Assembly (NCBI RefSeq): GCF_023147505.1
Contig: NZ_JAHXPB010000001.1
Span: 310,001 to 374,000, forward strand
Direction of reading: 5' to 3'
Length of the DNA: 64,000 nt
From: Brevundimonas sp. EYE_349
GTDB lineage: Bacteria; Pseudomonadota; Alphaproteobacteria; Caulobacterales; Caulobacteraceae
Part shown: in pieces, positions 1 to 64,000 of the stretch
How the letters are laid out: every line of letters begins with the position of its first letter
Numbering within the stretch: the stretch's first letter is position 1
Translations under genes and position numbers: made by a program
Notes under the pieces: generated by a model
The model's database searches: none
Told to the model about the DNA's origin: nothing
Seen by the model: only the letters and a program-made list of their open reading frames with translations

Positions 1-768
1 GCCATGACCTATCTGGCCGATCCGCGACGCAACATCTCCATTGTCCGAAACAAGGGCATCGCCGCCTCGCAAGGCCGCTATATCGCCTTCATAGACGACG
101 ACGAAGAGCCTCAATCCGGCTGGCTGGCGGCCCTGACGACCTGTCTGGACCGCACCGGCGCCGATGCCGCCTTTGGCCCCAAACTGCCAGAGTTCGAGGG
201 CGGACGCGCGCCGGATTGGGACCCCGCTGGTTGGCGCTATACGCTCGATTTCCAGATGCCGGCGGACGAGCAGATCCATATGTTCGGTCGGCTGCGCAAA
301 CGCGGCAAGGGCCTGGGCAGCGGCAATGCGGCCTTCCGGGTCGCAACCTGCCTGGAGGGGGCAGAGCCGTTCAGCGTGGCGTTCGGCGACGCCAATGGCG
401 AAGACACCCAGCTGCTCTTTCGTTTGGCGATGGCGGGGCGGCGCTTCGTATGGTGTCCCGACGCCGTGGTTCGGGAGTTCATCGAGACCAGCCGCGCGCG
501 GCCGGACTATATGATCACGCGCATGAAGCGCGGCTCGCAGCACTATGCCGTGTGCCGGATCGATACGAGCGACAACAAACTCCTGACCAAGGCCAAGGTG
601 GCCCTGCTCGGCCTGGCGCAGACGACGGTGCACGCCGGCCTCTATGTCGCCGCGGGCGAGTTTCTGGATCGCAAGCAGCGCTACGATCACCGGATCGGCA
701 TGGCCAAGGGCCTGGGCAAGCTGACCTGGCGCGCCCCTATCGGCTTCATCGCGGAGAAATCGGCGTGA
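1..768 (+). CDS. family 2 glycosyltransferase, 5' end cut by window
   Basis: This is the C-terminal part of a GT-A fold, family 2 glycosyltransferase that would transfer a nucleotide-activated sugar, probably at the cytoplasmic membrane. The visible protein begins inside the nucleotide-binding half and carries the metal/sugar-nucleotide motif FIDDDEEP. Alignment by eye with the next gene, a clear paralogue, shows that about 75 N-terminal residues lie upstream of base 1; the ATG at base 4 is therefore internal. Both paralogues end in a similar tail (GLGKLTWR.P.GFI). The stop overlaps the GTG start of the next gene (GTGA at 765-768), so the two are probably co-translated. Donor and acceptor are unknown; the sugar-nucleotide genes downstream suggest a heptose-like donor, which is inference. 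Confidence 0.88.
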   Translation, partial: AMTYLADPRRNISIVRNKGIAASQGRYIAFIDDDEEPQSGWLAALTTCLDRTGADAAFGPKLPEFEGGRAPDWDPAGWRYTLDFQMPADEQIHMFGRLRKRGKGLGSGNAAFRVATCLEGAEPFSVAFGDANGEDTQLLFRLAMAGRRFVWCPDAVVREFIETSRARPDYMITRMKRGSQHYAVCRIDTSDNKLLTKAKVALLGLAQTTVHAGLYVAAGEFLDRKQRYDHRIGMAKGLGKLTWRAPIGFIAEKSA

Positions 769-1727
769 GCGAGGCGGCGCCCGACCTGACGCTAGCCATA
801 CTGACCTATGATCGGCCCGAGGGGCTGGAGGTGACGCTGCGGTCCTGTCTGGCCCAGACGAACAGCCTGGGTCTGGCGCTGGAGATCGTCGTGGTGGACA
901 ACCATCCCGGCGGGGCAGGGAAGAAGGTGGTCGAGTCGTTGGCGCCCAACTCGCTCTGGCCGATCCGCTACATTTCGGACCTGACCCGAAACATGGCCGC
1001 CGTGCGAAATCGCGGATTCAGGGAAGCGCGCGGGCGCTGGCTGGCGGTCATCGACGACGACGAGATTGCCGATCCCGACTGGACCGACGCCCTGGTCGGT
1101 GCGCTGAAAGCCACGGACGCCGACATCGCTGTGGGTCCCCGTTTCGCGGTGTTCGAGGATGGGGCGCCGCCCGCCTATGATCCCGAAGGCCGCCAGTTTG
1201 TGCGCGACCTGGGTCTGGCCGATCTGGCGGAGATCGAACTGACCGGACCGTCCGGGCGGCCGCGCTATGGCCTGGGCACCGGCAATTCCATCTTCGATGT
1301 GAAGCGGTGTTTTCCTGACGGCCAGGCCGCCATGCGCGAAGCCTTCGGCTATGCGGGCGGGGAGGACGCCGAGCTGTTCGTGCGGCTGCATCGTCAGGGG
1401 CGGCGCATCGTCTGGGCGGCGCGTGCTCGCGTCACAGAAGTGGTGTTTCGAAATCGGACGGCCATCCCCTATCGGCTCATCCGCACCCGTCGCGAAACGC
1501 AGCACTATGTCTCGATCTACGTCGATGGGGCGCGGCGCCCAGCCCTGGCGCGGGCTGAATTATTCGGAAAAGGGTTAATACAAACGGCCGTCGGCGGCGC
1601 CCTGTCCTGGCTGACGGGGGAGGACCGCTCGACCTCTCGCCTCAGGTGGCGACTGCTGACACAGCATGGATTGGGCAAGCTGACGTGGCGCCGGCCGGTG
1701 GGCTTCATCGATGAGACAATCGTCTGA
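765..1727 (+). CDS. family 2 glycosyltransferase
   Basis: A 320-residue GT2 glycosyltransferase. The N-terminus LAILTYDRPEGLEVTL is the first strand-helix of a GT-A fold, and VIDDDEIADPDW (about residue 100) is the DXD-like metal site. It is a tandem paralogue of the gene before it, sharing the RN..AVRN-G block, the QHY motif and the C-terminal GLGKLTWRRPVGF block. I chose the GTG at 765 because it overlaps the preceding stop (GTGA) and gives the family's normal N-terminus; the open frame extends further upstream but only as a shadow. About 120 bp separate it from the sugar-nucleotide genes. The pair probably acts on successive residues of one surface glycan; which glycan cannot be told. Confidence 0.88.
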   Translation: MSEAAPDLTLAILTYDRPEGLEVTLRSCLAQTNSLGLALEIVVVDNHPGGAGKKVVESLAPNSLWPIRYISDLTRNMAAVRNRGFREARGRWLAVIDDDEIADPDWTDALVGALKATDADIAVGPRFAVFEDGAPPAYDPEGRQFVRDLGLADLAEIELTGPSGRPRYGLGTGNSIFDVKRCFPDGQAAMREAFGYAGGEDAELFVRLHRQGRRIVWAARARVTEVVFRNRTAIPYRLIRTRRETQHYVSIYVDGARRPALARAELFGKGLIQTAVGGALSWLTGEDRSTSRLRWRLLTQHGLGKLTWRRPVGFIDETIV

Positions 1728-1740
1728 CAACCATGGCGAG

Positions 1741-1761
1741 CCTTAACCTTTTCGATTAAGG
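1741..1761. other. short inverted repeat CCTTAA-N9-TTAAGG
   Basis: CCTTAA (1741-1746) and TTAAGG (1756-1761) are exact reverse complements separated by 9 nt, in the 120-bp gap between the second glycosyltransferase and the transaldolase gene. It could be a weak hairpin or an operator for the downstream operon. The two TTAA cores are 9 nt apart, not the 7 expected for a CtrA site. Confidence 0.3.
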
Positions 1762-1847
1762 GGGCGTCGTTTTGCAGCCGATATAGTCGGCCCACGGCAC
1801 GCATCTTGGAGGATGCAGGGCCGAACCGTTTTCCGAAGGATTTCCCC

Positions 1848-2603
1848 ATGCTGACCCAGGTCGATCGACCCATCGTCTCGAAGGCGCCGCCGATGCCGTT
1901 GATCGCGGGGCTGAAGCTGTTCGGAGACGGGGCCAGCCTGGCGGATTTCTCGCGCCTTCACGCGCAGGGCATGGTCACGGGATTCACGACCAATCCGACC
2001 CTGATGTTCAAGGCGGGCGTCAAGGATTACGCCGAGTTCGCGCGGCAATTGATCGCCCTGATTCCCGACATGCCGCTGTCGTTCGAAGTCTTCTCCGACG
2101 ACTTCCAAGAAATGGATCGCCAGGCGCGGGTGATCGCCAGTTGGGGCGACAATGTCTATGTGAAGATTCCGATCACCAACACCAAGGGTCAGTCCAGCCT
2201 CCCGATGGCGCGCGCTCTTGCCGCTGACGGCGTGAAGCTGAACATCACCGCCATGCTGACGCTGGAGCAGGTGGCCGAGGCGATCGAAATCCTGGCCGAC
2301 GACACGCCCGCCATACTCTCGGTCTTCGCGGGGCGGATCGCGGACACTGGCGTCGATCCTGCGCCGGTCATGCGGGCCGCCGTGGCCATGGCCGCGCGCA
2401 AGCCGCTGGCCGAAGTTTTGTGGGCCTCTACCCGCGAAGTGCTGAACGTCTTCCAGGCGGCGGAGTGCGGTTGCCACATCATCACCGCCACGCCGGACAT
2501 TCTCAAGAAGCTGGACATGGCGGGCAGGGATCTGGACGCCCTCTCGCTGGATACCGTGGCCATGTTCCGCGCCGACGCGGTGGCGGCGGGCTTCACCCTG
2601 TAA
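1848..2603 (+). CDS. transaldolase-family protein in sugar-nucleotide cluster
   Basis: A 251-residue class I aldolase of the transaldolase/fructose-6-phosphate aldolase family. These enzymes move a dihydroxyacetone unit between sugar phosphates through a lysine Schiff base; the lysine is K106 in VYVKIPIT. Other family signatures are GFTTNPTLM near the N-terminus and SVFAGRIADTG. The ATG at 1848 follows GAAGGA at a good distance; an ATG at 1806 would need a Shine-Dalgarno touching the start codon. The next gene starts 2 nt after the stop. Its position at the head of a heptose-activation gene set suggests it makes the ketose-phosphate precursor (sedoheptulose 7-phosphate or an octulose phosphate) rather than acting as the housekeeping enzyme; that role is inferred. 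Confidence 0.85.
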   Translation: MLTQVDRPIVSKAPPMPLIAGLKLFGDGASLADFSRLHAQGMVTGFTTNPTLMFKAGVKDYAEFARQLIALIPDMPLSFEVFSDDFQEMDRQARVIASWGDNVYVKIPITNTKGQSSLPMARALAADGVKLNITAMLTLEQVAEAIEILADDTPAILSVFAGRIADTGVDPAPVMRAAVAMAARKPLAEVLWASTREVLNVFQAAECGCHIITATPDILKKLDMAGRDLDALSLDTVAMFRADAVAAGFTL

Positions 2604-2605
2604 TC

Positions 2606-3163
2606 ATGTCAGGTCGTCCCGCCATATTCCTGGACCGCGACGGCGTTCTGAACGACGTGGTGTGGCGCGACGGCAAGCCGGCGTCCCCGCGCACCGTGGA
2701 CGAACTGCGGATCGCGGACGGAGCGGCCGAGGCCGTGCGAGCGCTGGGCCAGGCGGGCTATCTGACCTTCGTCGTTACCAATCAGCCCGACGTGCGACGC
2801 GGCAAGATGAGCGCCGAGGCGCTGGACGCCATCCACGCCGCCCTGGTCCGATCCGTGCCGGTGGACGAGGTCCGGGCCTGTCTGCACGACAACGCCGACC
2901 TGTGCGATTGCCGCAAGCCCAGGGCCGGGATGTTGTTGGACCTGGCGGCGCGCTGGAACATCGATCTGGCCGACAGCTGGATGGTGGGCGACATGGACCG
3001 AGACATCGCCTGCGGCCGCGCCGCCGGGTCGCGGACCGCCCTGCTGGCGCGACCTTACAACAGCCAGGCCGGGGCCGATGTGGTCGCCGCCGATCTTCAT
3101 CAGGCCGTGGCCTGGATTCTTCAAACCACGCCGGCCGATCCGGCGCCCGCCCTTCAGGACTAA
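2606..3163 (+). CDS. GmhB-like HAD sugar-bisphosphate phosphatase
   Basis: A 185-residue HAD-IIIA phosphatase of the GmhB/histidinol-phosphatase group. Motif I is FLDRDGVLND with nucleophile D10 and acid/base D12; TNQP (58-61) is motif II; KP and GDMDRDI give motifs III and IV. The zinc loop of the group is complete: C92, H94, C100, C102 followed by RKP. Known members remove the 7-phosphate from heptose 1,7-bisphosphate. In this cluster it would leave a sugar 1-phosphate for the nucleotidyltransferase. Start ATG 2606 lies 2 nt after the transaldolase stop. Anomer and chain length of the substrate cannot be read from sequence. Confidence 0.85.
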   Translation: MSGRPAIFLDRDGVLNDVVWRDGKPASPRTVDELRIADGAAEAVRALGQAGYLTFVVTNQPDVRRGKMSAEALDAIHAALVRSVPVDEVRACLHDNADLCDCRKPRAGMLLDLAARWNIDLADSWMVGDMDRDIACGRAAGSRTALLARPYNSQAGADVVAADLHQAVAWILQTTPADPAPALQD

Positions 3164-3169
3164 ACAGCC

Positions 3170-3784
3170 ATGTTCGCCGACCATTTCTTCGCCGCTGCCG
3201 AAAAGGCCATGGCCGCCATCGACCGGAACGCCGTTGAAGCCATGGCCCAGCGCCTGGCCGAGGTGCGCGAGCGCGGTGGGCGCCTGTTTCTCATCGGCGT
3301 TGGCGGCAGCGCTGGCCACGCCAGCCACGCCACCAATGACTTCCGCAAGATCTGCGGCTTTGAAGCCTATTGCCCGACCGACAATGTCTCGGAACTGACC
3401 GCCCGCATCAATGACGAGGGCTGGGAAGGCACCCTGTCGACCTGGCTGGAGACCAGCCGCCTGAAGCCCGAAGACGGCCTGCTGATCTTCTCTGTCGGCG
3501 GCGGCAGCATCGAACCGCCCGTCAGCGCCAACATCGTGCGCGCGATCCAGCTGGCCAAAACCCGCGGCTCTATGGTCACCGGCATTGTCGGCCGCAACGG
3601 CGGCTATACGGCCGAGGCCGCTGACGCCTGCGTCATCGTGCCGACGGTCGATCCGCAACTGATCACGCCGCTGGTCGAGGGTCTGGCCGCCGTGGTCTGG
3701 CACCTGCTGGTGTCCCATCCGGCCCTGGCGCTGCACAAGGGCCACTGGGAGCAGATCGCACCCGTCGCCGCTCCTGCCGCCTGA
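3170..3784 (+). CDS. GmhA-like SIS-domain phosphosugar isomerase
   Basis: A 204-residue single SIS-domain protein resembling phosphoheptose isomerase. The nucleating motif GVGGSAGHASHATNDF (about 43-58) binds the sugar phosphate, as in GmhA (GNGGSA...H.A.D), and SVGGGS follows at about 108. GmhA converts sedoheptulose 7-phosphate to D-glycero-D-manno-heptose 7-phosphate. It starts 6 nt after the phosphatase gene and ends 11 nt before the first kinase, so it belongs to the operon. GVGGS in place of the usual GNGGS is a small departure from canonical GmhA. A related isomerase acting on an octulose phosphate is an alternative. Confidence 0.84.
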   Translation: MFADHFFAAAEKAMAAIDRNAVEAMAQRLAEVRERGGRLFLIGVGGSAGHASHATNDFRKICGFEAYCPTDNVSELTARINDEGWEGTLSTWLETSRLKPEDGLLIFSVGGGSIEPPVSANIVRAIQLAKTRGSMVTGIVGRNGGYTAEAADACVIVPTVDPQLITPLVEGLAAVVWHLLVSHPALALHKGHWEQIAPVAAPAA

Positions 3785-3795
3785 GCCGTCGCCCG

Positions 3796-4803
3796 ATGAT
3801 CACAACCCGCACCCCGCTGCGCGTCACCCTGGGTGGGGGCGGCACCGATCTGGAAAGCTATTACCGCAACGACGGCGGCTTCATTTTCGGCATGGCGCTG
3901 GACAAATACATCCGTGTCGTCGCCCATCGTCCGGCCTTCGACGACCGGGTGGTGGTGTATGGCCCCCAGCCCGAGGTGTCGCCGCGCGCGACCGGGGTAC
4001 AGCATGAACTGGTGCGCGCCGCCCTGATGGCGCACGGGTTTGACGACCGGCTTGAGACTGCGTCGCTGGCCGATATCGCAGGCGGTACGGGGCTGGGGTC
4101 CTCGTCCAGCTTTCTGGTCGGCTTCCTGAACGCCCTGCACGGTCTGAAGGGCCAGAAGCCGTCGCCTCAGGCCCTGGCCGAGGAAGCCTGCGATCTGGAG
4201 ATCCGTGTCCTGAGCAAGGGCATCGGCAAGCAGGACCAGTATATGGCGGCCTTTGGCGGCCTGACCACGCTGGACATCGCGCCGGACGGTCTGGTGGTGG
4301 TCAAACGGGTCGATCTGGACGCTGAGGTCGAGGCGGCCTTCATCGAACACACCCACATCTATTACACTGGCCTGCGCCGCGACGCCGCCGTGGTTCTGGC
4401 CGATCAGCACACGGCCATGTTGTCCGAGGCCGCCCCGCGCCGCGAGACGGTCAGCGATAGTCTGGGGTTCATCAAGGATTTGGGCTACCGCATCCGGGAC
4501 GCCTGGATGGCGGGGGATCTCGACGGCTGGGGCCGTATGCTGGACGACCACTGGAGCCAGAAGAAAAAGCTGTCTGGCAAGATCAGTTGGTCCGCCGTCG
4601 ACGACCTGTATGACCATGTGAAGCGCGATATGGGCGTGACCGGCGGCAAGGTGATCGGCGCCGGCGGCGGCGGCTTCCTGATGCTTTTCCACCCCGGCGA
4701 CGGCGCTGAGCTTGAGGCCTATATGGCCAGCCATAACATGCCCCGTCTGCGCTATGGCATCGACCGAACCGGTTCGCGCCAGATGGCCGAAACGCCCCTG
4801 TAA
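3796..4803 (+). CDS. GHMP-family sugar-phosphate kinase (first of two)
   Basis: A 335-residue GHMP kinase. It shows the N-terminal RTPLRVTLGGGGTDL motif, the ATP-binding motif GGTGLGSSSSFLVGF and the C-terminal GGKVIGAGGGGFL motif. Homologues phosphorylate C-1 of heptose 7-phosphate (HddA-like) or related sugars. It is directly followed, with a 1-nt overlap (TAATG), by a second GHMP kinase of different sequence. Its central region (residues about 55-90) departs more from classical HddA than does that of the second kinase, so it may act on another sugar or anomer. The substrate is unassigned. Confidence 0.82.
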   Translation: MITTRTPLRVTLGGGGTDLESYYRNDGGFIFGMALDKYIRVVAHRPAFDDRVVVYGPQPEVSPRATGVQHELVRAALMAHGFDDRLETASLADIAGGTGLGSSSSFLVGFLNALHGLKGQKPSPQALAEEACDLEIRVLSKGIGKQDQYMAAFGGLTTLDIAPDGLVVVKRVDLDAEVEAAFIEHTHIYYTGLRRDAAVVLADQHTAMLSEAAPRRETVSDSLGFIKDLGYRIRDAWMAGDLDGWGRMLDDHWSQKKKLSGKISWSAVDDLYDHVKRDMGVTGGKVIGAGGGGFLMLFHPGDGAELEAYMASHNMPRLRYGIDRTGSRQMAETPL

Positions 4804-5861
4804 TGGTGCGTGCCGGGCAAACGCCGAACTGGGGCGTGCGGGCGCGTGCGCCGCTGCGGCTCGGCCTGGCCGGCGGCGGCACCGATCTGTCGCCCTATTG
4901 CGATCAGTTCGGCGGCGCGGTTCTGAACGCCACGATCGACCGGTTCGCCTTCGCCCACATCGATGCGAATCCCGAAGGCCGGTTGGCCTTCCGGGCGCGT
5001 GATATCGGCGTCGAGGAGGTGATGGACCCGGTCATGCCGCCAGTCGATGGGGGTGATCTGGGGCTTCACCGTGCGGTCTATCGTCACGTCGCCGAACGTT
5101 GGCTGGGCGGAGCGACGCCGCCGTTGACGGTCTCCACCACTTCGGACGCGCCGGCCGGTTCGGGTCTTGGGTCGTCGTCGGCCCTGGTCGTGGCGTTGGT
5201 CGAGGCTTTTCGGGTGGCGCTGGATTTGCCGCTCGGGCCCTATGATGTGGCGCGGCTGGCCTATCGGATCGAGCGGGTGGAACTGGGGCTGTCCGGCGGG
5301 CGACAGGACCAGTATGCAGCGGCCTTCGGCGGCGTGAATTACATCGAGTTTCTCGCCGACGAACGGGTAGTTGTGAACCCGTTGCGCGTCCGGCGCGCCT
5401 ATCTGAACGAGCTGGAATCCTCCCTCGTCGTCTGTTTCACCGGCCAGTCGCGGCGGTCCGAAACCATCATCAACGAGCAGGTTAGGGGGCTCACCGATCT
5501 GGACGCCGGCGTTCTGGACGGCATGCATCGCCTGAAACAGGACGCAACAGCGATGAAGGAGGCGGTCCTGGAAGGCGACATGCGCCGCGTCGCCCGCGTA
5601 CTGATGCGCTCGTGGGAGGCCAAGAAGATGACGGCGTCCGGCATCGCCACGCCCAAGGTCGATCAGTTGTTCGACCTGGCTCTGCGCGAGGGCGCGTGGG
5701 GGGGCAAGGTGTCCGGGGCGGGAGGCGGCGGCTTTCTGATGTTCTGCACCGACCCCGAAAACCGCTATCGGCTGACCGCAGCGCTGAACGAGGCGGGCGG
5801 TGCGGCCAGCGCCGTCAAGTTCACCCTGGACGGCGCCGAGGCCTGGAGCGTGCCGCGATGA
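4803..5861 (+). CDS. HddA-like GHMP kinase (second of two)
   Basis: A 352-residue GHMP kinase closest by eye to D-glycero-alpha-D-manno-heptose-7-phosphate kinase: RAPLRLGLAGGGTDLSPY near the start, GSGLGSSSALVVAL as the ATP loop and GGKVSGAGGGGFLMF near the C-terminus. It would form the 1,7-bisphosphate that the HAD phosphatase then trims. The ATG at 4803 overlaps the stop of the first kinase and its own stop overlaps the next ATG (ATGA at 5858-5861), so the three genes are translationally coupled. The two kinases share the GHMP motifs but are strongly diverged, which argues against a recent duplication. Confidence 0.83.
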   Translation: MVRAGQTPNWGVRARAPLRLGLAGGGTDLSPYCDQFGGAVLNATIDRFAFAHIDANPEGRLAFRARDIGVEEVMDPVMPPVDGGDLGLHRAVYRHVAERWLGGATPPLTVSTTSDAPAGSGLGSSSALVVALVEAFRVALDLPLGPYDVARLAYRIERVELGLSGGRQDQYAAAFGGVNYIEFLADERVVVNPLRVRRAYLNELESSLVVCFTGQSRRSETIINEQVRGLTDLDAGVLDGMHRLKQDATAMKEAVLEGDMRRVARVLMRSWEAKKMTASGIATPKVDQLFDLALREGAWGGKVSGAGGGGFLMFCTDPENRYRLTAALNEAGGAASAVKFTLDGAEAWSVPR

Positions 5862-6535
5862 GCGCAGGGCAGGCCGTCTTTCTGGTCGGGGGCAGAGGGT
5901 CGCGCCTTGGCGACCTGACCCTCGACACGCCCAAACCCCTGTTGCCGGTGGGGGGACGCCCCTTCATAGAACACTTGCTGGACAAGGCCGTGCGCGAGGG
6001 GTTCGACGATCTGGTCCTGTTGGCCGGCTATCGGCATGTGGCGATCAAGGCCTATGCGGGGGAATGGAGCGGCGTTCCATTGCGGCTTTCCATAGAGCCG
6101 GAGCCGCTCGATACGGCTGGCGCAGTCGCGCACGCCGTGTCGCTGTTGCGCGACGATTTTCTGCTCGTCAACGGCGACACCTGGTTTGATTTCGAGTGGT
6201 CCAGCCTGCGGCTGTCCGGCGGATTTTCCGGCCTAGTCGCCGCACGCGATGTTTCGCCGGCGGATCGCTACGAAACCCTCGACATCCGCGAGGGCCGGGT
6301 CGTCGCCATCCGCCCGCGCGCCGACCTGGCGGCCGGTGTCATCAACGGCGGCGTCTATCGTCTAAGGCGAGATGTCTTCGCCGATGTGCGCGGCCGAGCC
6401 TCGCTGGAGAAAGACACTCTGACCACCTTGTGCGCTGACGGCCTGCTCGGGGCGGAAACCAGGACCGGCGCCTTCATCGATATCGGACTGCCGCATAGTC
6501 TGAAGGCGGCGAACGACCTGTTCCCTCCAAGTTAG
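5858..6535 (+). CDS. sugar-1-phosphate nucleotidyltransferase (HddC-like)
   Basis: A 225-residue nucleotidyltransferase. The signature LVGGRGSRLGDLTLDTPKPL (residues 8-27) binds NTP and phosphate; NGDTWFDF supplies the metal Asp. Length and motif fit D-glycero-alpha-D-manno-heptose 1-phosphate guanylyltransferase (HddC) and RmlA/ManC-like short enzymes. I took the ATG at 5858, which overlaps the kinase stop (ATGA); the frame continues upstream only as a shadow. It is the last gene of the cluster and ends 16 bp before the convergent dnaE2 stop. GTP as the nucleotide is inferred from the gene company, not shown. Confidence 0.83.
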   Translation: MSAGQAVFLVGGRGSRLGDLTLDTPKPLLPVGGRPFIEHLLDKAVREGFDDLVLLAGYRHVAIKAYAGEWSGVPLRLSIEPEPLDTAGAVAHAVSLLRDDFLLVNGDTWFDFEWSSLRLSGGFSGLVAARDVSPADRYETLDIREGRVVAIRPRADLAAGVINGGVYRLRRDVFADVRGRASLEKDTLTTLCADGLLGAETRTGAFIDIGLPHSLKAANDLFPPS

Positions 6536-6551
6536 CAGAGCGGCGGCCGGG

Positions 6552-9500
6552 TCAGTGGAAATCCCGCGACCCCGGCAGGATGCGGATGTTTCGCGGGTGG
6601 CGGTGTGTGGGTTGGCGAGGCTGCTGAGGGTGAGCCACGACGTCGGCGCGGGCCAGTTGAATATTGGTCTGCCGGTCCTGCGACAGGGTTTCCAACTCGG
6701 TGGATCGATCAAAGACCTTATGGACCACGACATGGACCACATCCTCCGGGCTCTTTTCTATGACGCCCTCGACCAGCATCAGGCGCGCGGACATCACCTC
6801 GCGTCGGAACTGTTCGAACATACGCGCCCATAGGACGACATTGGTGATCCCGGTCTCGTCTTCCAGCGTCACGAAGATCGCATTGCCCTTGCCTGGTCTT
6901 TGACGCACCAGAACCACGCCGGCCACCTGAACCCGGGTTCCGCCTTTAAGGGCTTCCGCCGCCTGGCACGTCAGAACGCCTTCGGCATTGAAGGTCGGGC
7001 GCAGGATGTGCATGGGGTGCGCCTTCAGCGACAGGCGCGTGGTCTGGTAGTCGGCCGCCACATGCTCTCCCAACGACATCTGCGGCAGGCGACAATCGGG
7101 CTCGTCGCCCAGTTCTCGCGCATCGGCCGCGGCGAACAGGGGCAGGGGGGCGTCGTCTGGAAGCCGGCGGACGGCCCATAACCCCTCTCGCCGCCCCAGA
7201 TTCAAGGAGCGAAAAGCGTCCGCGTCCGCAAGCTTGCGCATCGCCGCAGTCGGCAATGCGGCGCGTCGCGCAAGGTTCTCCACGTCGCGGAAAGCCGACC
7301 CGATCCTGGCCTGAACCAAGGCTGTCGCCCAATCCTCTCTGAACCCGTCGATCTGACGCAGCCCCAAGCGCAAAGCCGGCTCGCCCGAGGTCGGCTCCAG
7401 GGCATTGTCCCAGTCGCTGAACGCCACGTCGATCGGCCGGATTTCCACGCCCCCTATCTCATGGGCTTCGCGCACGATCTGAGCCGGCGCGTAGAAGCCC
7501 ATCGGCTGGCTGTTGAGCAAGGCGCAGGCGAAGGCGGCCGGATAGCGACATTTGAGATAGGCCGAGACATAGACCAGGCGGGCGAAGGACACGGCGTGGC
7601 TTTCGGGAAATCCGTAGGAACCGAACCCCTTGATCTGATTGAAGCATCGGCGTGCGAAGTCCGCGTCGTAACCCCGCGCGATCATATTCGTGACCATCAG
7701 GCCCTCGAACCGCTCCAGATCGCCTTCGCCCTTGAACGTGCCCATGGCCTTGCGAAGACCGTTGGCCTGTTCGGGCGTGAACTGGGCGGCGACCATGGCG
7801 ATCTTCATCGCCTGTTCCTGGAAGAGCGGCACGCCCAGGGTCTTCTTGACGATGGACTCCAACTCGTCCTGCGGATGTTCGAGCCCGGGCCGGGGGTAGT
7901 CCGGTTCTTCCAATCCGGCGCGCCGCCGCAGATAGGGATGGACCATGTCGCCCTGGATCGGGCCGGGTCGGACGATCGCCACCTGGATGGCGAGGTCGTA
8001 GAATTTTTCCGGTTTCAGGCGTGGCAGCATATTGATCTGGGCGCGGCTTTCGACCTGGAACACGCCGATCGAATGCCCCTTCCGCAGCATGGCGAAGACA
8101 TCCTCCTGGTCGTCTTCGATGGTGTGCAAGGCATAGGTCTTGGCGTGGTTCGCCTGGATCAGATCGAAGGCTTTTCTGACGCAGGTCAGCATGCCGAGCG
8201 CCAGGACATCCACCTTCATGAGACCCAGGTCGTCGATGTCGTCCTTGTCCCATTCGATAAAGGTGCGGTCCGGCATGGCCCCATTGTGGATGGGCACGAT
8301 CTCGTCCAGCCGACCCCGCGTCAGGACAAAACCGCCGACATGCTGGCTGAGGTGACGGGGGAAGTTCAACAGGCGCGAGGCCATCTTCACCGCGCGCGAA
8401 ATCATTGGATTGGCGGGGTCCATGCCGGCCTGTTCGACATGAGCCTGGGTGATATCCGCGCCCCAACTGCCCCAGTGACTGGCGGCGAGACGTGCGGTCA
8501 CATCCTCGCTGAGCCCCAGAACCTTGCCGACTTCACGGATGGCGCTGCGGGGGCGGAAATGGATAACGGTGGCGGCGATGCCCGCGCGATGTCGCCCATA
8601 ATCCTGGTAAAGATACTGGATGATCTCTTCGCGCCGCTCGTGTTCGAAATCCACGTCAATGTCGGGCGGTTCGCCGCGACTGGATGACAGGAAACGTTCG
8701 AACAGAAGATCATGCTGCGCGGGGTTCACGCTGGTGATGCCCAGCACGTAACAGACGGCGGAATTGGCCGCCGACCCCCGTCCCTGACACAGGATGCCCA
8801 AGTTCTCCGCCTTCTGGACGATGCGGTGGATGGTCAGGAAATAGGGAGCGTATTCGGCCGTCTTGATGAAGGTGAGCTCCTTTTCCAGCGTCGCGCGCAC
8901 GCTTTCGGGAATGCCGTCGGGATAACGCATTCCGGCATTGCGCCACGTCAAATGACTCAACCAATCATCAGGCGTCTTGTCCGGCGGTATGGGCTCATGG
9001 GGATATTCGTATTTGAGATGCGCCTTCAGATCGAACATCACGCGCGCCAGAAAATCGGTCGTCTCAGGCACTGCGGCGGGGTAATCCCTGAACAGCCGTT
9101 TCATCTCGGAGGCGGTTTTGAGATGGCGTTCCGCATTGGCTAACAGCCGGTGGCCGGCGACCTCCAGGGTGGTGTTTTCGCGGATACAGGTCAGGACGTC
9201 CTGTAGGTCACGCTGCTCCGGCGCGTGGTACAGCACGTCATTGACCGCCAGCAGGGGAACGCCCGTGTTTCGAGCCATGGCCTGCAATCGCGCGAGGCGG
9301 CGGCGGTCATCTCCCTTTCGGAGCATGGCGGCGCCCAACCAGACCGCACCGGGCGCGCCCTGGGCGATCCGAGACAAGGTGGCCTCAAACCCCGCCAGCC
9401 GATCGGGCGGCATGACGATAAGCAGGATGTCTTCGGGAGCGGCCAGCAAATCGTGAAGACCGATTTCGCACTGGCCTTTCTTCGCGCGCCGATTTCCCAG

Positions 9501-9926
9501 CGTGAGCAACCGCGTCAGACGTCCCCATCCGGCGCGGGTTTCGGGATAGGCGAGGATGTCGGGCGCGCCGTCGCTGAAAACCAGACGCGCGCCCAGGATC
9601 AGTTTGAAGGTCTGGGCGCGCCGCCTGACCTGGTCGGATAGGGCCGGATCAATGGTGTGGTCTTCATCGACGGTGACTTCACCCGGCCCCGAGCCTTCTC
9701 GTCGAAAGTCAGGCGGAAGAAGACCATGTTCTCGCAAGGCCTTTAGCGCGCTCCAGGCGCGGACCACGCCGGCGACGGTGTTGCGATCCGCGATGCCCAT
9801 GCCGGCATGACCCCGCAGGAGCGCCGTCGCCACCATCTGTTTGGGGGATGAGGCCCCGTGAAGAAACGAGAAGTTGGTCGTCGTCGCCAGTTCGGCGTAA
9901 TCGCCAGAAGGATCAGGTTCGATCAT
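6552..9926 (-). CDS. dnaE2: error-prone DNA polymerase III alpha subunit DnaE2
   Basis: A 1124-residue C-family polymerase of the DnaE2 (ImuC) type, the catalytic member of the SOS mutasome that performs mutagenic translesion synthesis with ImuA and ImuB. The N-terminal PHP domain starts YAELATTTNFSFLHGAS. The palm carries the catalytic pair in PDIDVDFEHER. A C-terminal OB-fold segment (RVQVAGVVLVRQRPGKG onward) is present. The start ATG at 9926 overlaps the imuB stop (ATGA, 9926-9923), which excludes an in-frame GTG-type extension of eight codons. Regulation is by the LexA box in front of imuA, at the head of this three-gene operon. Confidence 0.96.
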   Translation of the reverse strand: MIEPDPSGDYAELATTTNFSFLHGASSPKQMVATALLRGHAGMGIADRNTVAGVVRAWSALKALREHGLLPPDFRREGSGPGEVTVDEDHTIDPALSDQVRRRAQTFKLILGARLVFSDGAPDILAYPETRAGWGRLTRLLTLGNRRAKKGQCEIGLHDLLAAPEDILLIVMPPDRLAGFEATLSRIAQGAPGAVWLGAAMLRKGDDRRRLARLQAMARNTGVPLLAVNDVLYHAPEQRDLQDVLTCIRENTTLEVAGHRLLANAERHLKTASEMKRLFRDYPAAVPETTDFLARVMFDLKAHLKYEYPHEPIPPDKTPDDWLSHLTWRNAGMRYPDGIPESVRATLEKELTFIKTAEYAPYFLTIHRIVQKAENLGILCQGRGSAANSAVCYVLGITSVNPAQHDLLFERFLSSSRGEPPDIDVDFEHERREEIIQYLYQDYGRHRAGIAATVIHFRPRSAIREVGKVLGLSEDVTARLAASHWGSWGADITQAHVEQAGMDPANPMISRAVKMASRLLNFPRHLSQHVGGFVLTRGRLDEIVPIHNGAMPDRTFIEWDKDDIDDLGLMKVDVLALGMLTCVRKAFDLIQANHAKTYALHTIEDDQEDVFAMLRKGHSIGVFQVESRAQINMLPRLKPEKFYDLAIQVAIVRPGPIQGDMVHPYLRRRAGLEEPDYPRPGLEHPQDELESIVKKTLGVPLFQEQAMKIAMVAAQFTPEQANGLRKAMGTFKGEGDLERFEGLMVTNMIARGYDADFARRCFNQIKGFGSYGFPESHAVSFARLVYVSAYLKCRYPAAFACALLNSQPMGFYAPAQIVREAHEIGGVEIRPIDVAFSDWDNALEPTSGEPALRLGLRQIDGFREDWATALVQARIGSAFRDVENLARRAALPTAAMRKLADADAFRSLNLGRREGLWAVRRLPDDAPLPLFAAADARELGDEPDCRLPQMSLGEHVAADYQTTRLSLKAHPMHILRPTFNAEGVLTCQAAEALKGGTRVQVAGVVLVRQRPGKGNAIFVTLEDETGITNVVLWARMFEQFRREVMSARLMLVEGVIEKSPEDVVHVVVHKVFDRSTELETLSQDRQTNIQLARADVVAHPQQPRQPTHRHPRNIRILPGSRDFH

Positions 9927-11482
9927 GCGAACAGGCCATGGATGAACCAACGTTGCTGTTCATCGACGCCGTATTCGCCTTGACGAAACAGCCAGAAACG
10001 GCGGCCGTCCGTGTCCTCCACGCGATAGTAGTCGCGGGTGCGCTGTCCCGGCGCACGCCACCATTCTCCAGCGATCCGCTCCGGCCCTTCGGCGCGTGTG
10101 ACCTGGTGCAGAACGCGACGCCAGCGGAACTTCAACGGATGACCGTCGGGCACTTCGGCCAGGGTCTCGATCGGCTGAGGCGGATCGAACAGCTGCAAGG
10201 GGCGCAAGGGCGGATCGTCCGGGTCCAGGTCAGGCCAGTCGCCGTCGCCGGACCGGGCCGAGGCCTGAACCCGTCGCGAGGCGCGTTCTGGAATATGGGA
10301 CGCGAACGGCTCGAACCGGATCACCGCCTCGGGACCCAGCCGGGCGGTGAGTTGATCCACCAGCAGGCTGAGGGACTCTTCGCCCGGCGCGTCCTCCTCT
10401 AGTCCCTGCTGAGTCGGTGTCAGGACCTGCGTCCACACGACCGTCATCCGCGTCTGATCGAACCCGAATCCGGGATCCAGCGGATTGGGCAAGGCCGCGA
10501 TCCGTTCCTGAAACAACCTCAGGATCGCCTTTTCATCCCGTGTCGGTCGCCCCGTGCGCACGACAATGCGCCGCACCGCGCCATCCACGCGATAGAAGCC
10601 CGCCTCGAAGGCGCGGCCGCCCAGGCTGATCTGGTCCAACTGGGTCATGGTCTCGATCAGCAGGTCGGACAGGATGCGGTCGATATCCTCCAGAGTCGTG
10701 ATCGGCTCGAAGAAAACCCGGTCGACAACCACGGGAGCGGGGGGACGATGAGGGACGATGCGAATGTCCTCTTCACCCAGGATGCGCGCCAATCGGTTCG
10801 GGAACCCGACGCCAAATCGCGCGGCCAAGGGCGCGCTCGCCCGGTCGTCCAGATCGCCCAGTCGCTTCAAGCCCAAGCGGCGCAAAGCCACCTCGTCCTT
10901 GTCGGGCAGTTCCAGCGCGGCGACCGGCAAACGGCGGACAGCCTGGCGATCCTGCCCCGGTTCGAACAGGCCGCCGGGACCGAAGCGAACAAGCGCGCGC
11001 GCGGCCTGCGGCGTTGCAGCCAGGGCGCACCGGGTCTGAAGGCCGAAGTGCTCGCCGCGAGCTTGGACTGCGTGCAGCAGCCCCTTTTCGTCGCCGAACA
11101 GATGCGCGCAGCCGGTTGCGTCCAGGATCAGGCCATCCGCAGGATCAAGCGCGATCATGGGGGTGAAGCGGTCGAAATCCTCCAGAACCTGTTCGAGAAA
11201 GGCGGCATCAGCATCCGCCAAATGCGGGACGACACGCAGATCCGGCGTGCGTGCGCGGGCGTCGGCCAGGCTCAGTCCAGGCGTCAGCCCCACTCGTGCG
11301 GCCGATGGATCGACAGCGGCCAGCCTCAGTGCGCCCTTGACCTTTTCCGTCAGAACCAAGGGCGAGGTATGGTCAGGCGGCGTATCGTCTTTCGCCTCCT
11401 GGCGCAGCAGTCGGTCGCTGGCCAGCCAAGGAAACCAGACCGCCAGGTAACGGCGGGGGCGGCTGAAATGATCTCTGCTCAC
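9923..11482 (-). CDS. imuB: ImuB, Y-family polymerase-like mutasome subunit
   Basis: A 519-residue Y-family-related protein. ImuB has lost polymerase activity and acts as the scaffold that ties DnaE2 and ImuA to the beta clamp. The N-terminus RRYLAVWFPWLASDRL is typical. The palm acidic residues of active Y-family enzymes are not evident, as expected for ImuB. PLRPLQLFDPP at about residues 420-430 fits a beta-clamp-binding motif of the QxxLxLF type. The start at 11482 lies 110 nt inside imuA; no later start would keep the conserved N-terminus, so the long overlap appears real. The stop overlaps the dnaE2 start. Confidence 0.93.
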   Translation of the reverse strand: MSRDHFSRPRRYLAVWFPWLASDRLLRQEAKDDTPPDHTSPLVLTEKVKGALRLAAVDPSAARVGLTPGLSLADARARTPDLRVVPHLADADAAFLEQVLEDFDRFTPMIALDPADGLILDATGCAHLFGDEKGLLHAVQARGEHFGLQTRCALAATPQAARALVRFGPGGLFEPGQDRQAVRRLPVAALELPDKDEVALRRLGLKRLGDLDDRASAPLAARFGVGFPNRLARILGEEDIRIVPHRPPAPVVVDRVFFEPITTLEDIDRILSDLLIETMTQLDQISLGGRAFEAGFYRVDGAVRRIVVRTGRPTRDEKAILRLFQERIAALPNPLDPGFGFDQTRMTVVWTQVLTPTQQGLEEDAPGEESLSLLVDQLTARLGPEAVIRFEPFASHIPERASRRVQASARSGDGDWPDLDPDDPPLRPLQLFDPPQPIETLAEVPDGHPLKFRWRRVLHQVTRAEGPERIAGEWWRAPGQRTRDYYRVEDTDGRRFWLFRQGEYGVDEQQRWFIHGLFA

Positions 11483-12161
11483 GATCCCACTCCACGATGC
11501 TTGTTCCTGTCTGCCCGCCGCCCCGCCGCCGCAGCAGGGTCACGGAAAAAGACGGACGGCCCGGCGCTCCGCCTTCCAGGGGGACCGAGGCCGATGAGGC
11601 CACAGACCATCGGCTTTCGGCGGCGCTGGGGCAGGGCGCGGCGGCGGCGCGCGCCAGAAACAGTGTTCCCCCTCCGGTTTCAGCCGCCAGCGCCAGACGT
11701 CGGCTGGCCGTCATGCTGAAAGCCTTCGCTTCGCCCCAGGCGCTCAACACCACCGCGCCCACGGCGAGACAGCGCAAAGCCTCTTCACCCACGGCCAGCA
11801 GGGTGTGCACGTCGCGAGTCCGCACCAGCAGAATGTCACGGGCCGACAGGCCCATTTCATGCAGGCCACGCCCGTAAGGGCGCCCCGTCTCTTGCGCCAT
11901 CATGTCGTGCATGCCCCACAGGATCGGCCGATCCCCCCTGATGGTCTGGGCCATCCCCAATCCGAAAGCGTTGAGAGCCACGGCGTCCGCTGGCGTCGCG
12001 GCATAGAGGTCATGCACGACCCCTGGGATCAAAGGCGCAAGAGGGGTGTCACATATCCCGCGCGCGCCGATGGCGACCCGACGATCACCAAGCCGCTCAA
12101 GCCTTTCCAGCCGAGCCTTCAAAGCCGCCAAGGCGTCAGGTTGCGAACAAATGTTCCTCAT
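11373..12161 (-). CDS. imuA: ImuA, RecA-like mutasome subunit
   Basis: A 262-residue SulA/RecA-like protein, first gene of the imuA-imuB-dnaE2 cassette; ImuA helps the mutasome work at damaged DNA. Recognisable parts are the RecA-like region around ILWGMHDMMAQETGRPYG and DILLVRTRD. The C-terminal GTSIVEWDREQRSF block matches the usual ImuA ending, after which a Pro-rich tail runs into imuB. I set the start at ATG 12161; it sits inside the spacer of the LexA box and has no Shine-Dalgarno, which suggests a leaderless mRNA. An in-frame TTG at 12179 is the alternative. Overlap with imuB is 110 nt. Confidence 0.86.
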   Translation of the reverse strand: MRNICSQPDALAALKARLERLERLGDRRVAIGARGICDTPLAPLIPGVVHDLYAATPADAVALNAFGLGMAQTIRGDRPILWGMHDMMAQETGRPYGRGLHEMGLSARDILLVRTRDVHTLLAVGEEALRCLAVGAVVLSAWGEAKAFSMTASRRLALAAETGGGTLFLARAAAAPCPSAAESRWSVASSASVPLEGGAPGRPSFSVTLLRRRGGGQTGTSIVEWDREQRSFQPPPPLPGGLVSLAGQRPTAAPGGERRYAA

Positions 12162-12167
12162 TTGTTC
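12153..12167 (-). promoter_or_regulatory. LexA (SOS) box GTTC-N7-GTTC
   Basis: The sequence GTTCCTCATTTGTTC on the plus strand matches the alphaproteobacterial LexA consensus GTTC-N7-GTTC exactly. Read on the imuA strand it is GAAC-AAATGAG-GAAC, with the proposed imuA ATG inside the 7-nt spacer. LexA bound here would cover the transcription start and start codon. Confidence 0.88.
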
Positions 12168-12169
12168 TA

Positions 12170-12198
12170 GAAAGCCCAAAACCTCTAACCAGAGTCAA
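12170..12198 (-). promoter_or_regulatory. candidate imuA promoter
   Basis: On the minus strand TTGACT (12198-12193) is followed after 17 nt by GCTTTC (12175-12170). The -35 is near consensus; the -10 is weak but begins with the GCT seen in Caulobacter housekeeping promoters. Transcription would start at about 12164-12161, at or beside the proposed ATG, agreeing with a leaderless message repressed by the overlapping LexA box. Confidence 0.4.
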
Positions 12199-12343
12199 GC
12201 AGAGCAATGGGCTAGGTTTCAGAGACCTGTGCTTAAGGGAGCACACGGAATGCATAACAAGGTACCGGTTTCGACTCGCATCAAGTATCGCCTAAGATAT
12301 ATTATGCGAAATAACTGTCGTTCGGTTGTCTAGTCGTCGCTAT

Positions 12344-13144
12344 TCAATGGCCTAGCCGGCTTTCCTCAGCCGTCGCTTGGTAAGTGGCCGGCGTTTGCGC
12401 TGGCGGGGGCTGGTTGGTGAGTCGGACGCCTTTGAGCCAGAGCTTGAGCGCTTCCCAATGGATCGCAGCCATGACCTTAAGCGTCATCAGCGGGATGGAC
12501 GCAGCGACGGATACGATGACGCGATCGGTCAGGGGTTGGCGCCAAGCCTTCATGGCGGCGTTGATCAGGACGCCGTCGGCGTCCAGGCCGTCGATGGTCA
12601 TGTCCAGTTGATCGCCCGGCGCATGGCCGCGAAACCGATAGTCCATCTCCATGCCCATGAATGGCGAGACATAGAGCGCCTTGGCCGCCCCCTGACGGAT
12701 CAGGCCCTTGGCTTGGTCGGCCGCCGGCACAGGAATGACATAGACGTGACGCACGCCGAAGGTGCTGGTTACCTCATAAACCATGGCCGCCAAACGCTCA
12801 TCGGGATGATGGCAGTAATAGAGGCTGATCGGATTGAAGACGTAGCCCAAGACGCGGGGCATGGTTAACAGGCGGACCGGCCCCAAACCGATGTCGATCC
12901 CGGCCCGCGCCAGCCATGCCTGAACCTGGGGCCTGAGATCGCCGGAGCCGTCGCCATAGTCTCGGTCATGGAAGGACAGCAGGTTGAAACGGTTGCGAGA
13001 GAAAAGACGTAGCCGCCGGGCTGCGTCTTCGATCTCGCTCAGGTCCAGAAACAGCCAGAAGACACGGTAATCCAACTGGTGAACCTTGGGTCGCAGCCGA
13101 CGGTGCATGACCCGGCCGCGATAGAGGGCCGATGCCCCGCTCAT
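12344..13144 (-). CDS. DUF1365 family protein
   Basis: A 266-residue DUF1365 protein (ALYRGRVMHRRLRPKVHQLDYRVF at the N-terminus, broken here for reading as ALYRGRVMHRRLRP then KVHQLDY; VLGYVFNPISLYYCHH in the middle). The family is usually found beside an FAD-dependent amine-oxidase-like protein, as here, and often with a cyclopropane-fatty-acid-synthase-like methylase and sigma-E. Its chemistry is unsettled; a role in oxidative modification of membrane fatty acids is inferred from that company. The start ATG overlaps the stop of the upstream oxidoreductase (ATGA at 13144-13141), so both are expressed from the sigma-E-type promoter at about 14524-14553. Confidence 0.85.
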   Translation of the reverse strand: MSGASALYRGRVMHRRLRPKVHQLDYRVFWLFLDLSEIEDAARRLRLFSRNRFNLLSFHDRDYGDGSGDLRPQVQAWLARAGIDIGLGPVRLLTMPRVLGYVFNPISLYYCHHPDERLAAMVYEVTSTFGVRHVYVIPVPAADQAKGLIRQGAAKALYVSPFMGMEMDYRFRGHAPGDQLDMTIDGLDADGVLINAAMKAWRQPLTDRVIVSVAASIPLMTLKVMAAIHWEALKLWLKGVRLTNQPPPAQTPATYQATAEESRLGH

Positions 13145-14478
13145 GCCGCGCGTTCAAGATATGGGGTCGGGCTGGCGATTAGATGGATGCGGCCGCTCTC
13201 GTTATCGACCGCCCAGGGCCGGCGCACACCACCCAACTGTTCGGCGACGGCCAGGCCGGATTGCAGGCCGTCCTCGTGGAAGCCGGCGCCGAAGTGCGCG
13301 CCGCAGAACCAGACGCCCCCCTGCCCTTGCAGGCTCCACAACTGCTTCTGGGCGGCGACGGCGGCCGGATCGAAGATCGGGTGTTCGTAGATCTCGCTGC
13401 GCAGAAGGGTGTCGGGACGCGGCGGACGCGGCGGGTTCAGGGTCACGAACAGATCGTCGCCCGCCAGCCCCTGGAGCCGGTTCATCCAGTAGGTGACACA
13501 CAGGCCGGAGTCCGCTCCGATATAGTTCCAACTGGCCCAGGCGCGGCGACGACGCGGCATCAGGGAGGCGTCCGTATGCAACACGGTCAGATTGCGACTG
13601 TAGCGGAAGGCGCCCAGCAGCGACTGCTCGGCCGAGGTAGGCTGATCCAGCATGGCCAGCGCCTGGTCCGCGTGGGCGCCGATGACGACATGATCGAAAC
13701 GTTCGACGCCGCCGTGGCTGTCGTGAACGATCACGCCGTCGTCGGTGCGACCGATCAAGACGACGCCGTGATCCAGCCGAATGTCCTGAAGCGCGCGCGC
13801 CAGGTGTTCGACATAGACGCGGCTGCCGCCCTCGACCGTGCGCCACATCGGGCGCCCCACTAGTTTCAGCAGACCATGATTGCCGCAGAAGCGGATGAAG
13901 GACTCCGCCGGATAGTCCATCAGCGTATGGGCCGGCGACGACCAGATGGCGGCGGCCATCGGCAGCAGGTGATCGTCGCGAAACGCCTCGCTGAACCCTT
14001 CGCGTTTCAAATAGTCGCCCAGCGTCAGGGACGGATCGTTCAGACCGACCAGATCGCGCGGCGCCTCGCGATAGAAGCGCAGAATTTCGGTCAGCATGGA
14101 CCAGAAGCGCGGCCTCAGGGCATTGCGACGCTGGGCGAACAGGCCCGGGGCCGCGTATTCGAACCGTCCATCATCCAGCGACACGGCGAACGACATGTCG
14201 GTGGCGCGGGTCTGAATCCCCAGATGCGTGAAAAGGGCGATCAGATTGGGATATGTGGCGTCGTTGAAGCAGATGAATCCGGTATCCACCGCGATCTCGC
14301 CGGACGGCACGCCCGCCGTCACCGTATTGGTGTGCCCGCCCAGACGGTCCGCCTTTTCATAGAGCGTGACCCGGTGTTTCTGCGATAGAAGCCAGGCTGA
14401 GGACAGGGCCGCGACGCCCGAACCGACAACGGCGATCTTCAGGGGTTCGAGGGACGATCTTGCGGGCGAGACGGACAT
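13141..14478 (-). CDS. FAD-dependent amine-oxidase-like oxidoreductase
   Basis: A 445-residue flavoprotein with an N-terminal Rossmann dinucleotide motif (IAVVGSGVAALSSAWLL, about 14-30, then the YEKADRLGGHTNT FAD motif) of the NAD(P)/FAD amine oxidoreductase family. Family members next to DUF1365 and sigma-E/ChrR are tied to fatty-acid modification under photo-oxidative stress. GGAG precedes the ATG at 14478 by a usual distance. It heads a two-gene minus-strand operon with DUF1365, transcribed divergently from rpoE-chrR. The cyclopropane-synthase-like methylase that often accompanies this pair is not in the window. Confidence 0.85.
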   Translation of the reverse strand: MSVSPARSSLEPLKIAVVGSGVAALSSAWLLSQKHRVTLYEKADRLGGHTNTVTAGVPSGEIAVDTGFICFNDATYPNLIALFTHLGIQTRATDMSFAVSLDDGRFEYAAPGLFAQRRNALRPRFWSMLTEILRFYREAPRDLVGLNDPSLTLGDYLKREGFSEAFRDDHLLPMAAAIWSSPAHTLMDYPAESFIRFCGNHGLLKLVGRPMWRTVEGGSRVYVEHLARALQDIRLDHGVVLIGRTDDGVIVHDSHGGVERFDHVVIGAHADQALAMLDQPTSAEQSLLGAFRYSRNLTVLHTDASLMPRRRRAWASWNYIGADSGLCVTYWMNRLQGLAGDDLFVTLNPPRPPRPDTLLRSEIYEHPIFDPAAVAAQKQLWSLQGQGGVWFCGAHFGAGFHEDGLQSGLAVAEQLGGVRRPWAVDNESGRIHLIASPTPYLERAA

Positions 14479-14523
14479 GGAGGCTCCAGGGCGCGCCCGC
14501 AGGCGCGGCGACGACGCATGGAG

Positions 14524-14553
14524 GATTTACGGCCCTGCGTCATGATCGGATCG
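14524..14553 (-). promoter_or_regulatory. candidate sigma-E (ECF11-type) promoter, oxidoreductase operon
   Basis: On the minus strand CGATCC (14553-14548), 18 nt, then TAAATC (14529-14524). This is one mismatch in the -35 from the TGATCC-N18-TAAGA pattern known for Rhodobacter RpoE. Predicted start at about 14517, giving a leader of about 40 nt to the oxidoreductase ATG at 14478. Confidence 0.5.
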
Positions 14554-14557
14554 CGAT

Positions 14558-14586
14558 TGATCCAGACATTTCCGCCCGCCGTATTA
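14558..14586 (+). promoter_or_regulatory. candidate sigma-E (ECF11-type) promoter, rpoE-chrR
   Basis: TGATCC (14558-14563), 18 nt, then TATTA (14582-14586). The -35 is a perfect match to the RpoE/ChrR-group consensus, so the sigma gene probably drives its own transcription. Predicted start at about 14594, about 80 nt before the chosen rpoE ATG at 14674. The -35 lies 5 bp from that of the divergent promoter. Confidence 0.55.
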
Positions 14587-14673
14587 GGGTTCATGCATGG
14601 CGAACCCCAATCCTTCGCACCCACACGGTCCGCAACCTTGGCGCCCCGACCGGGCGTCTCCCGTTCTGGCCGA

Positions 14674-15252
14674 ATGACCCGTCCTGACGCGCCCCTGGAT
14701 CCCCGGCTGCACGATCAGATGATCGAGGCGATCGCGCTGCGGCGCGACCGGGCGGCGTTCGCTTGCCTGTTCGAATATTTTGCGCCGCGCCTGAAGGCCT
14801 GGCTGATCAAGTCCGGGGCCACGCCGGGCGCGGCGGAGGATTTCGCCCAGGACGCCATGCTGACGGTTTGGCGCAAGGCCGATCTGTTCGATGGCCGCAA
14901 GGCGCGGGCGGCGACCTGGATCTTCACCATCGCTCGCAATCGCCGCCTGGACATCCTGCGTCGCGACGCCCGGCCGCTGCCGACGCCTGAGATCGAACTG
15001 GCGGGTGAAGACGTTCTGCGGCCGGACGAGCTGTTGTCCATGTCCCAGGATGCCGACCGGGTGCGTGACGCCCTGGCCCGTCTGAGCCCCGAACATGTCG
15101 AGGTGCTGCGCCTCGCCTTCTTTGTCGACAGTTCCCATTCCGAAATCGCGCGTCAGTTGGATCTGCCGCTGGGCACCGTGAAATCCCGCATTCGAAACGC
15201 CATGACCAAGCTTCGCCTGATACTCGCTCCGTCCGAAGAGGCCTCGCGATGA
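14674..15252 (+). CDS. rpoE: ECF RNA polymerase sigma factor, RpoE/ECF11-like
   Basis: A 192-residue ECF sigma factor. Region 2 includes AFACLFEYFAPRLKAWL and AEDFAQDAMLTVWRKA; region 4 includes EIARQLDLPLGTVKSRI, a typical helix-turn-helix. Pairing with a ChrR cupin anti-sigma identifies the ECF11 group, which answers singlet oxygen and organic peroxide. I chose ATG 14674 because the candidate promoter at 14558-14586 would start transcription downstream of the ATG at 14593. The stop overlaps the chrR start (ATGA, 15249-15252). Confidence 0.9.
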   Translation: MTRPDAPLDPRLHDQMIEAIALRRDRAAFACLFEYFAPRLKAWLIKSGATPGAAEDFAQDAMLTVWRKADLFDGRKARAATWIFTIARNRRLDILRRDARPLPTPEIELAGEDVLRPDELLSMSQDADRVRDALARLSPEHVEVLRLAFFVDSSHSEIARQLDLPLGTVKSRIRNAMTKLRLILAPSEEASR

Positions 15253-15887
15253 ACGCGCGCCGCAATCCGTCCGAAGACCTGCTGCTGTCCTATGCGTCCG
15301 GGTCGTTGAGCGCGCCGGAAGCCGTGGTGGTCGCCGCCCATCTGGCCCTGCGCCCCGCCAATGACGCCTGGGTGCGAGAGTTGCAGGCGGTTGGCGGCGC
15401 ATTCCTCGACGACGCCTCGCCCGTCGATTTGTCAGAGGATGCGCTGGCGCACGCCTTGGCGCGGATCGAGACGGATGCAGGCGCGGCGAAATCGCCTGCC
15501 CCGCTGAATGACATGCCCGAACTGCCAGAGCCGCTTCGCCGCTATGCGCTCGGCCCCTGGCGTTGGATCGGCCCGGGTATGCGGGTTCGCGATGTTCATG
15601 CGCCTCGCGATGGCGACTGCCGCGTCATTCTGTTGCGAATCGAGCCGGGTCGCGACACGCCGAAACATACGCACGGCGGGGTCGAACTGACCTGCGTCAT
15701 CTCGGGCGCCTACGCCACCGAAACGCAACGGTTCGATGTCGGCGATCTGGAAGAGGCCAACGACGACGTGCTGCACCAGCCGCGCGTCGTCTCTGACGAG
15801 GCCTGTCTGTGCGTGGTCGCCCTGGATGGACAGATCAAGCTGGACGGCTGGATGGGCCGGTTGCTGCAGCCGTTCGTGCGCCTGTGA
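15249..15887 (+). CDS. chrR: ChrR-like anti-sigma factor with altered zinc site
   Basis: A 212-residue protein with an N-terminal anti-sigma domain (about 1-85) and a C-terminal cupin (about 105-195), as in ChrR, which holds RpoE inactive until singlet oxygen. The cupin metal ligands H140, H142, E146 and H176 are present. In the anti-sigma domain only H31 of the known ligands (H6, H31, C35, C38 in Rhodobacter) is kept: residues 6, 35 and 38 are Asn, Arg and Asn. Zinc binding there is therefore unlikely. The gene overlaps rpoE by 4 nt and the next gene by 1 nt. Confidence 0.86.
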   Translation: MNARRNPSEDLLLSYASGSLSAPEAVVVAAHLALRPANDAWVRELQAVGGAFLDDASPVDLSEDALAHALARIETDAGAAKSPAPLNDMPELPEPLRRYALGPWRWIGPGMRVRDVHAPRDGDCRVILLRIEPGRDTPKHTHGGVELTCVISGAYATETQRFDVGDLEEANDDVLHQPRVVSDEACLCVVALDGQIKLDGWMGRLLQPFVRL

Positions 15888-16690
15888 TGGGCCTGGTCGG
15901 CCTCTGGGGCGTGGCTGCCCTGTTCATAGTCTTGGTCATGTGTGCCGCCTGGGTCGTGCAGCGCCGGACCGGACAAGGCGGATGGGCGGACGCCTTTTGG
16001 TCGTTGGGTCTGGGGGCGGCCGGCGTTGGCGTGGCCCTGTTTCCACTCGACGGCGCCGCTCCCTCCCCTCGTCAATGGCTGGCGGGTTTGCTGATCGGCG
16101 CCTGGGGTCTGCGTCTGGGGTTACACATCGCCAAACGCGCGGCGGCCGAAGGCGAGGACGCCCGTTACGCAAGGCTGCGCCAGGACTGGGGCCGGGGCTT
16201 CCAGGCGAAGATGTTCGGATTTTTGATGTTGCAGGCCGGCGCTGCGGCCTTTCTTTCGCTCAGCGTTCTGGTCGGCGGACGCAATCCGGCGCCGGGTCTC
16301 ACGCTTCAGGACGTCTTGGCGGCGCTGATCTTTATCGGCGCCCTGCTCGGCGAGGGCGTGGCTGACCGGCAGTTGGCCGCGTTCAAGCGCGATCCCGCCA
16401 ACAAGGGCAGGGTGTGCGATGTGGGCCTGTGGGCCTGGTCGCGGCACCCGAACTATTTCTTCGAATGGTTGGGCTGGTGCGCTTGGCCCATTTTCGCCAT
16501 CGGCCTCAGCGGCGACTGGCTTTGGGGTTGGCTGGCGCTGACGGGCCCCGCTTACATGTATTGGCTGTTGACCAAGGTGTCGGGCGTGCCGTTGCTGGAG
16601 GCGCACATGAAGCGGTCGCGGCCGGACGCCTTCGCCGCTTACGTCGAGAAGACGCCTAGCGCCTTCTTCCCGCGTCCGCCACGCCGTTAG
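15887..16690 (+). CDS. DUF1295 membrane protein (steroid-reductase-like)
   Basis: A 267-residue integral membrane protein of the DUF1295 family, related in fold to steroid 5-alpha reductases and isoprenylcysteine methyltransferases. It has about six hydrophobic segments, and the conserved C-terminal motif SRHPNYFFEWLGW (about 184-196). The ATG at 15887 shares its first base with the chrR stop (TGATG), so it is the third gene of the rpoE-chrR operon. Its neighbours suggest a redox step on a membrane lipid. The 3' end overlaps the convergent trhO gene by 35 bp. Confidence 0.84.
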   Translation: MGLVGLWGVAALFIVLVMCAAWVVQRRTGQGGWADAFWSLGLGAAGVGVALFPLDGAAPSPRQWLAGLLIGAWGLRLGLHIAKRAAAEGEDARYARLRQDWGRGFQAKMFGFLMLQAGAAAFLSLSVLVGGRNPAPGLTLQDVLAALIFIGALLGEGVADRQLAAFKRDPANKGRVCDVGLWAWSRHPNYFFEWLGWCAWPIFAIGLSGDWLWGWLALTGPAYMYWLLTKVSGVPLLEAHMKRSRPDAFAAYVEKTPSAFFPRPPRR

Positions 16691-17642
16691 GATTGGGCGA
16701 GGCGCCGATATGGGTCTGCCCACGCTTTTGGGCGATCTCGATTTGGCGATGCCGTTCGGCGTAGCGGGCGCGTTGGCCCTCGTCGCGCGTGTCGTGACAG
16801 CGTGCGCAGCAGACGCCCTCGACGTAATGCACAGATGCGCGGCCAACCTCGTCCACCGGCAGACGGCAACCGCGGCACAGGGTATGCGCCCCCTGGATCA
16901 GGCCGTGACCGACAGAGACCCGCTCGTCGAAAACAAAACACTCTCCATGCCATAGGCTATCTTGTTCGCTCGTCGTCTCAAGATAACGCAGAATCCCGCC
17001 CTCCAGGTGGTGGACGTTCTTTATCCCTTCGGCCTTGAGGAAGGCGGTGGATTTCTCGCAGCGGATCCCGCCGGTGCAATACATGGCGACCCGCCGCGCG
17101 CCGGTCTGCGCCAGCAGGGCGCGGCCCTCGGTGCGGAACCAGTCGGGGAAATCGCGAAAGCTCTCTGTATTGGGCTTCACCGCGCCTTCGAAGGCGCCGA
17201 TCTCGCTCTCGTAGGCATTGCGCGTGTCGATCACCAGGGTCTCAGGATCGGCAATCAAAGCATTCCAGTCCGCGGGCGAGACGTAGACGCCGGCGTCGCG
17301 CGCCGGGTCCAGGTCCGGCTGGCCCATGGTGACGATCTCCGTCTTGACCCGCACCTTCATCCGATGGAACGGCGAAATGTCCGTCCAGGCGTATTTTAGT
17401 TCCAGCCTGTCGAACCCCGGTAGGGCGTGGATGGCGTCCAGCACCGCCTCGACGCCGTTGATCGGCCCGGCGATGGTGCCGTTCAACCCCTCGTGGGCGA
17501 CCAGCAACGTCCCCCTCACCTGCCCTGCGTCGCAGACAGCCTGCAGCCTTTCGCGAACCCTAGCGGGATCGGCGACCGGCGCGAACCGATACAGCGCCGC
17601 CACGCGGATGGCCTGTTCGGGCGAGGTGGGGATGTCGGTCAT
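16656..17642 (-). CDS. trhO: tRNA uridine(34) hydroxylase TrhO, rhodanese family
   Basis: A 328-residue member of the YceA/TrhO family, which forms 5-hydroxyuridine at tRNA position 34 with oxygen. An N-terminal acylphosphatase-like domain (about 10-105) precedes a rhodanese domain whose catalytic loop is CTGGIRCEK with C189. A C-terminal Cys-rich stretch (LCRGCRLPVD and VCCARC) could bind zinc. The start ATG 17642 gives the family N-terminus; the frame upstream runs into the tRNA-Arg gene 30 bp away and is not coding. Confidence 0.92.
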   Translation of the reverse strand: MTDIPTSPEQAIRVAALYRFAPVADPARVRERLQAVCDAGQVRGTLLVAHEGLNGTIAGPINGVEAVLDAIHALPGFDRLELKYAWTDISPFHRMKVRVKTEIVTMGQPDLDPARDAGVYVSPADWNALIADPETLVIDTRNAYESEIGAFEGAVKPNTESFRDFPDWFRTEGRALLAQTGARRVAMYCTGGIRCEKSTAFLKAEGIKNVHHLEGGILRYLETTSEQDSLWHGECFVFDERVSVGHGLIQGAHTLCRGCRLPVDEVGRASVHYVEGVCCARCHDTRDEGQRARYAERHRQIEIAQKRGQTHIGASPNPNGVADAGRRR

Positions 17643-17672
17643 GTGCGGACCCCATACGCGCCGCGCCGGGAA

Positions 17673-17749
17673 TGGCGCGCCCAGCAGGACTCGAACCTGC
17701 AACATCCCGCTTAGAAGGCGGGTGCTCTATCCGGTTGAGCTATGGGCGC
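17673..17749 (-). tRNA. tRNA-Arg (anticodon TCT)
   Basis: Minus-strand cloverleaf of 77 nt: acceptor GCGCCCA pairs with TGGGCGC, the anticodon loop reads CTTCTAA (anticodon TCT), the T arm contains GGTTCGAGTCC, and the 3' GCCA is encoded. Confidence 0.96.
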
Positions 17750-17768
17750 TTTTGGCCGGACGCAGGCG

Positions 17769-18074
17769 TCAGTGCGTCCAGGATTGCTTGCGGTTGGTGG
17801 CGAAGTTGTCGGCATAGGCCTTGATAATCACCGGCGGATCGTTCGGCTCATGCAGACGGAAGGCGATGCCGTGACGCTCGGCGTATTCGACGGCCTCTTC
17901 CTTCGAATCGAAGTTCATGCGGACCTGGCCGTTCATGTCGCTGGAGCTGGTCCAGCCCATCAGCGGGTCGATGGTGCGCGCCGAGGCGGGTTCGAACTCT
18001 AGCCGCCAGTCGCGGCTCTTGGCCTTGCCTGACTGCATCGCGGTCTTGGCCGGGCGGTAGATGCGAGCGAGCAT
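17769..18074 (-). CDS. NADH dehydrogenase subunit, NDUFS4-like (ETC complex I conserved region)
   Basis: A 101-residue soluble protein of the ETC_C1_NDUFS4 family, an accessory subunit of complex I found in alphaproteobacteria and mitochondria. [19 protein letters not shown] is the usual start, followed by WRLEFEP and a Trp-rich core with [19 protein letters not shown], ending in KQSWTH. ATG 18074 is chosen on homology; the upstream frame runs through the tRNA-Pro gene and is spurious. It stands alone between two tRNA genes, away from the nuo operon. Confidence 0.88.
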
Positions 18075-18150
18075 GGGCGGGTCCTCAGTGACGGCGAGCT
18101 TTCGCCCCTGCCATAACGCGCGCCGGATGCGGAATCCAGCGGCCTTCCGT

Positions 18151-18227
<77 letters not shown>

Positions 18228-18272
18228 GACCGAACGGAGCGCCCTATTGGCACTTCGCGCGGCAAACCGCAA

Positions 18273-18752
18273 TCAAGGCTTGAAATAAGGATGTAAAACT
18301 TTGTCGCCGGGCTGTGCGTTGATCTCGGCGGCGCGGCCGGCGCGGAGTTCCAGCACGCCGTTGGCCGCCCCGTTGGACGGTATCGGCGCCTCGGAAAACG
18401 GCGTGGCGTGCGAGGCGATGGAGACGATGCGCCCCTTGGGGTCGATATAGAGAATGTCCAGCGAACTGGGGGTGTTGCGCATCCAGAAGCTCTGCTCGCG
18501 CGGCGCCTCGCCGGGCCATTGGAACAGCATGCCGCGATCCGCCTCCAACGGCGGTCGGAACATCAGACCACGCTGACGCTCCGGTTCGTCATCGGCGATC
18601 TCAACCCAGAACTGGTGTTCGCCCGAGGTCGTGACGATGGCCAGACTTTGCAGCGGCTCGCCATTGGGGCCGGTCGGCGCCTTGGCCGCGCAGCCGGCGA
18701 CGGCCAGAATCAGCAGCCCTGCCAGAATCAGTCGTCTGCTTGCGTCGATCAT
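18273..18752 (-). CDS. DUF192 family lipoprotein
   Basis: A 159-residue DUF192 protein with a lipoprotein signal peptide: hydrophobic stretch then lipobox LAVAGC, so the mature N-terminus is the Cys at about residue 21. The DUF192 core includes [19 protein letters not shown] and [16 protein letters not shown], both hallmark segments. The family's function is unknown. It ends about 45 bp from the tRNA-Pro gene and starts 23 bp after the cold-shock gene on the same strand, so the two may be co-transcribed. Confidence 0.85.
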
Positions 18753-18775
18753 GCGCCTCTCCTGGGCGCCGGATA

Positions 18776-19306
18776 TCAGTCGCCCGTTCTGATGTCCGCG
18801 ACCACCAGCCCCTTGGGCCCATTGGCGAATCGCACCCGCACCGTATCGCCAGGGATCAGATCGTCCAGGCCGCAGCGACGCAGCGTCTCGATATGGACGA
18901 AGATATCGCCTGGCTCGCGATCACGCACGACGAATCCGTAGCCCTTGGTGCGATTGAACCATTTGACCAGCGCGGTCTCCAGTTCGTCGTCCGACAGTTC
19001 GACCGAGGCGGTTGGCGGTGGCGCGCGACGAACAGGCGGGGCCGAATCTCCATAGCCGAGATCGTGGATCGCCACCGTCTGCCACCCCTTTGGACGTTTG
19101 ACGCAATCGCAGGTGATCGGCGCACCTTCTTCCGCGTCGCGGCCAAGGTCGCGAAGGCTGCTGATGTGCAGCAGCACGTCGCGCATTTCAGTCAGCGCCG
19201 GATCATTGGGAACGATGAAGCCATAGCCCTTTACGGCATCGAACCATTTCACCCGCCCGATGACGCGAACGGTCTGCGCCGTCTCCATCTCGTTGTAGTC
19301 AGACAA
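18776..19306 (-). CDS. double cold-shock-domain protein (CspC/CspD-like)
   Basis: A 176-residue protein with two cold-shock domains joined by a linker. Domain 1 (about 12-80) has [15 protein letters not shown] and DVLLHIS; domain 2 (about 108-175) has [14 protein letters not shown] and DIFVHIE, the RNP1 and RNP2 RNA-binding motifs. Two-domain Csp proteins are characteristic of Caulobacterales and relatives and act as nucleic-acid chaperones in cold and stationary phase. Start is uncertain: TTG 19306 follows a GGGGG purine run at a good distance; ATG 19288 has no clear Shine-Dalgarno. The upstream region is rich in inverted repeats. Confidence 0.88.
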
Positions 19307-19356
19307 CTTAAGACCCCCGTCCGCGCGTTTAGCGGACTCGGTCTATGTTTAACACC

Positions 19357-19467
19357 GTTCCGCGAAACTTTGAAAAGCGGAAAATGCACGCGATGGGCGA
19401 AGATTAACGTTATTGGTCAATAACGACTAACCACGAACGCGCACGGCGCGGTTCCGCGATGCGGAAC
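19357..19467. other. three inverted repeats in the cold-shock gene leader
   Basis: The 232-bp region between the cold-shock gene and tRNA-Glu holds TTCCGC (19358-19363) facing GCGGAA (19377-19382), the perfect repeat CGTTATTG-GT-CAATAACG (19408-19425), and the perfect repeat GTTCCGC-GAT-GCGGAAC (19451-19467). GTTCCGC also occurs at 19357-19363, giving alternative pairings. This suits a structured 5' untranslated RNA or operators; I see no open reading frame of note here. Confidence 0.45.
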
Positions 19468-19538
19468 ATCAGCAATATTGGTCGGTGGAAATTGATCGTC
19501 GCCAGAGCCATTCGGCTAGACGATCGGCCTGCCCCGCG

Positions 19539-19614
19539 TGGCAGTCCCTAGGGGAGTCGAACCCCTCTTTTCAGGTTGAAAACCTGACGTCCTAACCGAT
19601 AGACGAAGGGACCG
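19539..19614 (-). tRNA. tRNA-Glu (anticodon TTC)
   Basis: Minus-strand 76-nt cloverleaf: acceptor GGTCCCT pairs with AGGGACT (one G-U at the end), anticodon loop TTTTCAA (anticodon TTC), T arm AGGGGTTCGACTCCCCT, encoded GCCA. Confidence 0.95.
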
Positions 19615-19689
19615 CTGCGCGGGAGAGCCGGCGATATAGCCGCGCCCTCGAAACGGTGCAAGCGTGGATTTTCAGTTTTTTGGGCGCGT

Positions 19690-21555
19690 TCAGATCATCC
19701 GGGGATCGGACACATCCTCGATCTCGAACTGCACGCCCTTACGGCCATTCCAGTCGTCGGCCTTCAGCCGACCAACGACGCTCAGCCCCCCCTGCCCCGC
19801 CAGAAGCGCCTGGCCGGTCGGCAGATCGGCGCAGCGCCAGGCGATGGCCCGAACCGAGGCGCCATCCGGCCCGACCAGCCGGCACCGCACATGGCCGCCG
19901 TTCATCGCAATCGGCTCACGCGCCTGAACGCCGTTGAGCGCGAATGTAGGTTCGGGATTGGCGGGACCGAAGGGCGCCAGGCGCTCAAACGATTCGAACA
20001 AGTCGCGCGTCGCGGCGGACGGATCGATCAGGGCGTCGATCTCCAACACATCCTGAGCGACCGCCTCGACACGTTCCTGCGCCAGCCGGTCGTTTAAAAA
20101 GGCGTTCAGTTCCGCCAGACGCGCGCCGTCCATCGTCAGACCTGCCGCCATCGCGTGCCCGCCGCCGGCGATCAGGACGCCGTTTTCCCATGCCGCCTGG
20201 ATCGCGCGCCCCAGGTTCATGCCAGGCTGGGACCGTCCTGAACCCTTGCCGATGCCGGTGATGGGATCGATGCCGATGACGATGACGGGCTTGCGCCAGC
20301 GTTCGCGCAATCGACCCGCGACGATGCCGACCACGCCGGGATGCCAGTCGTCGCCGGCCACCACGACCACGGCGCTGTCGTCGGCGTGAGCGCCCGTCGC
20401 CTCGACGCGACGCACGGCGGCCTCCGTCACCATCCGCTCCACCTCGCGCCGCGACACGTTCAGGGCGTCCAGTTCGATGGCCAGGGCCTCGGCTTCTCTG
20501 GGGTCGTCGGTCGACAGCAGGCGTGCGCCCAGGTCCGAACGACCGATCCGCCCGCCCGCATTGATTCGCGGTCCCAAAATGAAGCCCGCGTGATTGCTCT
20601 TGGCAGGCCCCGGTTCGGCCCCCGCGGCCGCCAGCAGGGCGCGCAGACCCGGATTGCGCCAGTCGCTCATCACCTTCAGCCCCAGGCCCGTCAGGGCGCG
20701 GTTGAAGCCGGTCAGGCCGGTGACGTCGCAGATCGCGCCCAGGGCGGCCAGGTCCAACCACTGTCGGATGTCGGGCTCGGACCTGTTTGCAAACAGGCCG
20801 CGCCTGCGCGCCTCGCGGTTCAGGGCGGCCAGAAGCACGAAGACCACGCCCGCCGCCGCCAGGTTGCCTTGGCCAGAGTTGCAGCCCGGCCGGTTGGGAT
20901 TGACGACAGCCAAAGCCGTCGGCGGTTCGCTGCGCATCATGTGGTGGTCGATCACCACGACGTTCAAAGCGATGGTGGCGGCATGGGCCAAGGCTTCGTT
21001 CGCCGCCGCGCCGCAGTCTACGGTGATGACCAGATCTGCGCCCGACGCCTTCAGGGTGTCGAAGGCCTTGGCGCTGGGGCCGTAACCTTCGGTCAGGCGA
21101 TCGGGAACATAGATGGGCAGTTCGTGGCCCATGGCCCGGAACCAGCGCACCAGAAGGGCGGCGCTGGAGGCGCCGTCGACGTCATAGTCGGCAAAGACAT
21201 GGATGCTCGCCTGGGCCTGGAGCGCGTCCAGAATGGCTTCGGCCGCCGCGTCCATGTCCATGAAGCTGGACGGATCGGGAAACAGGGCCCGCAGGGTCGG
21301 CGTCAGAAAGTCCGCACCCTGATCCGCCCGCACGCCGCGCGACGCCAGGGCGCGGGCCAGAACTTCTTCCAGGCCCAGGGTCTGCATGTGGGCGCGCACG
21401 ACCGCAGCGTCGGCCAGCCTCTGTCGCCAGGCGCGGCCGGACAGGGATCGGGACACGCCCAGAAAGGCGTTCAGTGTTTTTGCCGCGCTGTCGTCAGCCA
21501 TAGGCGCATCATCGGCGGATTCTGCCGGCGCGGCGACCGCCAGTGTCGATTTCAC
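19690..21555 (-). CDS. recJ: single-stranded-DNA-specific exonuclease RecJ
   Basis: A 621-residue DHH-family 5'-3' exonuclease for recombination and mismatch repair. Motifs: VFADYDVDGASSAALL (motif I), VDCGAAANEAL, and the DHH motif VVIDHHMM; the DHHA1 domain includes AGGGHAMAAGLTM near residue 455-467, followed by the C-terminal OB domain. The GTG start at 21555 overlaps the stop of the upstream lipoprotein gene (GTGA), which I preferred to the ATG at 21501 because of coupling. It ends about 75 bp from tRNA-Glu. Confidence 0.94.
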   Translation of the reverse strand: MKSTLAVAAPAESADDAPMADDSAAKTLNAFLGVSRSLSGRAWRQRLADAAVVRAHMQTLGLEEVLARALASRGVRADQGADFLTPTLRALFPDPSSFMDMDAAAEAILDALQAQASIHVFADYDVDGASSAALLVRWFRAMGHELPIYVPDRLTEGYGPSAKAFDTLKASGADLVITVDCGAAANEALAHAATIALNVVVIDHHMMRSEPPTALAVVNPNRPGCNSGQGNLAAAGVVFVLLAALNREARRRGLFANRSEPDIRQWLDLAALGAICDVTGLTGFNRALTGLGLKVMSDWRNPGLRALLAAAGAEPGPAKSNHAGFILGPRINAGGRIGRSDLGARLLSTDDPREAEALAIELDALNVSRREVERMVTEAAVRRVEATGAHADDSAVVVVAGDDWHPGVVGIVAGRLRERWRKPVIVIGIDPITGIGKGSGRSQPGMNLGRAIQAAWENGVLIAGGGHAMAAGLTMDGARLAELNAFLNDRLAQERVEAVAQDVLEIDALIDPSAATRDLFESFERLAPFGPANPEPTFALNGVQAREPIAMNGGHVRCRLVGPDGASVRAIAWRCADLPTGQALLAGQGGLSVVGRLKADDWNGRKGVQFEIEDVSDPRMI

Positions 21556-22001
21556 CGCGCAGGGCGGCGGTCAAGCGGCGGCGGCGCCTTCGCCCTGTCG
21601 CGCAGGCTCTGGGCGAAGGCCTCGATCTCGGCCTGGGTGCGCGCGGCGTCGGGCGATACGGGAACGGTCGCGACCTTGGCGTTGATCTGGGCCGCTAAGG
21701 CCTCGGGATCGTTCAGTGTCCAATCGATTCGGGCGATCTCGCCGTTCAGGGCGGCGTTGTCGGCCTGAAGCCGTTGGGCGTTCGCTGCGACCTGACGCAC
21801 GTCCGGCAGGCTGGTCGGCGCCGCCGGGAAGTCCTCCCAGCGCGGATAGTGGCGGTTGGCGTCGACCAGTTCCTGGACGCGCGGGGCTAGCGGCGAGGCG
21901 GCGTCGGTCTTGGCGGCCAGGCCGCCGGAGCAGGCGCCTAATGCCCCTGTGATCGCGACTGCGGCGATCAGGATCATCCTTTTTGAGAGCGGCGCGTTCA
22001 T
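21552..22001 (-). CDS. putative lipoprotein of unknown function
   Basis: A 149-residue predicted lipoprotein: signal helix MILIAAVAITGALG followed by lipobox LGAC, mature Cys at about residue 24. The mature part is Ala-rich and largely helical, with a possible short coiled coil (VRQVAANAQRLQADNAALNGEIARI broken as two heptad-like halves). No named family is recognised. It starts 45 bp from phaC, which points the other way, and its stop overlaps the recJ GTG, so it is the first gene of that operon. Function unknown. Confidence 0.72.
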   Translation of the reverse strand: MNAPLSKRMILIAAVAITGALGACSGGLAAKTDAASPLAPRVQELVDANRHYPRWEDFPAAPTSLPDVRQVAANAQRLQADNAALNGEIARIDWTLNDPEALAAQINAKVATVPVSPDAARTQAEIEAFAQSLRDRAKAPPPLDRRPAR

Positions 22002-22046
22002 TTCCCGGTCGGTCTTATGCCATCATGGCCCCGCGCGGAAGGGCGG

Positions 22047-24029
22047 ATGAACCAGCCCGCAGCGCAGGAAGCGCGAAGGACGATGATGGCCAAGCCTCCC
22101 CCGCCCCCAAAGGACACGACCGACAAGCCTGCGCGTAAAGCCGGCCGCCCCACCTCCGCCAAGCCGCGACCGCCGCGTCAGCCCAAGGAACAGCTGAAAT
22201 CCTTGCCGGACGGGCCGCCGCCGGCCGATGAACCCCAGTCCGCCTTTGCCGGCGCCGAGCAGGCCGCGCTGATCGAGACGCTGTCGCTCAATCTGGCCAA
22301 GGCGGCGATGATGGCCCAAGGCGCCATGGCCGAGGCTGCTCTGAACCAGGCGGTCAAGAACCCAGACGGCGCGGCGACGCTGACGCCTGACCCTTTCAAC
22401 GTCGGGCCCGCCATGACGTCGGTGATGACCAGCCTGGCCGCGCGCCCCGAGAAGCTGTTCCACGCCCAGGCCGACCTGTTCGGCCGCTACATGGACCTGT
22501 GGAGCACCACGGCGCGTCAGGCGGCGGGCGAGACGCCGGACCCCGCCCCGGCCGACAAGCGCTTCAAGGACCCCGCCTGGTCGGAAAACCCGATGTTCGA
22601 CATGATGCGGCGGTCCTATCTGCTGACGTCGGACTGGATGAACGGCTTGGTGGCAGGGGTCGAGGACGTCGATCCGGCGGTAAAACGCCGCGCTCAATTC
22701 TTCACCCGCCTGCTGACTGACGCCTTCTCGCCGTCGAACTTCCTGGTCTCCAACCCGGTCGCGCTGAAGGCCCTGGCCGAGACCAGCGGCGAATCCCTGG
22801 TCCGGGGGATGCAGAATTTCGCCGCCGACCTGGAGCGCGGCGGCGGTTCGCTGCGCATCAGTCAGGCCGATTACGGAAAGTTCGTCGTTGGCGAGAATGT
22901 CGCCACGGCGCCGGGCCAGGTCGTCTGGCGCGACGAACTGTTCGAACTGATTCAGTACGCGCCGGACAGCGAGATGCAGCATGAGATCCCGCTGCTGATC
23001 TTCCCGCCGTGGATCAACAAATTCTACATCATGGACCTGCAGCAGGCCAACTCGCTGATCCGCTGGCTGTCGGCGCAGGGGTTCACCGTCTTCGTCTGTT
23101 CCTGGGTCAACCCGGATCGCGACAAGGCTGATTTCGGCTTTGACGACTATCTGGAGAAGGGCGTCTATCGCGCCGTCGAGAAGACGCTGGAGCAGGCGGG
23201 TGCGGATCGACTGAACGCCGTCGGCTATTGCATCGGCGGCACTCTGCTCGGCGCCGGTCTGGCGCATATGGCGGCCAAGGGCGACGCACGCGTCGCCGCC
23301 GCCACCTTCTTCGCCGCCCAGCACGATTTCGCCGAAGCTGGCGACCTGCTGCTGTTCACCGACGAACACTGGATCGCCGAGATCGAGCGTCAGATGGATG
23401 CGGCGGGTGGCGTACTGCCCGGTGCGGCGATGGCTGAGACGTTCAACGCCCTGCGGTCAAACGACCTGATCTGGTCCTTCTTCATCAGCAACTATCTGCT
23501 GGGCAAGGATCCGCCGGCGTTCGACCTGTTGTTTTGGAACGCCGATCAGACACGGATGCCCAAGGCGCTGCATCTAGAGTATCTGCGCCAAATGTACGGC
23601 GCCAACGCCCTGGCAGAAGGCGTGTTCGAGATCGGCGGCGTGACCGCCGACCTGTCGAAGGTGAAGATCCCGCTGTATTTCCAGGCCAGCCGCGAGGACC
23701 ATATCGCGCCGATGAACTCGGTCTATCGCTCGGCGCGACTCTTCGGCGGGCGGGACGTGACCTTCACCCTGGCCGGATCGGGCCATATCGCCGGCGTCAT
23801 CAACGCCCCGGCGGCGCGAAAATATCAGCATTGGATCAACCCCGCCCTGCCCGACACCCTGGCGGAGTGGCAGGCGGGCGCGACGGAGCATCCCGGCAGC
23901 TGGTGGGAGCACTGGGCGGCGTGGCTGCGCGAACGATCCGGCAAGCCGATCCCCGCTCGTGATCCGGCGAAAGGGCCGCTAAAGCCCATCGAGCCCGCGC
24001 CCGGCAGCTATGTGAAAGTGAAGTCTTGA
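22047..24029 (+). CDS. phaC: class I poly(3-hydroxyalkanoate) synthase PhaC
   Basis: About 660 residues. PhaC polymerises 3-hydroxyacyl-CoA into PHA granules. The lipase-like box is GYCIGG with nucleophile C395; D551 in SREDHIAP and H580 in GSGHIAGV complete the triad. The N-terminal domain (about 60-300) is normal for class I. The first 50 residues are a Pro/Lys-rich, low-complexity extension. Starts: ATG 22047 has GGAAGGG 3 nt upstream; ATG 22086 has AAGGA at a better spacing and would remove 13 residues. No phaA, phaB or phasin gene is next to it in the window. Divergent from the lipoprotein-recJ operon. Confidence 0.94.
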   Translation: MNQPAAQEARRTMMAKPPPPPKDTTDKPARKAGRPTSAKPRPPRQPKEQLKSLPDGPPPADEPQSAFAGAEQAALIETLSLNLAKAAMMAQGAMAEAALNQAVKNPDGAATLTPDPFNVGPAMTSVMTSLAARPEKLFHAQADLFGRYMDLWSTTARQAAGETPDPAPADKRFKDPAWSENPMFDMMRRSYLLTSDWMNGLVAGVEDVDPAVKRRAQFFTRLLTDAFSPSNFLVSNPVALKALAETSGESLVRGMQNFAADLERGGGSLRISQADYGKFVVGENVATAPGQVVWRDELFELIQYAPDSEMQHEIPLLIFPPWINKFYIMDLQQANSLIRWLSAQGFTVFVCSWVNPDRDKADFGFDDYLEKGVYRAVEKTLEQAGADRLNAVGYCIGGTLLGAGLAHMAAKGDARVAAATFFAAQHDFAEAGDLLLFTDEHWIAEIERQMDAAGGVLPGAAMAETFNALRSNDLIWSFFISNYLLGKDPPAFDLLFWNADQTRMPKALHLEYLRQMYGANALAEGVFEIGGVTADLSKVKIPLYFQASREDHIAPMNSVYRSARLFGGRDVTFTLAGSGHIAGVINAPAARKYQHWINPALPDTLAEWQAGATEHPGSWWEHWAAWLRERSGKPIPARDPAKGPLKPIEPAPGSYVKVKS

Positions 24030-24403
24030 ACCGTATCGAACCGAACGCCCTTCTGGCCCTCAGCACGGGCGTGGCCCTGGCGCTTTTGCTCATGACCGCC
24101 AGCGTGTTCGGGGAGCCGGGCAATACGCTGAAATACGTCCTGTCGGCCGTAGTCTGCGCCGGCACCTTCGTGCTGTTGAACGGGCGGGTGGCGCGGATGA
24201 TGAAGCGGCCGGCGGTCCAGCCGATGATCCACGGGGACGCCCCCGGCACGGCCGTCTGGTCGGGCCTTTTTCCGCTGATGGTCATCGCCATGGCCTGCGC
24301 GCCGGTCTTCTTCCCCGGTCATGACTACGGCCTGCTGGTCATCATCGCATCGGTCATCTTCGGCGCGACAGTGGACTCCGCCGTCCGAGCGCGTCGCCTC
24401 TAG
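24026..24403 (+). CDS. small integral membrane protein downstream of phaC
   Basis: A 125-residue membrane protein with four hydrophobic segments (about 8-29, 36-53, 79-98 and 100-118). I do not recognise its family. The TTG start at 24026 overlaps the phaC stop (TTGA), so it is translationally coupled to PHA synthase. The stop region overlaps that of convergent msrB by 4 bp. A link to PHA metabolism is suggested only by position. Confidence 0.66.
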   Translation: MNRIEPNALLALSTGVALALLLMTASVFGEPGNTLKYVLSAVVCAGTFVLLNGRVARMMKRPAVQPMIHGDAPGTAVWSGLFPLMVIAMACAPVFFPGHDYGLLVIIASVIFGATVDSAVRARRL

Positions 24404-24903
24404 GCGGCTGCGAACTTCAGCGCTACGCCATTGTTGCAGTAACGTAGGCCCGTCGGGCGCGGGCCGTCCGGGAAGACATGGCCCTGGTGGGCCAAACAGC
24501 GGGCGCAATGGTATTCGGTGCGTGGAACGCCGATGGCCAGATCGCGCTTCTTGCCGATATTGGCGGCGATCACGTCGTAGAAGCTGGGCCAGCCCGTGCG
24601 GGAATCGAACTTCCATTCCGATCGGAACAGCGCCAGATCGCATCCCCTGCACGAGAAGACGCCGCGTGCATGCTGGTCGTTCAAGGGGCTGGAATAGGGA
24701 CGTTCGGTTCCGTCGTGCCGCATGACGCGCCAGGAGGCGTCGCCCAAGCGTCGTCGCCAATCCGCATCCGACACCCGACGATAGGACGAGGCGGCGTACT
24801 GACTTTCCCCGGCTTCGGACATCTCGGGCGAACAGGCGGAAAGAGCGAGCGCGCCGGCGCTCATCAGAAGGCCCCGGCGATGCAGGATCAGGGACTGGGT
24901 CAT
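24400..24903 (-). CDS. msrB: peptide methionine (R)-S-oxide reductase MsrB, exported lipoprotein form
   Basis: A 167-residue MsrB that reduces methionine-R-sulfoxide in proteins. The core has RTGWPSFYD, zinc cysteines C85, C88, C133, C136, and the catalytic Cys C156 in GLRYCNNGV. The N-terminus is a signal peptide with an RR pair (LHRRGLLMSAGALALSAC) and a lipobox ending in C24, so the enzyme should sit in the periplasm, anchored to membrane, where it would repair oxidised envelope proteins. Whether Tat or Sec exports it is not certain. No msrA is adjacent. Confidence 0.9.
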   Translation of the reverse strand: MTQSLILHRRGLLMSAGALALSACSPEMSEAGESQYAASSYRRVSDADWRRRLGDASWRVMRHDGTERPYSSPLNDQHARGVFSCRGCDLALFRSEWKFDSRTGWPSFYDVIAANIGKKRDLAIGVPRTEYHCARCLAHQGHVFPDGPRPTGLRYCNNGVALKFAAA

Positions 24904-24943
24904 GTCCCTGATACGACGAAGGCCGCCGAATGGTTTCAGCGCC

Positions 24944-25879
24944 TCAGATCAGGCCTGTCGCCTCGTCCAGGCCCAGCATGATGTTCAGGTTCTGAACCGC
25001 CGCGCCCGAGGCGCCCTTGCCCAGATTGTCCAGCAGGGCGACCAGCCGCGCCTGTTCGCCATTGCGATCACCGAACACGTGCAGCCGCAAGCGGTTGGTG
25101 CCGTTCAGACCCTCGGGCTCGATACCGGCCATGGCCTCGGTCTCCTCCAGATCCGCGACCTCGACGAAACGCTGGCCGTCATAGGCCTCGACCAGGGCGC
25201 CGTGCAGCCGTTCGACCGAGGGCGTTTCGGGCAGCGCCGCCAGATGCAGCGGAACCTCGACCAACATGCCCTGGCGATAGGCGCCGACGGCGGGCGTGAA
25301 CAGGACGTCGCGGCTCAGCCCCGCATGCCGGGTCATCTCGGGCACATGTTTGTGCTTCAGCGTCAGCCCATAGGCGCGATAGGCGGTCGCGGCGCCGGGC
25401 GCTTCGAACTCGGCGATCATGGCCTTGCCGCCACCGGAATAGCCCGACACCGCATTGACCGTGATCGGATAGTTGGCCGGAACCAGACCCGCCTTCACCA
25501 GCGGCCGCATCAAACCGATGAAACCCGTCGGATAGCATCCGGGATTCGACACGAACTGGGATCGCGCGATCAGCGCGCGCTGCCCCGCATCCATTTCTGG
25601 AAAGCCGTAGGCCCAGCCTGGCGCGACCCGATAGGCGGTCGAGGCGTCGATCACCTTCACGGACGGGTTCTCGACCATCGTCACGGCTTCCCTCGCCGCA
25701 TCGTCGGGCAGGCACAGGATCACGGCGTCTGCACCGTTCAACGCCTCGCGCCGCGCCTCCACATCGCGACGACGCTCCCCCAGCAGGACCAGTTCCAGAT
25801 CCGGGCGCGCTTCCAGCCGCTCGCAGATCTCAAGCCCCGTGGTGCCGGCCTCGCCGTCGATGAAGATGGTGTGGGTCAT
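24944..25879 (-). CDS. argC: N-acetyl-gamma-glutamyl-phosphate reductase (type 2 ArgC)
   Basis: A 311-residue NADP-dependent reductase of arginine synthesis that converts N-acetylglutamyl phosphate to the semialdehyde. N-terminal FIDGEAGTTGLEI is the nucleotide-binding loop; C115 in SNPGCYPTG is the catalytic cysteine; SGYSGGGKAMI follows. Length and the missing insert identify the short, type 2 form. Start ATG 25879. It lies just beyond the rpsI terminator on the same strand and so is probably transcribed from its own promoter in the 25880-25980 gap or by weak read-through. Confidence 0.93.
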   Translation of the reverse strand: MTHTIFIDGEAGTTGLEICERLEARPDLELVLLGERRRDVEARREALNGADAVILCLPDDAAREAVTMVENPSVKVIDASTAYRVAPGWAYGFPEMDAGQRALIARSQFVSNPGCYPTGFIGLMRPLVKAGLVPANYPITVNAVSGYSGGGKAMIAEFEAPGAATAYRAYGLTLKHKHVPEMTRHAGLSRDVLFTPAVGAYRQGMLVEVPLHLAALPETPSVERLHGALVEAYDGQRFVEVADLEETEAMAGIEPEGLNGTNRLRLHVFGDRNGEQARLVALLDNLGKGASGAAVQNLNIMLGLDEATGLI

Positions 25880-25920
25880 CTGTCTCTCCCGTCCCTTCTC
25901 CGCTTAAGGAGCAAAGGCGC

Positions 25921-25956
25921 AAGAAAAAGGGCGCTCCGGGTGTCCCCGAAGCGCCC
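25921..25956 (-). terminator. Rho-independent terminator of rplM-rpsI
   Basis: On the minus strand a 12-bp stem (one T-G wobble) with a 4-nt loop spans 25956-25929 and is followed by TTTTTCTT (25928-25921). It lies 24 bp after the rpsI stop, a textbook intrinsic terminator. Confidence 0.85.
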
Positions 25957-25980
25957 AAAATCCGAACCGCGTGAACGCGA

Positions 25981-26475
25981 TCAGCGCTTCGAGAACTGGA
26001 AGCTGCGGCGCGCCTTGGCGCGGCCGTACTTCTTGCGCTCGACGACGCGGCTGTCGCGGGTCAGGAAGCCGTGCGGCTTCAGAACCTTGCGGAGTTCCGG
26101 TTCGAAGTGCGTCAGGGCGTGCGACAGGCCGTGGCGGATGGCGCCGGCCTGGCCCGACAGGCCCGAACCCTCGACGGTGCAGATCACGTCATACTGGGTG
26201 GCGCGGTCGGCGACGTTCAGCGGCTGGGCCACCATCATCTGCAGAACCGGACGGGCGAAATAGGAGGCCACGTCCTTGCCGTTCACGGTGATCTTGCCGG
26301 CGCCGGGCTTCACCCACACGCGGGCGATGGCGTTCTTGCGCTTGCCGGTCGAATAGGCGCGGCCCTGCGCGTCCAGCTTCTGGACGTAGACGGGCGCGTC
26401 GTTCTCGGCCGAGGCCGACAGGCCCTTCAGGGCGTCAAAGCCGGTGGCGGTTTCGGTGTTGGTCACGTCGGTCAT
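25981..26475 (-). CDS. rpsI: 30S ribosomal protein S9
   Basis: A 164-residue S9. The C-terminal 130 residues are the universal domain: [30 protein letters not shown], and the terminal Lys/Arg-rich tail [17 protein letters not shown] that reaches the P-site tRNA. About 35 acidic N-terminal residues precede it, an extension common in alphaproteobacterial S9. Start ATG 26475 is 2 nt after the rplM stop. The same frame is open through rplM, but that is a shadow. Confidence 0.96.
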
Positions 26476-26477
26476 GC

Positions 26478-26954
26478 TCAGACGCTCCGGGTGTTCTTGG
26501 GCGACGCCGACTTGAAGTCGATCGTTTCCGGTTGCTGGGCTTCGTGGTCGTGCTGGCTGCCGGCGAACAGGCGCAGGTGCGTCATCTGCTTGCGGGCCAG
26601 GGGGCTTTCCTTGGGCAGCATGCGCTCGACGGCCTTCTCGAGCACGCGCTCGGGGAAGCGACCGCCCAGAACCTTTTCCGGGGTCGTCGACTTGACGCCG
26701 CCGGGGTGGCCCGTGTGGCGATAGTAGATCTTGTCGGTGTTCTTCTTGCCGGTGAACACCACCTTGTCGACGTTGGTGACCACGACGTAGTCGCCGCAAT
26801 CGACGTGCGGGGTGTAGTCGCCGCGGTGCTTGCCGCGCAGACGGTTGGCGATGAAGGTCGCGAGGCGGCCCACGACGACGCCTTCGGCGTCGATGTGGAT
26901 CCACTTCTTCTCGACCTCGGCCGGCTTCAACGAAGCCGTGGTGCTCTTCAGCAT
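26478..26954 (-). CDS. rplM: 50S ribosomal protein L13
   Basis: A 158-residue L13, an early-assembly protein of the large subunit. Signatures: [36 protein letters not shown], and the conserved [15 protein letters not shown] 26954 gives the normal N-terminus ([11 protein letters not shown]). It forms the usual rplM-rpsI operon with a good promoter at 27015-27043 and a terminator after rpsI. Confidence 0.96.
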
Positions 26955-27014
26955 GAGGGGGTTCCTGGAGACGAAAATCGGGTCCGGCCCCCGAAGGAAC
27001 CGAATGAAGGCGCG

Positions 27015-27043
27015 CTGATACCGGAGACGATCAGTCGCGTCAA
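27015..27043 (-). promoter_or_regulatory. housekeeping promoter of rplM-rpsI
   Basis: On the minus strand TTGACG (27043-27038), 17 nt, TATCAG (27020-27015). Both hexamers are near consensus and the spacing is ideal. Transcription would begin near 27008, giving a leader of about 54 nt to the rplM ATG. Confidence 0.6.
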
Positions 27044-27216
27044 TGCGCAAGATCGGCGTCCGCATGATGTAAGTATCGGATTTTTATACATATTTGCAAT
27101 GCGGTATCAAAATACCCGACTGCATAACCCGTATGGACGTTACAAAATAACAAATTCTGTCATCAAACCATGACGTTTTGCCGCCATCCGGGGCGCCAAG
27201 CCTTTCGGAGCATCCC

Positions 27217-28614
27217 ATGCATCTTCATCGTCGCGGACTGATCGCCTCCAGCGCCGCCCTCGCCTTCTCGGGTCTAGCCCGAAGCGTCCAGGCGGCCGAG
27301 GAGACCTATCTGAACGAGGTCGAAGGTTATGGTCCGCTGACGCGCGATCCCAACGGCCTGCTGGATCTGCCGGACGGCTTTTCCTACCGAATCGTGTCCC
27401 AGGGCGGCGAGACCATGGCGGATGGTCTGCTGGTCCCCGGTCAATTCGACGGCATGGGCTGTTTCGGCCTGGGCGGGACGCGCGTCGCCCTGGTCCGCAA
27501 CCATGAACTGAAAGGGTCGTCCGCCGCGCACCGCAACTGGGGACCGGGGGGCTATAATCAGCAGCGGATCGGCCTGCTGGATGCAACGTGCGCCTATGAC
27601 ACCTATAAGGACGGCCGCCCTCTGCCCGGCGGCACGACTACGGTGGTCTATGACCTGGCGACCGGCAAGACCGAGCGCCAGCACCTCAGCCTGGCGGGCA
27701 CCAGCACCAACTGCTGTGGCGGGCCGACGCCCTGGGGTTCATGGCTGACCTGTGAAGAGACTCAGGAGACGCCTGCCGACGCCGACGTAAACAAGGCCCA
27801 CGGCTATGTCTTCGAGGTGCCGTCGCGCGCCGAGGGGCTGGTGGATCCCATTCCCTTGACCGCCATGGGCCGGTTCGACCACGAGGCTGTGTGCGTCGAT
27901 CCGCGCACCGGCATCGTCTATCTGACTGAGGATAAGCAGGACGGCCTGTTCTATCGCTTCATCCCCGAGAGGCCGAGAGAACTGGCCAGGGGCGGCCGGT
28001 TGCAGGCCATGGTCGTGCGCGCGCGGCAAGGGGCTGACACCTCCAACCACCAGGATCGGCTGTGGTCGGTCGGCGACTGGCTGGACGTGAACTGGATCGA
28101 CATGGCCGAGGTCGACAGCCCCAAGGGCGACCTGCGCCAGCGGGGTCACACAGACGGCGCCGCCCTGGTCGCCCGGGGCGAAGGCGTCTGGTGGGGCGAC
28201 GGCGAGCTTTATCTGACCGCCACCTCGGGTGGGCCGATCCAGCGGGGGCAGATACTGCGCTACGTCCCCTCGCCCGACGAAGGCCGTGCGGGCGAGGCGC
28301 GTCGACCGGGCCGGCTTCAGTTGTTCGTCGAAAGCACGAATGAGAAGACGCTCAACATGGGCGACAACATCACCGTCGCCCCTTGGGGCCATCTGATCGT
28401 ATGCGAGGACAACTATTCCAGCGACATCAGGAACCACCTGAAAGGCGTGACGCCGGACGGCAAGATCTACACCCTGGGCCGCAATGTGTTTCAGGGAAAC
28501 TCGGAGTTCGCAGGCGCGGTCTTCTCGCCGGACGGATCGACCCTGTTCGTCAACATCCAGTATCCCGGCATGACCCTGGCGATCACCGGCCCATGGCGCG
28601 CGGCCCGGACATGA
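27217..28614 (+). CDS. PhoX-like (DUF839) phosphatase, Tat-exported
   Basis: A 465-residue DUF839/PhoX-family protein. The signal peptide HRRGLIASSAALAFSGLA has the twin arginines of Tat export, needed because PhoX folds around Fe/Ca in the cytoplasm. The family metal-site block NCCGGPTPWGSWLTCEET is present, as is DNITVAPWGHLIVCED. It is shorter than classical PhoX (about 640 residues), so its alkaline phosphatase activity is likely but not certain. ATG 27217 has GGAG 6 nt upstream. One CTGTCAT PhoB half-site (27157-27163) lies in the promoter region, but the second half is poor. Confidence 0.84.
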   Translation: MHLHRRGLIASSAALAFSGLARSVQAAEETYLNEVEGYGPLTRDPNGLLDLPDGFSYRIVSQGGETMADGLLVPGQFDGMGCFGLGGTRVALVRNHELKGSSAAHRNWGPGGYNQQRIGLLDATCAYDTYKDGRPLPGGTTTVVYDLATGKTERQHLSLAGTSTNCCGGPTPWGSWLTCEETQETPADADVNKAHGYVFEVPSRAEGLVDPIPLTAMGRFDHEAVCVDPRTGIVYLTEDKQDGLFYRFIPERPRELARGGRLQAMVVRARQGADTSNHQDRLWSVGDWLDVNWIDMAEVDSPKGDLRQRGHTDGAALVARGEGVWWGDGELYLTATSGGPIQRGQILRYVPSPDEGRAGEARRPGRLQLFVESTNEKTLNMGDNITVAPWGHLIVCEDNYSSDIRNHLKGVTPDGKIYTLGRNVFQGNSEFAGAVFSPDGSTLFVNIQYPGMTLAITGPWRAART

Positions 28615-29683
28615 AGATGCGGGGCTGGGCGCGCAGCACCAGCCACAGGTTCGCCGTCGCCAAGGCCAGGACGACGGCGGCCCCGCCCTGGTGCAGCACC
28701 CCCAGCCACACCGGCACGGCGTTGATCAGGGTGACTACGCCCAGCAGGGCCTGGGCCCAGATCGCGCCGGCCAAGGCGAAGGCGCCGAACCCCATGCCTT
28801 CGGCCACGCGCCAACGCCAGGCCTGGAAGGCGTAGACGGTGACGGCGATCAGCAGTCCATAGGCGACCATTCGGTGGTTGAACTGGGTCAGGGCCTGATC
28901 GTGCAGCAGGGCGCCCGCCCCCAGGCTCCAGTCAGCCGGCGGCAGGACCTGGCCGTTCATCAGGGGCCAGTCGGTATAGACCAGCCCGGCATGACCCCCG
29001 GCGACCAGGGCGCCCAACAGGCACTGCAGGAAGACCAGCCCCAGCAGCAGACCCGCGCCCCGCGCCCAGCCGGCAGGCGGACGACCGTGATCCTGGCCGC
29101 TCCAGGCCTCCAGCCCGGTCCAGATCAAGGCGGCGAACAGAACGAAGGCCAGGCCCAAGTGAGTCGCTAACCGCTCGGGCGCGACACTCACGCGCTCGGA
29201 CAGGCCGCTGGACACCATCCACCAGCCGATCAGCCCCTGAAGCCCGCCCAGCGCCAGCAGAACCACACAGCGCCAGATCAGCCGATCCGGCATAGCCCAT
29301 TGACGAAACACCGAGCGCGGCGGCGCGGCGCGGCACAGCAGGAAGAAGACCAGCGGCAGGGCGAACACCGCCCCGACCAGCCGCCCGATCAGCCGGTGCA
29401 GCCATTCCCACCAGAAGATGCCCCGGAACTCCCCCAGGCTCATGCCGGCGTTGATCTGGGCGTATTGGGGAATCTGTTTGTACTTCTCGAACGCCTCGTT
29501 CCACTGGGCGTCGTTCAGAGGCGGGATGGCGCCCATGATGGGCTTCCACTCGGTGATCGACAGGCCCGAACCCGTCAGGCGCGTAATGCCGCCGATGACG
29601 ACCATCAGGAACACGATGACCGCCGTGGCGAACAGCCACGCGGCCACGGCGCGATTGCGATCTGGATTTCCGAAACGGTTCAT
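28583..29683 (-). CDS. ctaA: heme A synthase CtaA
   Basis: A 366-residue, eight-helix membrane enzyme that oxidises heme O to heme A for aa3-type cytochrome oxidase. The four conserved histidines are in WWEWLHRLIGR, THLGLAF, QFNHRMVAYG and VLHQGG. The N-terminal GGITRLTGSGLSITEWKPI block is diagnostic of the alphaproteobacterial and mitochondrial type. ATG 29683 fits homologues. The 3' end overlaps the convergent PhoX-like gene by 32 bp. ctaB and ctaCDE are not nearby. Confidence 0.95.
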   Translation of the reverse strand: MNRFGNPDRNRAVAAWLFATAVIVFLMVVIGGITRLTGSGLSITEWKPIMGAIPPLNDAQWNEAFEKYKQIPQYAQINAGMSLGEFRGIFWWEWLHRLIGRLVGAVFALPLVFFLLCRAAPPRSVFRQWAMPDRLIWRCVVLLALGGLQGLIGWWMVSSGLSERVSVAPERLATHLGLAFVLFAALIWTGLEAWSGQDHGRPPAGWARGAGLLLGLVFLQCLLGALVAGGHAGLVYTDWPLMNGQVLPPADWSLGAGALLHDQALTQFNHRMVAYGLLIAVTVYAFQAWRWRVAEGMGFGAFALAGAIWAQALLGVVTLINAVPVWLGVLHQGGAAVVLALATANLWLVLRAQPRIFMSGPRAMGR

Positions 29684-29818
29684 TCGACGCCCGACGCTGA
29701 CCCGGATATGCTGTCGCGCTCGACCATGACCAAATCGCGACCGTGGCGGTATGCCCCGGTCTCGACGCAAGATCGAGTCGGATTGAGTTAACGGCGCTGA
29801 CGCCGCAGGAGATCAGGG

Positions 29819-30070
29819 TTGCAGTACGCCGATATCGCCGCCGCCATCGCAGGTGGATTGCTTCTGGCCTGGATCGCGGACCTGCTGACCGGGCGTCGCG
29901 GATTCGGCGGGACGTCGCTGGTGTCCGGGGTCGGCCTGGTCTGCGGCTGGTTCCTGGCGGTGCGGGTGTTTGCGATCGGCACGATGGACAGCTGGGTTTG
30001 GGTGCCCTGGGCCCTGGTCGGATCTGGGGTCTGCCTGGTCGCCTTCTTCCTATTCAGGAACAAGCGCTGA
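29819..30070 (+). CDS. small membrane protein, GlsB/YeaQ/YmgE-like
   Basis: An 83-residue protein with three hydrophobic segments (about 5-24, 32-52 and 60-78). Size, Gly-rich helices and topology resemble GlsB/YeaQ/YmgE stress proteins, but the match is weak and I offer it only as a possibility. The TTG at 29819 is preceded by CAGGAG at about 7 nt. The stop overlaps the ATG of the next gene by 1 nt. Confidence 0.55.
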   Translation: MQYADIAAAIAGGLLLAWIADLLTGRRGFGGTSLVSGVGLVCGWFLAVRVFAIGTMDSWVWVPWALVGSGVCLVAFFLFRNKR

Positions 30071-30264
30071 TGCCGCCCCGCGCGCGTCGATTCGTCGCCG
30101 CGATCGGCGTGCTGGCCTTTCTGGTCTTCTGGGTCTGGAGCCTGATCGCCCTGCGCGGCCTGTTCCCGGCCTCGGCCTGGATCGACTTCATCTTCTTCGG
30201 CGTGGGCGGCACGGCCTGGGGCCTGCCGTTGATCCCATTGCTGAAGTGGGCCGAACGCGGCTGA
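30070..30264 (+). CDS. DUF2842 small membrane protein
   Basis: A 64-residue protein with two transmembrane helices (about 9-30 and 36-58) and a positively charged N-terminus (PPRARR). The order of features and the ending LPLIPLLKWAERG fit DUF2842, a short alphaproteobacterial family of unknown function. The ATG shares a base with the preceding stop (TGATG), so the two small genes form an operon. tRNA-Pro follows on the other strand. Confidence 0.7.
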   Translation: MPPRARRFVAAIGVLAFLVFWVWSLIALRGLFPASAWIDFIFFGVGGTAWGLPLIPLLKWAERG

Positions 30265-30330
30265 GGCCGGATATGGCGATGGGGCCGCCCGCAAGGACGA
30301 CCCCACCATCAACATTCTATTTTTCAAGAA

Positions 30331-30407
<77 letters not shown>

Positions 30408-30466
30408 AAGGCGCTCCCTATAGACGGGGGAATCCGGGATCGCAAACGCTAAAACGACTTATCCAC

Positions 30467-30871
30467 CTACCGCGCGAGAATGGCGTCCAGCCGGGCCTTG
30501 GCCTGTTCCAGATCGGCTAGAAGCCGCTGCAAACCGGAGGTTTCAAGTCGCGCCGCATCGGGGGTCGGCGTCTGTTCGCGCGGCCCGTCCTCGATCAGAT
30601 CGGCGGCGTCGGCGCCCACCAGCTTTTTCAGCCCCTGCTCCTTGTGCAGACGCTGGACGCCGCGAATGGTCAGACCGTCGTCATGCAGCAGCCGCTTGAC
30701 CGTCTTGAGCACCAGAACGTCCTGCGGTCGATAGAATCGACGCCCGCCGGCGCGTTTGACCGGCGTTACGAACTCGAACTTGGTTTCCCAGAATCGAAGC
30801 ACATGCTGCGGCGCCCCGACCTCTTCGGCCGCTTCGGAAATGCTGCGAAAGGCGCCGGGGCTCTTGGCCAC
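30467..30871 (-). CDS. MerR-family transcriptional regulator
   Basis: A 134-residue MerR-type regulator. The winged-helix starts FRSISEAAEEVGAPQHVLRFWE and continues with RAGGRRFYRPQDV, then a short helical region (residues 60-130) with no metal-binding cysteines. A MerR gene of this type regularly follows ihfA in alphaproteobacteria. The start must lie close to the ihfA stop; GTG 30871, 5 nt after it, is the only near start codon in frame. The long frame upstream inside ihfA is a shadow. Target genes unknown. Confidence 0.82.
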   Translation of the reverse strand: MAKSPGAFRSISEAAEEVGAPQHVLRFWETKFEFVTPVKRAGGRRFYRPQDVLVLKTVKRLLHDDGLTIRGVQRLHKEQGLKKLVGADAADLIEDGPREQTPTPDAARLETSGLQRLLADLEQAKARLDAILAR

Positions 30872-30876
30872 CAGCG

Positions 30877-31185
30877 TCAGGCCTCGACAACGGCGTCGTG
30901 AACCCGGCTTTTCATGATCTGGGAGGCGCGGAAGCTGATGACGCGGCGCGGATTGATGGCCGCCGGCTCGCCCGTCTTGGGGTTGCGACCCATGCGGGCG
31001 CGCTTCTCGCGAACCTGAAAGACGCCGAACCCCGACAGTTTCACCGTCTCGCCGCGTTCCAGCGATTCGACGATCAGCTCCAGCGTTCGTTCGACTAGTG
31101 CCGAACATTCCTGACGCGACAGACCGACCTCGTCGTGGACGGCCTCGCACAGATCCGCGCGGGTCACAGTCTGTTGGCTGGCCAT
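30877..31185 (-). CDS. ihfA: integration host factor subunit alpha
   Basis: A 102-residue DNA-bending HU/IHF-family protein. TVTRADLCEAVHDEVGLSRQ is the IHF-alpha N-terminus; the beta arm is GRNPKTGEPAAINPRRVISF with the intercalating Pro. IHF-alpha pairs with IHF-beta and, in Caulobacter, supports sigma-54 flagellar promoters. Two ATGs are in tandem (31188 and 31185); the second is 5 nt from GGGGG and is preferred. Operon order is plsX-fabH-ihfA-merR, as in many relatives. Confidence 0.95.
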   Translation of the reverse strand: MASQQTVTRADLCEAVHDEVGLSRQECSALVERTLELIVESLERGETVKLSGFGVFQVREKRARMGRNPKTGEPAAINPRRVISFRASQIMKSRVHDAVVEA

Positions 31186-31262
31186 CATATCCCCCGCTCG
31201 CGCGATCAACTCGTTGTCATAGGGACGCAAAGGCCCCGAAAAATCAATGCCGCTAGGCGACT

Positions 31263-32240
31263 TTAGAGCCGCAGGGCGCAGGCGCCCCAGGTCAGGCCGC
31301 CGCCCATGGCCTCAAGCAGCACCATGTCGCCCTTCTTGATGCGGCCGTCTTGGATCGCGGCGTCCAGCGCCAGCGGGATGGAGGCGGCAGAGGTGTTGGC
31401 GTGCGTGGCGACGGTCGAGATCACCTTGTTCTCGTCCAGCCCCAGGCGGTCGCCCACGCCCTTGATGATGCGCTGATTGGCCTGATGAGGCACGAACCAG
31501 TCGACGTCCGAAATCTGGATGTTCGCCGCTGCACAGGCCGCGGTGATTCCCTCAGCGATATTGACGACCGCATGACGGAAGACCTGGTTTCCGGCCATGC
31601 GCAGATGCCCGACCGTGCCGGTCGTCGCAGGCCCGCCGTCGACATAGAGAAGGTCGGTCTTGGAACCGTCCGCGCGCAAAGCGAAGCCCAGCATCCCCTG
31701 ATCGTCCGATGTCCCCTGCCCTTCGCGCGGCTCCAGCACGACCGCGCCGGCGCCATCGCCGAACAGGACGCAGGTGGTTCGGTCGGTCCAGTCCATCAGC
31801 CGAGTCATTTCTTCGGCCCCGATCACCAGGGCGCATTTCGACAGGCCGCGCGCCACGAAACCGTCGGCGACGCTGAGCGCATAGACGAAGCCCGAACAGA
31901 CCGCCTGGACATCGAAGGCCACGCCCACGCCGGCCCCCAGCTTGCTTTGAACGATGGAGGCCACGGCCGGGAAGGTCATGTCCGGCGTGGTGGTGGCCAC
32001 GATGATCAGATCGACGTCCGTCGGCGTCTTGCCGGCGTCCGCCAGAGCTTTCCTGGCCGCCTCGACCGCCAGGTCGCTGGTCGGCTGGTCGTCGCGCGCC
32101 TTGTGGCGCTGCTTGATGCCGGTGCGTTCCTGGATCCATTCGTCGGAGGTGTCGACGATCTTGGCCAGATCGGCGTTGGTGACGATCTGCTCCGGCAGGA
32201 AGGAGCCGACGCCGGTGACGACGCTGCGGGTGACGCTCAC
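31263..32240 (-). CDS. fabH: 3-oxoacyl-ACP synthase III FabH
   Basis: A 325-residue ketoacyl-ACP synthase III, which starts fatty-acid synthesis by condensing acetyl-CoA with malonyl-ACP. The Cys-His-Asn triad is C115 (AVCSGF), H252 (VPHQANQRI) and N282 (HANTSA). The GTG start overlaps the plsX stop (GTGA, 32240-32237). Length is normal. Confidence 0.96.
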   Translation of the reverse strand: MSVTRSVVTGVGSFLPEQIVTNADLAKIVDTSDEWIQERTGIKQRHKARDDQPTSDLAVEAARKALADAGKTPTDVDLIIVATTTPDMTFPAVASIVQSKLGAGVGVAFDVQAVCSGFVYALSVADGFVARGLSKCALVIGAEEMTRLMDWTDRTTCVLFGDGAGAVVLEPREGQGTSDDQGMLGFALRADGSKTDLLYVDGGPATTGTVGHLRMAGNQVFRHAVVNIAEGITAACAAANIQISDVDWFVPHQANQRIIKGVGDRLGLDENKVISTVATHANTSAASIPLALDAAIQDGRIKKGDMVLLEAMGGGLTWGACALRL

Positions 32241-33310
32241 TGGACGGTTTCTCCCACGGGGGCGGCGGCCTTGGCGTGATCGAACACGGCGTCCAGCTTG
32301 CCCAGGTTGTCCCCCACCTTGCTCATATAGTCGCTGCGGGCCAGATCGACAGCGATGCGGATGGCGTTGCCGAACCCCTTGGCGTCCGCGCCGCCGTGGC
32401 TTTTCACCACGATGCCGTTCAGACCCAGCAAGGGACCGCCGTTGATGGCGCTGGGGTCGATCTTCTGACGCATCTTCTTCAGGGCCGGCATGGCGATGGC
32501 GGCGCCCAGCTTTGACTGCAGATTTGAAGTCAGGGCTTCTTTCAGCAGGGCCGAAATATAGCGAGCCGTGCCCTCGGCGGTCTTCAGGGCGATGTTGCCG
32601 GTGAAGCCGTCGGTGACAACAACATCCACCGTGCCCTTGGCGATGTCGTCGCCCTCGACGAAGCCATGATAGTTCAGGTCGAACGGGCCATCGCGCAGGA
32701 TAGCATGCGCCTCCTTGACCTGTTCATTGCCCTTCATGTCCTCGGAGCCGACATTCAGCAGGCCGATGGTCGGGCGCGCCACCCCGCGCACCGCCGCCTG
32801 GAAGGCCTCGCCCATGATGGCGAACTCGATCAACTGCTCCGCGTCGCTGCCGATGTTGGCGCCCACGTCCAGAACGGCGGTATGCCCCTTGAAGGTCGGC
32901 CAGCTCGCGACGATAGCCGGCCGTTCCAGGCCGGGCGCGGACATCCGCAGGATCAGCTTGGCGATGGCCATCAAGGCGCCGGTGTTGCCGGCCGAGACCA
33001 CGCCACCCGCCTCGCCCGTCTTCACGGCCTCGATGGCGTTCCACAGGCTGGAGCCCTTGCCGCGCCGCATCGCCTGGGCCGGCTTCTCGTCCATAGCCAC
33101 GACCTTTTCGGTGTGTCGGATGTCGATGATGTCGGCCGCCAGGTTGCAGCGGGCCAGCTGCGCCCGGATCTGGGTCTCGTCGCCATGCAGCAGGAACCGC
33201 ACGCCCTCGCCATTGTGGGCGGAGAGGTAACTGCTGATGCCGGGAACGACGACGGACGGCCCGTGATCGCCGCCCATGGCGTCAAGCGAGATCGTAACTG
33301 GGGTGGGCAA
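32237..33310 (-). CDS. plsX: phosphate acyltransferase PlsX
   Basis: A 357-residue enzyme that makes acyl-phosphate from acyl-ACP for PlsY in phospholipid synthesis. ISLDAMGGDHGPSVVV is the family N-terminus; GANIGSDAEQLIEFA and DVVVTDGFTGNIALK follow. The only usable start is TTG 33310, preceded by ACGAGG at 5 nt. It is coupled to fabH. The 118-bp gap to the DUF177 gene probably holds its promoter; no rpmF is present between them, unlike in many other bacteria. Confidence 0.94.
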   Translation of the reverse strand: MPTPVTISLDAMGGDHGPSVVVPGISSYLSAHNGEGVRFLLHGDETQIRAQLARCNLAADIIDIRHTEKVVAMDEKPAQAMRRGKGSSLWNAIEAVKTGEAGGVVSAGNTGALMAIAKLILRMSAPGLERPAIVASWPTFKGHTAVLDVGANIGSDAEQLIEFAIMGEAFQAAVRGVARPTIGLLNVGSEDMKGNEQVKEAHAILRDGPFDLNYHGFVEGDDIAKGTVDVVVTDGFTGNIALKTAEGTARYISALLKEALTSNLQSKLGAAIAMPALKKMRQKIDPSAINGGPLLGLNGIVVKSHGGADAKGFGNAIRIAVDLARSDYMSKVGDNLGKLDAVFDHAKAAAPVGETVQ

Positions 33311-33428
33311 ATGGACCTCGTGTGGCCGCGTCGTCTTGTCGCGCGACGCTTTCAGATTGGGCGCTGGACGATAGCGCCGACGCCGGGGGATGCAACCACC
33401 CGGTCCCTACGTCAACCTCGGCCCCGCC

Positions 33429-33947
33429 TCAGGCCGGATCTTCGCGATCCTTCAAGGCCTTCAGAGCGGCGAACGGCGAGATTTCACTGGGTTCTTCCGG
33501 TTGCACGAACTCCGCGCCCGGCTTGCGGGGGAACGGGTCCAGCGACAGCACCAACTGTTCGACGGCGTACTGGCCCAGGTCGATCTTGCCATCCTCGATC
33601 AGGTCGGCGCCCTCCTCGTCCAGCGTGATCTCGATCTCGTCGGTTTCCTCGGCCGCCGCCTCGGCCATCTGGATCGAGAAGCGTCGGTCAACATCGACCG
33701 GCAGCGGCTCCAGCGTCAGACCGCAGGTCTGGACGGCGTGGGCGACGACCCGGCCCCTCATCGTCCATTCGCTGGTGGAAGGCGTGGGCTTTATCTCCAG
33801 ATCGACGATGAAATCCTCAAGCCGCTGCAGATCCAGGGATTGAGCGATTCGTTTGCGGGTGTCGGCGTCCGGTTCCAGCCGACGGCTCAGGCCGGCGCCG
33901 ATCTGATTGATGCGAACCACGTCGCTGAAAGGCTGCGTCATGCTCAT
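33429..33947 (-). CDS. DUF177 (YceD) domain protein
   Basis: A 172-residue DUF177/YceD-family protein. The core RGRVVAHAVQTCGLTLEPLP (the region around 73-92) is the alphaproteobacterial version, with one Cys in place of the usual Cys pair; the tail EFVQPEEPSEISPFAAL is conserved. YceD relatives have been linked to 23S rRNA/ribosome synthesis. ATG 33947 is 4 nt after the stop of the upstream chaperone gene. An ATG at 33941 would also serve. Confidence 0.85.
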   Translation of the reverse strand: MSMTQPFSDVVRINQIGAGLSRRLEPDADTRKRIAQSLDLQRLEDFIVDLEIKPTPSTSEWTMRGRVVAHAVQTCGLTLEPLPVDVDRRFSIQMAEAAAEETDEIEITLDEEGADLIEDGKIDLGQYAVEQLVLSLDPFPRKPGAEFVQPEEPSEISPFAALKALKDREDPA

Positions 33948-33951
33948 CTCG

Positions 33952-34476
33952 TTAAACCTCGGCCCAGGCTGGCGTCGCCAGCACGGTCTTGTAATCTTGT
34001 GCGCCCAGCGCCGACCGGCTGGCCAGGGCGTAGTCCGCCAAGGCGGCGGCGTGATCAGCTTGCGTCTCCGCATAAACGTTGCGGGCCATGGCCTCGGCCA
34101 AGGTCGTGGCGTCGCCGGCCCTTAGCGGCGCCTCATAGGCGTTCATGCGGCCATAGACCGCTTCGCCCAGCTTACGCATCTTCTTGCCCACCGAGACGTC
34201 GCCCACGCCTTCCTCGCGCAACGCATTATCCAGCGCTGATACATAGACGTCGAATACCGCCTGGGCCGCGTCGCGTCCTTGGGCCGTGTCTTCATCGCGC
34301 AAGCGCAGCACCAGCAGCAGCACGTGCAACGTATAAAGCTCGAATCGGGCGTCTATGCGGTCGGCGACGCCCAACCGCGTGTAAAAGACGGGATTTCGCG
34401 CCTGAGACACGGCCTTGGCGTAAAGATCGTCGCCGATGCGCGGCCCAGATCTGGGTTTGAACAGGTTTTTCAGCAT
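33952..34476 (-). CDS. ubiquinol-cytochrome c chaperone family protein
   Basis: A 174-residue protein of the CBP3/UQCC1 family, which assists assembly of cytochrome b in the bc1 complex. Helical throughout; NPVFYTRLGVADRIDARFELY and FDVYVSALDNALREEGVGDV are typical. Start ATG 34476. Operon with DUF177, 4 nt apart; this pairing is standard in Caulobacterales and Rhodobacterales. It faces away from bamE. Confidence 0.86.
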   Translation of the reverse strand: MLKNLFKPRSGPRIGDDLYAKAVSQARNPVFYTRLGVADRIDARFELYTLHVLLLVLRLRDEDTAQGRDAAQAVFDVYVSALDNALREEGVGDVSVGKKMRKLGEAVYGRMNAYEAPLRAGDATTLAEAMARNVYAETQADHAAALADYALASRSALGAQDYKTVLATPAWAEV

Positions 34477-34567
34477 GGGTTCCTACGGCCCCTTTTCCGC
34501 CGCGCCGTTGAACTAGGACGCAGGTCCGTCTAGGTCAAAGACCTTGTTCTCTCGCAGGCGCCCGACC

Positions 34568-35047
34568 ATGTCCCGTTTCGTCCCGCTTCTCGCCGCCGTT
34601 TCGCTGGCCGGTTTCAGCGCCGCCTGCGCGCCCGTTATCGGCTCCAACGGCTTCCAGGCCATCGACGCCAAGCCCCAGGACGTGGTCGCCGGGACCGACA
34701 CCAAGGAGACGGTGCTGGCCAAGCTGGGCTCGCCCTCGACCACCTCGACGTTCGAACCTAACCAAGTCTGGTACTACATCAGCCAGACGACCGAGAAATA
34801 CACCTACAACCTGCCCAAGGTCTCCAGCCGCACTGTGACCGAGATCACCTTCGCGCCCGGCGGCGATCAGGTGGCGGCGGTGCGGACCCTGGGTCTGACC
34901 GACGGCGAGGACGTCGCGATGAACCGTAACGAGACCCCGACGCGCGGCCGCTCGCTGACGGTTCTGGAGCAACTGCTCGGCAACGTCGGTCGCGGCCAAT
35001 TGCCCCGCACGGAAGACGACACGCCCGGTCAGCGCCGCCCCGACTAA
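34568..35047 (+). CDS. bamE: outer membrane protein assembly factor BamE
   Basis: A 159-residue SmpA/OmlA lipoprotein, part of the BAM complex. Signal peptide and lipobox FSAAC put the acylated Cys at about residue 20. The SmpA fold follows: DVVAGTDTKETVLAKLGSP and VWYYISQTTEKYTY. ATG 34568 gives the signal peptide a proper length; an upstream in-frame ATG at 34544 would add eight Arg-rich residues. The C-terminal 40 residues are a polar, likely disordered extension. A hairpin terminator follows. Confidence 0.88.
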   Translation: MSRFVPLLAAVSLAGFSAACAPVIGSNGFQAIDAKPQDVVAGTDTKETVLAKLGSPSTTSTFEPNQVWYYISQTTEKYTYNLPKVSSRTVTEITFAPGGDQVAAVRTLGLTDGEDVAMNRNETPTRGRSLTVLEQLLGNVGRGQLPRTEDDTPGQRRPD

Positions 35048-35071
35048 GTTCGCCCGCCTCCAGACAAGCGA

Positions 35072-35099
35072 ACGGCCCGGAGATCGTTCTCCGGGCCGT
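35072..35099. terminator. bidirectional hairpin between bamE and hppA
   Basis: A perfect 12-bp stem, ACGGCCCGGAGA (35072-35083) with TCTCCGGGCCGT (35088-35099), and a TCGT loop. It lies between convergent bamE and hppA stops. T runs on either side are short, so it is a moderately typical intrinsic terminator for both genes. Confidence 0.72.
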
Positions 35100-35117
35100 C
35101 GTTGTTTCGGAACGGCT

Positions 35118-37265
35118 CTAACCGACCGAGCCGCTGGCCAGCATCGCCAGCAGAAGCAGGGCGACGATATTGGTGATTTTGATCATTGGATTGACCGCCG
35201 GGCCGGACGTGTCCTTGTAGGGATCGCCGACCGTATCGCCGGTCACGGCCGCCTTGTGCGCCTCCGACCCCTTACCGTGGACGACGCCGTTCTTGTCGGT
35301 GAAGCCTTCCTCGATCACCTTCTTGGCGTTGTCCCAGGCGCCGCCGCCCGAGGTCATCGAAATGGCCACGAACAGGCCGGTCACGATCACCCCCATCAGC
35401 ATGGCGCCGAGGGCGGCGAAGGCGTTGGCCTTGTCCGAAATGCTCAGCACCGCGACGAACAGAACGATAGGCGACAGCACCGGCAGCAGCGACGGCGCGA
35501 TCATCTCGCGGATCGCCGCCTTGGTCAGGATGTCGACCGCCCGCCCGTATTCCGGTTTGACCTGATAGGTCATGATGCCCGGGTTCTCGCGGAACTGCCG
35601 CCGCACCTCTTCGACCACCGATTCGGCCGCCCGCCCGACCGCCATCATCGACATGCCGCCGAACAGGAAGGGCAGCAGCCCCCCGAACAGCAGACCGACG
35701 ACGACGTACGGATTGGTTAGGTCGAATGCGACCTCCCCCATATTAGCGAAGAACGGATAGTCCGCCGGATTGGCCGAGAAATACTGCAGGTCCGACGTGT
35801 AGGCCGCGAACAGCACCAGCGCGCCGAGACCCGCAGAACCGATGGCGTAGCCCTTGGTCACCGCCTTGGTCGTGTTGCCGACCGCATCCAGCGCATCTGT
35901 CGAATGGCGCACCTCAGCCGGGAGGCCGGCCATCTCGGCGATGCCGCCGGCGTTGTCGGTGACGGGACCGAAGGCGTCCAGCGCCACGATCATCCCCGCC
36001 ACGCCCAGCATGGTCGTTGTGGCGATGGCGATGCCGAACAGGCCCGCCAACTGGAAGCTGACGATGATGCCGACGATGATCGTGAGAGCCGGGAGAGCCG
36101 TGGCCTCCAACGACACCGCCAGACCCTGGATGACATTGGTGCCGTGACCGGAGACCGAGGCGTTGGCCACCGACCGCACCGGCCGGAAGCCCGACCCGGT
36201 GTAGTATTCCGTCACCACCACGATCGCCGCCGTCACTACCAGTCCGACCATGCCGGACCAGAACAGCGCCATGGGCTGGATCTCCAACCCGCTGGCCGTG
36301 ACGATAGGCCCTGTCACCATCTGGTTGATGACCCACCAGACCGCCCCAATCGATAGGACGCCGGTCACGATCAGGCCCTGGTACAGCGCGCCCATGATGT
36401 TGCGGCTCTTGCCCAGTCGCACGAAGACGCTGCCGACGATGGAGGTGACCACGCAGACGGCGCAGATCGCCAGCGGCAGGACCATCATGACATCCACATA
36501 GGGCTGGCCTCGGAAGAAGATGGCGGCCAGCACCATGGTCGCCACCGTCGTCACCGCATAGGTCTCGAACAGGTCGGCAGCCATGCCGGCGCAGTCGCCG
36601 ACGTTGTCACCGACATTGTCGGCGATGGTGGCGGCGTTGCGGGGATCGTCTTCCGGGATGCCCGCCTCGACCTTGCCTACCATGTCGCCGCCGACGTCGG
36701 CGCCCTTGGTGAAGATGCCGCCGCCCAGACGCGCGAAGATGGAGATTAGCGATGCGCCGAAGCCCAACGCCACCAGCCCGTCGATGACGTCGCGTCCGGT
36801 CGACGCCAGCCCCAAATGCTGGGTCAGCACGATATAGTAGCCCGACACCCCGATCAGGGCGCCGCCCGCCACGAACATGCCGGTGATGGCGCCCGATCGG
36901 AACGCCAGGTCCAGCCCCTTTGCCAGACCTTGGGACGCGGCCTGGGCTGTGCGGACATTGGCGCGCACGGATATCAGCATCCCTGCATAACCGGCCGCCC
37001 CGGACAAGAAGGCCCCGATCAGGAAGCCGATGGCGGCATAGACGCCGATCAGAAAATAGGCCGCGATCAGGATCAAGATCCCGACCAGACCGATGGTCAG
37101 ATATTGCCGTTTCAGATAGGCGGAAGCGCCTTCCTGAATGGCCGCTGCGATCTCTCGCATCTTGTCGTTTCCGGTGCTCGCCTTCATCAGCACGGCGGTC
37201 TGAACGGCGCCGTAAAGCACCGCCAGAACGCCCGCCGCGAAGACCAGCGTAAGTGAGTTCGTCAT
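35118..37265 (-). CDS. hppA: K+-independent H+-translocating pyrophosphatase
   Basis: A 715-residue membrane pyrophosphatase with about 16 helices that couples PPi hydrolysis to proton pumping. The substrate site [20 protein letters not shown] is intact, as is [31 protein letters not shown] carries Lys where K+-dependent enzymes have Ala, so it should be K+-independent. Start: ATG 37265 with GGAAA upstream is preferred over ATG 37277. The 261-bp gap upstream carries no clear gene. Confidence 0.95.
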
Positions 37266-37526
37266 TGGCGTTTCCATGCCCTTGCAACCAGGCGCGCAGG
37301 CCATGGGCGGCGGTCGGGCGTTGTCGCCTCTGTCCGCCTTCCGGTCCCCCCGCACGCGGCGAACGCGTCAGTGCGTCCTTTGGGATTTGCATACCAACGG
37401 TGTCACGGCGGGAGTTTCGATGCAATCACACCAGGTGGCCGTGAGAGCGACCCGCTTCAAAACAACCTGAGACCGTTGCCACTTCGCGCAGATCGTGAGA
37501 CCCTTCATGAGAATGAGGTTTTGCAA

Positions 37527-37814
37527 ATGATCTTGAATGTCGCGTTTTTCGTCGCAGCCTTAATGGTTCAAGACCAACCGGCGGCGCCCGCACCGGCTAC
37601 GGCCCAACCCGCGCCCACCACGCAGGCGGCGCCTCAAAGGTCGCGTCGGATCTGCGAAACGCGCGCTCCTACCGGCCGACGGCTGCAGCAGCGCATTTGC
37701 TATACGCCTGAGCAGCACGCGGCGCTTGTCGCGGCGAAGCGCAAGGAAGCGGAAGACGTGGTGGCCGGCGGGAACACCTTAGACGAGGAAGCCAAAATCC
37801 TCGGTGGCATCTAA
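37527..37814 (+). CDS. small exported protein with a Cys pair
   Basis: A 95-residue protein. The N-terminal hydrophobic segment ILNVAFFVAALMV is a likely signal peptide or anchor; a Pro/Ala/Gln-rich linker (18-45) follows, then a basic region with two cysteines 16 residues apart (RRICETRAP and QRICYTPEQ) that could form a disulfide in the periplasm. ATG 37527 has GAGG 9 nt upstream. I recognise no family. The 3' end overlaps the convergent next gene by 4 bp. Confidence 0.65.
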   Translation: MILNVAFFVAALMVQDQPAAPAPATAQPAPTTQAAPQRSRRICETRAPTGRRLQQRICYTPEQHAALVAAKRKEAEDVVAGGNTLDEEAKILGGI

Positions 37815-38239
37815 CGCGGCGTCGGTATCCCTGTCCGGCGACGCGGTGTCTGGCTGAGCACCTGGACACGCCGGATGGAGCCGCGCCCGGAAATCGCGGC
37901 CGAAGCCGAAACAAGGGCGGCGGAAAGGGCGCGTTCATCCAATCGGGTCCAGTCGCCGGGCACGGTGAAGGGCGTGCGATGGGCGGCGCGGACCAGGGCG
38001 TCGCGAAAGAAGGCTTCCTTGGGCTTGATCTGTTCCATCGTCTTGCCGGCGCCCAGTTCCAGTCGAAGCGCGACGAAGACGTAGTTGCGAAGCCGGCCGC
38101 CGTCGATGACCGGTAGGCCCAATCCGGCGATGCTCAAGGACGCAGGCGCGGCAGGTGCGTCGCTGGAGGCGGCGGGGCGCGGCAGGCCGCCTGCAAGGGC
38201 GACGGTCCCGGCGGCTATCAGGGTTCTGCGATCCATCAC
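37811..38239 (-). CDS. exported protein of unknown function
   Basis: A 142-residue protein with a short signal peptide (MDRRTLIAAGTVALAGGLP, RR pair but a weak Tat match). The mature part has VIDGGRLRNYVFVALRLEL and EAFFRDALVRAAHRTPF, which recall a FliL-like or similar small beta domain, but I cannot assign it. The C-terminal tail is Arg-rich. It begins about 40 bp after thiL on the same strand and may be read from the rib-nusB-thiL operon. Confidence 0.62.
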   Translation of the reverse strand: MMDRRTLIAAGTVALAGGLPRPAASSDAPAAPASLSIAGLGLPVIDGGRLRNYVFVALRLELGAGKTMEQIKPKEAFFRDALVRAAHRTPFTVPGDWTRLDERALSAALVSASAAISGRGSIRRVQVLSQTPRRRTGIPTPR

Positions 38240-38278
38240 GACTCTTTAGCCGATGGGCGTTAGGATTCCCTTGCCGCC

Positions 38279-39268
38279 TCAGCCATGGGTCCAGCCGCGA
38301 CGTCTCATTTCGATCGGACGACCGTCGTGGATCGCGGTCAGGCCGGCGCCGGAAGTTACGTCGCCTATTCGCGTCAGTCGGACCAGTCGCTTCTCGGCCT
38401 CGCGACGCAGCGCCTCCTCATGGCGGGGACGGGCGGTGAAGGCGATCTCGTAGTCGTCGCCGCCGCTGGCCAGGTCTTCCAACGACAGTTGAGCATCGAC
38501 GCGGTCGTCGAACCACGCCTGGGCGGCGGCCGACAGCGGCAGAACGTTCAGGTTAAGGGTGACGCCGACGCCGCTGACGTGGGCGATATGGCCCAGGTCC
38601 GCCGCCAGACCATCGGACACATCCACCGATGCCGTCGCGAACTCTCGGATCGCCTGTGCGAAATCCAGGCGCGGCGTCGGCGTCCGGTAGCGGTCGATCA
38701 GAGCCGCGAGACGCACCTCGTCCAGCGACAGTTCACCCCGCGCCGCCCGCAGGCCCAGAAACCCATCGCCGATGGCGCCGGTGACGAAGACCAGATCCCC
38801 CACCTGCGCCCCCGCCCGCGAAACCGCCGCGCCCGCCGACACCCAGCCCAGGGCAGTCAGGGAGAAGCTGGCCGGTCCCGGCGTCCTGACCGTGTCGCCG
38901 CCCAGCAGGGCCACGCCGAACCTGGCCTGATCCTCGGCCAGACCCGCCGCAAAGGCTTCGCGCTCTGGCCAGCCGCAGCGTTCCGGCCAGAAGCAGGACA
39001 GCAGATAGCCGAACGGCTCGGCGCCCTTGGCCGCCAAGTCCGACAGATTCACCCGCAGCAGCTTCCTGGCCACGGTATTCATCGGATCGTCGGGCAGGAA
39101 ATGCACGCCCTCGACCATGGCGTCCTTGGTCAGGACGAGGTCATGGCCGGGACGCGACGGCAACACAGCCACGTCGTCCATAAGCCCCCTCGCCCACTCG
39201 GGATGGGCCAGGGGCCTCAGCAGCCTCTCGATCGTCTCGAACTCGCCCGCGACGTCGAGCGCGGGCAT
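38279..39268 (-). CDS. thiL: thiamine-monophosphate kinase
   Basis: A 329-residue PurM-like kinase that makes thiamine diphosphate, the last step of the pathway. Metal and nucleotide sites: GLMDDVAVLP, LTKDAMVEGVHF, VNLSDLAAKGAEP, VDVSDGLAADLGHI and ASGGDDYEIAF. The ATG shares a base with the nusB stop (TAATG). nusB-thiL coupling is common in proteobacteria. Confidence 0.95.
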   Translation of the reverse strand: MPALDVAGEFETIERLLRPLAHPEWARGLMDDVAVLPSRPGHDLVLTKDAMVEGVHFLPDDPMNTVARKLLRVNLSDLAAKGAEPFGYLLSCFWPERCGWPEREAFAAGLAEDQARFGVALLGGDTVRTPGPASFSLTALGWVSAGAAVSRAGAQVGDLVFVTGAIGDGFLGLRAARGELSLDEVRLAALIDRYRTPTPRLDFAQAIREFATASVDVSDGLAADLGHIAHVSGVGVTLNLNVLPLSAAAQAWFDDRVDAQLSLEDLASGGDDYEIAFTARPRHEEALRREAEKRLVRLTRIGDVTSGAGLTAIHDGRPIEMRRRGWTHG

Positions 39269-39792
39269 TATTTGCGCGTGTCTTTGGCTACGCCGTCCAG
39301 CGCGGCGTTGACGAAGCGCGCCTCGGCGTCGTCGAAGAAGGCCTTGGCCAGCTCGACGTATTCGTCGATCACGACCTCGCGCGGCGTCTCGGGGTGTTTC
39401 ATCAGCTCCCAGGCGCCCGACCGCAGAAGGGCGCGCAGGGTGGCGTCGATCCGCTCCAGCTTCCAGTTGGAGGCCAGGCGCGCCTTGATGGCGGCGTCGA
39501 TATCGCGCTGGCTTTCGATCACGCCGCGCACGATGTCTGCGAAATAGGCCTCGTCGGCCTCGGCCAGGGCCTCGCCCTCGATGTCGGCGTCGAAGCGGAA
39601 GTTGGAGAATTCGGTGATCACCGTCTCCACGCCCTCGCCCGCAAGCTCCATCTGATAGAGCGCCTGCACGGCGGCGAGACGCGACACGGTTCGGGCGCGG
39701 CGCTGTTTGGAGGTCAGATTCGGCTCGGCGCGCTGCCTTTGGGCTTCGGCGAGTTGTTCGAGGACGGCTTTTACGCTGTTCGGTTCAGTCAT
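39268..39792 (-). CDS. nusB: transcription antitermination protein NusB
   Basis: A 174-residue all-helical protein that binds boxA RNA with S10 during rRNA transcription. The N-terminal Arg-rich helix ([21 protein letters not shown]) and the C-terminal [17 protein letters not shown] are diagnostic. About 20 residues of N-terminal extension precede the core. ATG 39792 overlaps the ribH stop (ATGA). Confidence 0.94.
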
Positions 39793-40250
39793 GCGCCGAC
39801 GCCTACGCGCAATCGCTTCTTCAAGGCAATCAGTTCCAGACAGGCTTTCGCCGCCCCGCCCCCCTTATCCCCTTCCGACAACCGCGCCCGATACCAGGCC
39901 TGATCCTCGTCCTCGGTCGTCAGCACGCCGTTGCCAATGGCCAGACCCTTGACCCCCAGGGCCATGATGCCGGCCGCCGACTGATCCGAGACGATCTCGA
40001 AATGATAGGTCTCGCCGCGGATGACCGTGCCGAGCGCGACATAGCCGTCATAGCGTGGCGCGGTCGGGAAGCGTCCCGCCTCTTCGGCCATGGCGATCGC
40101 GGGAGGGATTTCCAGCGCGCCGGGCACGGTGATCACGTCGAAGTCGGCGCCGCGCGCCTTCAGCGTCTCCTTGGCGCCCTCGAGAAGGGCGTCCGCCAGC
40201 TCGTCATAGAACCGAGCCTCAACGATCAGAATACGGGGGGCTTCGCTCAC
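39789..40250 (-). CDS. ribH: 6,7-dimethyl-8-ribityllumazine synthase
   Basis: A 153-residue lumazine synthase that joins the pyrimidine and dihydroxybutanone phosphate. [14 protein letters not shown] and [20 protein letters not shown] (quoted to 20 residues) contain the active-site segments, including the conserved His. GTG start at 40250 overlaps the ribBA stop (GTGA). It ends in coupling with nusB. Confidence 0.95.
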
Positions 40251-41386
40251 GCCTTGGTCTCTCCATCCATGTCCCGCCAGCCGACGATGCGCAGGCCGTA
40301 GCCTTCCAGCGCGGTTGGTTCGGGTCGGGTCGAACTCATCACGATCATGTCCTTGACGCCCAGGTCCAGCAGGATCTGCGCCCCGACTCCGTAAGCCCGC
40401 AGCGACCGATCCACCGCCGTTGGCCGGTCCGCCCCCGCCAGCCGCTCGGCCAGCGATGTCAGCGACGGGTCGCGCAGGAACACGACCACGCCGGGGCCCT
40501 CATGGTCGGTGATCTGGCGCAGGGCGCTGGGCACATAATCCTGGCGCGCCTCCACGTGACCCAGCAGGTCGCAGGCGAAATCGACCTGATGCATCCGCAC
40601 CAGGGTCGGCTTGGACGGGTCGATCCGGCCGTGGACCAGGGCGACGTGTTCGGCCCCCTCGATGGTGTTCTTGTACAGCATCAGGCGGAACGGTCCGCCG
40701 TGCACACTGTCGAACGGGGTGTCCATAATCCGCTCGACGAAGCGTTCTGTGCGGCGGCGATAGGCGATCAGATCGGCGATGGTGCCGATCTTCAGCCCAT
40801 GCAGTTGGGCGAAGGCCACCAGATCGGGCATCCGCGCCATCTCGCCGTCGTCCTTGATGATCTCGCAGATCACCCCGGCGGGCGTCAGGCCGGCCATGCG
40901 GCTGATGTCCACGGCCGCCTCGGTGTGGCCAGCGCGGACCAAAACGCCGCCATCGCGCGCCACCAGGGGGAAGATGTGGCCGGGTGAGACGATGTCGTCC
41001 ATGCCCTTGGACGCATCGGTCGCCACATGGATGGTGCGCGAGCGGTCGGCGGCGGAGATGCCGGTCGTGACGCCCTCCTTGGCCTCGATGGAGACGGTGA
41101 AGGCCGTCTTCATGCTCTCGCGATTGTCGGCGGCCATCGGCGGAAGGCGCAGTTGCTGCGCCCGCTCGGCCGTCAGGGCCAGGCAGACCAGGCCCCGCGC
41201 CTGGCGGATCATGAAGTTGATCTGGTCCGGCGTGGCGAACTGGGCGGGGATGATGATGTCCCCCTCATTTTCGCGGTCCTCGGCGTCCACCAAGATGTAG
41301 GGACGGCCGTTGCGGGCGTCCTCCAGGATGTCCTCGATCGGACTGATTGGGCTGTCGTTCACATTGGCGGCCGGGACTTGCATCAT
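40247..41386 (-). CDS. ribBA: 3,4-dihydroxy-2-butanone-4-phosphate synthase fused to degenerate GTP cyclohydrolase II domain (RibBX-like)
   Basis: A 379-residue fusion. The N-terminal RibB domain (about 15-215) is intact: [27 protein letters not shown] and [10 protein letters not shown]. The C-terminal domain (about 220-370) has the fold pattern of GTP cyclohydrolase II but not its chemistry: the zinc/catalytic block normally reading like VHSECLTGD...RCDCG is [10 protein letters not shown]...EARQD at 264-283, and the arginine-rich substrate loop is [12 protein letters not shown]. It should be inactive, like RibX. ATG 41386 overlaps the ribE stop and has AGGAG upstream. Confidence 0.9.
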
Positions 41387-41985
41387 GCCGTCTCCTGCCA
41401 CCGCGCGAGGTAACGCGCCAGCATGTCGATCTCCAGATTGACCAGATCGCCGACCTTGAGCTCCCCCAGCGTCGTCACCGCCCAGGTGTGGGGGATGATG
41501 TTCAGCCAGAAGACCTGCCCCTCGACCGCGTTAACGGTCAGGGACACGCCATCAACGGTGATCGAACCCTTGCCGGCGATATAGCGATGCAAAGGGGACG
41601 GAGCCTCGACCCCGATCCGGTGCGATCCGCCCTCCGGCGTGATGGAAACGATGCGTCCCAAGCCGTCGACGTGTCCTGAAACGACATGGCCGCCCATCTC
41701 GTCGCCCAGTTTTGCCGCCCGTTCCAGGTTGACGCTGTCCCCCACGGCCCAGGAGCCAAGCGTGGTCTTGGACAAGGTCTCGTTCGACACCTCGACGGCG
41801 AACCAGCCCCCATTCTCGTCCAAGCCCTTCTCCGTCACAGTCAGGCAGCAGCCCGCATGACTGATGGAGGCGCCCAGGTCTATGCCTGCGGTGTCCCAGG
41901 CCGTCTCGATCTCATAGCGCAGGTCGCGGTCGGTCTCGCGAACGTCGCGGACGCGGCCGATGTCGGTGACGATGCCGGTGAACAT
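41383..41985 (-). CDS. ribE: riboflavin synthase alpha subunit
   Basis: A 200-residue riboflavin synthase with two lumazine-binding halves: MFTGIVTDIGRV with GASISHAGCCLTV in the first, GHVVSGHVDGLGRI with GSITVDGVSLTVN in the second. ATG 41985 starts the universal MFTGIV; the upstream frame is not conserved. A 66-bp gap to the RibD-reductase gene contains a small hairpin (TTTCGG-ACC-CCGAAA, 42000-42014), so a promoter here is possible. Confidence 0.95.
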   Translation of the reverse strand: MFTGIVTDIGRVRDVRETDRDLRYEIETAWDTAGIDLGASISHAGCCLTVTEKGLDENGGWFAVEVSNETLSKTTLGSWAVGDSVNLERAAKLGDEMGGHVVSGHVDGLGRIVSITPEGGSHRIGVEAPSPLHRYIAGKGSITVDGVSLTVNAVEGQVFWLNIIPHTWAVTTLGELKVGDLVNLEIDMLARYLARWQETA

Positions 41986-42051
41986 TTGGCGTTGGCCCCT
42001 TTCGGACCCCGAAAACACAGTCTGAATAGTCTCAATCGTCTGAAATCGACA

Positions 42052-42672
42052 TCACAGACGGACGTAGCGTTCCCACAGATCGGCGCCTACGGGCTCAACG
42101 CCCAGGCGACGGAACTTGGGGGCGTCGGACAGCTTTGCAAGAGCCAAGGCGGCGACGCAGGGCCGCCCCTCCCCTCCCAGCAGCATGGGCGCGCGGAACC
42201 ATTCCAACGCATCGACGGCCTTGGCGCGCAGGAAGGACGCCGCGACCTGCCCGCCGCCCTCGATCAGAACCGAGGTCACGCCAGCGTCTTTCAGGGCCTT
42301 CAGCACAGCGGGGATGGCCGGACGGCCGTCTTCCGCTTCAACCCGCCGCACCTTGGCCGACCCGATGGCTTGGGGCTCGGCGGAGGTCAGGATCAGGGTG
42401 TTCTCGCCAGCGACCTTCGCTGTGCAAGGCGTCCGAAGCCGGCTGTCCAGCACAACCCGCAACGGCTGGTCCACGGCGCGGCCCGGCAGGCGGGCGGTCA
42501 GTTCGGGATCGTCGTGCAGCACCGTCGCCACGCCGACCAGAATGGCGTCATGGGCGGCGCGCAGCCTGTGGCCCTCCAGCCGCGCCGCCTCGCCGGTGAT
42601 CCACTGGCTTTCACCCGAGGCCGTGGCGATCCGCCCGTCCAGCGAGGTCGCCAGTTTCAGGGTGACCCGCAT
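42052..42672 (-). CDS. stand-alone RibD C-terminal reductase domain
   Basis: A 206-residue protein matching only the reductase half of RibD (5-amino-6-(5-phosphoribosylamino)uracil reductase): TLKLATSLDGRIATASGESQ, DAILVGVATVLHDDPELT and VLIEGGGQVAASFL. The usual N-terminal deaminase (about 145 residues with HAE and PCxxxGxTPPC zinc motifs) is absent, and the ATG at 42672 touches the nrdR stop (TGATG), leaving no room for it. It sits where full-length ribD normally lies. A different dihydrofolate-reductase-like substrate is possible but the operon argues for flavin synthesis. Confidence 0.85.
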   Translation of the reverse strand: MRVTLKLATSLDGRIATASGESQWITGEAARLEGHRLRAAHDAILVGVATVLHDDPELTARLPGRAVDQPLRVVLDSRLRTPCTAKVAGENTLILTSAEPQAIGSAKVRRVEAEDGRPAIPAVLKALKDAGVTSVLIEGGGQVAASFLRAKAVDALEWFRAPMLLGGEGRPCVAALALAKLSDAPKFRRLGVEPVGADLWERYVRL

Positions 42673-43142
42673 CAGACCTTGCCGGTCGGCTCGTCCAACC
42701 CTTCGTCGCCCAGGAATTTTGCGAAATCGCCGGTGTGGCGGAAATCCTTATAGACCGAGGCGTAGCGGACATAGGCCACCTCATCCACGCCCTTCAGCGC
42801 CTTCATGATGAAGTCGCCGACGGTGCTGGACGGGATTTCCGTTTCGCCCAGACTTTCCAACTGGCGGACGATCCGGTTGACCATCTGCTCGACCTGATCG
42901 GCCTGGACCGGGCGTTTGCGCAGGGCCACGCCTAAAGAGCGTTCCAACTTGTCGCGTTCGAACGGGGTGCGTCGTCCGTTGCGCTTCAAGATGACCAGTT
43001 CGCGCAACTGGACGCGCTCGAAGGTCGTGAAGCGGCCGTTGCAGTTGGGACAGGACCGGCGGCGACGAATGGCCGAGCCGTCGTCCGACGGTCGGCTATC
43101 CTTAACCTGCGTATCCTGATGACCGCAAAACGGGCACTTCAT
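42672..43142 (-). CDS. nrdR: transcriptional repressor NrdR
   Basis: A 156-residue ATP-cone repressor of ribonucleotide reductase genes. The zinc ribbon has C3, C6, C31 and C34; [13 protein letters not shown] begins the ATP-cone. It binds NrdR boxes in nrd promoters, none of which is in the window. It follows glyA by 7 nt and precedes the RibD reductase with 1-nt overlap, the conserved glyA-nrdR-rib order. Confidence 0.96.
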
Positions 43143-43149
43143 CAGCGGC

Positions 43150-44433
43150 TTACCCGTAGATTGGGAAGCGATGCGTCAACTCGCGCACCTGAGCAGCGAC
43201 ACCAGCGACCACGGCCGGATCGGCTTCGTCGCCGCCGTTCATCGACGAGACGACGTCGGCGATCCAGTGACCGATCTGTTTGAACTCTTCTTCGCCGAAG
43301 CCGCGCGTGGTGCCTGCGGGGGCGCCCAGGCGGACGCCCGAGGTGACGGTGAAGGGCGCAGTGTCGAACGGCACGCCGTTCTTGTTGCAGGTCATCAGCG
43401 CCTTTTCGAGTTCATGCTCGGTCGCCTTGCCGGTCACACCCTTTGGCCGCAGGTCGACCAGGGCCAGGTGGCTGTCCGTGCCGCCCGAGACGATGGCCAG
43501 ACCGCGCTCGATCAGCACGCCGGACAGGGCCTGGGCGTTCTTGACGATCTGTTGGGCATACAGCTTGAACTCGGGCTTCAGCGCCTCGCCGAAGGCCACG
43601 GCCTTGGCGGCGATGACGTGTTCCAGCGGGCCGCCCTGCAGGCCGGGGAAAACGGCCGAGTTGATCTTCTTGCCCAGATCAACGTCGTTAGACAGGATCA
43701 TGCCGCCGCGCGGGCCGCGCAGGGTCTTGTGCGTCGTGGTCGTCACGACGTGGGCGTGCGGGATCGGGTCGGGATAGGCGCCCCCGGCGATCAGACCGGC
43801 ATAGTGGGCCATATCGACCATCAGATAGGCGCCGACCGAATCTGCGATCTCGCGGAAGCGCTTGAAGTCGATGTGGCGCGAATAGGCGCTGGCGCCCGCC
43901 AGGATCAGCTTGGGCTTCTCCTTCTCGGCCATTTCGGCGACGTGATCGTAGTCGATCAGGTGGGTGTCTTCGCGAACCTTGTAGGTCACGGGGCGGAACC
44001 ACTTGCCCGACTGGTTGGCTGGTGAACCGTGCGTCAGGTGTCCGCCGCAGGCCAGATCCATGCCCAGGAAGGTGTCGCCGGGCTGCAGCAGGGTGAAGAA
44101 GACGGCCTGGTTGGCCTGGGCGCCAGAGTGAGGCTGGACGTTGGCGAAGGCGGCGCCGAACAGCTTCTTCGCCCGCTCGCGCGCAAGATCCTCGGTGATG
44201 TCGACGAACTCGCAGCCGCCGTAATAGCGGCGACCGGGATAGCCTTCCGCATATTTGTTCGTCAGGACAGAGCCTTGCGCGTCCAGCACAGCCTGGGAGA
44301 CGATGTTCTCGGAGGCGATCAGTTCGATCTGTTCGCGCTGACGGCCCAGTTCACCCTGGATGCCCTTGAAGACGTCCGGGTCGGCGTCAGCGAGCGTTTT
44401 GGTGAAATAGGCGTCGTGAGTGAAGGCCGTCAC
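43150..44433 (-). CDS. glyA: serine hydroxymethyltransferase
   Basis: A 427-residue PLP enzyme converting serine and tetrahydrofolate to glycine and methylene-THF. Catalytic Lys is K236 in [25 protein letters not shown] and [15 protein letters not shown] are family signatures. The start is GTG 44433, preceded by GGGGA at 7 nt. Glycine from GlyA is also the HemA substrate, and hemA is upstream on the same strand. Confidence 0.97.
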
Positions 44434-44531
44434 GCTGAAATCCCCGCAAATCAGAAGCTGGCCTATCTATCCCCAGCCGCGCGCGACCACAACATCTTGT
44501 GGCGCGGCGTTCAATGAATGGCCTGCGCCCG

Positions 44532-45077
44532 CTAGACTGTCGAAGTCTGTGGCACCCGCCACTCGCGCCGAAGCGCGCCATAGACCACCATGTCGCACAG
44601 CCCCTTGTGGGTCGTCTCGTGCTCCCTCAGACAGCCCTCCCGCACTAGGCCGAGGCTTTCGGCCAGAGCGATGGACGCGACATTCTCGGCGTCGATTTCC
44701 GCATAGACCCGTCGGCGGCCCTCGCGCGCGAAAAGATAGGAAATCAGGGCAGTCATACACTCCTTGGCCGCCCCACGACCCTGATGGTCGATGACCGTGA
44801 CATAGCCGACTTCGAACACGCCCTCGTCTCGACCGGGAAAGGCGACGTATCGACCGGCGACGGCCCCTGTGGTTCGATCCACGGCGATCCAGCTGCGGCC
44901 TGGCCATGTCGGATCGGTCAGCCAGTCCGCCAGTTCCGCCTCGCTGCCGAACGCGCCGCGCGACATGTAGAGACACTGGGCGTCGTCGGACAGGGTGGGA
45001 AACAGCGCCGTTGCGTCCTGGCGAACCAGCTTCCGCATTTCGAAACGGGGTGTGTCGAGGGTGGGCGTATCAAGCAT
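44532..45077 (-). CDS. GNAT N-acetyltransferase, RimJ/RimL type
   Basis: A 181-residue acetyltransferase. Core: LDTPRFEMRKLVRQDATALF at the N-terminus, the acetyl-CoA loop HQGRGAAKECMTALI (Q/RxxGxG variant), and AENVASIALAESLGLVREG. The family acetylates protein N-termini (ribosomal proteins) or small amines; the substrate here is not known. ATG 45077. It lies between a small DUF6898-like gene and glyA in the long minus-strand run. Confidence 0.82.
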   Translation of the reverse strand: MLDTPTLDTPRFEMRKLVRQDATALFPTLSDDAQCLYMSRGAFGSEAELADWLTDPTWPGRSWIAVDRTTGAVAGRYVAFPGRDEGVFEVGYVTVIDHQGRGAAKECMTALISYLFAREGRRRVYAEIDAENVASIALAESLGLVREGCLREHETTHKGLCDMVVYGALRREWRVPQTSTV

Positions 45078-45109
45078 CGTCGTGTTCGAACCAGCGAGCG
45101 TGACGCGGG

Positions 45110-45292
45110 CTATGTCGCCAAGGCGCGTCGCAACTTGGCGATCGCCACCCGTTCGACGGACTTCGGCTCGTTCACCGGGCCCATGGCGCTGACCTCGCGG
45201 CCGGTGGCGACGTGGATGGCCGAGCATTTGACGTAGGGGCCGTTACGGGTGAACTCGACGATGACCTCACCGAGGTCGTCGCCGGTCGTCAT
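45110..45292 (-). CDS. small protein, DUF6898-like, coupled to hemA
   Basis: A 60-residue protein: [19 protein letters not shown], then a Pro-rich turn and the helix [15 protein letters not shown]. The pattern resembles the short DUF6898 family of alphaproteobacteria, of unknown function. The ATG overlaps the hemA stop (ATGA, 45292-45289), so it is made with ALA synthase. No signal peptide. Confidence 0.72.
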
Positions 45293-46515
45293 GCGGCGAC
45301 GGGACGGCGCGCCACGTTGCAGTGGGCGAACAGCTTGTCCATCGCCTGGACCAGATGGTCCATCATGGCGTCGGTGTGGTTCGGCGAGGGTGTGAAGCGC
45401 AGGCGCTCGGTTCCCTTGGGCACGGTCGGATAGTTGATCGGCTGAACATAGACGCCGTATTCATCCAGCAGCATGTCCGAGATCATCTTGCAGTGGATCG
45501 GATCGCCCACATGCACAGGCACGATGTGGCTCTCGCTTTCCATCACCGGAATGCCGGCAGCGGCGAAGCGAGCCTTCAGCGTCGCGGCGCGTTCCTGATG
45601 TTTTTCACGCAGTTCCGGATGGCTTTTCAGGTGACGCACAGAGGCTAGCGCCCCCGCCGTCAGGGCCGGCGGCAGGCTGGTGGTGAAGATGAAGCCCGAA
45701 GCCCAGCTGCGGACCGCGTCCACGATCACGGCGTCGGCCGCGATATAGCCGCCCATCACGCCGATGGCCTTGCCCAAAGTGCACTCGATGATGTCGATCT
45801 GGTTCAGAACGCCGTCGCGTTCGGCCACGCCCGCGCCCGTGCGTCCATACAGGCCAACGGCGTGCACCTCGTCGAGATAGGTCATGGCGCCGTATGTCTT
45901 GGCCAAGGCGATGGTGCCGGCCAGGTCGGCGATGTCGCCGTCCATCGAATAGACGCTCTCGAATGCGATCAGCTTGGGCGCGTCGGCGGGCGCGGCGGCC
46001 AGCAGGCTTTCCAGATGCGCCAGGTCGTTGTGCATGAACACATGACGCTCGCCCCCGCCATGGCGGATGCCGGCGATCATGGAGGCGTGGTTCACCGAGT
46101 CGGAGAAGACGATCAGGCCGGGCAGAATCTTCTGAAGCGTCGACAGCGTCGCCTCATTGCCCACATAGCCCGATGTGAAGAGCAGCGCCGCTTCCTTCTG
46201 GTGCCAGTCGGCCAGCTCGGCCTCCAGGTCCACCGCCGAACGGGTCGTGCCGGAAATGTTGCGGGTGCCGCCGGCGCCGGCGCCCACGGCGTCGATCTCT
46301 TCGTGCATAGCCGACAGCACCGCGTCGTGCTGGCCCATGCCGAGATAGTCGTTGGAGCACCAGATGACGACATCCTGTTCGGACCCATCTTCACGGCGAC
46401 GCACGGCGAGCGGGAACTGGCCACGCACGCGCTTGAGATCGGCGAAGACGCGATAGCGTCCTTCGCTGCGAACCTGCTCCACGGAGCGGTTGAAGGCGGC
46501 CTTGTAATCGAACAA
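45289..46515 (-). CDS. hemA: 5-aminolevulinate synthase (C4 pathway)
   Basis: A 408-residue PLP enzyme that condenses glycine and succinyl-CoA, the first step of heme synthesis in alphaproteobacteria. K249 in [11 protein letters not shown] binds [15 protein letters not shown] and [12 protein letters not shown] are signatures. The TTG start at 46515 gives the usual N-terminus ([20 protein letters not shown]); its Shine-Dalgarno is poor. The leader contains a perfect 11-bp inverted repeat 58 nt upstream, a likely regulatory site. Confidence 0.95.
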
Positions 46516-46572
46516 CGCGGAGTCTTTCGCTTATGGCGACGGCTGAACGTTTTCTGCTCTCCCCGCGCCGCC

Positions 46573-46597
46573 TTGTCCATGTCCGCGACATGGACAA
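46573..46597. promoter_or_regulatory. perfect inverted repeat in hemA upstream region
   Basis: TTGTCCATGTC (46573-46583), CGC, GACATGGACAA (46587-46597): an exact 11-bp repeat 58 bp before the hemA start. There is no T run in the hemA-reading direction, so an operator or 5' RNA hairpin is more likely than a terminator. It does not match Fnr (TTGAT-N4-ATCAA). Confidence 0.6.
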
Positions 46598-46606
46598 AAC
46601 GACCCA

Positions 46607-46627
46607 AACCGTTAATTGATAACGGTT
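46607..46627. other. second inverted repeat, hemA upstream / gene end
   Basis: AACCGTT (46607-46613), 7 nt, AACGGTT (46621-46627), an exact repeat 19 bp past the stop of the minus-strand methyltransferase-like gene, followed in that direction by TTTGGGTCGTTTTG. It may end that gene's transcript or add to regulation of hemA. Confidence 0.45.
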
Positions 46628-46645
46628 CTCACTAGCCTGAGCGGG

Positions 46646-47479
46646 TTAGCCCGGCTTGCGGAAGCGATAGACGAATTGGTCTGTCCTGCCGCGAATCCTC
46701 TCGTCGAAGACGTTCAGGCTGTGATCGTCGGCCGGGTTGGCGACGGCTGTGCTTTCGCCCTCATAGACAAATCCGGCCGCCTGGACCTCGCGCTTCAGAT
46801 AGTCGCCTTCGATCCGGTGCAGGGTCTGGACCGCCGAAACGCCGGTTCCCGGCGCGGCCTGGTGGTCGATCAGGATGTAGCGACCACCCGGCCTCAGGGC
46901 GGCGAAGGCGGCGGCGTTCATCCGGGCGACGTCGGTGTTGAAACCGGGGATGTGGAAGTCGTGGTACTCCTGGCTCATGAAGATCATGTCCAGCGGCTCG
47001 GCGAAGGTCATGGAGTCCAACAGGCCGTTGACCCGCGCCACGTTCGGATAGGCAGCGGCCAGGGCGTCGGCACCCGCGTTTTCGCGCGCCATCGTCCGCT
47101 CGGGCACGAAGGCGTAGACGCGGCCAGTCGGGCCGACGACGTCGGAGAACAGGCGGGTGAAATAGCCGGAGCCGGGGCGGATGTCGGCGACCTTGTCGCC
47201 GGGCGCCAGCTGGGCGAAGGCCAGCATCTCGGCCGGATGACGCAGCGCATCGCGCGCCACCTCTTCGGCGGGACGCCTGGGGTCGGCGAAGGCCTCGGCG
47301 TACAGGTCGGCATAGCCTGCGGGTTCGGCGTCAGCCGCTGCCTGATCTGCCCTCAAGGCATAATCCGAAGCCGATCTGACGACCGTGCGCTCCCCACCGT
47401 CCGAGTCGATGATGATACAGCCGGATAGGCCCGCCGCCGAAGCCAAGGCCGTCACGTTCGTCGCCAATTTCCAGATCAT
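46646..47479 (-). CDS. predicted lipoprotein with class I methyltransferase fold
   Basis: A 277-residue protein. A signal-like N-terminus with lipobox LSGC (Cys at about residue 21) is followed by a class I methyltransferase-like domain: VADIRPGSGYFTRLFSDVVG (motif I, with Arg-Pro where Gly-Ala is usual), then AALRPGGRYILIDH (motif IV/V region). If exported, it would lie where SAM is not expected, so catalysis is doubtful. Homologous exported methyltransferase-like proteins exist in proteobacteria, function unknown. ATG 47479; divergent from hemB. Confidence 0.75.
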   Translation of the reverse strand: MIWKLATNVTALASAAGLSGCIIIDSDGGERTVVRSASDYALRADQAAADAEPAGYADLYAEAFADPRRPAEEVARDALRHPAEMLAFAQLAPGDKVADIRPGSGYFTRLFSDVVGPTGRVYAFVPERTMARENAGADALAAAYPNVARVNGLLDSMTFAEPLDMIFMSQEYHDFHIPGFNTDVARMNAAAFAALRPGGRYILIDHQAAPGTGVSAVQTLHRIEGDYLKREVQAAGFVYEGESTAVANPADDHSLNVFDERIRGRTDQFVYRFRKPG

Positions 47480-47626
47480 CGCCGTCTCCCTTGATTGTCG
47501 CGATAGGCCCGCATTTCACCGATCCGCGCAAGCGGCGATCACGACCGAAACGATCCGACGCATCTCGCGATTTGCGCCGTTCGCCCTGCGGCGCTAGTCC
47601 CACGCCAGATTTCGCAAGGTCACGCC

Positions 47627-48628
47627 ATGCTTCCGTATCAGCCCGCCCCCTTCCCGCTCGCCCGGCCGCGCCGCCTGCGCGCCAGCTCATGGGTGCGCCG
47701 CCTGGTGGCCGAAACCACCCTGACGCCGGCCGATCTGATCTGGCCGCTGATCGTGCATGACGGGGTGGAGGATCGTGTTCCGGTCGCCTCCATGCCCGGC
47801 GTGTTTCGGCTTTCGCCCAAGGCGGCCGCGGCTGCGGCGGTCCAGGCGCGTGACCTCGGCATTCCGATGGTGGCTCTGTTCCCCAATGTCGATGGCGCGA
47901 TCAAGGATGCGGTCGGCACCGGGGCGACCGATCCCGACGGCCTGATCCCCGACTGTATTAAGGCGATCAAGGACGCTGCTCCCGAGATCGGCGTCATGAC
48001 CGACGTGGCGCTGGACTGCTACACCGACCACGGGCACGACGGGGTGATGGAGGGAGAGCGGGTTTTAAACGACGCTTCGCTGGACCGCCTGGCAGAACAG
48101 GCCTTCATTCACGCCCACGCCGGAGCCGACGTCGTGGCGCCTTCCGACATGATGGACGGGCGCATCCAGGCGGTGCGCGAAGCGCTGGAGGCCAATGGAT
48201 TTCAGGACACGCTGATCCTGTCCTACGCGGCCAAGTTCGCCTCGGCCTTCTATGGCCCCTACCGCGACGCCGTGGGGTCGTCCGCCATGCTGAAGGGCGA
48301 CAAGAAGACCTATCAGATGGACTACGCCAACTCCGACGAGGCGCTGAAGGAGGTGGCCATGGACCTGTCGGAAGGCGCCGATGCGGTGATGGTCAAGCCG
48401 GGGATGCCCTATCTGGACATCGTGCGCCGGGTTTCGGAAACCTTCCGCGTGCCCACCTTCGCCTATCAGGTGTCGGGCGAGTATGCGATGATGCAGGCCT
48501 CCATCGCCAATGGCTGGCTGAATCAGGATCGTGCCATTCTGGAGACCCTGCATGGATTCAAGCGGGCCGGTTGCGCGGGCGTCCTGACCTATTTCGCCCC
48601 CCAGGCCGCGCGTTTGCTGGGCCGATGA
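47627..48628 (+). CDS. hemB: porphobilinogen synthase (delta-aminolevulinic acid dehydratase)
   Basis: A 333-residue enzyme joining two 5-aminolevulinates into porphobilinogen. Schiff-base lysines K203 (YAAKFASAFYGP) and K257 (MVKPGMPYLD). The metal loop is DVALDCYTDHGHDG: the three positions that are Cys in zinc enzymes are Ala128, Asp130 and Asp138, so this is the Mg-type found in many alphaproteobacteria. ATG 47627 follows AAGG. Its stop overlaps the next ATG (ATGA). Confidence 0.95.
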   Translation: MLPYQPAPFPLARPRRLRASSWVRRLVAETTLTPADLIWPLIVHDGVEDRVPVASMPGVFRLSPKAAAAAAVQARDLGIPMVALFPNVDGAIKDAVGTGATDPDGLIPDCIKAIKDAAPEIGVMTDVALDCYTDHGHDGVMEGERVLNDASLDRLAEQAFIHAHAGADVVAPSDMMDGRIQAVREALEANGFQDTLILSYAAKFASAFYGPYRDAVGSSAMLKGDKKTYQMDYANSDEALKEVAMDLSEGADAVMVKPGMPYLDIVRRVSETFRVPTFAYQVSGEYAMMQASIANGWLNQDRAILETLHGFKRAGCAGVLTYFAPQAARLLGR

Positions 48629-49116
48629 CCGTCGAGATTCGGCCGGTCACGGACGCCGACTGGCCGGGGCTCTGGCCGATCATCGAGGCCGTCACGCGCG
48701 CGGGCGAGACCTACACCTATCCGCTGGACATGACCGAGGCGCAGGCGCGCGGGTTTTGGACGCCGTCGGCTCCCGGCGGAACCCTGGTCGCGGTCGAGGA
48801 CGGTCGGGTGCTGGGCGCCGCCAAGATCATCCCGAACCAGCAGGGAAACGGCGCCCACGTCGCCAACGGCAGTTTCATGGTCGCGCCCCAGGCGCGCGGA
48901 CGCGGCGTGGCCCGCGCCCTGGGCGAGGCCGCCCTAGCCTTCGCCCGCGACGCCGGATTCAAGGCCATGCAGTTCAATGCGGTCGTGGAAACCAATACAG
49001 TCGCCGTCGCCCTGTGGCGAAAGCTTGGCTTCGACATCGTCGGGACGGTCCCCGAAGCGTTCGATCACCCGACGCACGGCCTGGTCGGGCTGCACGTCAT
49101 GTATCGGCGCCTCTGA
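48625..49116 (+). CDS. GNAT family N-acetyltransferase
   Basis: A 163-residue acetyltransferase: TVEIRPVTDADWPGLWPII at the start, the acetyl-CoA loop APQARGRGVARALGEAAL (about 90-107) and NTVAVALWRKLGFDIVGTVP near the end. It resembles the phosphinothricin/YobR-like GNAT group by sequence pattern, but the substrate is unknown. ATG 48625 overlaps the hemB stop, so it is co-translated with HemB. The stop is 4 bp from the convergent dehydrogenase gene. Confidence 0.85.
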   Translation: MTVEIRPVTDADWPGLWPIIEAVTRAGETYTYPLDMTEAQARGFWTPSAPGGTLVAVEDGRVLGAAKIIPNQQGNGAHVANGSFMVAPQARGRGVARALGEAALAFARDAGFKAMQFNAVVETNTVAVALWRKLGFDIVGTVPEAFDHPTHGLVGLHVMYRRL

Positions 49117-49120
49117 ACCA

Positions 49121-49981
49121 TCAGTTGCGAGGCTGCAGCCGCGCCGCCAGGCTGGAAGTGTCCCAGCGATTTCCGCCGATGCCCTGCACCTCGGCGTAGA
49201 ACTGGTCGACCAGAGCCGTCAGGGCCAGTTTGGCGCCGTTCGACCGCGCCTCGTCGAGCACCAGACCCAGATCCTTGCGCATCCAGTCGACGGCGAAACC
49301 GAATTCGAACTCGCCCCTAGCCGCCGTCTTCCAGCGGTTGTCCATCTGCCAGCTCTGCGCCGCGCCCTTCGACACGGCCTCATAGGCGGCGTCGGTGTCG
49401 AGACCCGCGACCTGTGCGAAATGCACCGCCTCGGCCAGGCCCTGGACCACGCCGGCGATGGCGATCTGGTTGACCATCTTGGTCAGTTGGCCCGATCCCG
49501 CCGGCCCCATGTGTTTGATCGCCTTGGAATAGGCGTTCAGGGCGGGCTCCACCCTAGCCAGAGCCTCGGCGTCCCCGCCCGCCATGACGCTGAGCTGGCC
49601 GTTTTCAGCCCCGGCCTGACCGCCCGACACGGGGGCGTCCACGAAGCGGCGCCCCTGCCCCGCCGCCAGATCGGCCATCTCGCGCGCCAACTTGGCCGAC
49701 GTGGTCGTGTGGTCGACGATGACGGCGCCCTCGGCCAAATGCGGCACGGCCTCGGTCACAACCGCGCGCACATCGTCGTCATTGCCGACGCACAGGACGA
49801 ACAGGTCCACGCCTCGTACCGCCTCGGCCACGGTCATCGCAGCCCGCCCGCCGGTCGCGGCGGCCCAGGCCTGGGCCTTCGCGGGCGTGCGATTGAAGCC
49901 GGTCACGTCGTAGCCCGCCTGAACCAGATGACGCGCCATGGGGGCGCCCATAACGCCCAGGCCGGCGAAAGCGATCTTCAT
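49121..49981 (-). CDS. NAD(P)-dependent beta-hydroxyacid dehydrogenase (3-hydroxyisobutyrate dehydrogenase family)
   Basis: A 286-residue member of the 6-phosphogluconate/3-hydroxyisobutyrate dehydrogenase superfamily. FAGLGVMGAPMARHL is the Rossmann loop; DAPVSGGQAGAENGQL is the substrate loop; the catalytic Lys is in GSGQLTKMVNQI. Possible activities are 3-hydroxyisobutyrate, tartronate semialdehyde or succinate semialdehyde reduction; sequence alone does not decide. Monocistronic, ATG 49981. Confidence 0.86.
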   Translation of the reverse strand: MKIAFAGLGVMGAPMARHLVQAGYDVTGFNRTPAKAQAWAAATGGRAAMTVAEAVRGVDLFVLCVGNDDDVRAVVTEAVPHLAEGAVIVDHTTTSAKLAREMADLAAGQGRRFVDAPVSGGQAGAENGQLSVMAGGDAEALARVEPALNAYSKAIKHMGPAGSGQLTKMVNQIAIAGVVQGLAEAVHFAQVAGLDTDAAYEAVSKGAAQSWQMDNRWKTAARGEFEFGFAVDWMRKDLGLVLDEARSNGAKLALTALVDQFYAEVQGIGGNRWDTSSLAARLQPRN

Positions 49982-50038
49982 GTCAGGCTCCTGAAAGCGT
50001 TTGCGTCGGACTAGGCCGCGTCGCGGCGGCGTTCAAGG

Positions 50039-50054
50039 TCAACGCGCGGTTAAC
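50039..50054 (+). promoter_or_regulatory. candidate CtrA binding site upstream of motB
   Basis: TCAA-CGCGCGG-TTAAC (50039-50054) differs from the CtrA consensus TTAA-N7-TTAAC at one base and lies 45 bp before the motB ATG. In Caulobacter CtrA sits at the top of the flagellar hierarchy. Confidence 0.38.
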
Positions 50055-50098
50055 CTTGCCGGGTCAGAATGGGACACCACTCCTCGGGATGCATATCC

Positions 50099-50995
50099 AT
50101 GTCCGTGAGCGATCGTCCGATCCTCATCAAGAAGGTCAAGAAGGTCTCCGGCGGGGGCCACCATGGCGGCGCGTGGAAGGTGGCCTATGCGGACTTCGTC
50201 ACCGCAATGATGGCCTTCTTCCTACTGATGTGGCTGATCAACGCGACCGACCCCGAGCAGAAGAAGGGCATCGCCGAATATTTCGCACCGGCCAGCGTAT
50301 CGGAGACCACCTCAGGCTCGGGCGGCATCCTGGGCGGTACGGCGTTGGGTGACGACGGCCCCAAGAGTTCCGGCTCCCAATCCGTGCTGCAGCAACTGGC
50401 GCCCGAGGCGCCGGCGACCGATCAGACTGGACCCAGCGCCAACCTATCCTCGGCCAGCGACGCCGCGCTCCAGGCCGAAATGCAGAAGCGCGAGGCGGCC
50501 GAATTCGCCAGCGCAGCCGAATCCCTGCGTCAGGCCATGCAGTCGATGCCGGAACTGGCCGAACTGTCCAAACAACTGATCGTGGACCAGACGCCGGAGG
50601 GCCTGCGCATCCAGCTGGTCGATCAGGAAGGTCGGTCCATGTTCGACAACAACTCCGCCCGCCCCAACGCACGGGCCCAGGTGCTGCTACGAGCGGTGTC
50701 CAAGGTCATCAATCAACTGCCCAATCGCATCTCCATCACCGGCCACACGAGCGCCACGGCCGGCTCCAATCGCGCCAGCGCGCCGGCGGACTGGAGCCTG
50801 TCGTCACAACGCGCCAACGCCTCGCGTCTGGTGCTGCAATCGGCCGGGGTCGACGCCGACCGTATCTATTCGGTGGCGGGCAAGGCGGGTTCCGATCCGC
50901 TTTATCCCGACGACCCCAGCCTGGCCGGCAACCGGCGGATCGCCATCGTCCTGCTGCGTGAGGCGCCCGTCCTGCCCACGGACACCTCGCTGTGA
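50099..50995 (+). CDS. motB: flagellar stator protein MotB
   Basis: A 298-residue MotB. A basic cytoplasmic N-terminus, one transmembrane helix (about 27-47: AYADFVTAMMAFFLLMWL) with the proton-carrying D32, a Ser/Ala-rich linker and a C-terminal OmpA-like peptidoglycan-binding domain (about 165-290, ISITGHTSA and SLSSQRANASRLVL). ATG 50099 fits homologues; an upstream in-frame ATG at 50069 is not conserved. motA is not adjacent, as also in Caulobacter. Confidence 0.94.
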   Translation: MSVSDRPILIKKVKKVSGGGHHGGAWKVAYADFVTAMMAFFLLMWLINATDPEQKKGIAEYFAPASVSETTSGSGGILGGTALGDDGPKSSGSQSVLQQLAPEAPATDQTGPSANLSSASDAALQAEMQKREAAEFASAAESLRQAMQSMPELAELSKQLIVDQTPEGLRIQLVDQEGRSMFDNNSARPNARAQVLLRAVSKVINQLPNRISITGHTSATAGSNRASAPADWSLSSQRANASRLVLQSAGVDADRIYSVAGKAGSDPLYPDDPSLAGNRRIAIVLLREAPVLPTDTSL

Positions 50996-51000
50996 CCCGC

Positions 51001-51029
51001 CCGGCTGCAACGCCGACGCTTGCAGCCGG
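51001..51029 (+). terminator. hairpin after motB
   Basis: CCGGCTGCA (51001-51009) and TGCAGCCGG (51021-51029) form a perfect 9-bp stem with an 11-nt loop, 5 bp past the motB stop. No T run follows, so it may only slow or protect the transcript. Confidence 0.45.
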
Positions 51030-51103
51030 CCCGCGAATGACGGCAAATCGCGCCATGAGCCTGATGTCGCAAAATCGGCAAGATCGGATGCGGACCTGAG
51101 GCC

Positions 51104-51850
51104 GTGACCCAGCACGTTCCGACACGACAGCTTCGCTTCTTCATGACCTCGGTGGCGCCCTGCCCCTATCTGCCCGGCAAGACCGAGCGGAAGGTGTTCG
51201 CCAACCTGCCCTTTTCCGACGGCGCCCACGTCAACGACGAACTGACCCTGGCCGGATTTCGCCGCAGCCAGAACATCGCCTATCGCCCGGCGTGCGAGGC
51301 CTGCGACGCCTGCGTTTCTGTGCGGCTGCCCGCACCGCGCTTCGACTTCAGTCGGTCGCAGCGCAAGGTGCTGGCCCGCAACGAGGACCTGTCGCGCGCC
51401 CTGGTCGAGGCCGAGGCCACCACCGAGCAGTTCCAACTGCTGCGTCGCTATCTGACGACCCGCCACCCGACCGGCGGCATGAGCGACATGGGCTGGCTGG
51501 ACTATGTCGCCATGGTCGAGGACACGGCCGTCCGCACCCATCTGATCGAATACCGCCTGCCCTCCACCGATGGCGGGCCGGGCGATCTGGTCGCCGTGAC
51601 CCTGACGGACCTGCTGAAGGACGGCCTGTCGATGGTGTACAGCTTCTACGATCCGACGATGGATCGGCGCAGCTTGGGACGGTTCGCCATCCTGGATCAT
51701 GTCCGCCAGGCCGCGATCGTGGGCCTGCCCTATGTCTATCTGGGCTACTGGGTCAGGGGCTCGGCCAAGATGGACTACAAGGCCGACTTCCGCCCGATGG
51801 AGATGCTGGGCAAGCTGGGCTGGACCCCGCTGGAGGATCAGGCGACCTGA
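51104..51850 (+). CDS. bpt: aspartate/glutamate leucyltransferase (arginyltransferase family)
   Basis: A 248-residue member of the ATE/Bpt family of aminoacyl-tRNA:protein transferases, which add Leu to proteins with N-terminal Asp or Glu for ClpS/ClpAP degradation. The N-terminus CPYLPGKTERKVFANL and the cysteines in RPACEACDACVSVR are diagnostic; GYWVRGSAKMDYKADFRP is the conserved C-terminal block. GTG 51104 has GAGG just upstream. The stop is 7 bp from the convergent parC stop. Confidence 0.92.
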   Translation: MTQHVPTRQLRFFMTSVAPCPYLPGKTERKVFANLPFSDGAHVNDELTLAGFRRSQNIAYRPACEACDACVSVRLPAPRFDFSRSQRKVLARNEDLSRALVEAEATTEQFQLLRRYLTTRHPTGGMSDMGWLDYVAMVEDTAVRTHLIEYRLPSTDGGPGDLVAVTLTDLLKDGLSMVYSFYDPTMDRRSLGRFAILDHVRQAAIVGLPYVYLGYWVRGSAKMDYKADFRPMEMLGKLGWTPLEDQAT

Positions 51851-51857
51851 CGGCCGC

Positions 51858-54059
51858 CTACCTGAACTTCCTGAGGCCGCGCGGGCCCTGACGACCGGCG
51901 CCGGCGCGTTTGCCCAGCCAGTCTTTCCAGTCAGGCCAATTGCGACGACGCCCGCCTCCGTCCGCCCATTCCGGCCCCTGCTCGGCGCTGAACACCGCGA
52001 CATCGGCCAGACCGCCTTGTTTGAAGTTCTGCAGCTTGACACCCTTGCCGCGGCCCATCTCGGGCAGTTCCGCCAAGGGGAAGATCAGCGTCTTGATATT
52101 CTCGCCGATGGTGGCGATGTGGTCGCCCGTCACCCGCAGCATGGCCAGCATTTCGCCGTTCAGAACCTGTTTGCCGCCCCGCTTCTGGGCCAGGGTGTCG
52201 TCTTCCGGCGCGATGAAGCCGTAACCGGCCTTGGACGCGATCAGCAATTTTGCGCCCGGCTGGTGCGCCAACACGGCGATGATCTCGGCCTTCTCATCCA
52301 GATCGATCATCAGGCGCAGCGGCTCGCCATGCCCACGACCGGACGCCAGTTTGTCGGCGCCGATCGTGAAGATGCGCCCGTCCGAGGCCCCGACCAGCAG
52401 TTTGTCGGTCGTATAGGCCGGGACCAGATAGGCCAGTTGGTCGCCTTCCTTGAACTTCAGTTCCGATGGATCCTCGACCTTGCCCTTTGCGGCGCGAATC
52501 CAGCCGCGTTCCGACAGGATGACGGTGATGGCCTCGCGCGGGATGAAGGCCTCGGGAGCGACAAAGGCGGACGCATCCACAGCGTCGGCGATCAGGGTCC
52601 GGCGCGGGGAAATCAGCGCCTTGCGAACCGCCTCCAGTTCCTTGGAAATCGCCTTCCACTGCTTGCCTTCCGACGACGTCAGCGCCTTCAGGTTGGCCAG
52701 TTCGTCCGACAGTTCTTTGAATTCCTTTTCGATCGTCATCTCTTCCAGACGCGCCAACTGACGCAGCCGGGTGTCGAGGATGAAGTCGGCCTGAACCTCG
52801 GTCAGACCAAACCGCGCGATCAGGACGGCCTTGGGCTGTTCTTCCTCGCGGACGATGCGGATGACCTCGTCCAGATTCAGGAAGACGATCCGCAGACCTT
52901 CCAACAGGTGCAGCCGCTTCTCAACCCGCGCGATCCGCCATTCCGAACGGCGGTTCAGCACTTCGCGGCGGTGATCCAGGAAGGCCCGCAGACAATCCTT
53001 CAGCCCCATGACGCGCGGCGTGCCGCTGGCGTCCAGCACGTTCATGTTGATCGGGAAGCGGACCTCCAGATCGGACAGTTTGAACAGGCTTTCCATCAGC
53101 ATCTCGGGCTCGATGGTGCGGTTCTTCGGCTCCAGGATCAGGCGGATGTCTTCGGCCGACTCGTCGCGCACATCGCCCAGCAGCGGCGCCTTCTTGTGCT
53201 CGATCAGGTCCGCCAACGCCTCGATCAGGCGCGACTTCTGCACCTGATAGGGCATCTCGGTGATGATGATCTGATAGGCGCCGCGATCCAGCTTCTCCTC
53301 GACCCATTTGGCGCGCAGTCGCACCCCGCCCCGGCCCGTCTCATAGGCGTCCAGAATCGAGGCGGCGCCTTCAACAGACACGCCGCCCGTGGGGAAGTCG
53401 GGACCGGGAACCAGTTGCACAAGTTCGGCGGTCGTCGCCTCGGGCCGCTCCAGCAATAGCTGGCAGGCGTCGATCAGTTCGCCGACATTGTGCGGCGGGA
53501 TCGAGGTGGCCATGCCGACCGCGATGCCGGATGACCCATTGGCCAGCAGATTCGGGAATCCGGCCGGCAGGACGACCGGCTCTTCGTCCTGATCGTCATA
53601 GGTCGGGCGGAAATCGACGGCGTCCTGATCGATGCCGTCCAGCAGCAACACGGAGGCGGGCGTCAGCTTGCACTCGGTATAGCGCATGGCCGCGGCGCTA
53701 TCGCCGTCGATATTGCCGAAGTTGCCCTGACCATCGACCAGCGGATACCGCTGGGCGAAATCCTGGGCCAGGCGCACCAGGGCCTCATAGATCGAGGCGT
53801 CGCCGTGCGGGTGGTATCCGCCCATGACCTCACCCACGACCTTGGCGCATTTGCGCGCCGCAGCCTGCGGGTTCAGCCGCATCTGGTGCATGGCGTACAG
53901 GATGCGCCGGTGCACAGGCTTGAAGCCATCGCGCACGTCAGGCAGGGCGCGGTTGGTGATGGTCGACAGGGCGTAGGCCAAATAGCGGCGGCTGAGCGCC
54001 GTCTCCATCGGCTCGTCGATGATGCGGCCGCCTTCCGGCGGCGGGGCGTGGATCGTCAT
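51858..54059 (-). CDS. parC: DNA topoisomerase IV subunit A
   Basis: A 733-residue ParC. Catalytic Tyr is Y127 in AAMRYTEC; the winged-helix segment [20 protein letters not shown] forms the quinolone-binding region, with Ala88 where E. coli ParC has Ser80 and Glu92 where it has Glu84. The C-terminal beta-pinwheel (about 480-715) is present and lacks a GyrA box, which separates it from GyrA. ATG 54059. ParE is not in the window. Confidence 0.95.
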
Positions 54060-54193
54060 GGCTCTGCGAATCGGGGATCGGAAGCGATAAGTCTAGCCCG
54101 CCCGGCCGCAGTTTGGGGGATAAGCCGACGCGGAGGGTGACCGAAAGTCTGCGCCGTTCGTATGAAGTCACACACTCTGCGTCAGGCCGTCCG

Positions 54194-55924
54194 ATGATCC
54201 TGTTCCTGCTGTCCTATCTCGCCGGTGTTCTGACCATCGTCAGCCCCTGCATCCTGCCCGTTCTGCCGTTCGTGTTCGCTCGGGCGGGCCGGCCGTTCTT
54301 GAGAAACGGCTTTCCGCTGCTTGTCGGCATGGCCGTCACCTTCGCCGGGGTCGCCACCCTGGCGGCCCTGGGCGGCGGCTGGGCTGTGCGGGCCAATGCG
54401 GTCGGGCGCTGGATCGCCCTGGCCGTCATGGGCGTACTGGGCCTCAGCCTGTTATTCCCCGCCCTGGGTGATCGGCTGACGCGCCCGTTCGTGGCGGCGG
54501 GGTCCTGGCTGACGGACAAGGCCGAGCGGCATGGCGGAGACCAGGGCGACGTGCGGGCCTCCCTGTTGCTGGGCGTGGCCACGGGGCTGCTGTGGGCGCC
54601 GTGCGCGGGTCCGATCCTGGGATTGATCCTGACCGGCGCAGCGCTTCAGGGCGCGGGCGTGGGCACGACGGTCCTGCTGCTGGCCTATGCAGCGGGGGCA
54701 GCGACGTCGCTGGCCCTGGCCCTGCTGGTCGGGGGGCGGGTGTTCAAGGCTATGAAGGGCGCGCTGGGCGTTGGCGAATGGGTGCGCCGGGGCCTGGGTG
54801 TTCTGGTCATGATCGGCGTTGTCGTGATCGGCCTGGGAGCCGACACCGGCTTGCTGACCCGTATTTCGGTTGGCAGCACGGGCCGGATCGAACAGGCGCT
54901 GCTGGGCGGGATCGGTCGTGGGATGCCGACGAACGCCGCGCCGACGAACCTGGCCGATCTGCCGGTCGAGGGCGTGATGCCGCCGCTGACCGGCGCCACG
55001 ACCTGGATCAACACCCCGCCGCTGACGACCGAGCAGTTGCGCGGCAAGGTGGTGGTGGTCGATTTCTGGACCTACTCCTGCATCAATTGCATCCGCTCCA
55101 TCCCCTACGTCCGCGCCTGGGCCGAGAAGTACAAGGATCAGGGGCTGGTGGTGATCGGCGTCCATACGCCCGAGTTCGCCTTCGAGAAGTCCGAGGCGAA
55201 TGTGCGTCAGAACATTCGGCGGCTGGGCATCGCCTATCCGGTGGCGATGGACAATGATTTCGCCGTCTGGCGCGCGTTCAGGAACCAGTATTGGCCCGCC
55301 CACTATTTCATCGACGCCAAGGGCCAGATTCGCCACCATCACTTCGGCGAAGGCGACTACGCCGGATCCGAGCGCGTCATCCAGCAACTGCTGAAGGAGG
55401 CCGGCGCGGCCGGTGTCGCCAATGATGTGGTCAGGGTTCAGGCCAGCGGGGCCGAAGCGGCCGCCGACATGGGACAGGTCGGCTCGCCCGAAACCTATGT
55501 CGGTTATGCCCGCGCCGAAAACTTCCGCTCGCCCGGCGGCCTGGGCCGCGACATCGTCAAGACCTATGCGGGCGCGCCGTTGCAACTGAACGACTGGAGC
55601 CTGGTGGGCGACTGGCGGGTCACGCGCGAACACGCCGATCTGCAGAACCCTGGCGGTCGCGTCGCTTTCCGGTTCAAGGCGCGCGACCTGCATCTGGTCA
55701 TGGGCCCCAGCCAGACCGGCGCCACGCCCCGATTCCGCGTCACCATCGACGGCGCCGCCCTGGGCGTCGACGCCGGTTCGGACATCGACGCCCAGGGCCT
55801 GGGCCGCATTCAGGGTGAAAGGCTCTATCAGTTGATCCGCCAGGCGGGGCCGGTGCGCGAACGCACCTTCGAGATCGAGTTCCTTGACCCCGGCGTTCAG
55901 GTCTTCGCCTTCACCTTCGGCTAA
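54194..55924 (+). CDS. dipZ: DipZ-type fusion: CcdA-like membrane domain, thioredoxin domain and C-terminal beta domain
   Basis: A 576-residue protein. Residues 1-240 form a CcdA/DsbD-like six-helix domain with the two reactive cysteines C19 (SPCILP) and C137 (APCAGP). Residues about 275-410 are a TlpA-like thioredoxin domain with C296 and C299 in YSCINCIR. The last 140 residues are a DipZ C-terminal, carbohydrate-binding-like beta domain. Such proteins carry reducing power to the periplasm. ATG 54194 starts the first helix. Its stop overlaps that of convergent recO. Confidence 0.92.
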   Translation: MILFLLSYLAGVLTIVSPCILPVLPFVFARAGRPFLRNGFPLLVGMAVTFAGVATLAALGGGWAVRANAVGRWIALAVMGVLGLSLLFPALGDRLTRPFVAAGSWLTDKAERHGGDQGDVRASLLLGVATGLLWAPCAGPILGLILTGAALQGAGVGTTVLLLAYAAGAATSLALALLVGGRVFKAMKGALGVGEWVRRGLGVLVMIGVVVIGLGADTGLLTRISVGSTGRIEQALLGGIGRGMPTNAAPTNLADLPVEGVMPPLTGATTWINTPPLTTEQLRGKVVVVDFWTYSCINCIRSIPYVRAWAEKYKDQGLVVIGVHTPEFAFEKSEANVRQNIRRLGIAYPVAMDNDFAVWRAFRNQYWPAHYFIDAKGQIRHHHFGEGDYAGSERVIQQLLKEAGAAGVANDVVRVQASGAEAAADMGQVGSPETYVGYARAENFRSPGGLGRDIVKTYAGAPLQLNDWSLVGDWRVTREHADLQNPGGRVAFRFKARDLHLVMGPSQTGATPRFRVTIDGAALGVDAGSDIDAQGLGRIQGERLYQLIRQAGPVRERTFEIEFLDPGVQVFAFTFG

Positions 55925-56652
55925 AGCCGGCCGGCCTCGGCCAACTTGTCCAGCATCCAGACGCGGGCGGGCGGCAGAGGCCGGTTCTGGGGGTGGAACA
56001 CGAACTGCTCCAGGAAGTGGCCGGTCAGGTCGAACCCGGCCCGAACATCGCCCTCGATCAACCCCGCCTGCGCGCCCAGCATGAAGGGCGGCAGCGCCAG
56101 CATCTTGTCGGCATAAGGAGCGCCGGCGTCACGGCTGACCGCCCGGCCGGTGCGGGGACTGACATAGATCAGGTCATCCGCCGTGCCGGTCGCCGCACAT
56201 TTCGACAGGTCCAGACCAAAACCCAGATCCTCCAGCAGCCCGGCCTCGAACCGTACGAAGATGGCGGGCCAGACATCCGGCAGGGCGAAGGCCGTCATCA
56301 AGGCCTCGAACGCCAGGAAGACGCCGGGATGCGGCTCGCGCTCCGGCAAGGCGCCCTGCGCCACCCCGGCTGCGGCCGCCAGGCCTGTCAGGGCCAGGGC
56401 GTCGTCGAACAGGGCGCTGGGGCCCTCCCCCACAGGTTCCAGCCGCGCAGCGCCCAGATGGTCCGCTGTGCGCGCCCGGTAGTCCGCCACCACCCGCGCC
56501 CCTGCCTGCAGAAAGGGCCGCATCTTGCGCGACGCGCCACCCGCCACATAGGCCGAACGCCTTCCGTGCCCCTCGGTCAGCAGGTCGACAACCGCGCCCG
56601 TATCGCCGTGGACGCGGGCCGACAGAATATAGGCCTCTTCGTGGAAATCCAT
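55921..56652 (-). CDS. recO: DNA repair protein RecO
   Basis: A 243-residue RecO, which loads RecA on SSB-coated DNA with RecR. MDFHEEAYILSARVHGDTGAVV begins the OB-fold (first 20 residues are conserved); the helical part has GLLEDLGFGLDLSKCAATG with the first zinc-position Cys. Bacterial RecO often has a four-Cys zinc site; here only one Cys is kept, as in other alphaproteobacteria. ATG 56652 is preferred to GTG 56658. Confidence 0.92.
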   Translation of the reverse strand: MDFHEEAYILSARVHGDTGAVVDLLTEGHGRRSAYVAGGASRKMRPFLQAGARVVADYRARTADHLGAARLEPVGEGPSALFDDALALTGLAAAAGVAQGALPEREPHPGVFLAFEALMTAFALPDVWPAIFVRFEAGLLEDLGFGLDLSKCAATGTADDLIYVSPRTGRAVSRDAGAPYADKMLALPPFMLGAQAGLIEGDVRAGFDLTGHFLEQFVFHPQNRPLPPARVWMLDKLAEAGRL

Positions 56653-56698
56653 CGCCACGACTTAGCGCGGCCCCGCGAAGTTGGCCATACGTTCCGCC

Positions 56699-57181
56699 CT
56701 AATGCGCGGGCGCCGCGTCGCCCTTGATCAGGGCCACGACCGCATCGGCCTTGTCGTTAGGCACTGCGATGCTGAGCACATATTGTTCGATCTTCCACCC
56801 GTCGTCCGTCAGGCGCATGACGCCAGAGCCGCGCGTCTCGCCATAGGACGGGCTTGCCAGCTTCTCCTCGAACCAGGCGATGCAGCGGCAGTCGATCGGG
56901 GCGATGGTGATGGTGCGAGACATAGCGGGAAACGACCAGGCGCTGTCGTGCTTGAACCACGGCTCGGCGAAGGCGCGGAACTGCTCCATCGTCCAATGCT
57001 CACTGGCGTCGGTGCCGACGAAGCGGGCGTCTGGGGCGAACAGGTTGAAATAGGTCGCTTCGTCGGCGGTGGACGAAGCCTGGTTCAGGCGATCCAGCAC
57101 CGAGGCCACCTGCGCCTCGGCGGTAGGGGCGGCTGTCGTGGACTGCGACAGGGCCAGGGCGGCGATCAAGGCGGTGAACAT
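56699..57181 (-). CDS. exported SnoaL/DUF4440-like protein
   Basis: A 160-residue protein with a short signal peptide (FTALIAALALSQSTTAAPT) and an NTF2-like (SnoaL/DUF4440) domain: ASVLDRLNQASSTADEATY, FAPDARFVGTDASEHWTM and RLTDDGWKIEQYVLS. Such cone-shaped folds bind small hydrophobic molecules; ligand and activity are unknown. ATG 57181 has GGGAG 7 nt upstream. It lies in the accessory block between recO and era. Confidence 0.82.
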   Translation of the reverse strand: MFTALIAALALSQSTTAAPTAEAQVASVLDRLNQASSTADEATYFNLFAPDARFVGTDASEHWTMEQFRAFAEPWFKHDSAWSFPAMSRTITIAPIDCRCIAWFEEKLASPSYGETRGSGVMRLTDDGWKIEQYVLSIAVPNDKADAVVALIKGDAAPAH

Positions 57182-57250
57182 GGCGATCTCCCTTCGTCGG
57201 TTTGGGACGGTGCAGCCCCGGACGTCCTGCCGCAAGCCGCAATCGGGCGC

Positions 57251-57862
57251 TTAGTCCGCGCTTTCCGGCACGGGATAGGTATCCGGTTTCAGCACCTTGG
57301 CCAGGGCCAGCAGATTGCGCGCGGCGTTTCGGCCCACACGGTCGGCGTAGTCGTGGCCCTGGTCCGTCTCAACATAGTCCGGCCCCGGTCCCGGCCCCAG
57401 GTGCCAATAGGTCCAGCTTTGCGCCGGCATGGTGAACCCCATGTCGATCAGCGCCTGGGATACGGTGGCGACGATGTGGTGGGCGCCGTCCTCGTTGCCC
57501 GTGATCACGATGCCGCCCACCTTTCCGAAGGCGACGGGCCGGCCGCTATCGTCGGTCTCCTCGAACAGGGCGTCCATCCGCTCCAGGGCGCGCATGCAGA
57601 CGCTGGACATTTGGCCAACCCAGGTCGGCGTGGCGAACACCACGATATTGGCCGCCATTATCTTTTCGTGGACCGCAGGCCAGTCATCGCCCTCGCCCTG
57701 ATTAGTCTTCACGCCGGGCTTTAGGTTCAGATCGACCAGGCGGACCAGATCCGTGTCCGCGCCGCCCTTCTTCAATTCGTCGATCACCACCTGGGCCAGG
57801 GCCTCGGTGCTGGACGTCTCAGGCGACGGCTTCAGCGTGCAGTTCAGGATCAGGGCTTTCAT
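57251..57862 (-). CDS. flavodoxin-like NAD(P)H-dependent oxidoreductase
   Basis: A 203-residue flavodoxin-fold protein of the NADPH-dependent FMN reductase/WrbA-like type. ALILNCTLKPSPETSSTEAL (2-23 region) is the FMN phosphate loop; VVFATPTWVGQMSSVCMRA is the second flavin loop. The mature length fits. It may reduce quinones, azo compounds or FMN; the substrate is not known. ATG 57862; 69 bp upstream of the SnoaL-like gene on the same strand. Confidence 0.85.
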   Translation of the reverse strand: MKALILNCTLKPSPETSSTEALAQVVIDELKKGGADTDLVRLVDLNLKPGVKTNQGEGDDWPAVHEKIMAANIVVFATPTWVGQMSSVCMRALERMDALFEETDDSGRPVAFGKVGGIVITGNEDGAHHIVATVSQALIDMGFTMPAQSWTYWHLGPGPGPDYVETDQGHDYADRVGRNAARNLLALAKVLKPDTYPVPESAD

Positions 57863-57921
57863 CGGCGGGTCCTTTGATGGGCCTCCAGCTAACCGATGGC
57901 CGCATTCGGCGTTCCCCTTGA

Positions 57922-60794
<2,873 letters not shown>

Positions 60795-60800
60795 GGGAAC

Positions 60801-61748
60801 TCAGACGTCGAAATCCAAACCGAACTGGGCGTACAGGGCGCGGCTGTCCTGCCATTTCGGATCGACCTTGACGGTCAGGAACAGATGGACCTGGCGGCCC
60901 AGGATATCGTTCAACTCCTCGCGCGCCTTCTGGCCGATCCATTTCAAGGTCTGACCGCCCTTGCCCAGCACGATGGGCCGCTGGCTCTCGCGCTCGACAT
61001 AGATCGTTTGTTCGATGCGGGCCGAGCCGTCGGCGCGGTCCTCGAAACTGGTCGTCTCCACCGCCGCCGAATAGGGCAATTCCTCGTGGACGCGAAGATA
61101 GACCTTCTCGCGCGTGATCTCCGCAGCCAGCACGCGGACCGGAACGTCCGCCGCCTGATCCTCGGGATAGAGCCAAGGGCCCTTCGGCATCGAGCGCGCC
61201 AACCGCTGCTTAAGGTCTTCGACGCCGTCGCCGTTGGCGGCCGAGATCATATAGACCTCTTCATAGACGCCGCTCTCGAACAGTTTCTGCGACAAGGCCA
61301 ACAGGGTGTCGCGGCGCATGCCGTCGATCTTGTTCAGCGCCAGGATGACCTTGGTCTGGGTGGCCTGAAGATTGGCGATGATGGTCTCGGTGTCCTCGGC
61401 CGAGCGGCGGTCGGCCGCCGTGCCCTCGCGCCCTTCGGAATCGATATGCGACTGGGCGTCGATCAGGTGAACCACGACATCGGCGTCCTCCGCCCCGCCC
61501 CAGGCCGAGGCGACCATGGCCCGGTCCAGCCGACGGCGCGGCGTGAAGATGCCCGGCGTGTCCACCATGACGATCTGGGCGTCGCCCTCCATGGCGATGC
61601 CGCGCACGGGAAAGCGGGTCGTCTGCACCTTCTGGGTGACGATGGAGACCTTGGACCCGGTCAGCCGGTTGACCAGCGTGGACTTGCCGGCGTTCGGCGC
61701 GCCGATGATGGCGGCAAAGCCTGCGCGCTGGTTTTCGATATCGGTCAA
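60801..61748 (-). CDS. era: GTPase Era
   Basis: A 315-residue ribosome-assembly GTPase that binds the 3' end of 16S rRNA. G1 [10 protein letters not shown]3 VDTPGIF, G4 NKID, then a C-terminal KH domain with the conserved [17 protein letters not shown] (a slight variant: [10 protein letters not shown]). The TTG start at 61748 overlaps the rnc stop (TTGA), giving the common rnc-era coupling. Confidence 0.96.
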
Positions 61749-62455
61749 ATGACGCCTTCACGTTTGAGCAGGGCCATTGCGGCCGCCTTCTCCGCCTCCT
61801 GACGCGAACGCCCTTGCGCGGTCAAGGGCTGCACGTCCTGCACCGTCACTTCGACGGTGAATGTCGGCGCATGATCCGAACCCGTCCGATCCGCCACGCG
61901 ATAGGTCGGCAGCGGCCGTCCCTGCCCTTGCGCCCACTCCTGCAAGGCCGACTTGGGATTGGTCACGGTGCGGGACGGCGGCGCCGACAGTTCCTCAGCC
62001 CAGGCCTGTTCGAAGAAAACGCGCGCCGCATCCAGGCCGCCGTCCAGATAGACCGCCGCCAACAGGGCCTCGACCGCATCGGCGATGACGCCCGCCTTGC
62101 GACGTCCGCCGGTCTTGGTCTCGCCTGGCGACAGCCTAAGCGCCAGGCCGACGCCCAGGGCCTCGCCCACGCGGGCGCAGGCGTTCTTGTCGACCAGAGC
62201 GTGCAGACTGGACGACAACTGGCCCTCGTCGGCCGTGGGAAAGTCGCTGGACAGCCGCTCGGCCACCAGCAGCCCCAGCACCCGGTCGCCCAGGAACTCC
62301 AGCCGTTCGTTGTCGCGCGGGCCATGCACGCCCGCCGGCGCCCCCTCACCCACACTAGCGTGGGTCAGGGCGCGCTCCAGCAGCGCCTTTTCCTTGAACG
62401 CATGGCCGATACGGCGCTCAAGCGCGACGACCGCCTCGGCCCGCAGATTGGCCAT
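61745..62455 (-). CDS. rnc: ribonuclease III
   Basis: A 236-residue double-strand-specific RNase for rRNA processing. The catalytic signature is [19 protein letters not shown]; the second acidic cluster is [17 protein letters not shown]; the C-terminal dsRNA-binding domain begins [17 protein letters not shown] 62455 shares a base with the lepB stop (TGATG). The frame upstream in lepB is a shadow. Confidence 0.96.
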
Positions 62456-63348
62456 CAGTGCAGGACGTTGAAGAACCGGTCCAGACGCACGTTGAACCAG
62501 CTGACGGGGTTCCACAGCGAGGAGCCGGGCTTCCACGAGAACAGGATGATCTGCGCCTTCCCGACCAGGTTCTCGGCCGGGACCATGCCTACGCCGCTGG
62601 ACTGTTCGACGCGGCTGTCGATCGAGTTGTCGCGGTTGTCGCCCATCATGAAGTAATGGCCGGCAGGCACCTCATACGCGAGGGTGTCGTCCAGATCGTT
62701 TCCGGGACCGAAGTCCTGGGTCATGAAGCTCTTGCCCCCGGGCAGGGTTTCGCGGACCTCGGTGACCGGGCGCGGGCCGAAGATGTCCTCGATCTCGGTC
62801 CGGCTGACGATCACGTCCTGAACGGGCTTGTCGTTGATATACAGCTTGTTGGCGATCATCTGGATGCGGTCGCCAGGCAGACCGATAACGCGTTTGATGA
62901 AGTCGGTCTTGTTGTCGCGCGGCAGTTTGAACACGACGATATCGCCGCGCTTGGGCGCCGAGCCCATGATCCGACCATCGAACAGCGGCGGGCTGAATGG
63001 GATGGAGTGTTTTGAGAAGCCGTACGACCATTTCGACACGACGATATAGTCGCCTTCGTACAGGTTCGGCTCCATCGAGGCGGACGGAATGGTGAAGGGC
63101 TGGAACAGGAATATCCGCAGCACCATGGCGATCAGCAGGGCGAAGACGATGGTCTTGAAGATTTCGCCGGTCTCGCTGGCGGCCGACGCCTTTTTGCCGC
63201 GTTGGCCGGGCTTGTTGGCGTAAACCTTCTGGTTCGCCGTGGTCGGCTCCTGAACCGACTTGACCGGAGCGTCGGCTTCCGACGCCGCAAAACGTTCCTC
63301 GGGGGTGGCGTCGCGATTGGCGTCGTCGGGCTTTTGGTCTTCGCTCAT
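62455..63348 (-). CDS. lepB: signal peptidase I
   Basis: A 297-residue type I signal peptidase. A long polar N-terminus (about 60 residues, acidic and Lys-rich) precedes one transmembrane helix (about 64-82); the catalytic serine is S91 in PSASMEP and the general base is K152 in [28 protein letters not shown] is box E. Start is uncertain among GTG 63390, ATG 63360 and ATG 63348; none has a well-spaced Shine-Dalgarno and I chose the shortest. Confidence 0.93.
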
Positions 63349-63403
63349 GCGATCAGGCATCCTCGCCGCGTCCGCGCGGTCATCGGGCACGCCTATAACC
63401 TGA

Positions 63404-63805
63404 TTACGACTGCGGCAAGGCTTCGATCACCACGAAAGCCAGTGCATAGGGATGTTCGTCGCTCAGCGTCAGGTGGATTTTCGCCTCGTGCCCCGCCGGC
63501 GTCAGACGCGCCAGATGCTCGGCCGCATGGCCGGTCAGCGCCATCGTCGGCTGGCCCGAGCGCAGGTTCACCACGCCCATGTCGCGCCAATAGACATCGG
63601 CCCGCATCCCCGTGCCCAAGGCCTTTGCGCAAGCCTCCTTGGCGGCGAACCGTTTGGCGTAGCTCCAGGCCGGGTCCGGTTTGCGGTCCGAGCGCGTACG
63701 TTCCAACTCGGTGAAGCAGCGGTTCTTGAAGCGATCCCCGAACCGATCCAACGACGTCTGGATGCGGCGGATGTCGGAAAGATCGGCGCCGACCCCGATG
63801 ATCAT
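63404..63805 (-). CDS. acpS: holo-[acyl-carrier-protein] synthase
   Basis: A 133-residue phosphopantetheinyl transferase that activates ACP. The metal site is D8 (GVGADLSDI) and E57 ([16 protein letters not shown]). ATG 63805 overlaps the pdxJ stop (ATGA, 63805-63802). The pdxJ-acpS-lepB-rnc-era order is conserved in alphaproteobacteria. Confidence 0.95.
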
Positions 63806-64000
63806 GCCGCGTCCATCGCAGCGCGCATCCGGCGGATGGCGGCGTCCAGACCGATGAAGATCGATTCGCCGATCAGAAAATGGCCGATGTTTAATTCGCG
63901 GATTTCCGGGATAGCCAGCATGCGCGGAGCCGTGTCGTAATCCAGCCCATGCCCCGCATGGACCTCAAGCCCCAGGATGTCGGCCTGGGCGGCGGCGGCG
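63802..64000 (-). CDS. pdxJ: pyridoxine 5'-phosphate synthase, 3' part only
   Basis: The last 65 residues of PdxJ, cut by the window end. The enzyme joins 1-deoxyxylulose 5-phosphate and 3-amino-2-oxopropyl phosphate to give pyridoxine 5'-phosphate. [13 protein letters not shown] and [20 protein letters not shown] are the hallmark C-terminal segments, with the catalytic His and the phosphate loop. The stop overlaps the acpS start. Confidence 0.92.

What the first reader, a model, noticed from the sequence alone, without database searches (positions are those of the whole stretch)
1848..6535. Sugar-nucleotide operon with its own transaldolase, matching the enzyme set for GDP-heptose or GDP-octose
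Seen: one coupled plus-strand run encodes a transaldolase-family enzyme, GmhB-like phosphatase, GmhA-like isomerase, two GHMP kinases and a HddC-like nucleotidyltransferase, next to two GT2 glycosyltransferases. Known: GDP-D-glycero-alpha-D-manno-heptose needs GmhA, HddA, GmhB and HddC, starting from sedoheptulose 7-phosphate; the lincosamide octose pathway (LmbR transaldolase, LmbN isomerase, LmbP kinase, LmbK phosphatase, LmbO guanylyltransferase) uses the same five classes to make an eight-carbon GDP sugar. Inference: this cluster makes its own long-chain ketose phosphate and activates it, possibly a heptose or octose for a surface glycan not described in Caulobacterales.
Basis: partly seen in the sequence, partly recalled or inferred. 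Interest (0 to 1): 0.72.

Follow-up and report, generated by a model that had tools for sequence, protein, structure and literature searches.

The report
Octose-sugar operon beside a polysaccharide locus
Next to a polysaccharide-export locus, this Brevundimonas-like bacterium carries a compact operon with its own second transaldolase that is predicted to build an activated eight-carbon sugar by the route known from the antibiotic lincomycin, likely as a building block of a surface polysaccharide.

Summary
Six intact plus-strand genes (1848-6535) encode a transaldolase (TAL), a GmhB-like phosphatase, a phosphosugar isomerase, two GHMP kinases and an HddC-type nucleotidyltransferase. They end a polysaccharide-export locus that recurs in 18 relatives. 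The housekeeping TAL is a different subfamily on another contig.

With the isomerase as sole bait, 42 of 43 well-flanked homologous loci carry a transaldolase within 6 kb. Of 26 HddC- or HddA-type loci, none does in the stretches fetched. In other phyla the module is often extended by an epimerase, a Gfo/Idh enzyme and a nucleotide-sugar dehydrogenase without its catalytic cysteine.

The deciding comparison is with five Streptomyces-like clusters in lincosamide gene order. Their LmbN-type isomerases form a clade with this one (99/92) and share a loop insertion (80/85 module, 5/5 LmbN-type, 0/32 GmhA-like). Their dehydrogenases lack the same cysteine.

I therefore favour an octose over a heptose. 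Against it: the TAL is not orthologous to the LmbR-type, overall profile scores barely separate LmbN-type from GmhA-like, and the operon carries an HddA/HddC pair of heptose lineage. GDP-heptose, or both sugars, is not excluded. The product is inferred; no chemistry was tested.

The parts
1..768 (+). GT2 glycosyltransferase 1 (gene starts about 180 bp upstream of the window)
   Evidence: PF00535; full gene at L004:12818-13768; 40-95% identical copies in 19 related loci, 18 of them distinct
765..1727 (+). GT2 glycosyltransferase 2 (GTG start, overlaps the previous stop)
   Evidence: PF00535; start checked
1848..2603 (+). dedicated transaldolase, predicted to make the long-chain ketose phosphate
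   Evidence: TIGR02134 314.8 bits, cut-off 281.95; Asp/Asn/Glu/Lys/Phe active-site pattern kept; separate clade from the housekeeping TAL
2606..3163 (+). GmhB-like HAD-IIIA phosphatase, predicted to remove the terminal phosphate
   Evidence: TIGR01656 119.7 bits, cut-off 84.15
3170..3784 (+). SIS-domain ketose/aldose phosphate isomerase, in one clade with LmbN-type (lincosamide octulose 8-phosphate isomerase type) enzymes
   Evidence: PF13580; gmhA only 48.9 bits, cut-off 209.45; clade with LmbN-type 99/92; shared loop insertion; GmhA-like fold
3796..4803 (+). GHMP kinase 1 (module kinase), predicted to phosphorylate C1
   Evidence: PF00288/PF08544; groups with the kinases of the other modules, 31 rows at 91/87
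4803..5861 (+). GHMP kinase 2, HddA (heptose 7-phosphate kinase) lineage
   Evidence: NF049969 339.3 bits, cut-off 600; 100/100 with the kinases of two complete heptose loci, L157 and L160
5858..6535 (+). nucleotidyltransferase of HddC lineage, predicted to add GMP
   Evidence: NF049965 117 bits, cut-off 300; 98/92 with HddC-type enzymes

Best explanation
The operon is predicted to make a GDP-activated eight-carbon sugar (an octose) from scratch and likely feeds it into the adjacent polysaccharide. Shown by sequence: a second, non-housekeeping transaldolase sits in one run with an isomerase of the LmbN-type clade, a phosphatase, two kinases and a nucleotidyltransferase, at the end of a polysaccharide-export locus. 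Inferred: the transaldolase moves a three-carbon unit from fructose 6-phosphate to ribose 5-phosphate, giving an octulose 8-phosphate. The isomerase turns this into an aldo-octose 8-phosphate, GHMP kinase 1 phosphorylates C1, the HAD enzyme removes the 8-phosphate, and the HddC-type enzyme makes the GDP-octose. The HddA-lineage kinase with the HddC-type enzyme may in addition make GDP-heptose. The two GT2 enzymes would place the sugar in the repeat unit.
For: Dedicated TAL: two PF00923 genes; the window TAL falls in the TIGR02134 clade, far from the housekeeping copy; TIGR02134 is over its cut-off in only 3 of 299 genomes of the order and 6 of 398 of the phylum, 5 of those 6 beside the module isomerase. 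Transaldolase belongs to the pathway: of 80 isomerase loci, 43 have at least 4 kb on each side; of these, 42 have a TAL within 6 kb (40 of this subfamily, 2 of the other), HAD 42, kinase 41, nucleotidyltransferase 41; three Myxococcales loci use the other TAL subfamily in the same place. Controls: 0 of 13 HddC-type loci and 0 of 13 HddA-type loci of order genomes lacking this TAL have a TAL in the stretches fetched. C8 over C7: isomerase clade with LmbN-type 99/92; shared loop insertion 80/85, 5/5, 0/32 and TPxxE 84/85, 5/5, 1/32. Reference clusters: the 5 best isomerase hits among 392 genomes of a Streptomyces-like genus lie in HAD-NDPDH-SDR-SIS-Gfo-GHMP-NTP-gap-TAL clusters; L228, the one checked further, continues with PmbA/TldD, glycosyltransferase and mycothiol-isomerase genes, the row order lmbK to lmbV of Table 2 in PMC4351081. 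LmbR/LmbN chemistry: passages of PMC5854111 and PMC4351081. Extended relatives share the Cys-to-Thr dehydrogenase with these clusters. Surface glycan: the export locus (Poly_export, Wzy_C, WecG, Bac_transf, two GT2) recurs in 18 distinct related loci.
Against: The window TAL is not orthologous to the LmbR-type TALs, which belong with the other short-TAL subfamily. Overall profile scores barely separate LmbN-type from GmhA-like (window 96.9 vs 88.6 bits; 66 of 85 module isomerases score higher with LmbN-type). Five of 85 module isomerases miss the loop pattern, which was written after seeing the alignment. Kinase 2 and the nucleotidyltransferase are of heptose lineage. Kinase 1 is not octose-specific: the kinases of 6 of the 8 HddC-type loci in the tree fall on its side (37 rows, 100/100). 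The module nucleotidyltransferases form at least two separate groups. The window lacks the extra nucleotidyltransferase found between TAL and HAD in several relatives and lacks the epimerase/dehydrogenase/Gfo genes. Stand-alone TALs of the same clade exist in Treponema, lactobacilli and on a Streptomyces plasmid. No enzyme or glycan was assayed.
Confidence: 0.6

Rival explanations
1. The operon makes GDP-heptose only: the transaldolase tops up sedoheptulose 7-phosphate, the isomerase acts as the missing GmhA, HddA/HddC and the phosphatase finish GDP-D-glycero-manno-heptose, and kinase 1 is redundant or makes the other anomer.
For: Kinase 2 and the nucleotidyltransferase group with HddA and HddC. 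No canonical GmhA was found: the only SIS_2 gene of the genome is this one, and 0 of 61 relatives pass the gmhA cut-off. HddA-type kinases at 50% identity or more occur in 11 of 13 module-bearing genomes that I chose, 7 of 9 if the four with the pair already seen in their locus are left out, against 13 of 296 order genomes without this TAL.
Against: 0 of 26 HddC/HddA-type loci have a transaldolase in the stretches fetched. The 13 HddA-type loci of order genomes without this TAL show no SIS isomerase within the stretches either (not searched genome-wide). The isomerase shares the LmbN-type loop and clade. L056 and L057 have the module while their genomes show no HddA-type kinase above 34% identity.
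Confidence: 0.2
2. Two sugars: TAL, isomerase, phosphatase and kinase 1 make an octose 1-phosphate while HddA/HddC make GDP-heptose from a shared isomerase, so the polysaccharide holds both.
For: Relatives carry seven genes with two nucleotidyltransferases and two kinases (L043, L044, L048, L049, L051); in G211 the module and the HddA/HddC pair are on different contigs.
Against: The window has only one of the two nucleotidyltransferases, so one enzyme would have to serve both sugars or use a partner elsewhere.
Confidence: 0.15
3. The transaldolase is an ordinary pentose-phosphate enzyme that happens to lie here.
For: Stand-alone enzymes of the same clade occur elsewhere and NCBIfam names the family simply transaldolase.
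Against: A housekeeping TAL exists; 42 of 43 isomerase loci keep a TAL, with non-orthologous replacement in Myxococcales.
Confidence: 0.05

Closest known systems
Lincosamide octose pathway (LmbR, LmbN, LmbP, LmbK, LmbO; then LmbM, LmbL, LmbZ, LmbS)
   Same: Same five enzyme classes; isomerase in one clade with LmbN-type, with the same loop insertion. Relatives in other phyla add LmbM/L/Z-class enzymes, including the Cys-less dehydrogenase.
   Different: TAL from another short-TAL subfamily; no LmbM/L/Z/S classes in the window; nucleotidyltransferase of HddC lineage; linked to polysaccharide export and not to an antibiotic.
GDP-D-glycero-alpha-D-manno-heptose pathway (GmhA, HddA, GmhB, HddC)
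   Same: Kinase 2 and nucleotidyltransferase of HddA and HddC lineage; HAD phosphatase of GmhB type.
   Different: An added transaldolase (0 of 26 comparison loci have one); isomerase outside the GmhA-like groups; an added second kinase.
ADP-L-glycero-D-manno-heptose pathway (HldE, HldD)
   Same: Also encoded in this genome, about 20 kb upstream, with KdsA.
   Different: Different kinase and nucleotidyltransferase families; no transaldolase in it (recalled).
Stand-alone TIGR02134-clade transaldolases
   Same: Same clade and the same active-site residues in the three stand-alone members checked.
   Different: Those seen here in lactobacilli lie beside PTS genes, not sugar-nucleotide genes.

Membership tests
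Lincosamide-type octose pathway | Isomerase of the LmbN-type clade | tested here: met
   99/92 clade of 17 rows (12 module, 5 LmbN-type) against 36 GmhA-like rows, four of them duplicates; loop insertion 80/85 and 5/5 vs 0/32
Lincosamide-type octose pathway | Dedicated transaldolase in the cluster | tested here: met
Lincosamide-type octose pathway | Transaldolase orthologous to LmbR | tested here: not met
   LmbR-type rows fall with the FSA/TalC-type group; the window TAL does not
Lincosamide-type octose pathway | GHMP kinase, HAD phosphatase and nucleotidyltransferase in the cluster | tested here: met
   the nucleotidyltransferase is of HddC lineage
Lincosamide-type octose pathway | Downstream epimerase, Cys-less dehydrogenase, Gfo/Idh (LmbM, L, Z classes) | tested here: not met
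   None within the 33 kb scanned around the window cluster; present in Verrucomicrobia, Lawsonia and Rhizobium relatives
Lincosamide-type octose pathway | C8 product | not testable with these tools
   Needs an enzyme assay
GDP-heptose pathway | HddA and HddC lineage enzymes | tested here: met
   Trees; both below the curated cut-offs
GDP-heptose pathway | Canonical GmhA isomerase | tested here: not met
   48.9 bits vs cut-off 209.45; outside the GmhA-like groups
GDP-heptose pathway | Uses sedoheptulose 7-phosphate from the general pool (no TAL of its own) | tested here: not met
   0 of 26 comparison loci show a TAL, this one does
TIGR02134 transaldolase | Score over the curated cut-off and transaldolase residues | tested here: met
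   314.8 vs 281.95 bits; residues (their meaning for TAL against FSA activity is recalled)

The most novel reading that the evidence does not exclude
The octose route known from lincosamide antibiotics is a widespread surface-sugar pathway found in at least eight phyla, from Verrucomicrobia to the pig pathogen Lawsonia. Here it makes a GDP-octose for a Caulobacterales polysaccharide. In its nine-gene form it yields an oxidised and rearranged octose, and the antibiotic pathway was assembled from the same stock.
Probability: 0.5. Interest if true: 0.82.

Novelty: new variant of a known kind. Interest (0 to 1): 0.68.

Why it matters
Eight-carbon aldoses made by transaldolase are, to my knowledge, known only from lincosamide antibiotics. 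Six full-text searches pairing transaldolase, octose, heptose or lincosamide with polysaccharide terms found no report of such a route for a surface glycan. One of them listed PMC10072801, which counts 'several octoses' among E. coli K-antigen sugars (two passages read) without naming them there; I take these for Kdo-type sugars made another way. If the module does what its isomerase clade suggests, a new class of surface sugar is encoded across at least eight phyla. Many isomerases that sources name sedoheptulose 7-phosphate isomerase would be misnamed, and the origin of the lincomycin sugar becomes testable. The core enzymes are few and small, so a direct in vitro test is within easy reach.

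Tried and rejected
Chance clustering or an artefact: rejected.

TAL as the genome's only or housekeeping copy: rejected.

Fructose-6-phosphate aldolase: disfavoured, since the window has Glu and Phe where FSA has Gln and Tyr (residue meaning recalled). The LmbR-type rows themselves have Gln and Leu there.

Isomerase as an ordinary GmhA: disfavoured, although plain profile scores differ little.

Led nowhere: PDB searches named no lincosamide octose enzyme among the rows shown; protein-database searches listed only the best 120 rows, near relatives; Rfam on the window gave four tRNAs; the TAL on a Streptomyces plasmid sits without the module; a test of which genus G739 belongs to did not settle it.

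Limits. The 80 isomerase loci are the best of 138, rich in Verrucomicrobia MAGs and not independent; L038 and L046 are the same locus. All 13 HddC-type control loci score 148-239 bits, below that model's cut-off of 300; only 4 of them show a SIS isomerase, only L157 and L160 the whole heptose set, some are short contigs, and one of these genomes (G449) holds the module on another contig. The stand-alone TAL of G502 lies 0.4 kb from a contig end, so its neighbours are half unseen. Trees 69, 71, 72, 101, 103 and 106 use chosen subsets of rows. In the tree the module and LmbN-type clade lies inside a wider group with 13 other rows, most of them Streptomyces GmhA-like, and several rows have long branches. 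The clade test printed left out two module rows (L125, L126) by mistake and says nothing about the clade shown; I disregard it. Genome G1145 is unnamed; its lincosamide nature is read from gene content and order, and Pfam found no carrier-protein domain in the N-terminal part of its isomerase ORF, although LmbN has one. That G833 is a Streptomyces was assumed from chaplin genes, not shown.
Full report
Observation. The six genes are intact, on one strand and nearly contiguous. Family matches: TAL_FSA with TIGR02134 over its cut-off; HAD-IIIA/GmhB-like; SIS_2 with a weak gmhA match; two GHMP kinases; NTP_transferase with HddC as best model. Of the NCBIfam equivalog models matched by these six proteins, only TIGR02134 is passed; the heptose models all stay below their cut-offs.

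Setting. The window lies at C1:310001-374000 of a 3.44-Mb genome; the nearest named relatives are Brevundimonas. Upstream are a Wzc-like protein (GNVR and Wzz matches just under their Pfam cut-offs), a Poly_export (Wza) protein, a 419-aa protein without a family match that I read by eye as a Wzx-like flippase, a Wzy_C protein, a WecG/TagA-family transferase, a Bac_transf sugar transferase and two GT2 enzymes. At least two of these genes recur upstream of the module in 19 of 84 loci searched, 18 of them distinct and all alphaproteobacterial. KdsA, HldE and HldD lie about 20 kb upstream.

A transaldolase of its own. The genome has a second TAL on another contig. The tree of 82 rows puts the window TAL in a 68-row clade (99/95) with the module TALs and the stand-alone TIGR02134-type enzymes, apart from the housekeeping rows. 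TIGR02134 over its cut-off is rare: 3 of 299 order genomes (282 of 299 have some match, presumably from housekeeping TALs) and 6 of 398 phylum genomes. Of these six, G000, G042, G611, G600 and G449 have the module isomerase next door; in G502 none is seen, but its TAL lies 0.4 kb from a contig end.

Conserved module. The isomerase was used as the only bait. Of 138 relatives found, 80 loci were kept. Of those, 43 have at least 4 kb on both sides; within 6 kb of the isomerase, 42 have HAD, 41 kinase 1, 41 a nucleotidyltransferase and 42 a TAL, two of them of the other short-TAL subfamily. L103 is the one without. L066 is a third locus with the other subfamily, on a short contig. Gene sets: TAL-NTP-HAD-SIS-kinase in Parvibaculaceae, Acidisphaera and some Caulobacteraceae; the same plus an HddA/HddC pair in L043, L044, L048, L049 and L051; the window form without the first NTP in several Brevundimonas and Caulobacter; L042 and L046 without any NTP in the locus. 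Ten of the 43 loci, and the Lawsonia and Rhizobium jaguaris plasmid loci, add a GalE-like epimerase, a nucleotide-sugar dehydrogenase, an SDR and a Gfo/Idh enzyme. Phyla with isomerase plus TAL: Pseudomonadota, Verrucomicrobiota, Myxococcota, Acidobacteriota, Bdellovibrionota, Vulcanimicrobiota, Actinomycetota (labels) and Thermodesulfobacteriota.

Controls. Thirteen HddC-type loci from 299 phylum genomes (148-239 bits, all below the cut-off) have no TAL of either subfamily in the stretches fetched. Four of them show a SIS isomerase, and L157 and L160 hold the whole heptose set; one genome, G449, has a module on another contig. HddA-type kinases occur in 16 of 299 order genomes: the three with the TAL, and 13 others. 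The stretches around the 13 others show HddA, often with NTP and HAD, and neither a TAL nor a SIS isomerase. In G211 the module is on C95 and the HddA/HddC pair on C98. Among 13 module-bearing genomes that I chose, 11 have an HddA-type kinase at 50% identity or more and 2 only at 32-34%; four of the 11 were known beforehand to have it next to the module. So the pair and the module are separable but tend to co-occur.

Which sugar. A search of 392 genomes of one Streptomyces-like genus with the isomerase alignment gave 112 genomes with a match. The five best matches all lie in the order HAD, dehydrogenase, epimerase, isomerase, Gfo/Idh, kinase, NTP, gap of 1.2 kb, TAL; L226 has about 5 kb more between Gfo/Idh and kinase. 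In L228 the gap is an aminotransferase, and PmbA/TldD, glycosyltransferase, mycothiol-isomerase and ABC-F genes follow. This is the row order lmbK, L, M, N, Z, P, O, S, R, Q, T, V in Table 2 of PMC4351081 (passages read), where LmbN is the C8 isomerase and LmbR the transaldolase. A passage of PMC5854111 states that LmbR uses fructose 6-phosphate or sedoheptulose 7-phosphate as donor and ribose 5-phosphate as acceptor. The five next-ranked isomerase loci (L232-L236) score higher with the GmhA profile and have no TAL in their stretches.

Isomerase evidence. In the tree of 53 rows, 12 module rows (of 85 in hand) and 5 LmbN-type rows form a clade of 17 (99/92) against 36 GmhA-like rows. Both groups replace the SGxS phosphosugar loop by FSVxGG plus an insertion: 80 of 85 module, 5 of 5 LmbN-type, 0 of 32 GmhA-like; TPxxE before the last helix: 84 of 85, 5 of 5, 1 of 32. 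Overall similarity separates them less: the window scores 96.9 bits with an LmbN-type profile and 88.6 with a GmhA-like one, and 66 of 85 module rows prefer LmbN-type. The predicted structure (mean pLDDT 88) has the GmhA fold, TM-score about 0.7.

Dehydrogenase evidence from relatives. The catalytic cysteine of UDP-glucose dehydrogenases is threonine in 10 of 10 module enzymes sampled and 5 of 5 lincosamide-type enzymes; it is cysteine in 5 of 6 others, and asparagine in L164, which lies near a module. Without that cysteine the enzyme would stop at a two-electron oxidation (inference from the known mechanism), as expected for a secondary alcohol in a chain longer than six carbons. This fits C7 as well as C8.

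What differs from lincosamide. The TAL rows of the lincosamide-type clusters fall with the other short-TAL subfamily and have Gln and Leu where the module TALs have Glu and Phe. The two routes therefore share the isomerase and, in the long form, the modifying enzymes, but recruited different transaldolases. The window lacks the modifying enzymes, so its product would be the unmodified octose.

Heptose branch and exchangeable parts. Kinase 2 groups 100/100 with the kinases of the two complete heptose loci. Kinase 1 groups with the module kinases (31 rows, 91/87), but the kinases of six other HddC-type loci are next to that group (37 rows together, 100/100), so kinase 1 by itself does not mark an octose. 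The nucleotidyltransferase groups with HddC-type enzymes (98/92). The one that relatives carry between TAL and HAD is a separate group of six, and the module nucleotidyltransferases of other phyla are a third group of 17. No canonical GmhA was found: 0 of 61 relatives (37 of the genus, own genome included, and 24 of the order) pass the gmhA cut-off, though G305 has a 103-bit match. The module isomerase could therefore also serve a heptose route, and I keep both-sugars and heptose-only as rivals.

Verdict. A new variant of a known kind: an octose-type sugar-nucleotide module built from shared parts, attached to a polysaccharide locus. The step from sequence to C8 product is inferred and rests mainly on the isomerase and on the conserved transaldolase.

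Noticed in passing
L003:4789-7274 (about 20 kb upstream of the window): HldE and HldD (ADP-heptose route) are present, but no canonical GmhA was found in this genome, nor over cut-off in any of 61 relatives; how heptose 7-phosphate is made in this order is unclear.
   Followed up: partly
L128:11947-20298 (Lawsonia intracellularis plasmid): A complete extended octose-like gene set on the plasmid of a pig pathogen, annotated piecemeal as SIS protein, transaldolase, galactokinase and others.
   Followed up: partly
L067:3157-4461 and relatives: A cross-phylum group of UDP-glucose-dehydrogenase-like enzymes with threonine in place of the catalytic cysteine, linked to the module.
   Followed up: yes
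window 6552-12179, minus strand: A DNA polymerase III alpha-type (DnaE2-like) gene and an ImuB-type (IMS family) gene, with a third minus-strand ORF that may be ImuA-like, follow the operon in convergent orientation: it looks like the usual SOS mutagenesis cassette.
   Followed up: partly
L166:2986-6317 and L167:2980-6292: Transaldolases of the same clade on Lactobacillaceae plasmids sit behind a LacI regulator and before PTS genes, a catabolic setting unlike the module.
   Followed up: no
L066, L082, L118 (Myxococcales): The module's TAL is replaced by an enzyme of the other short-TAL subfamily at the same place, a non-orthologous replacement.
   Followed up: yes
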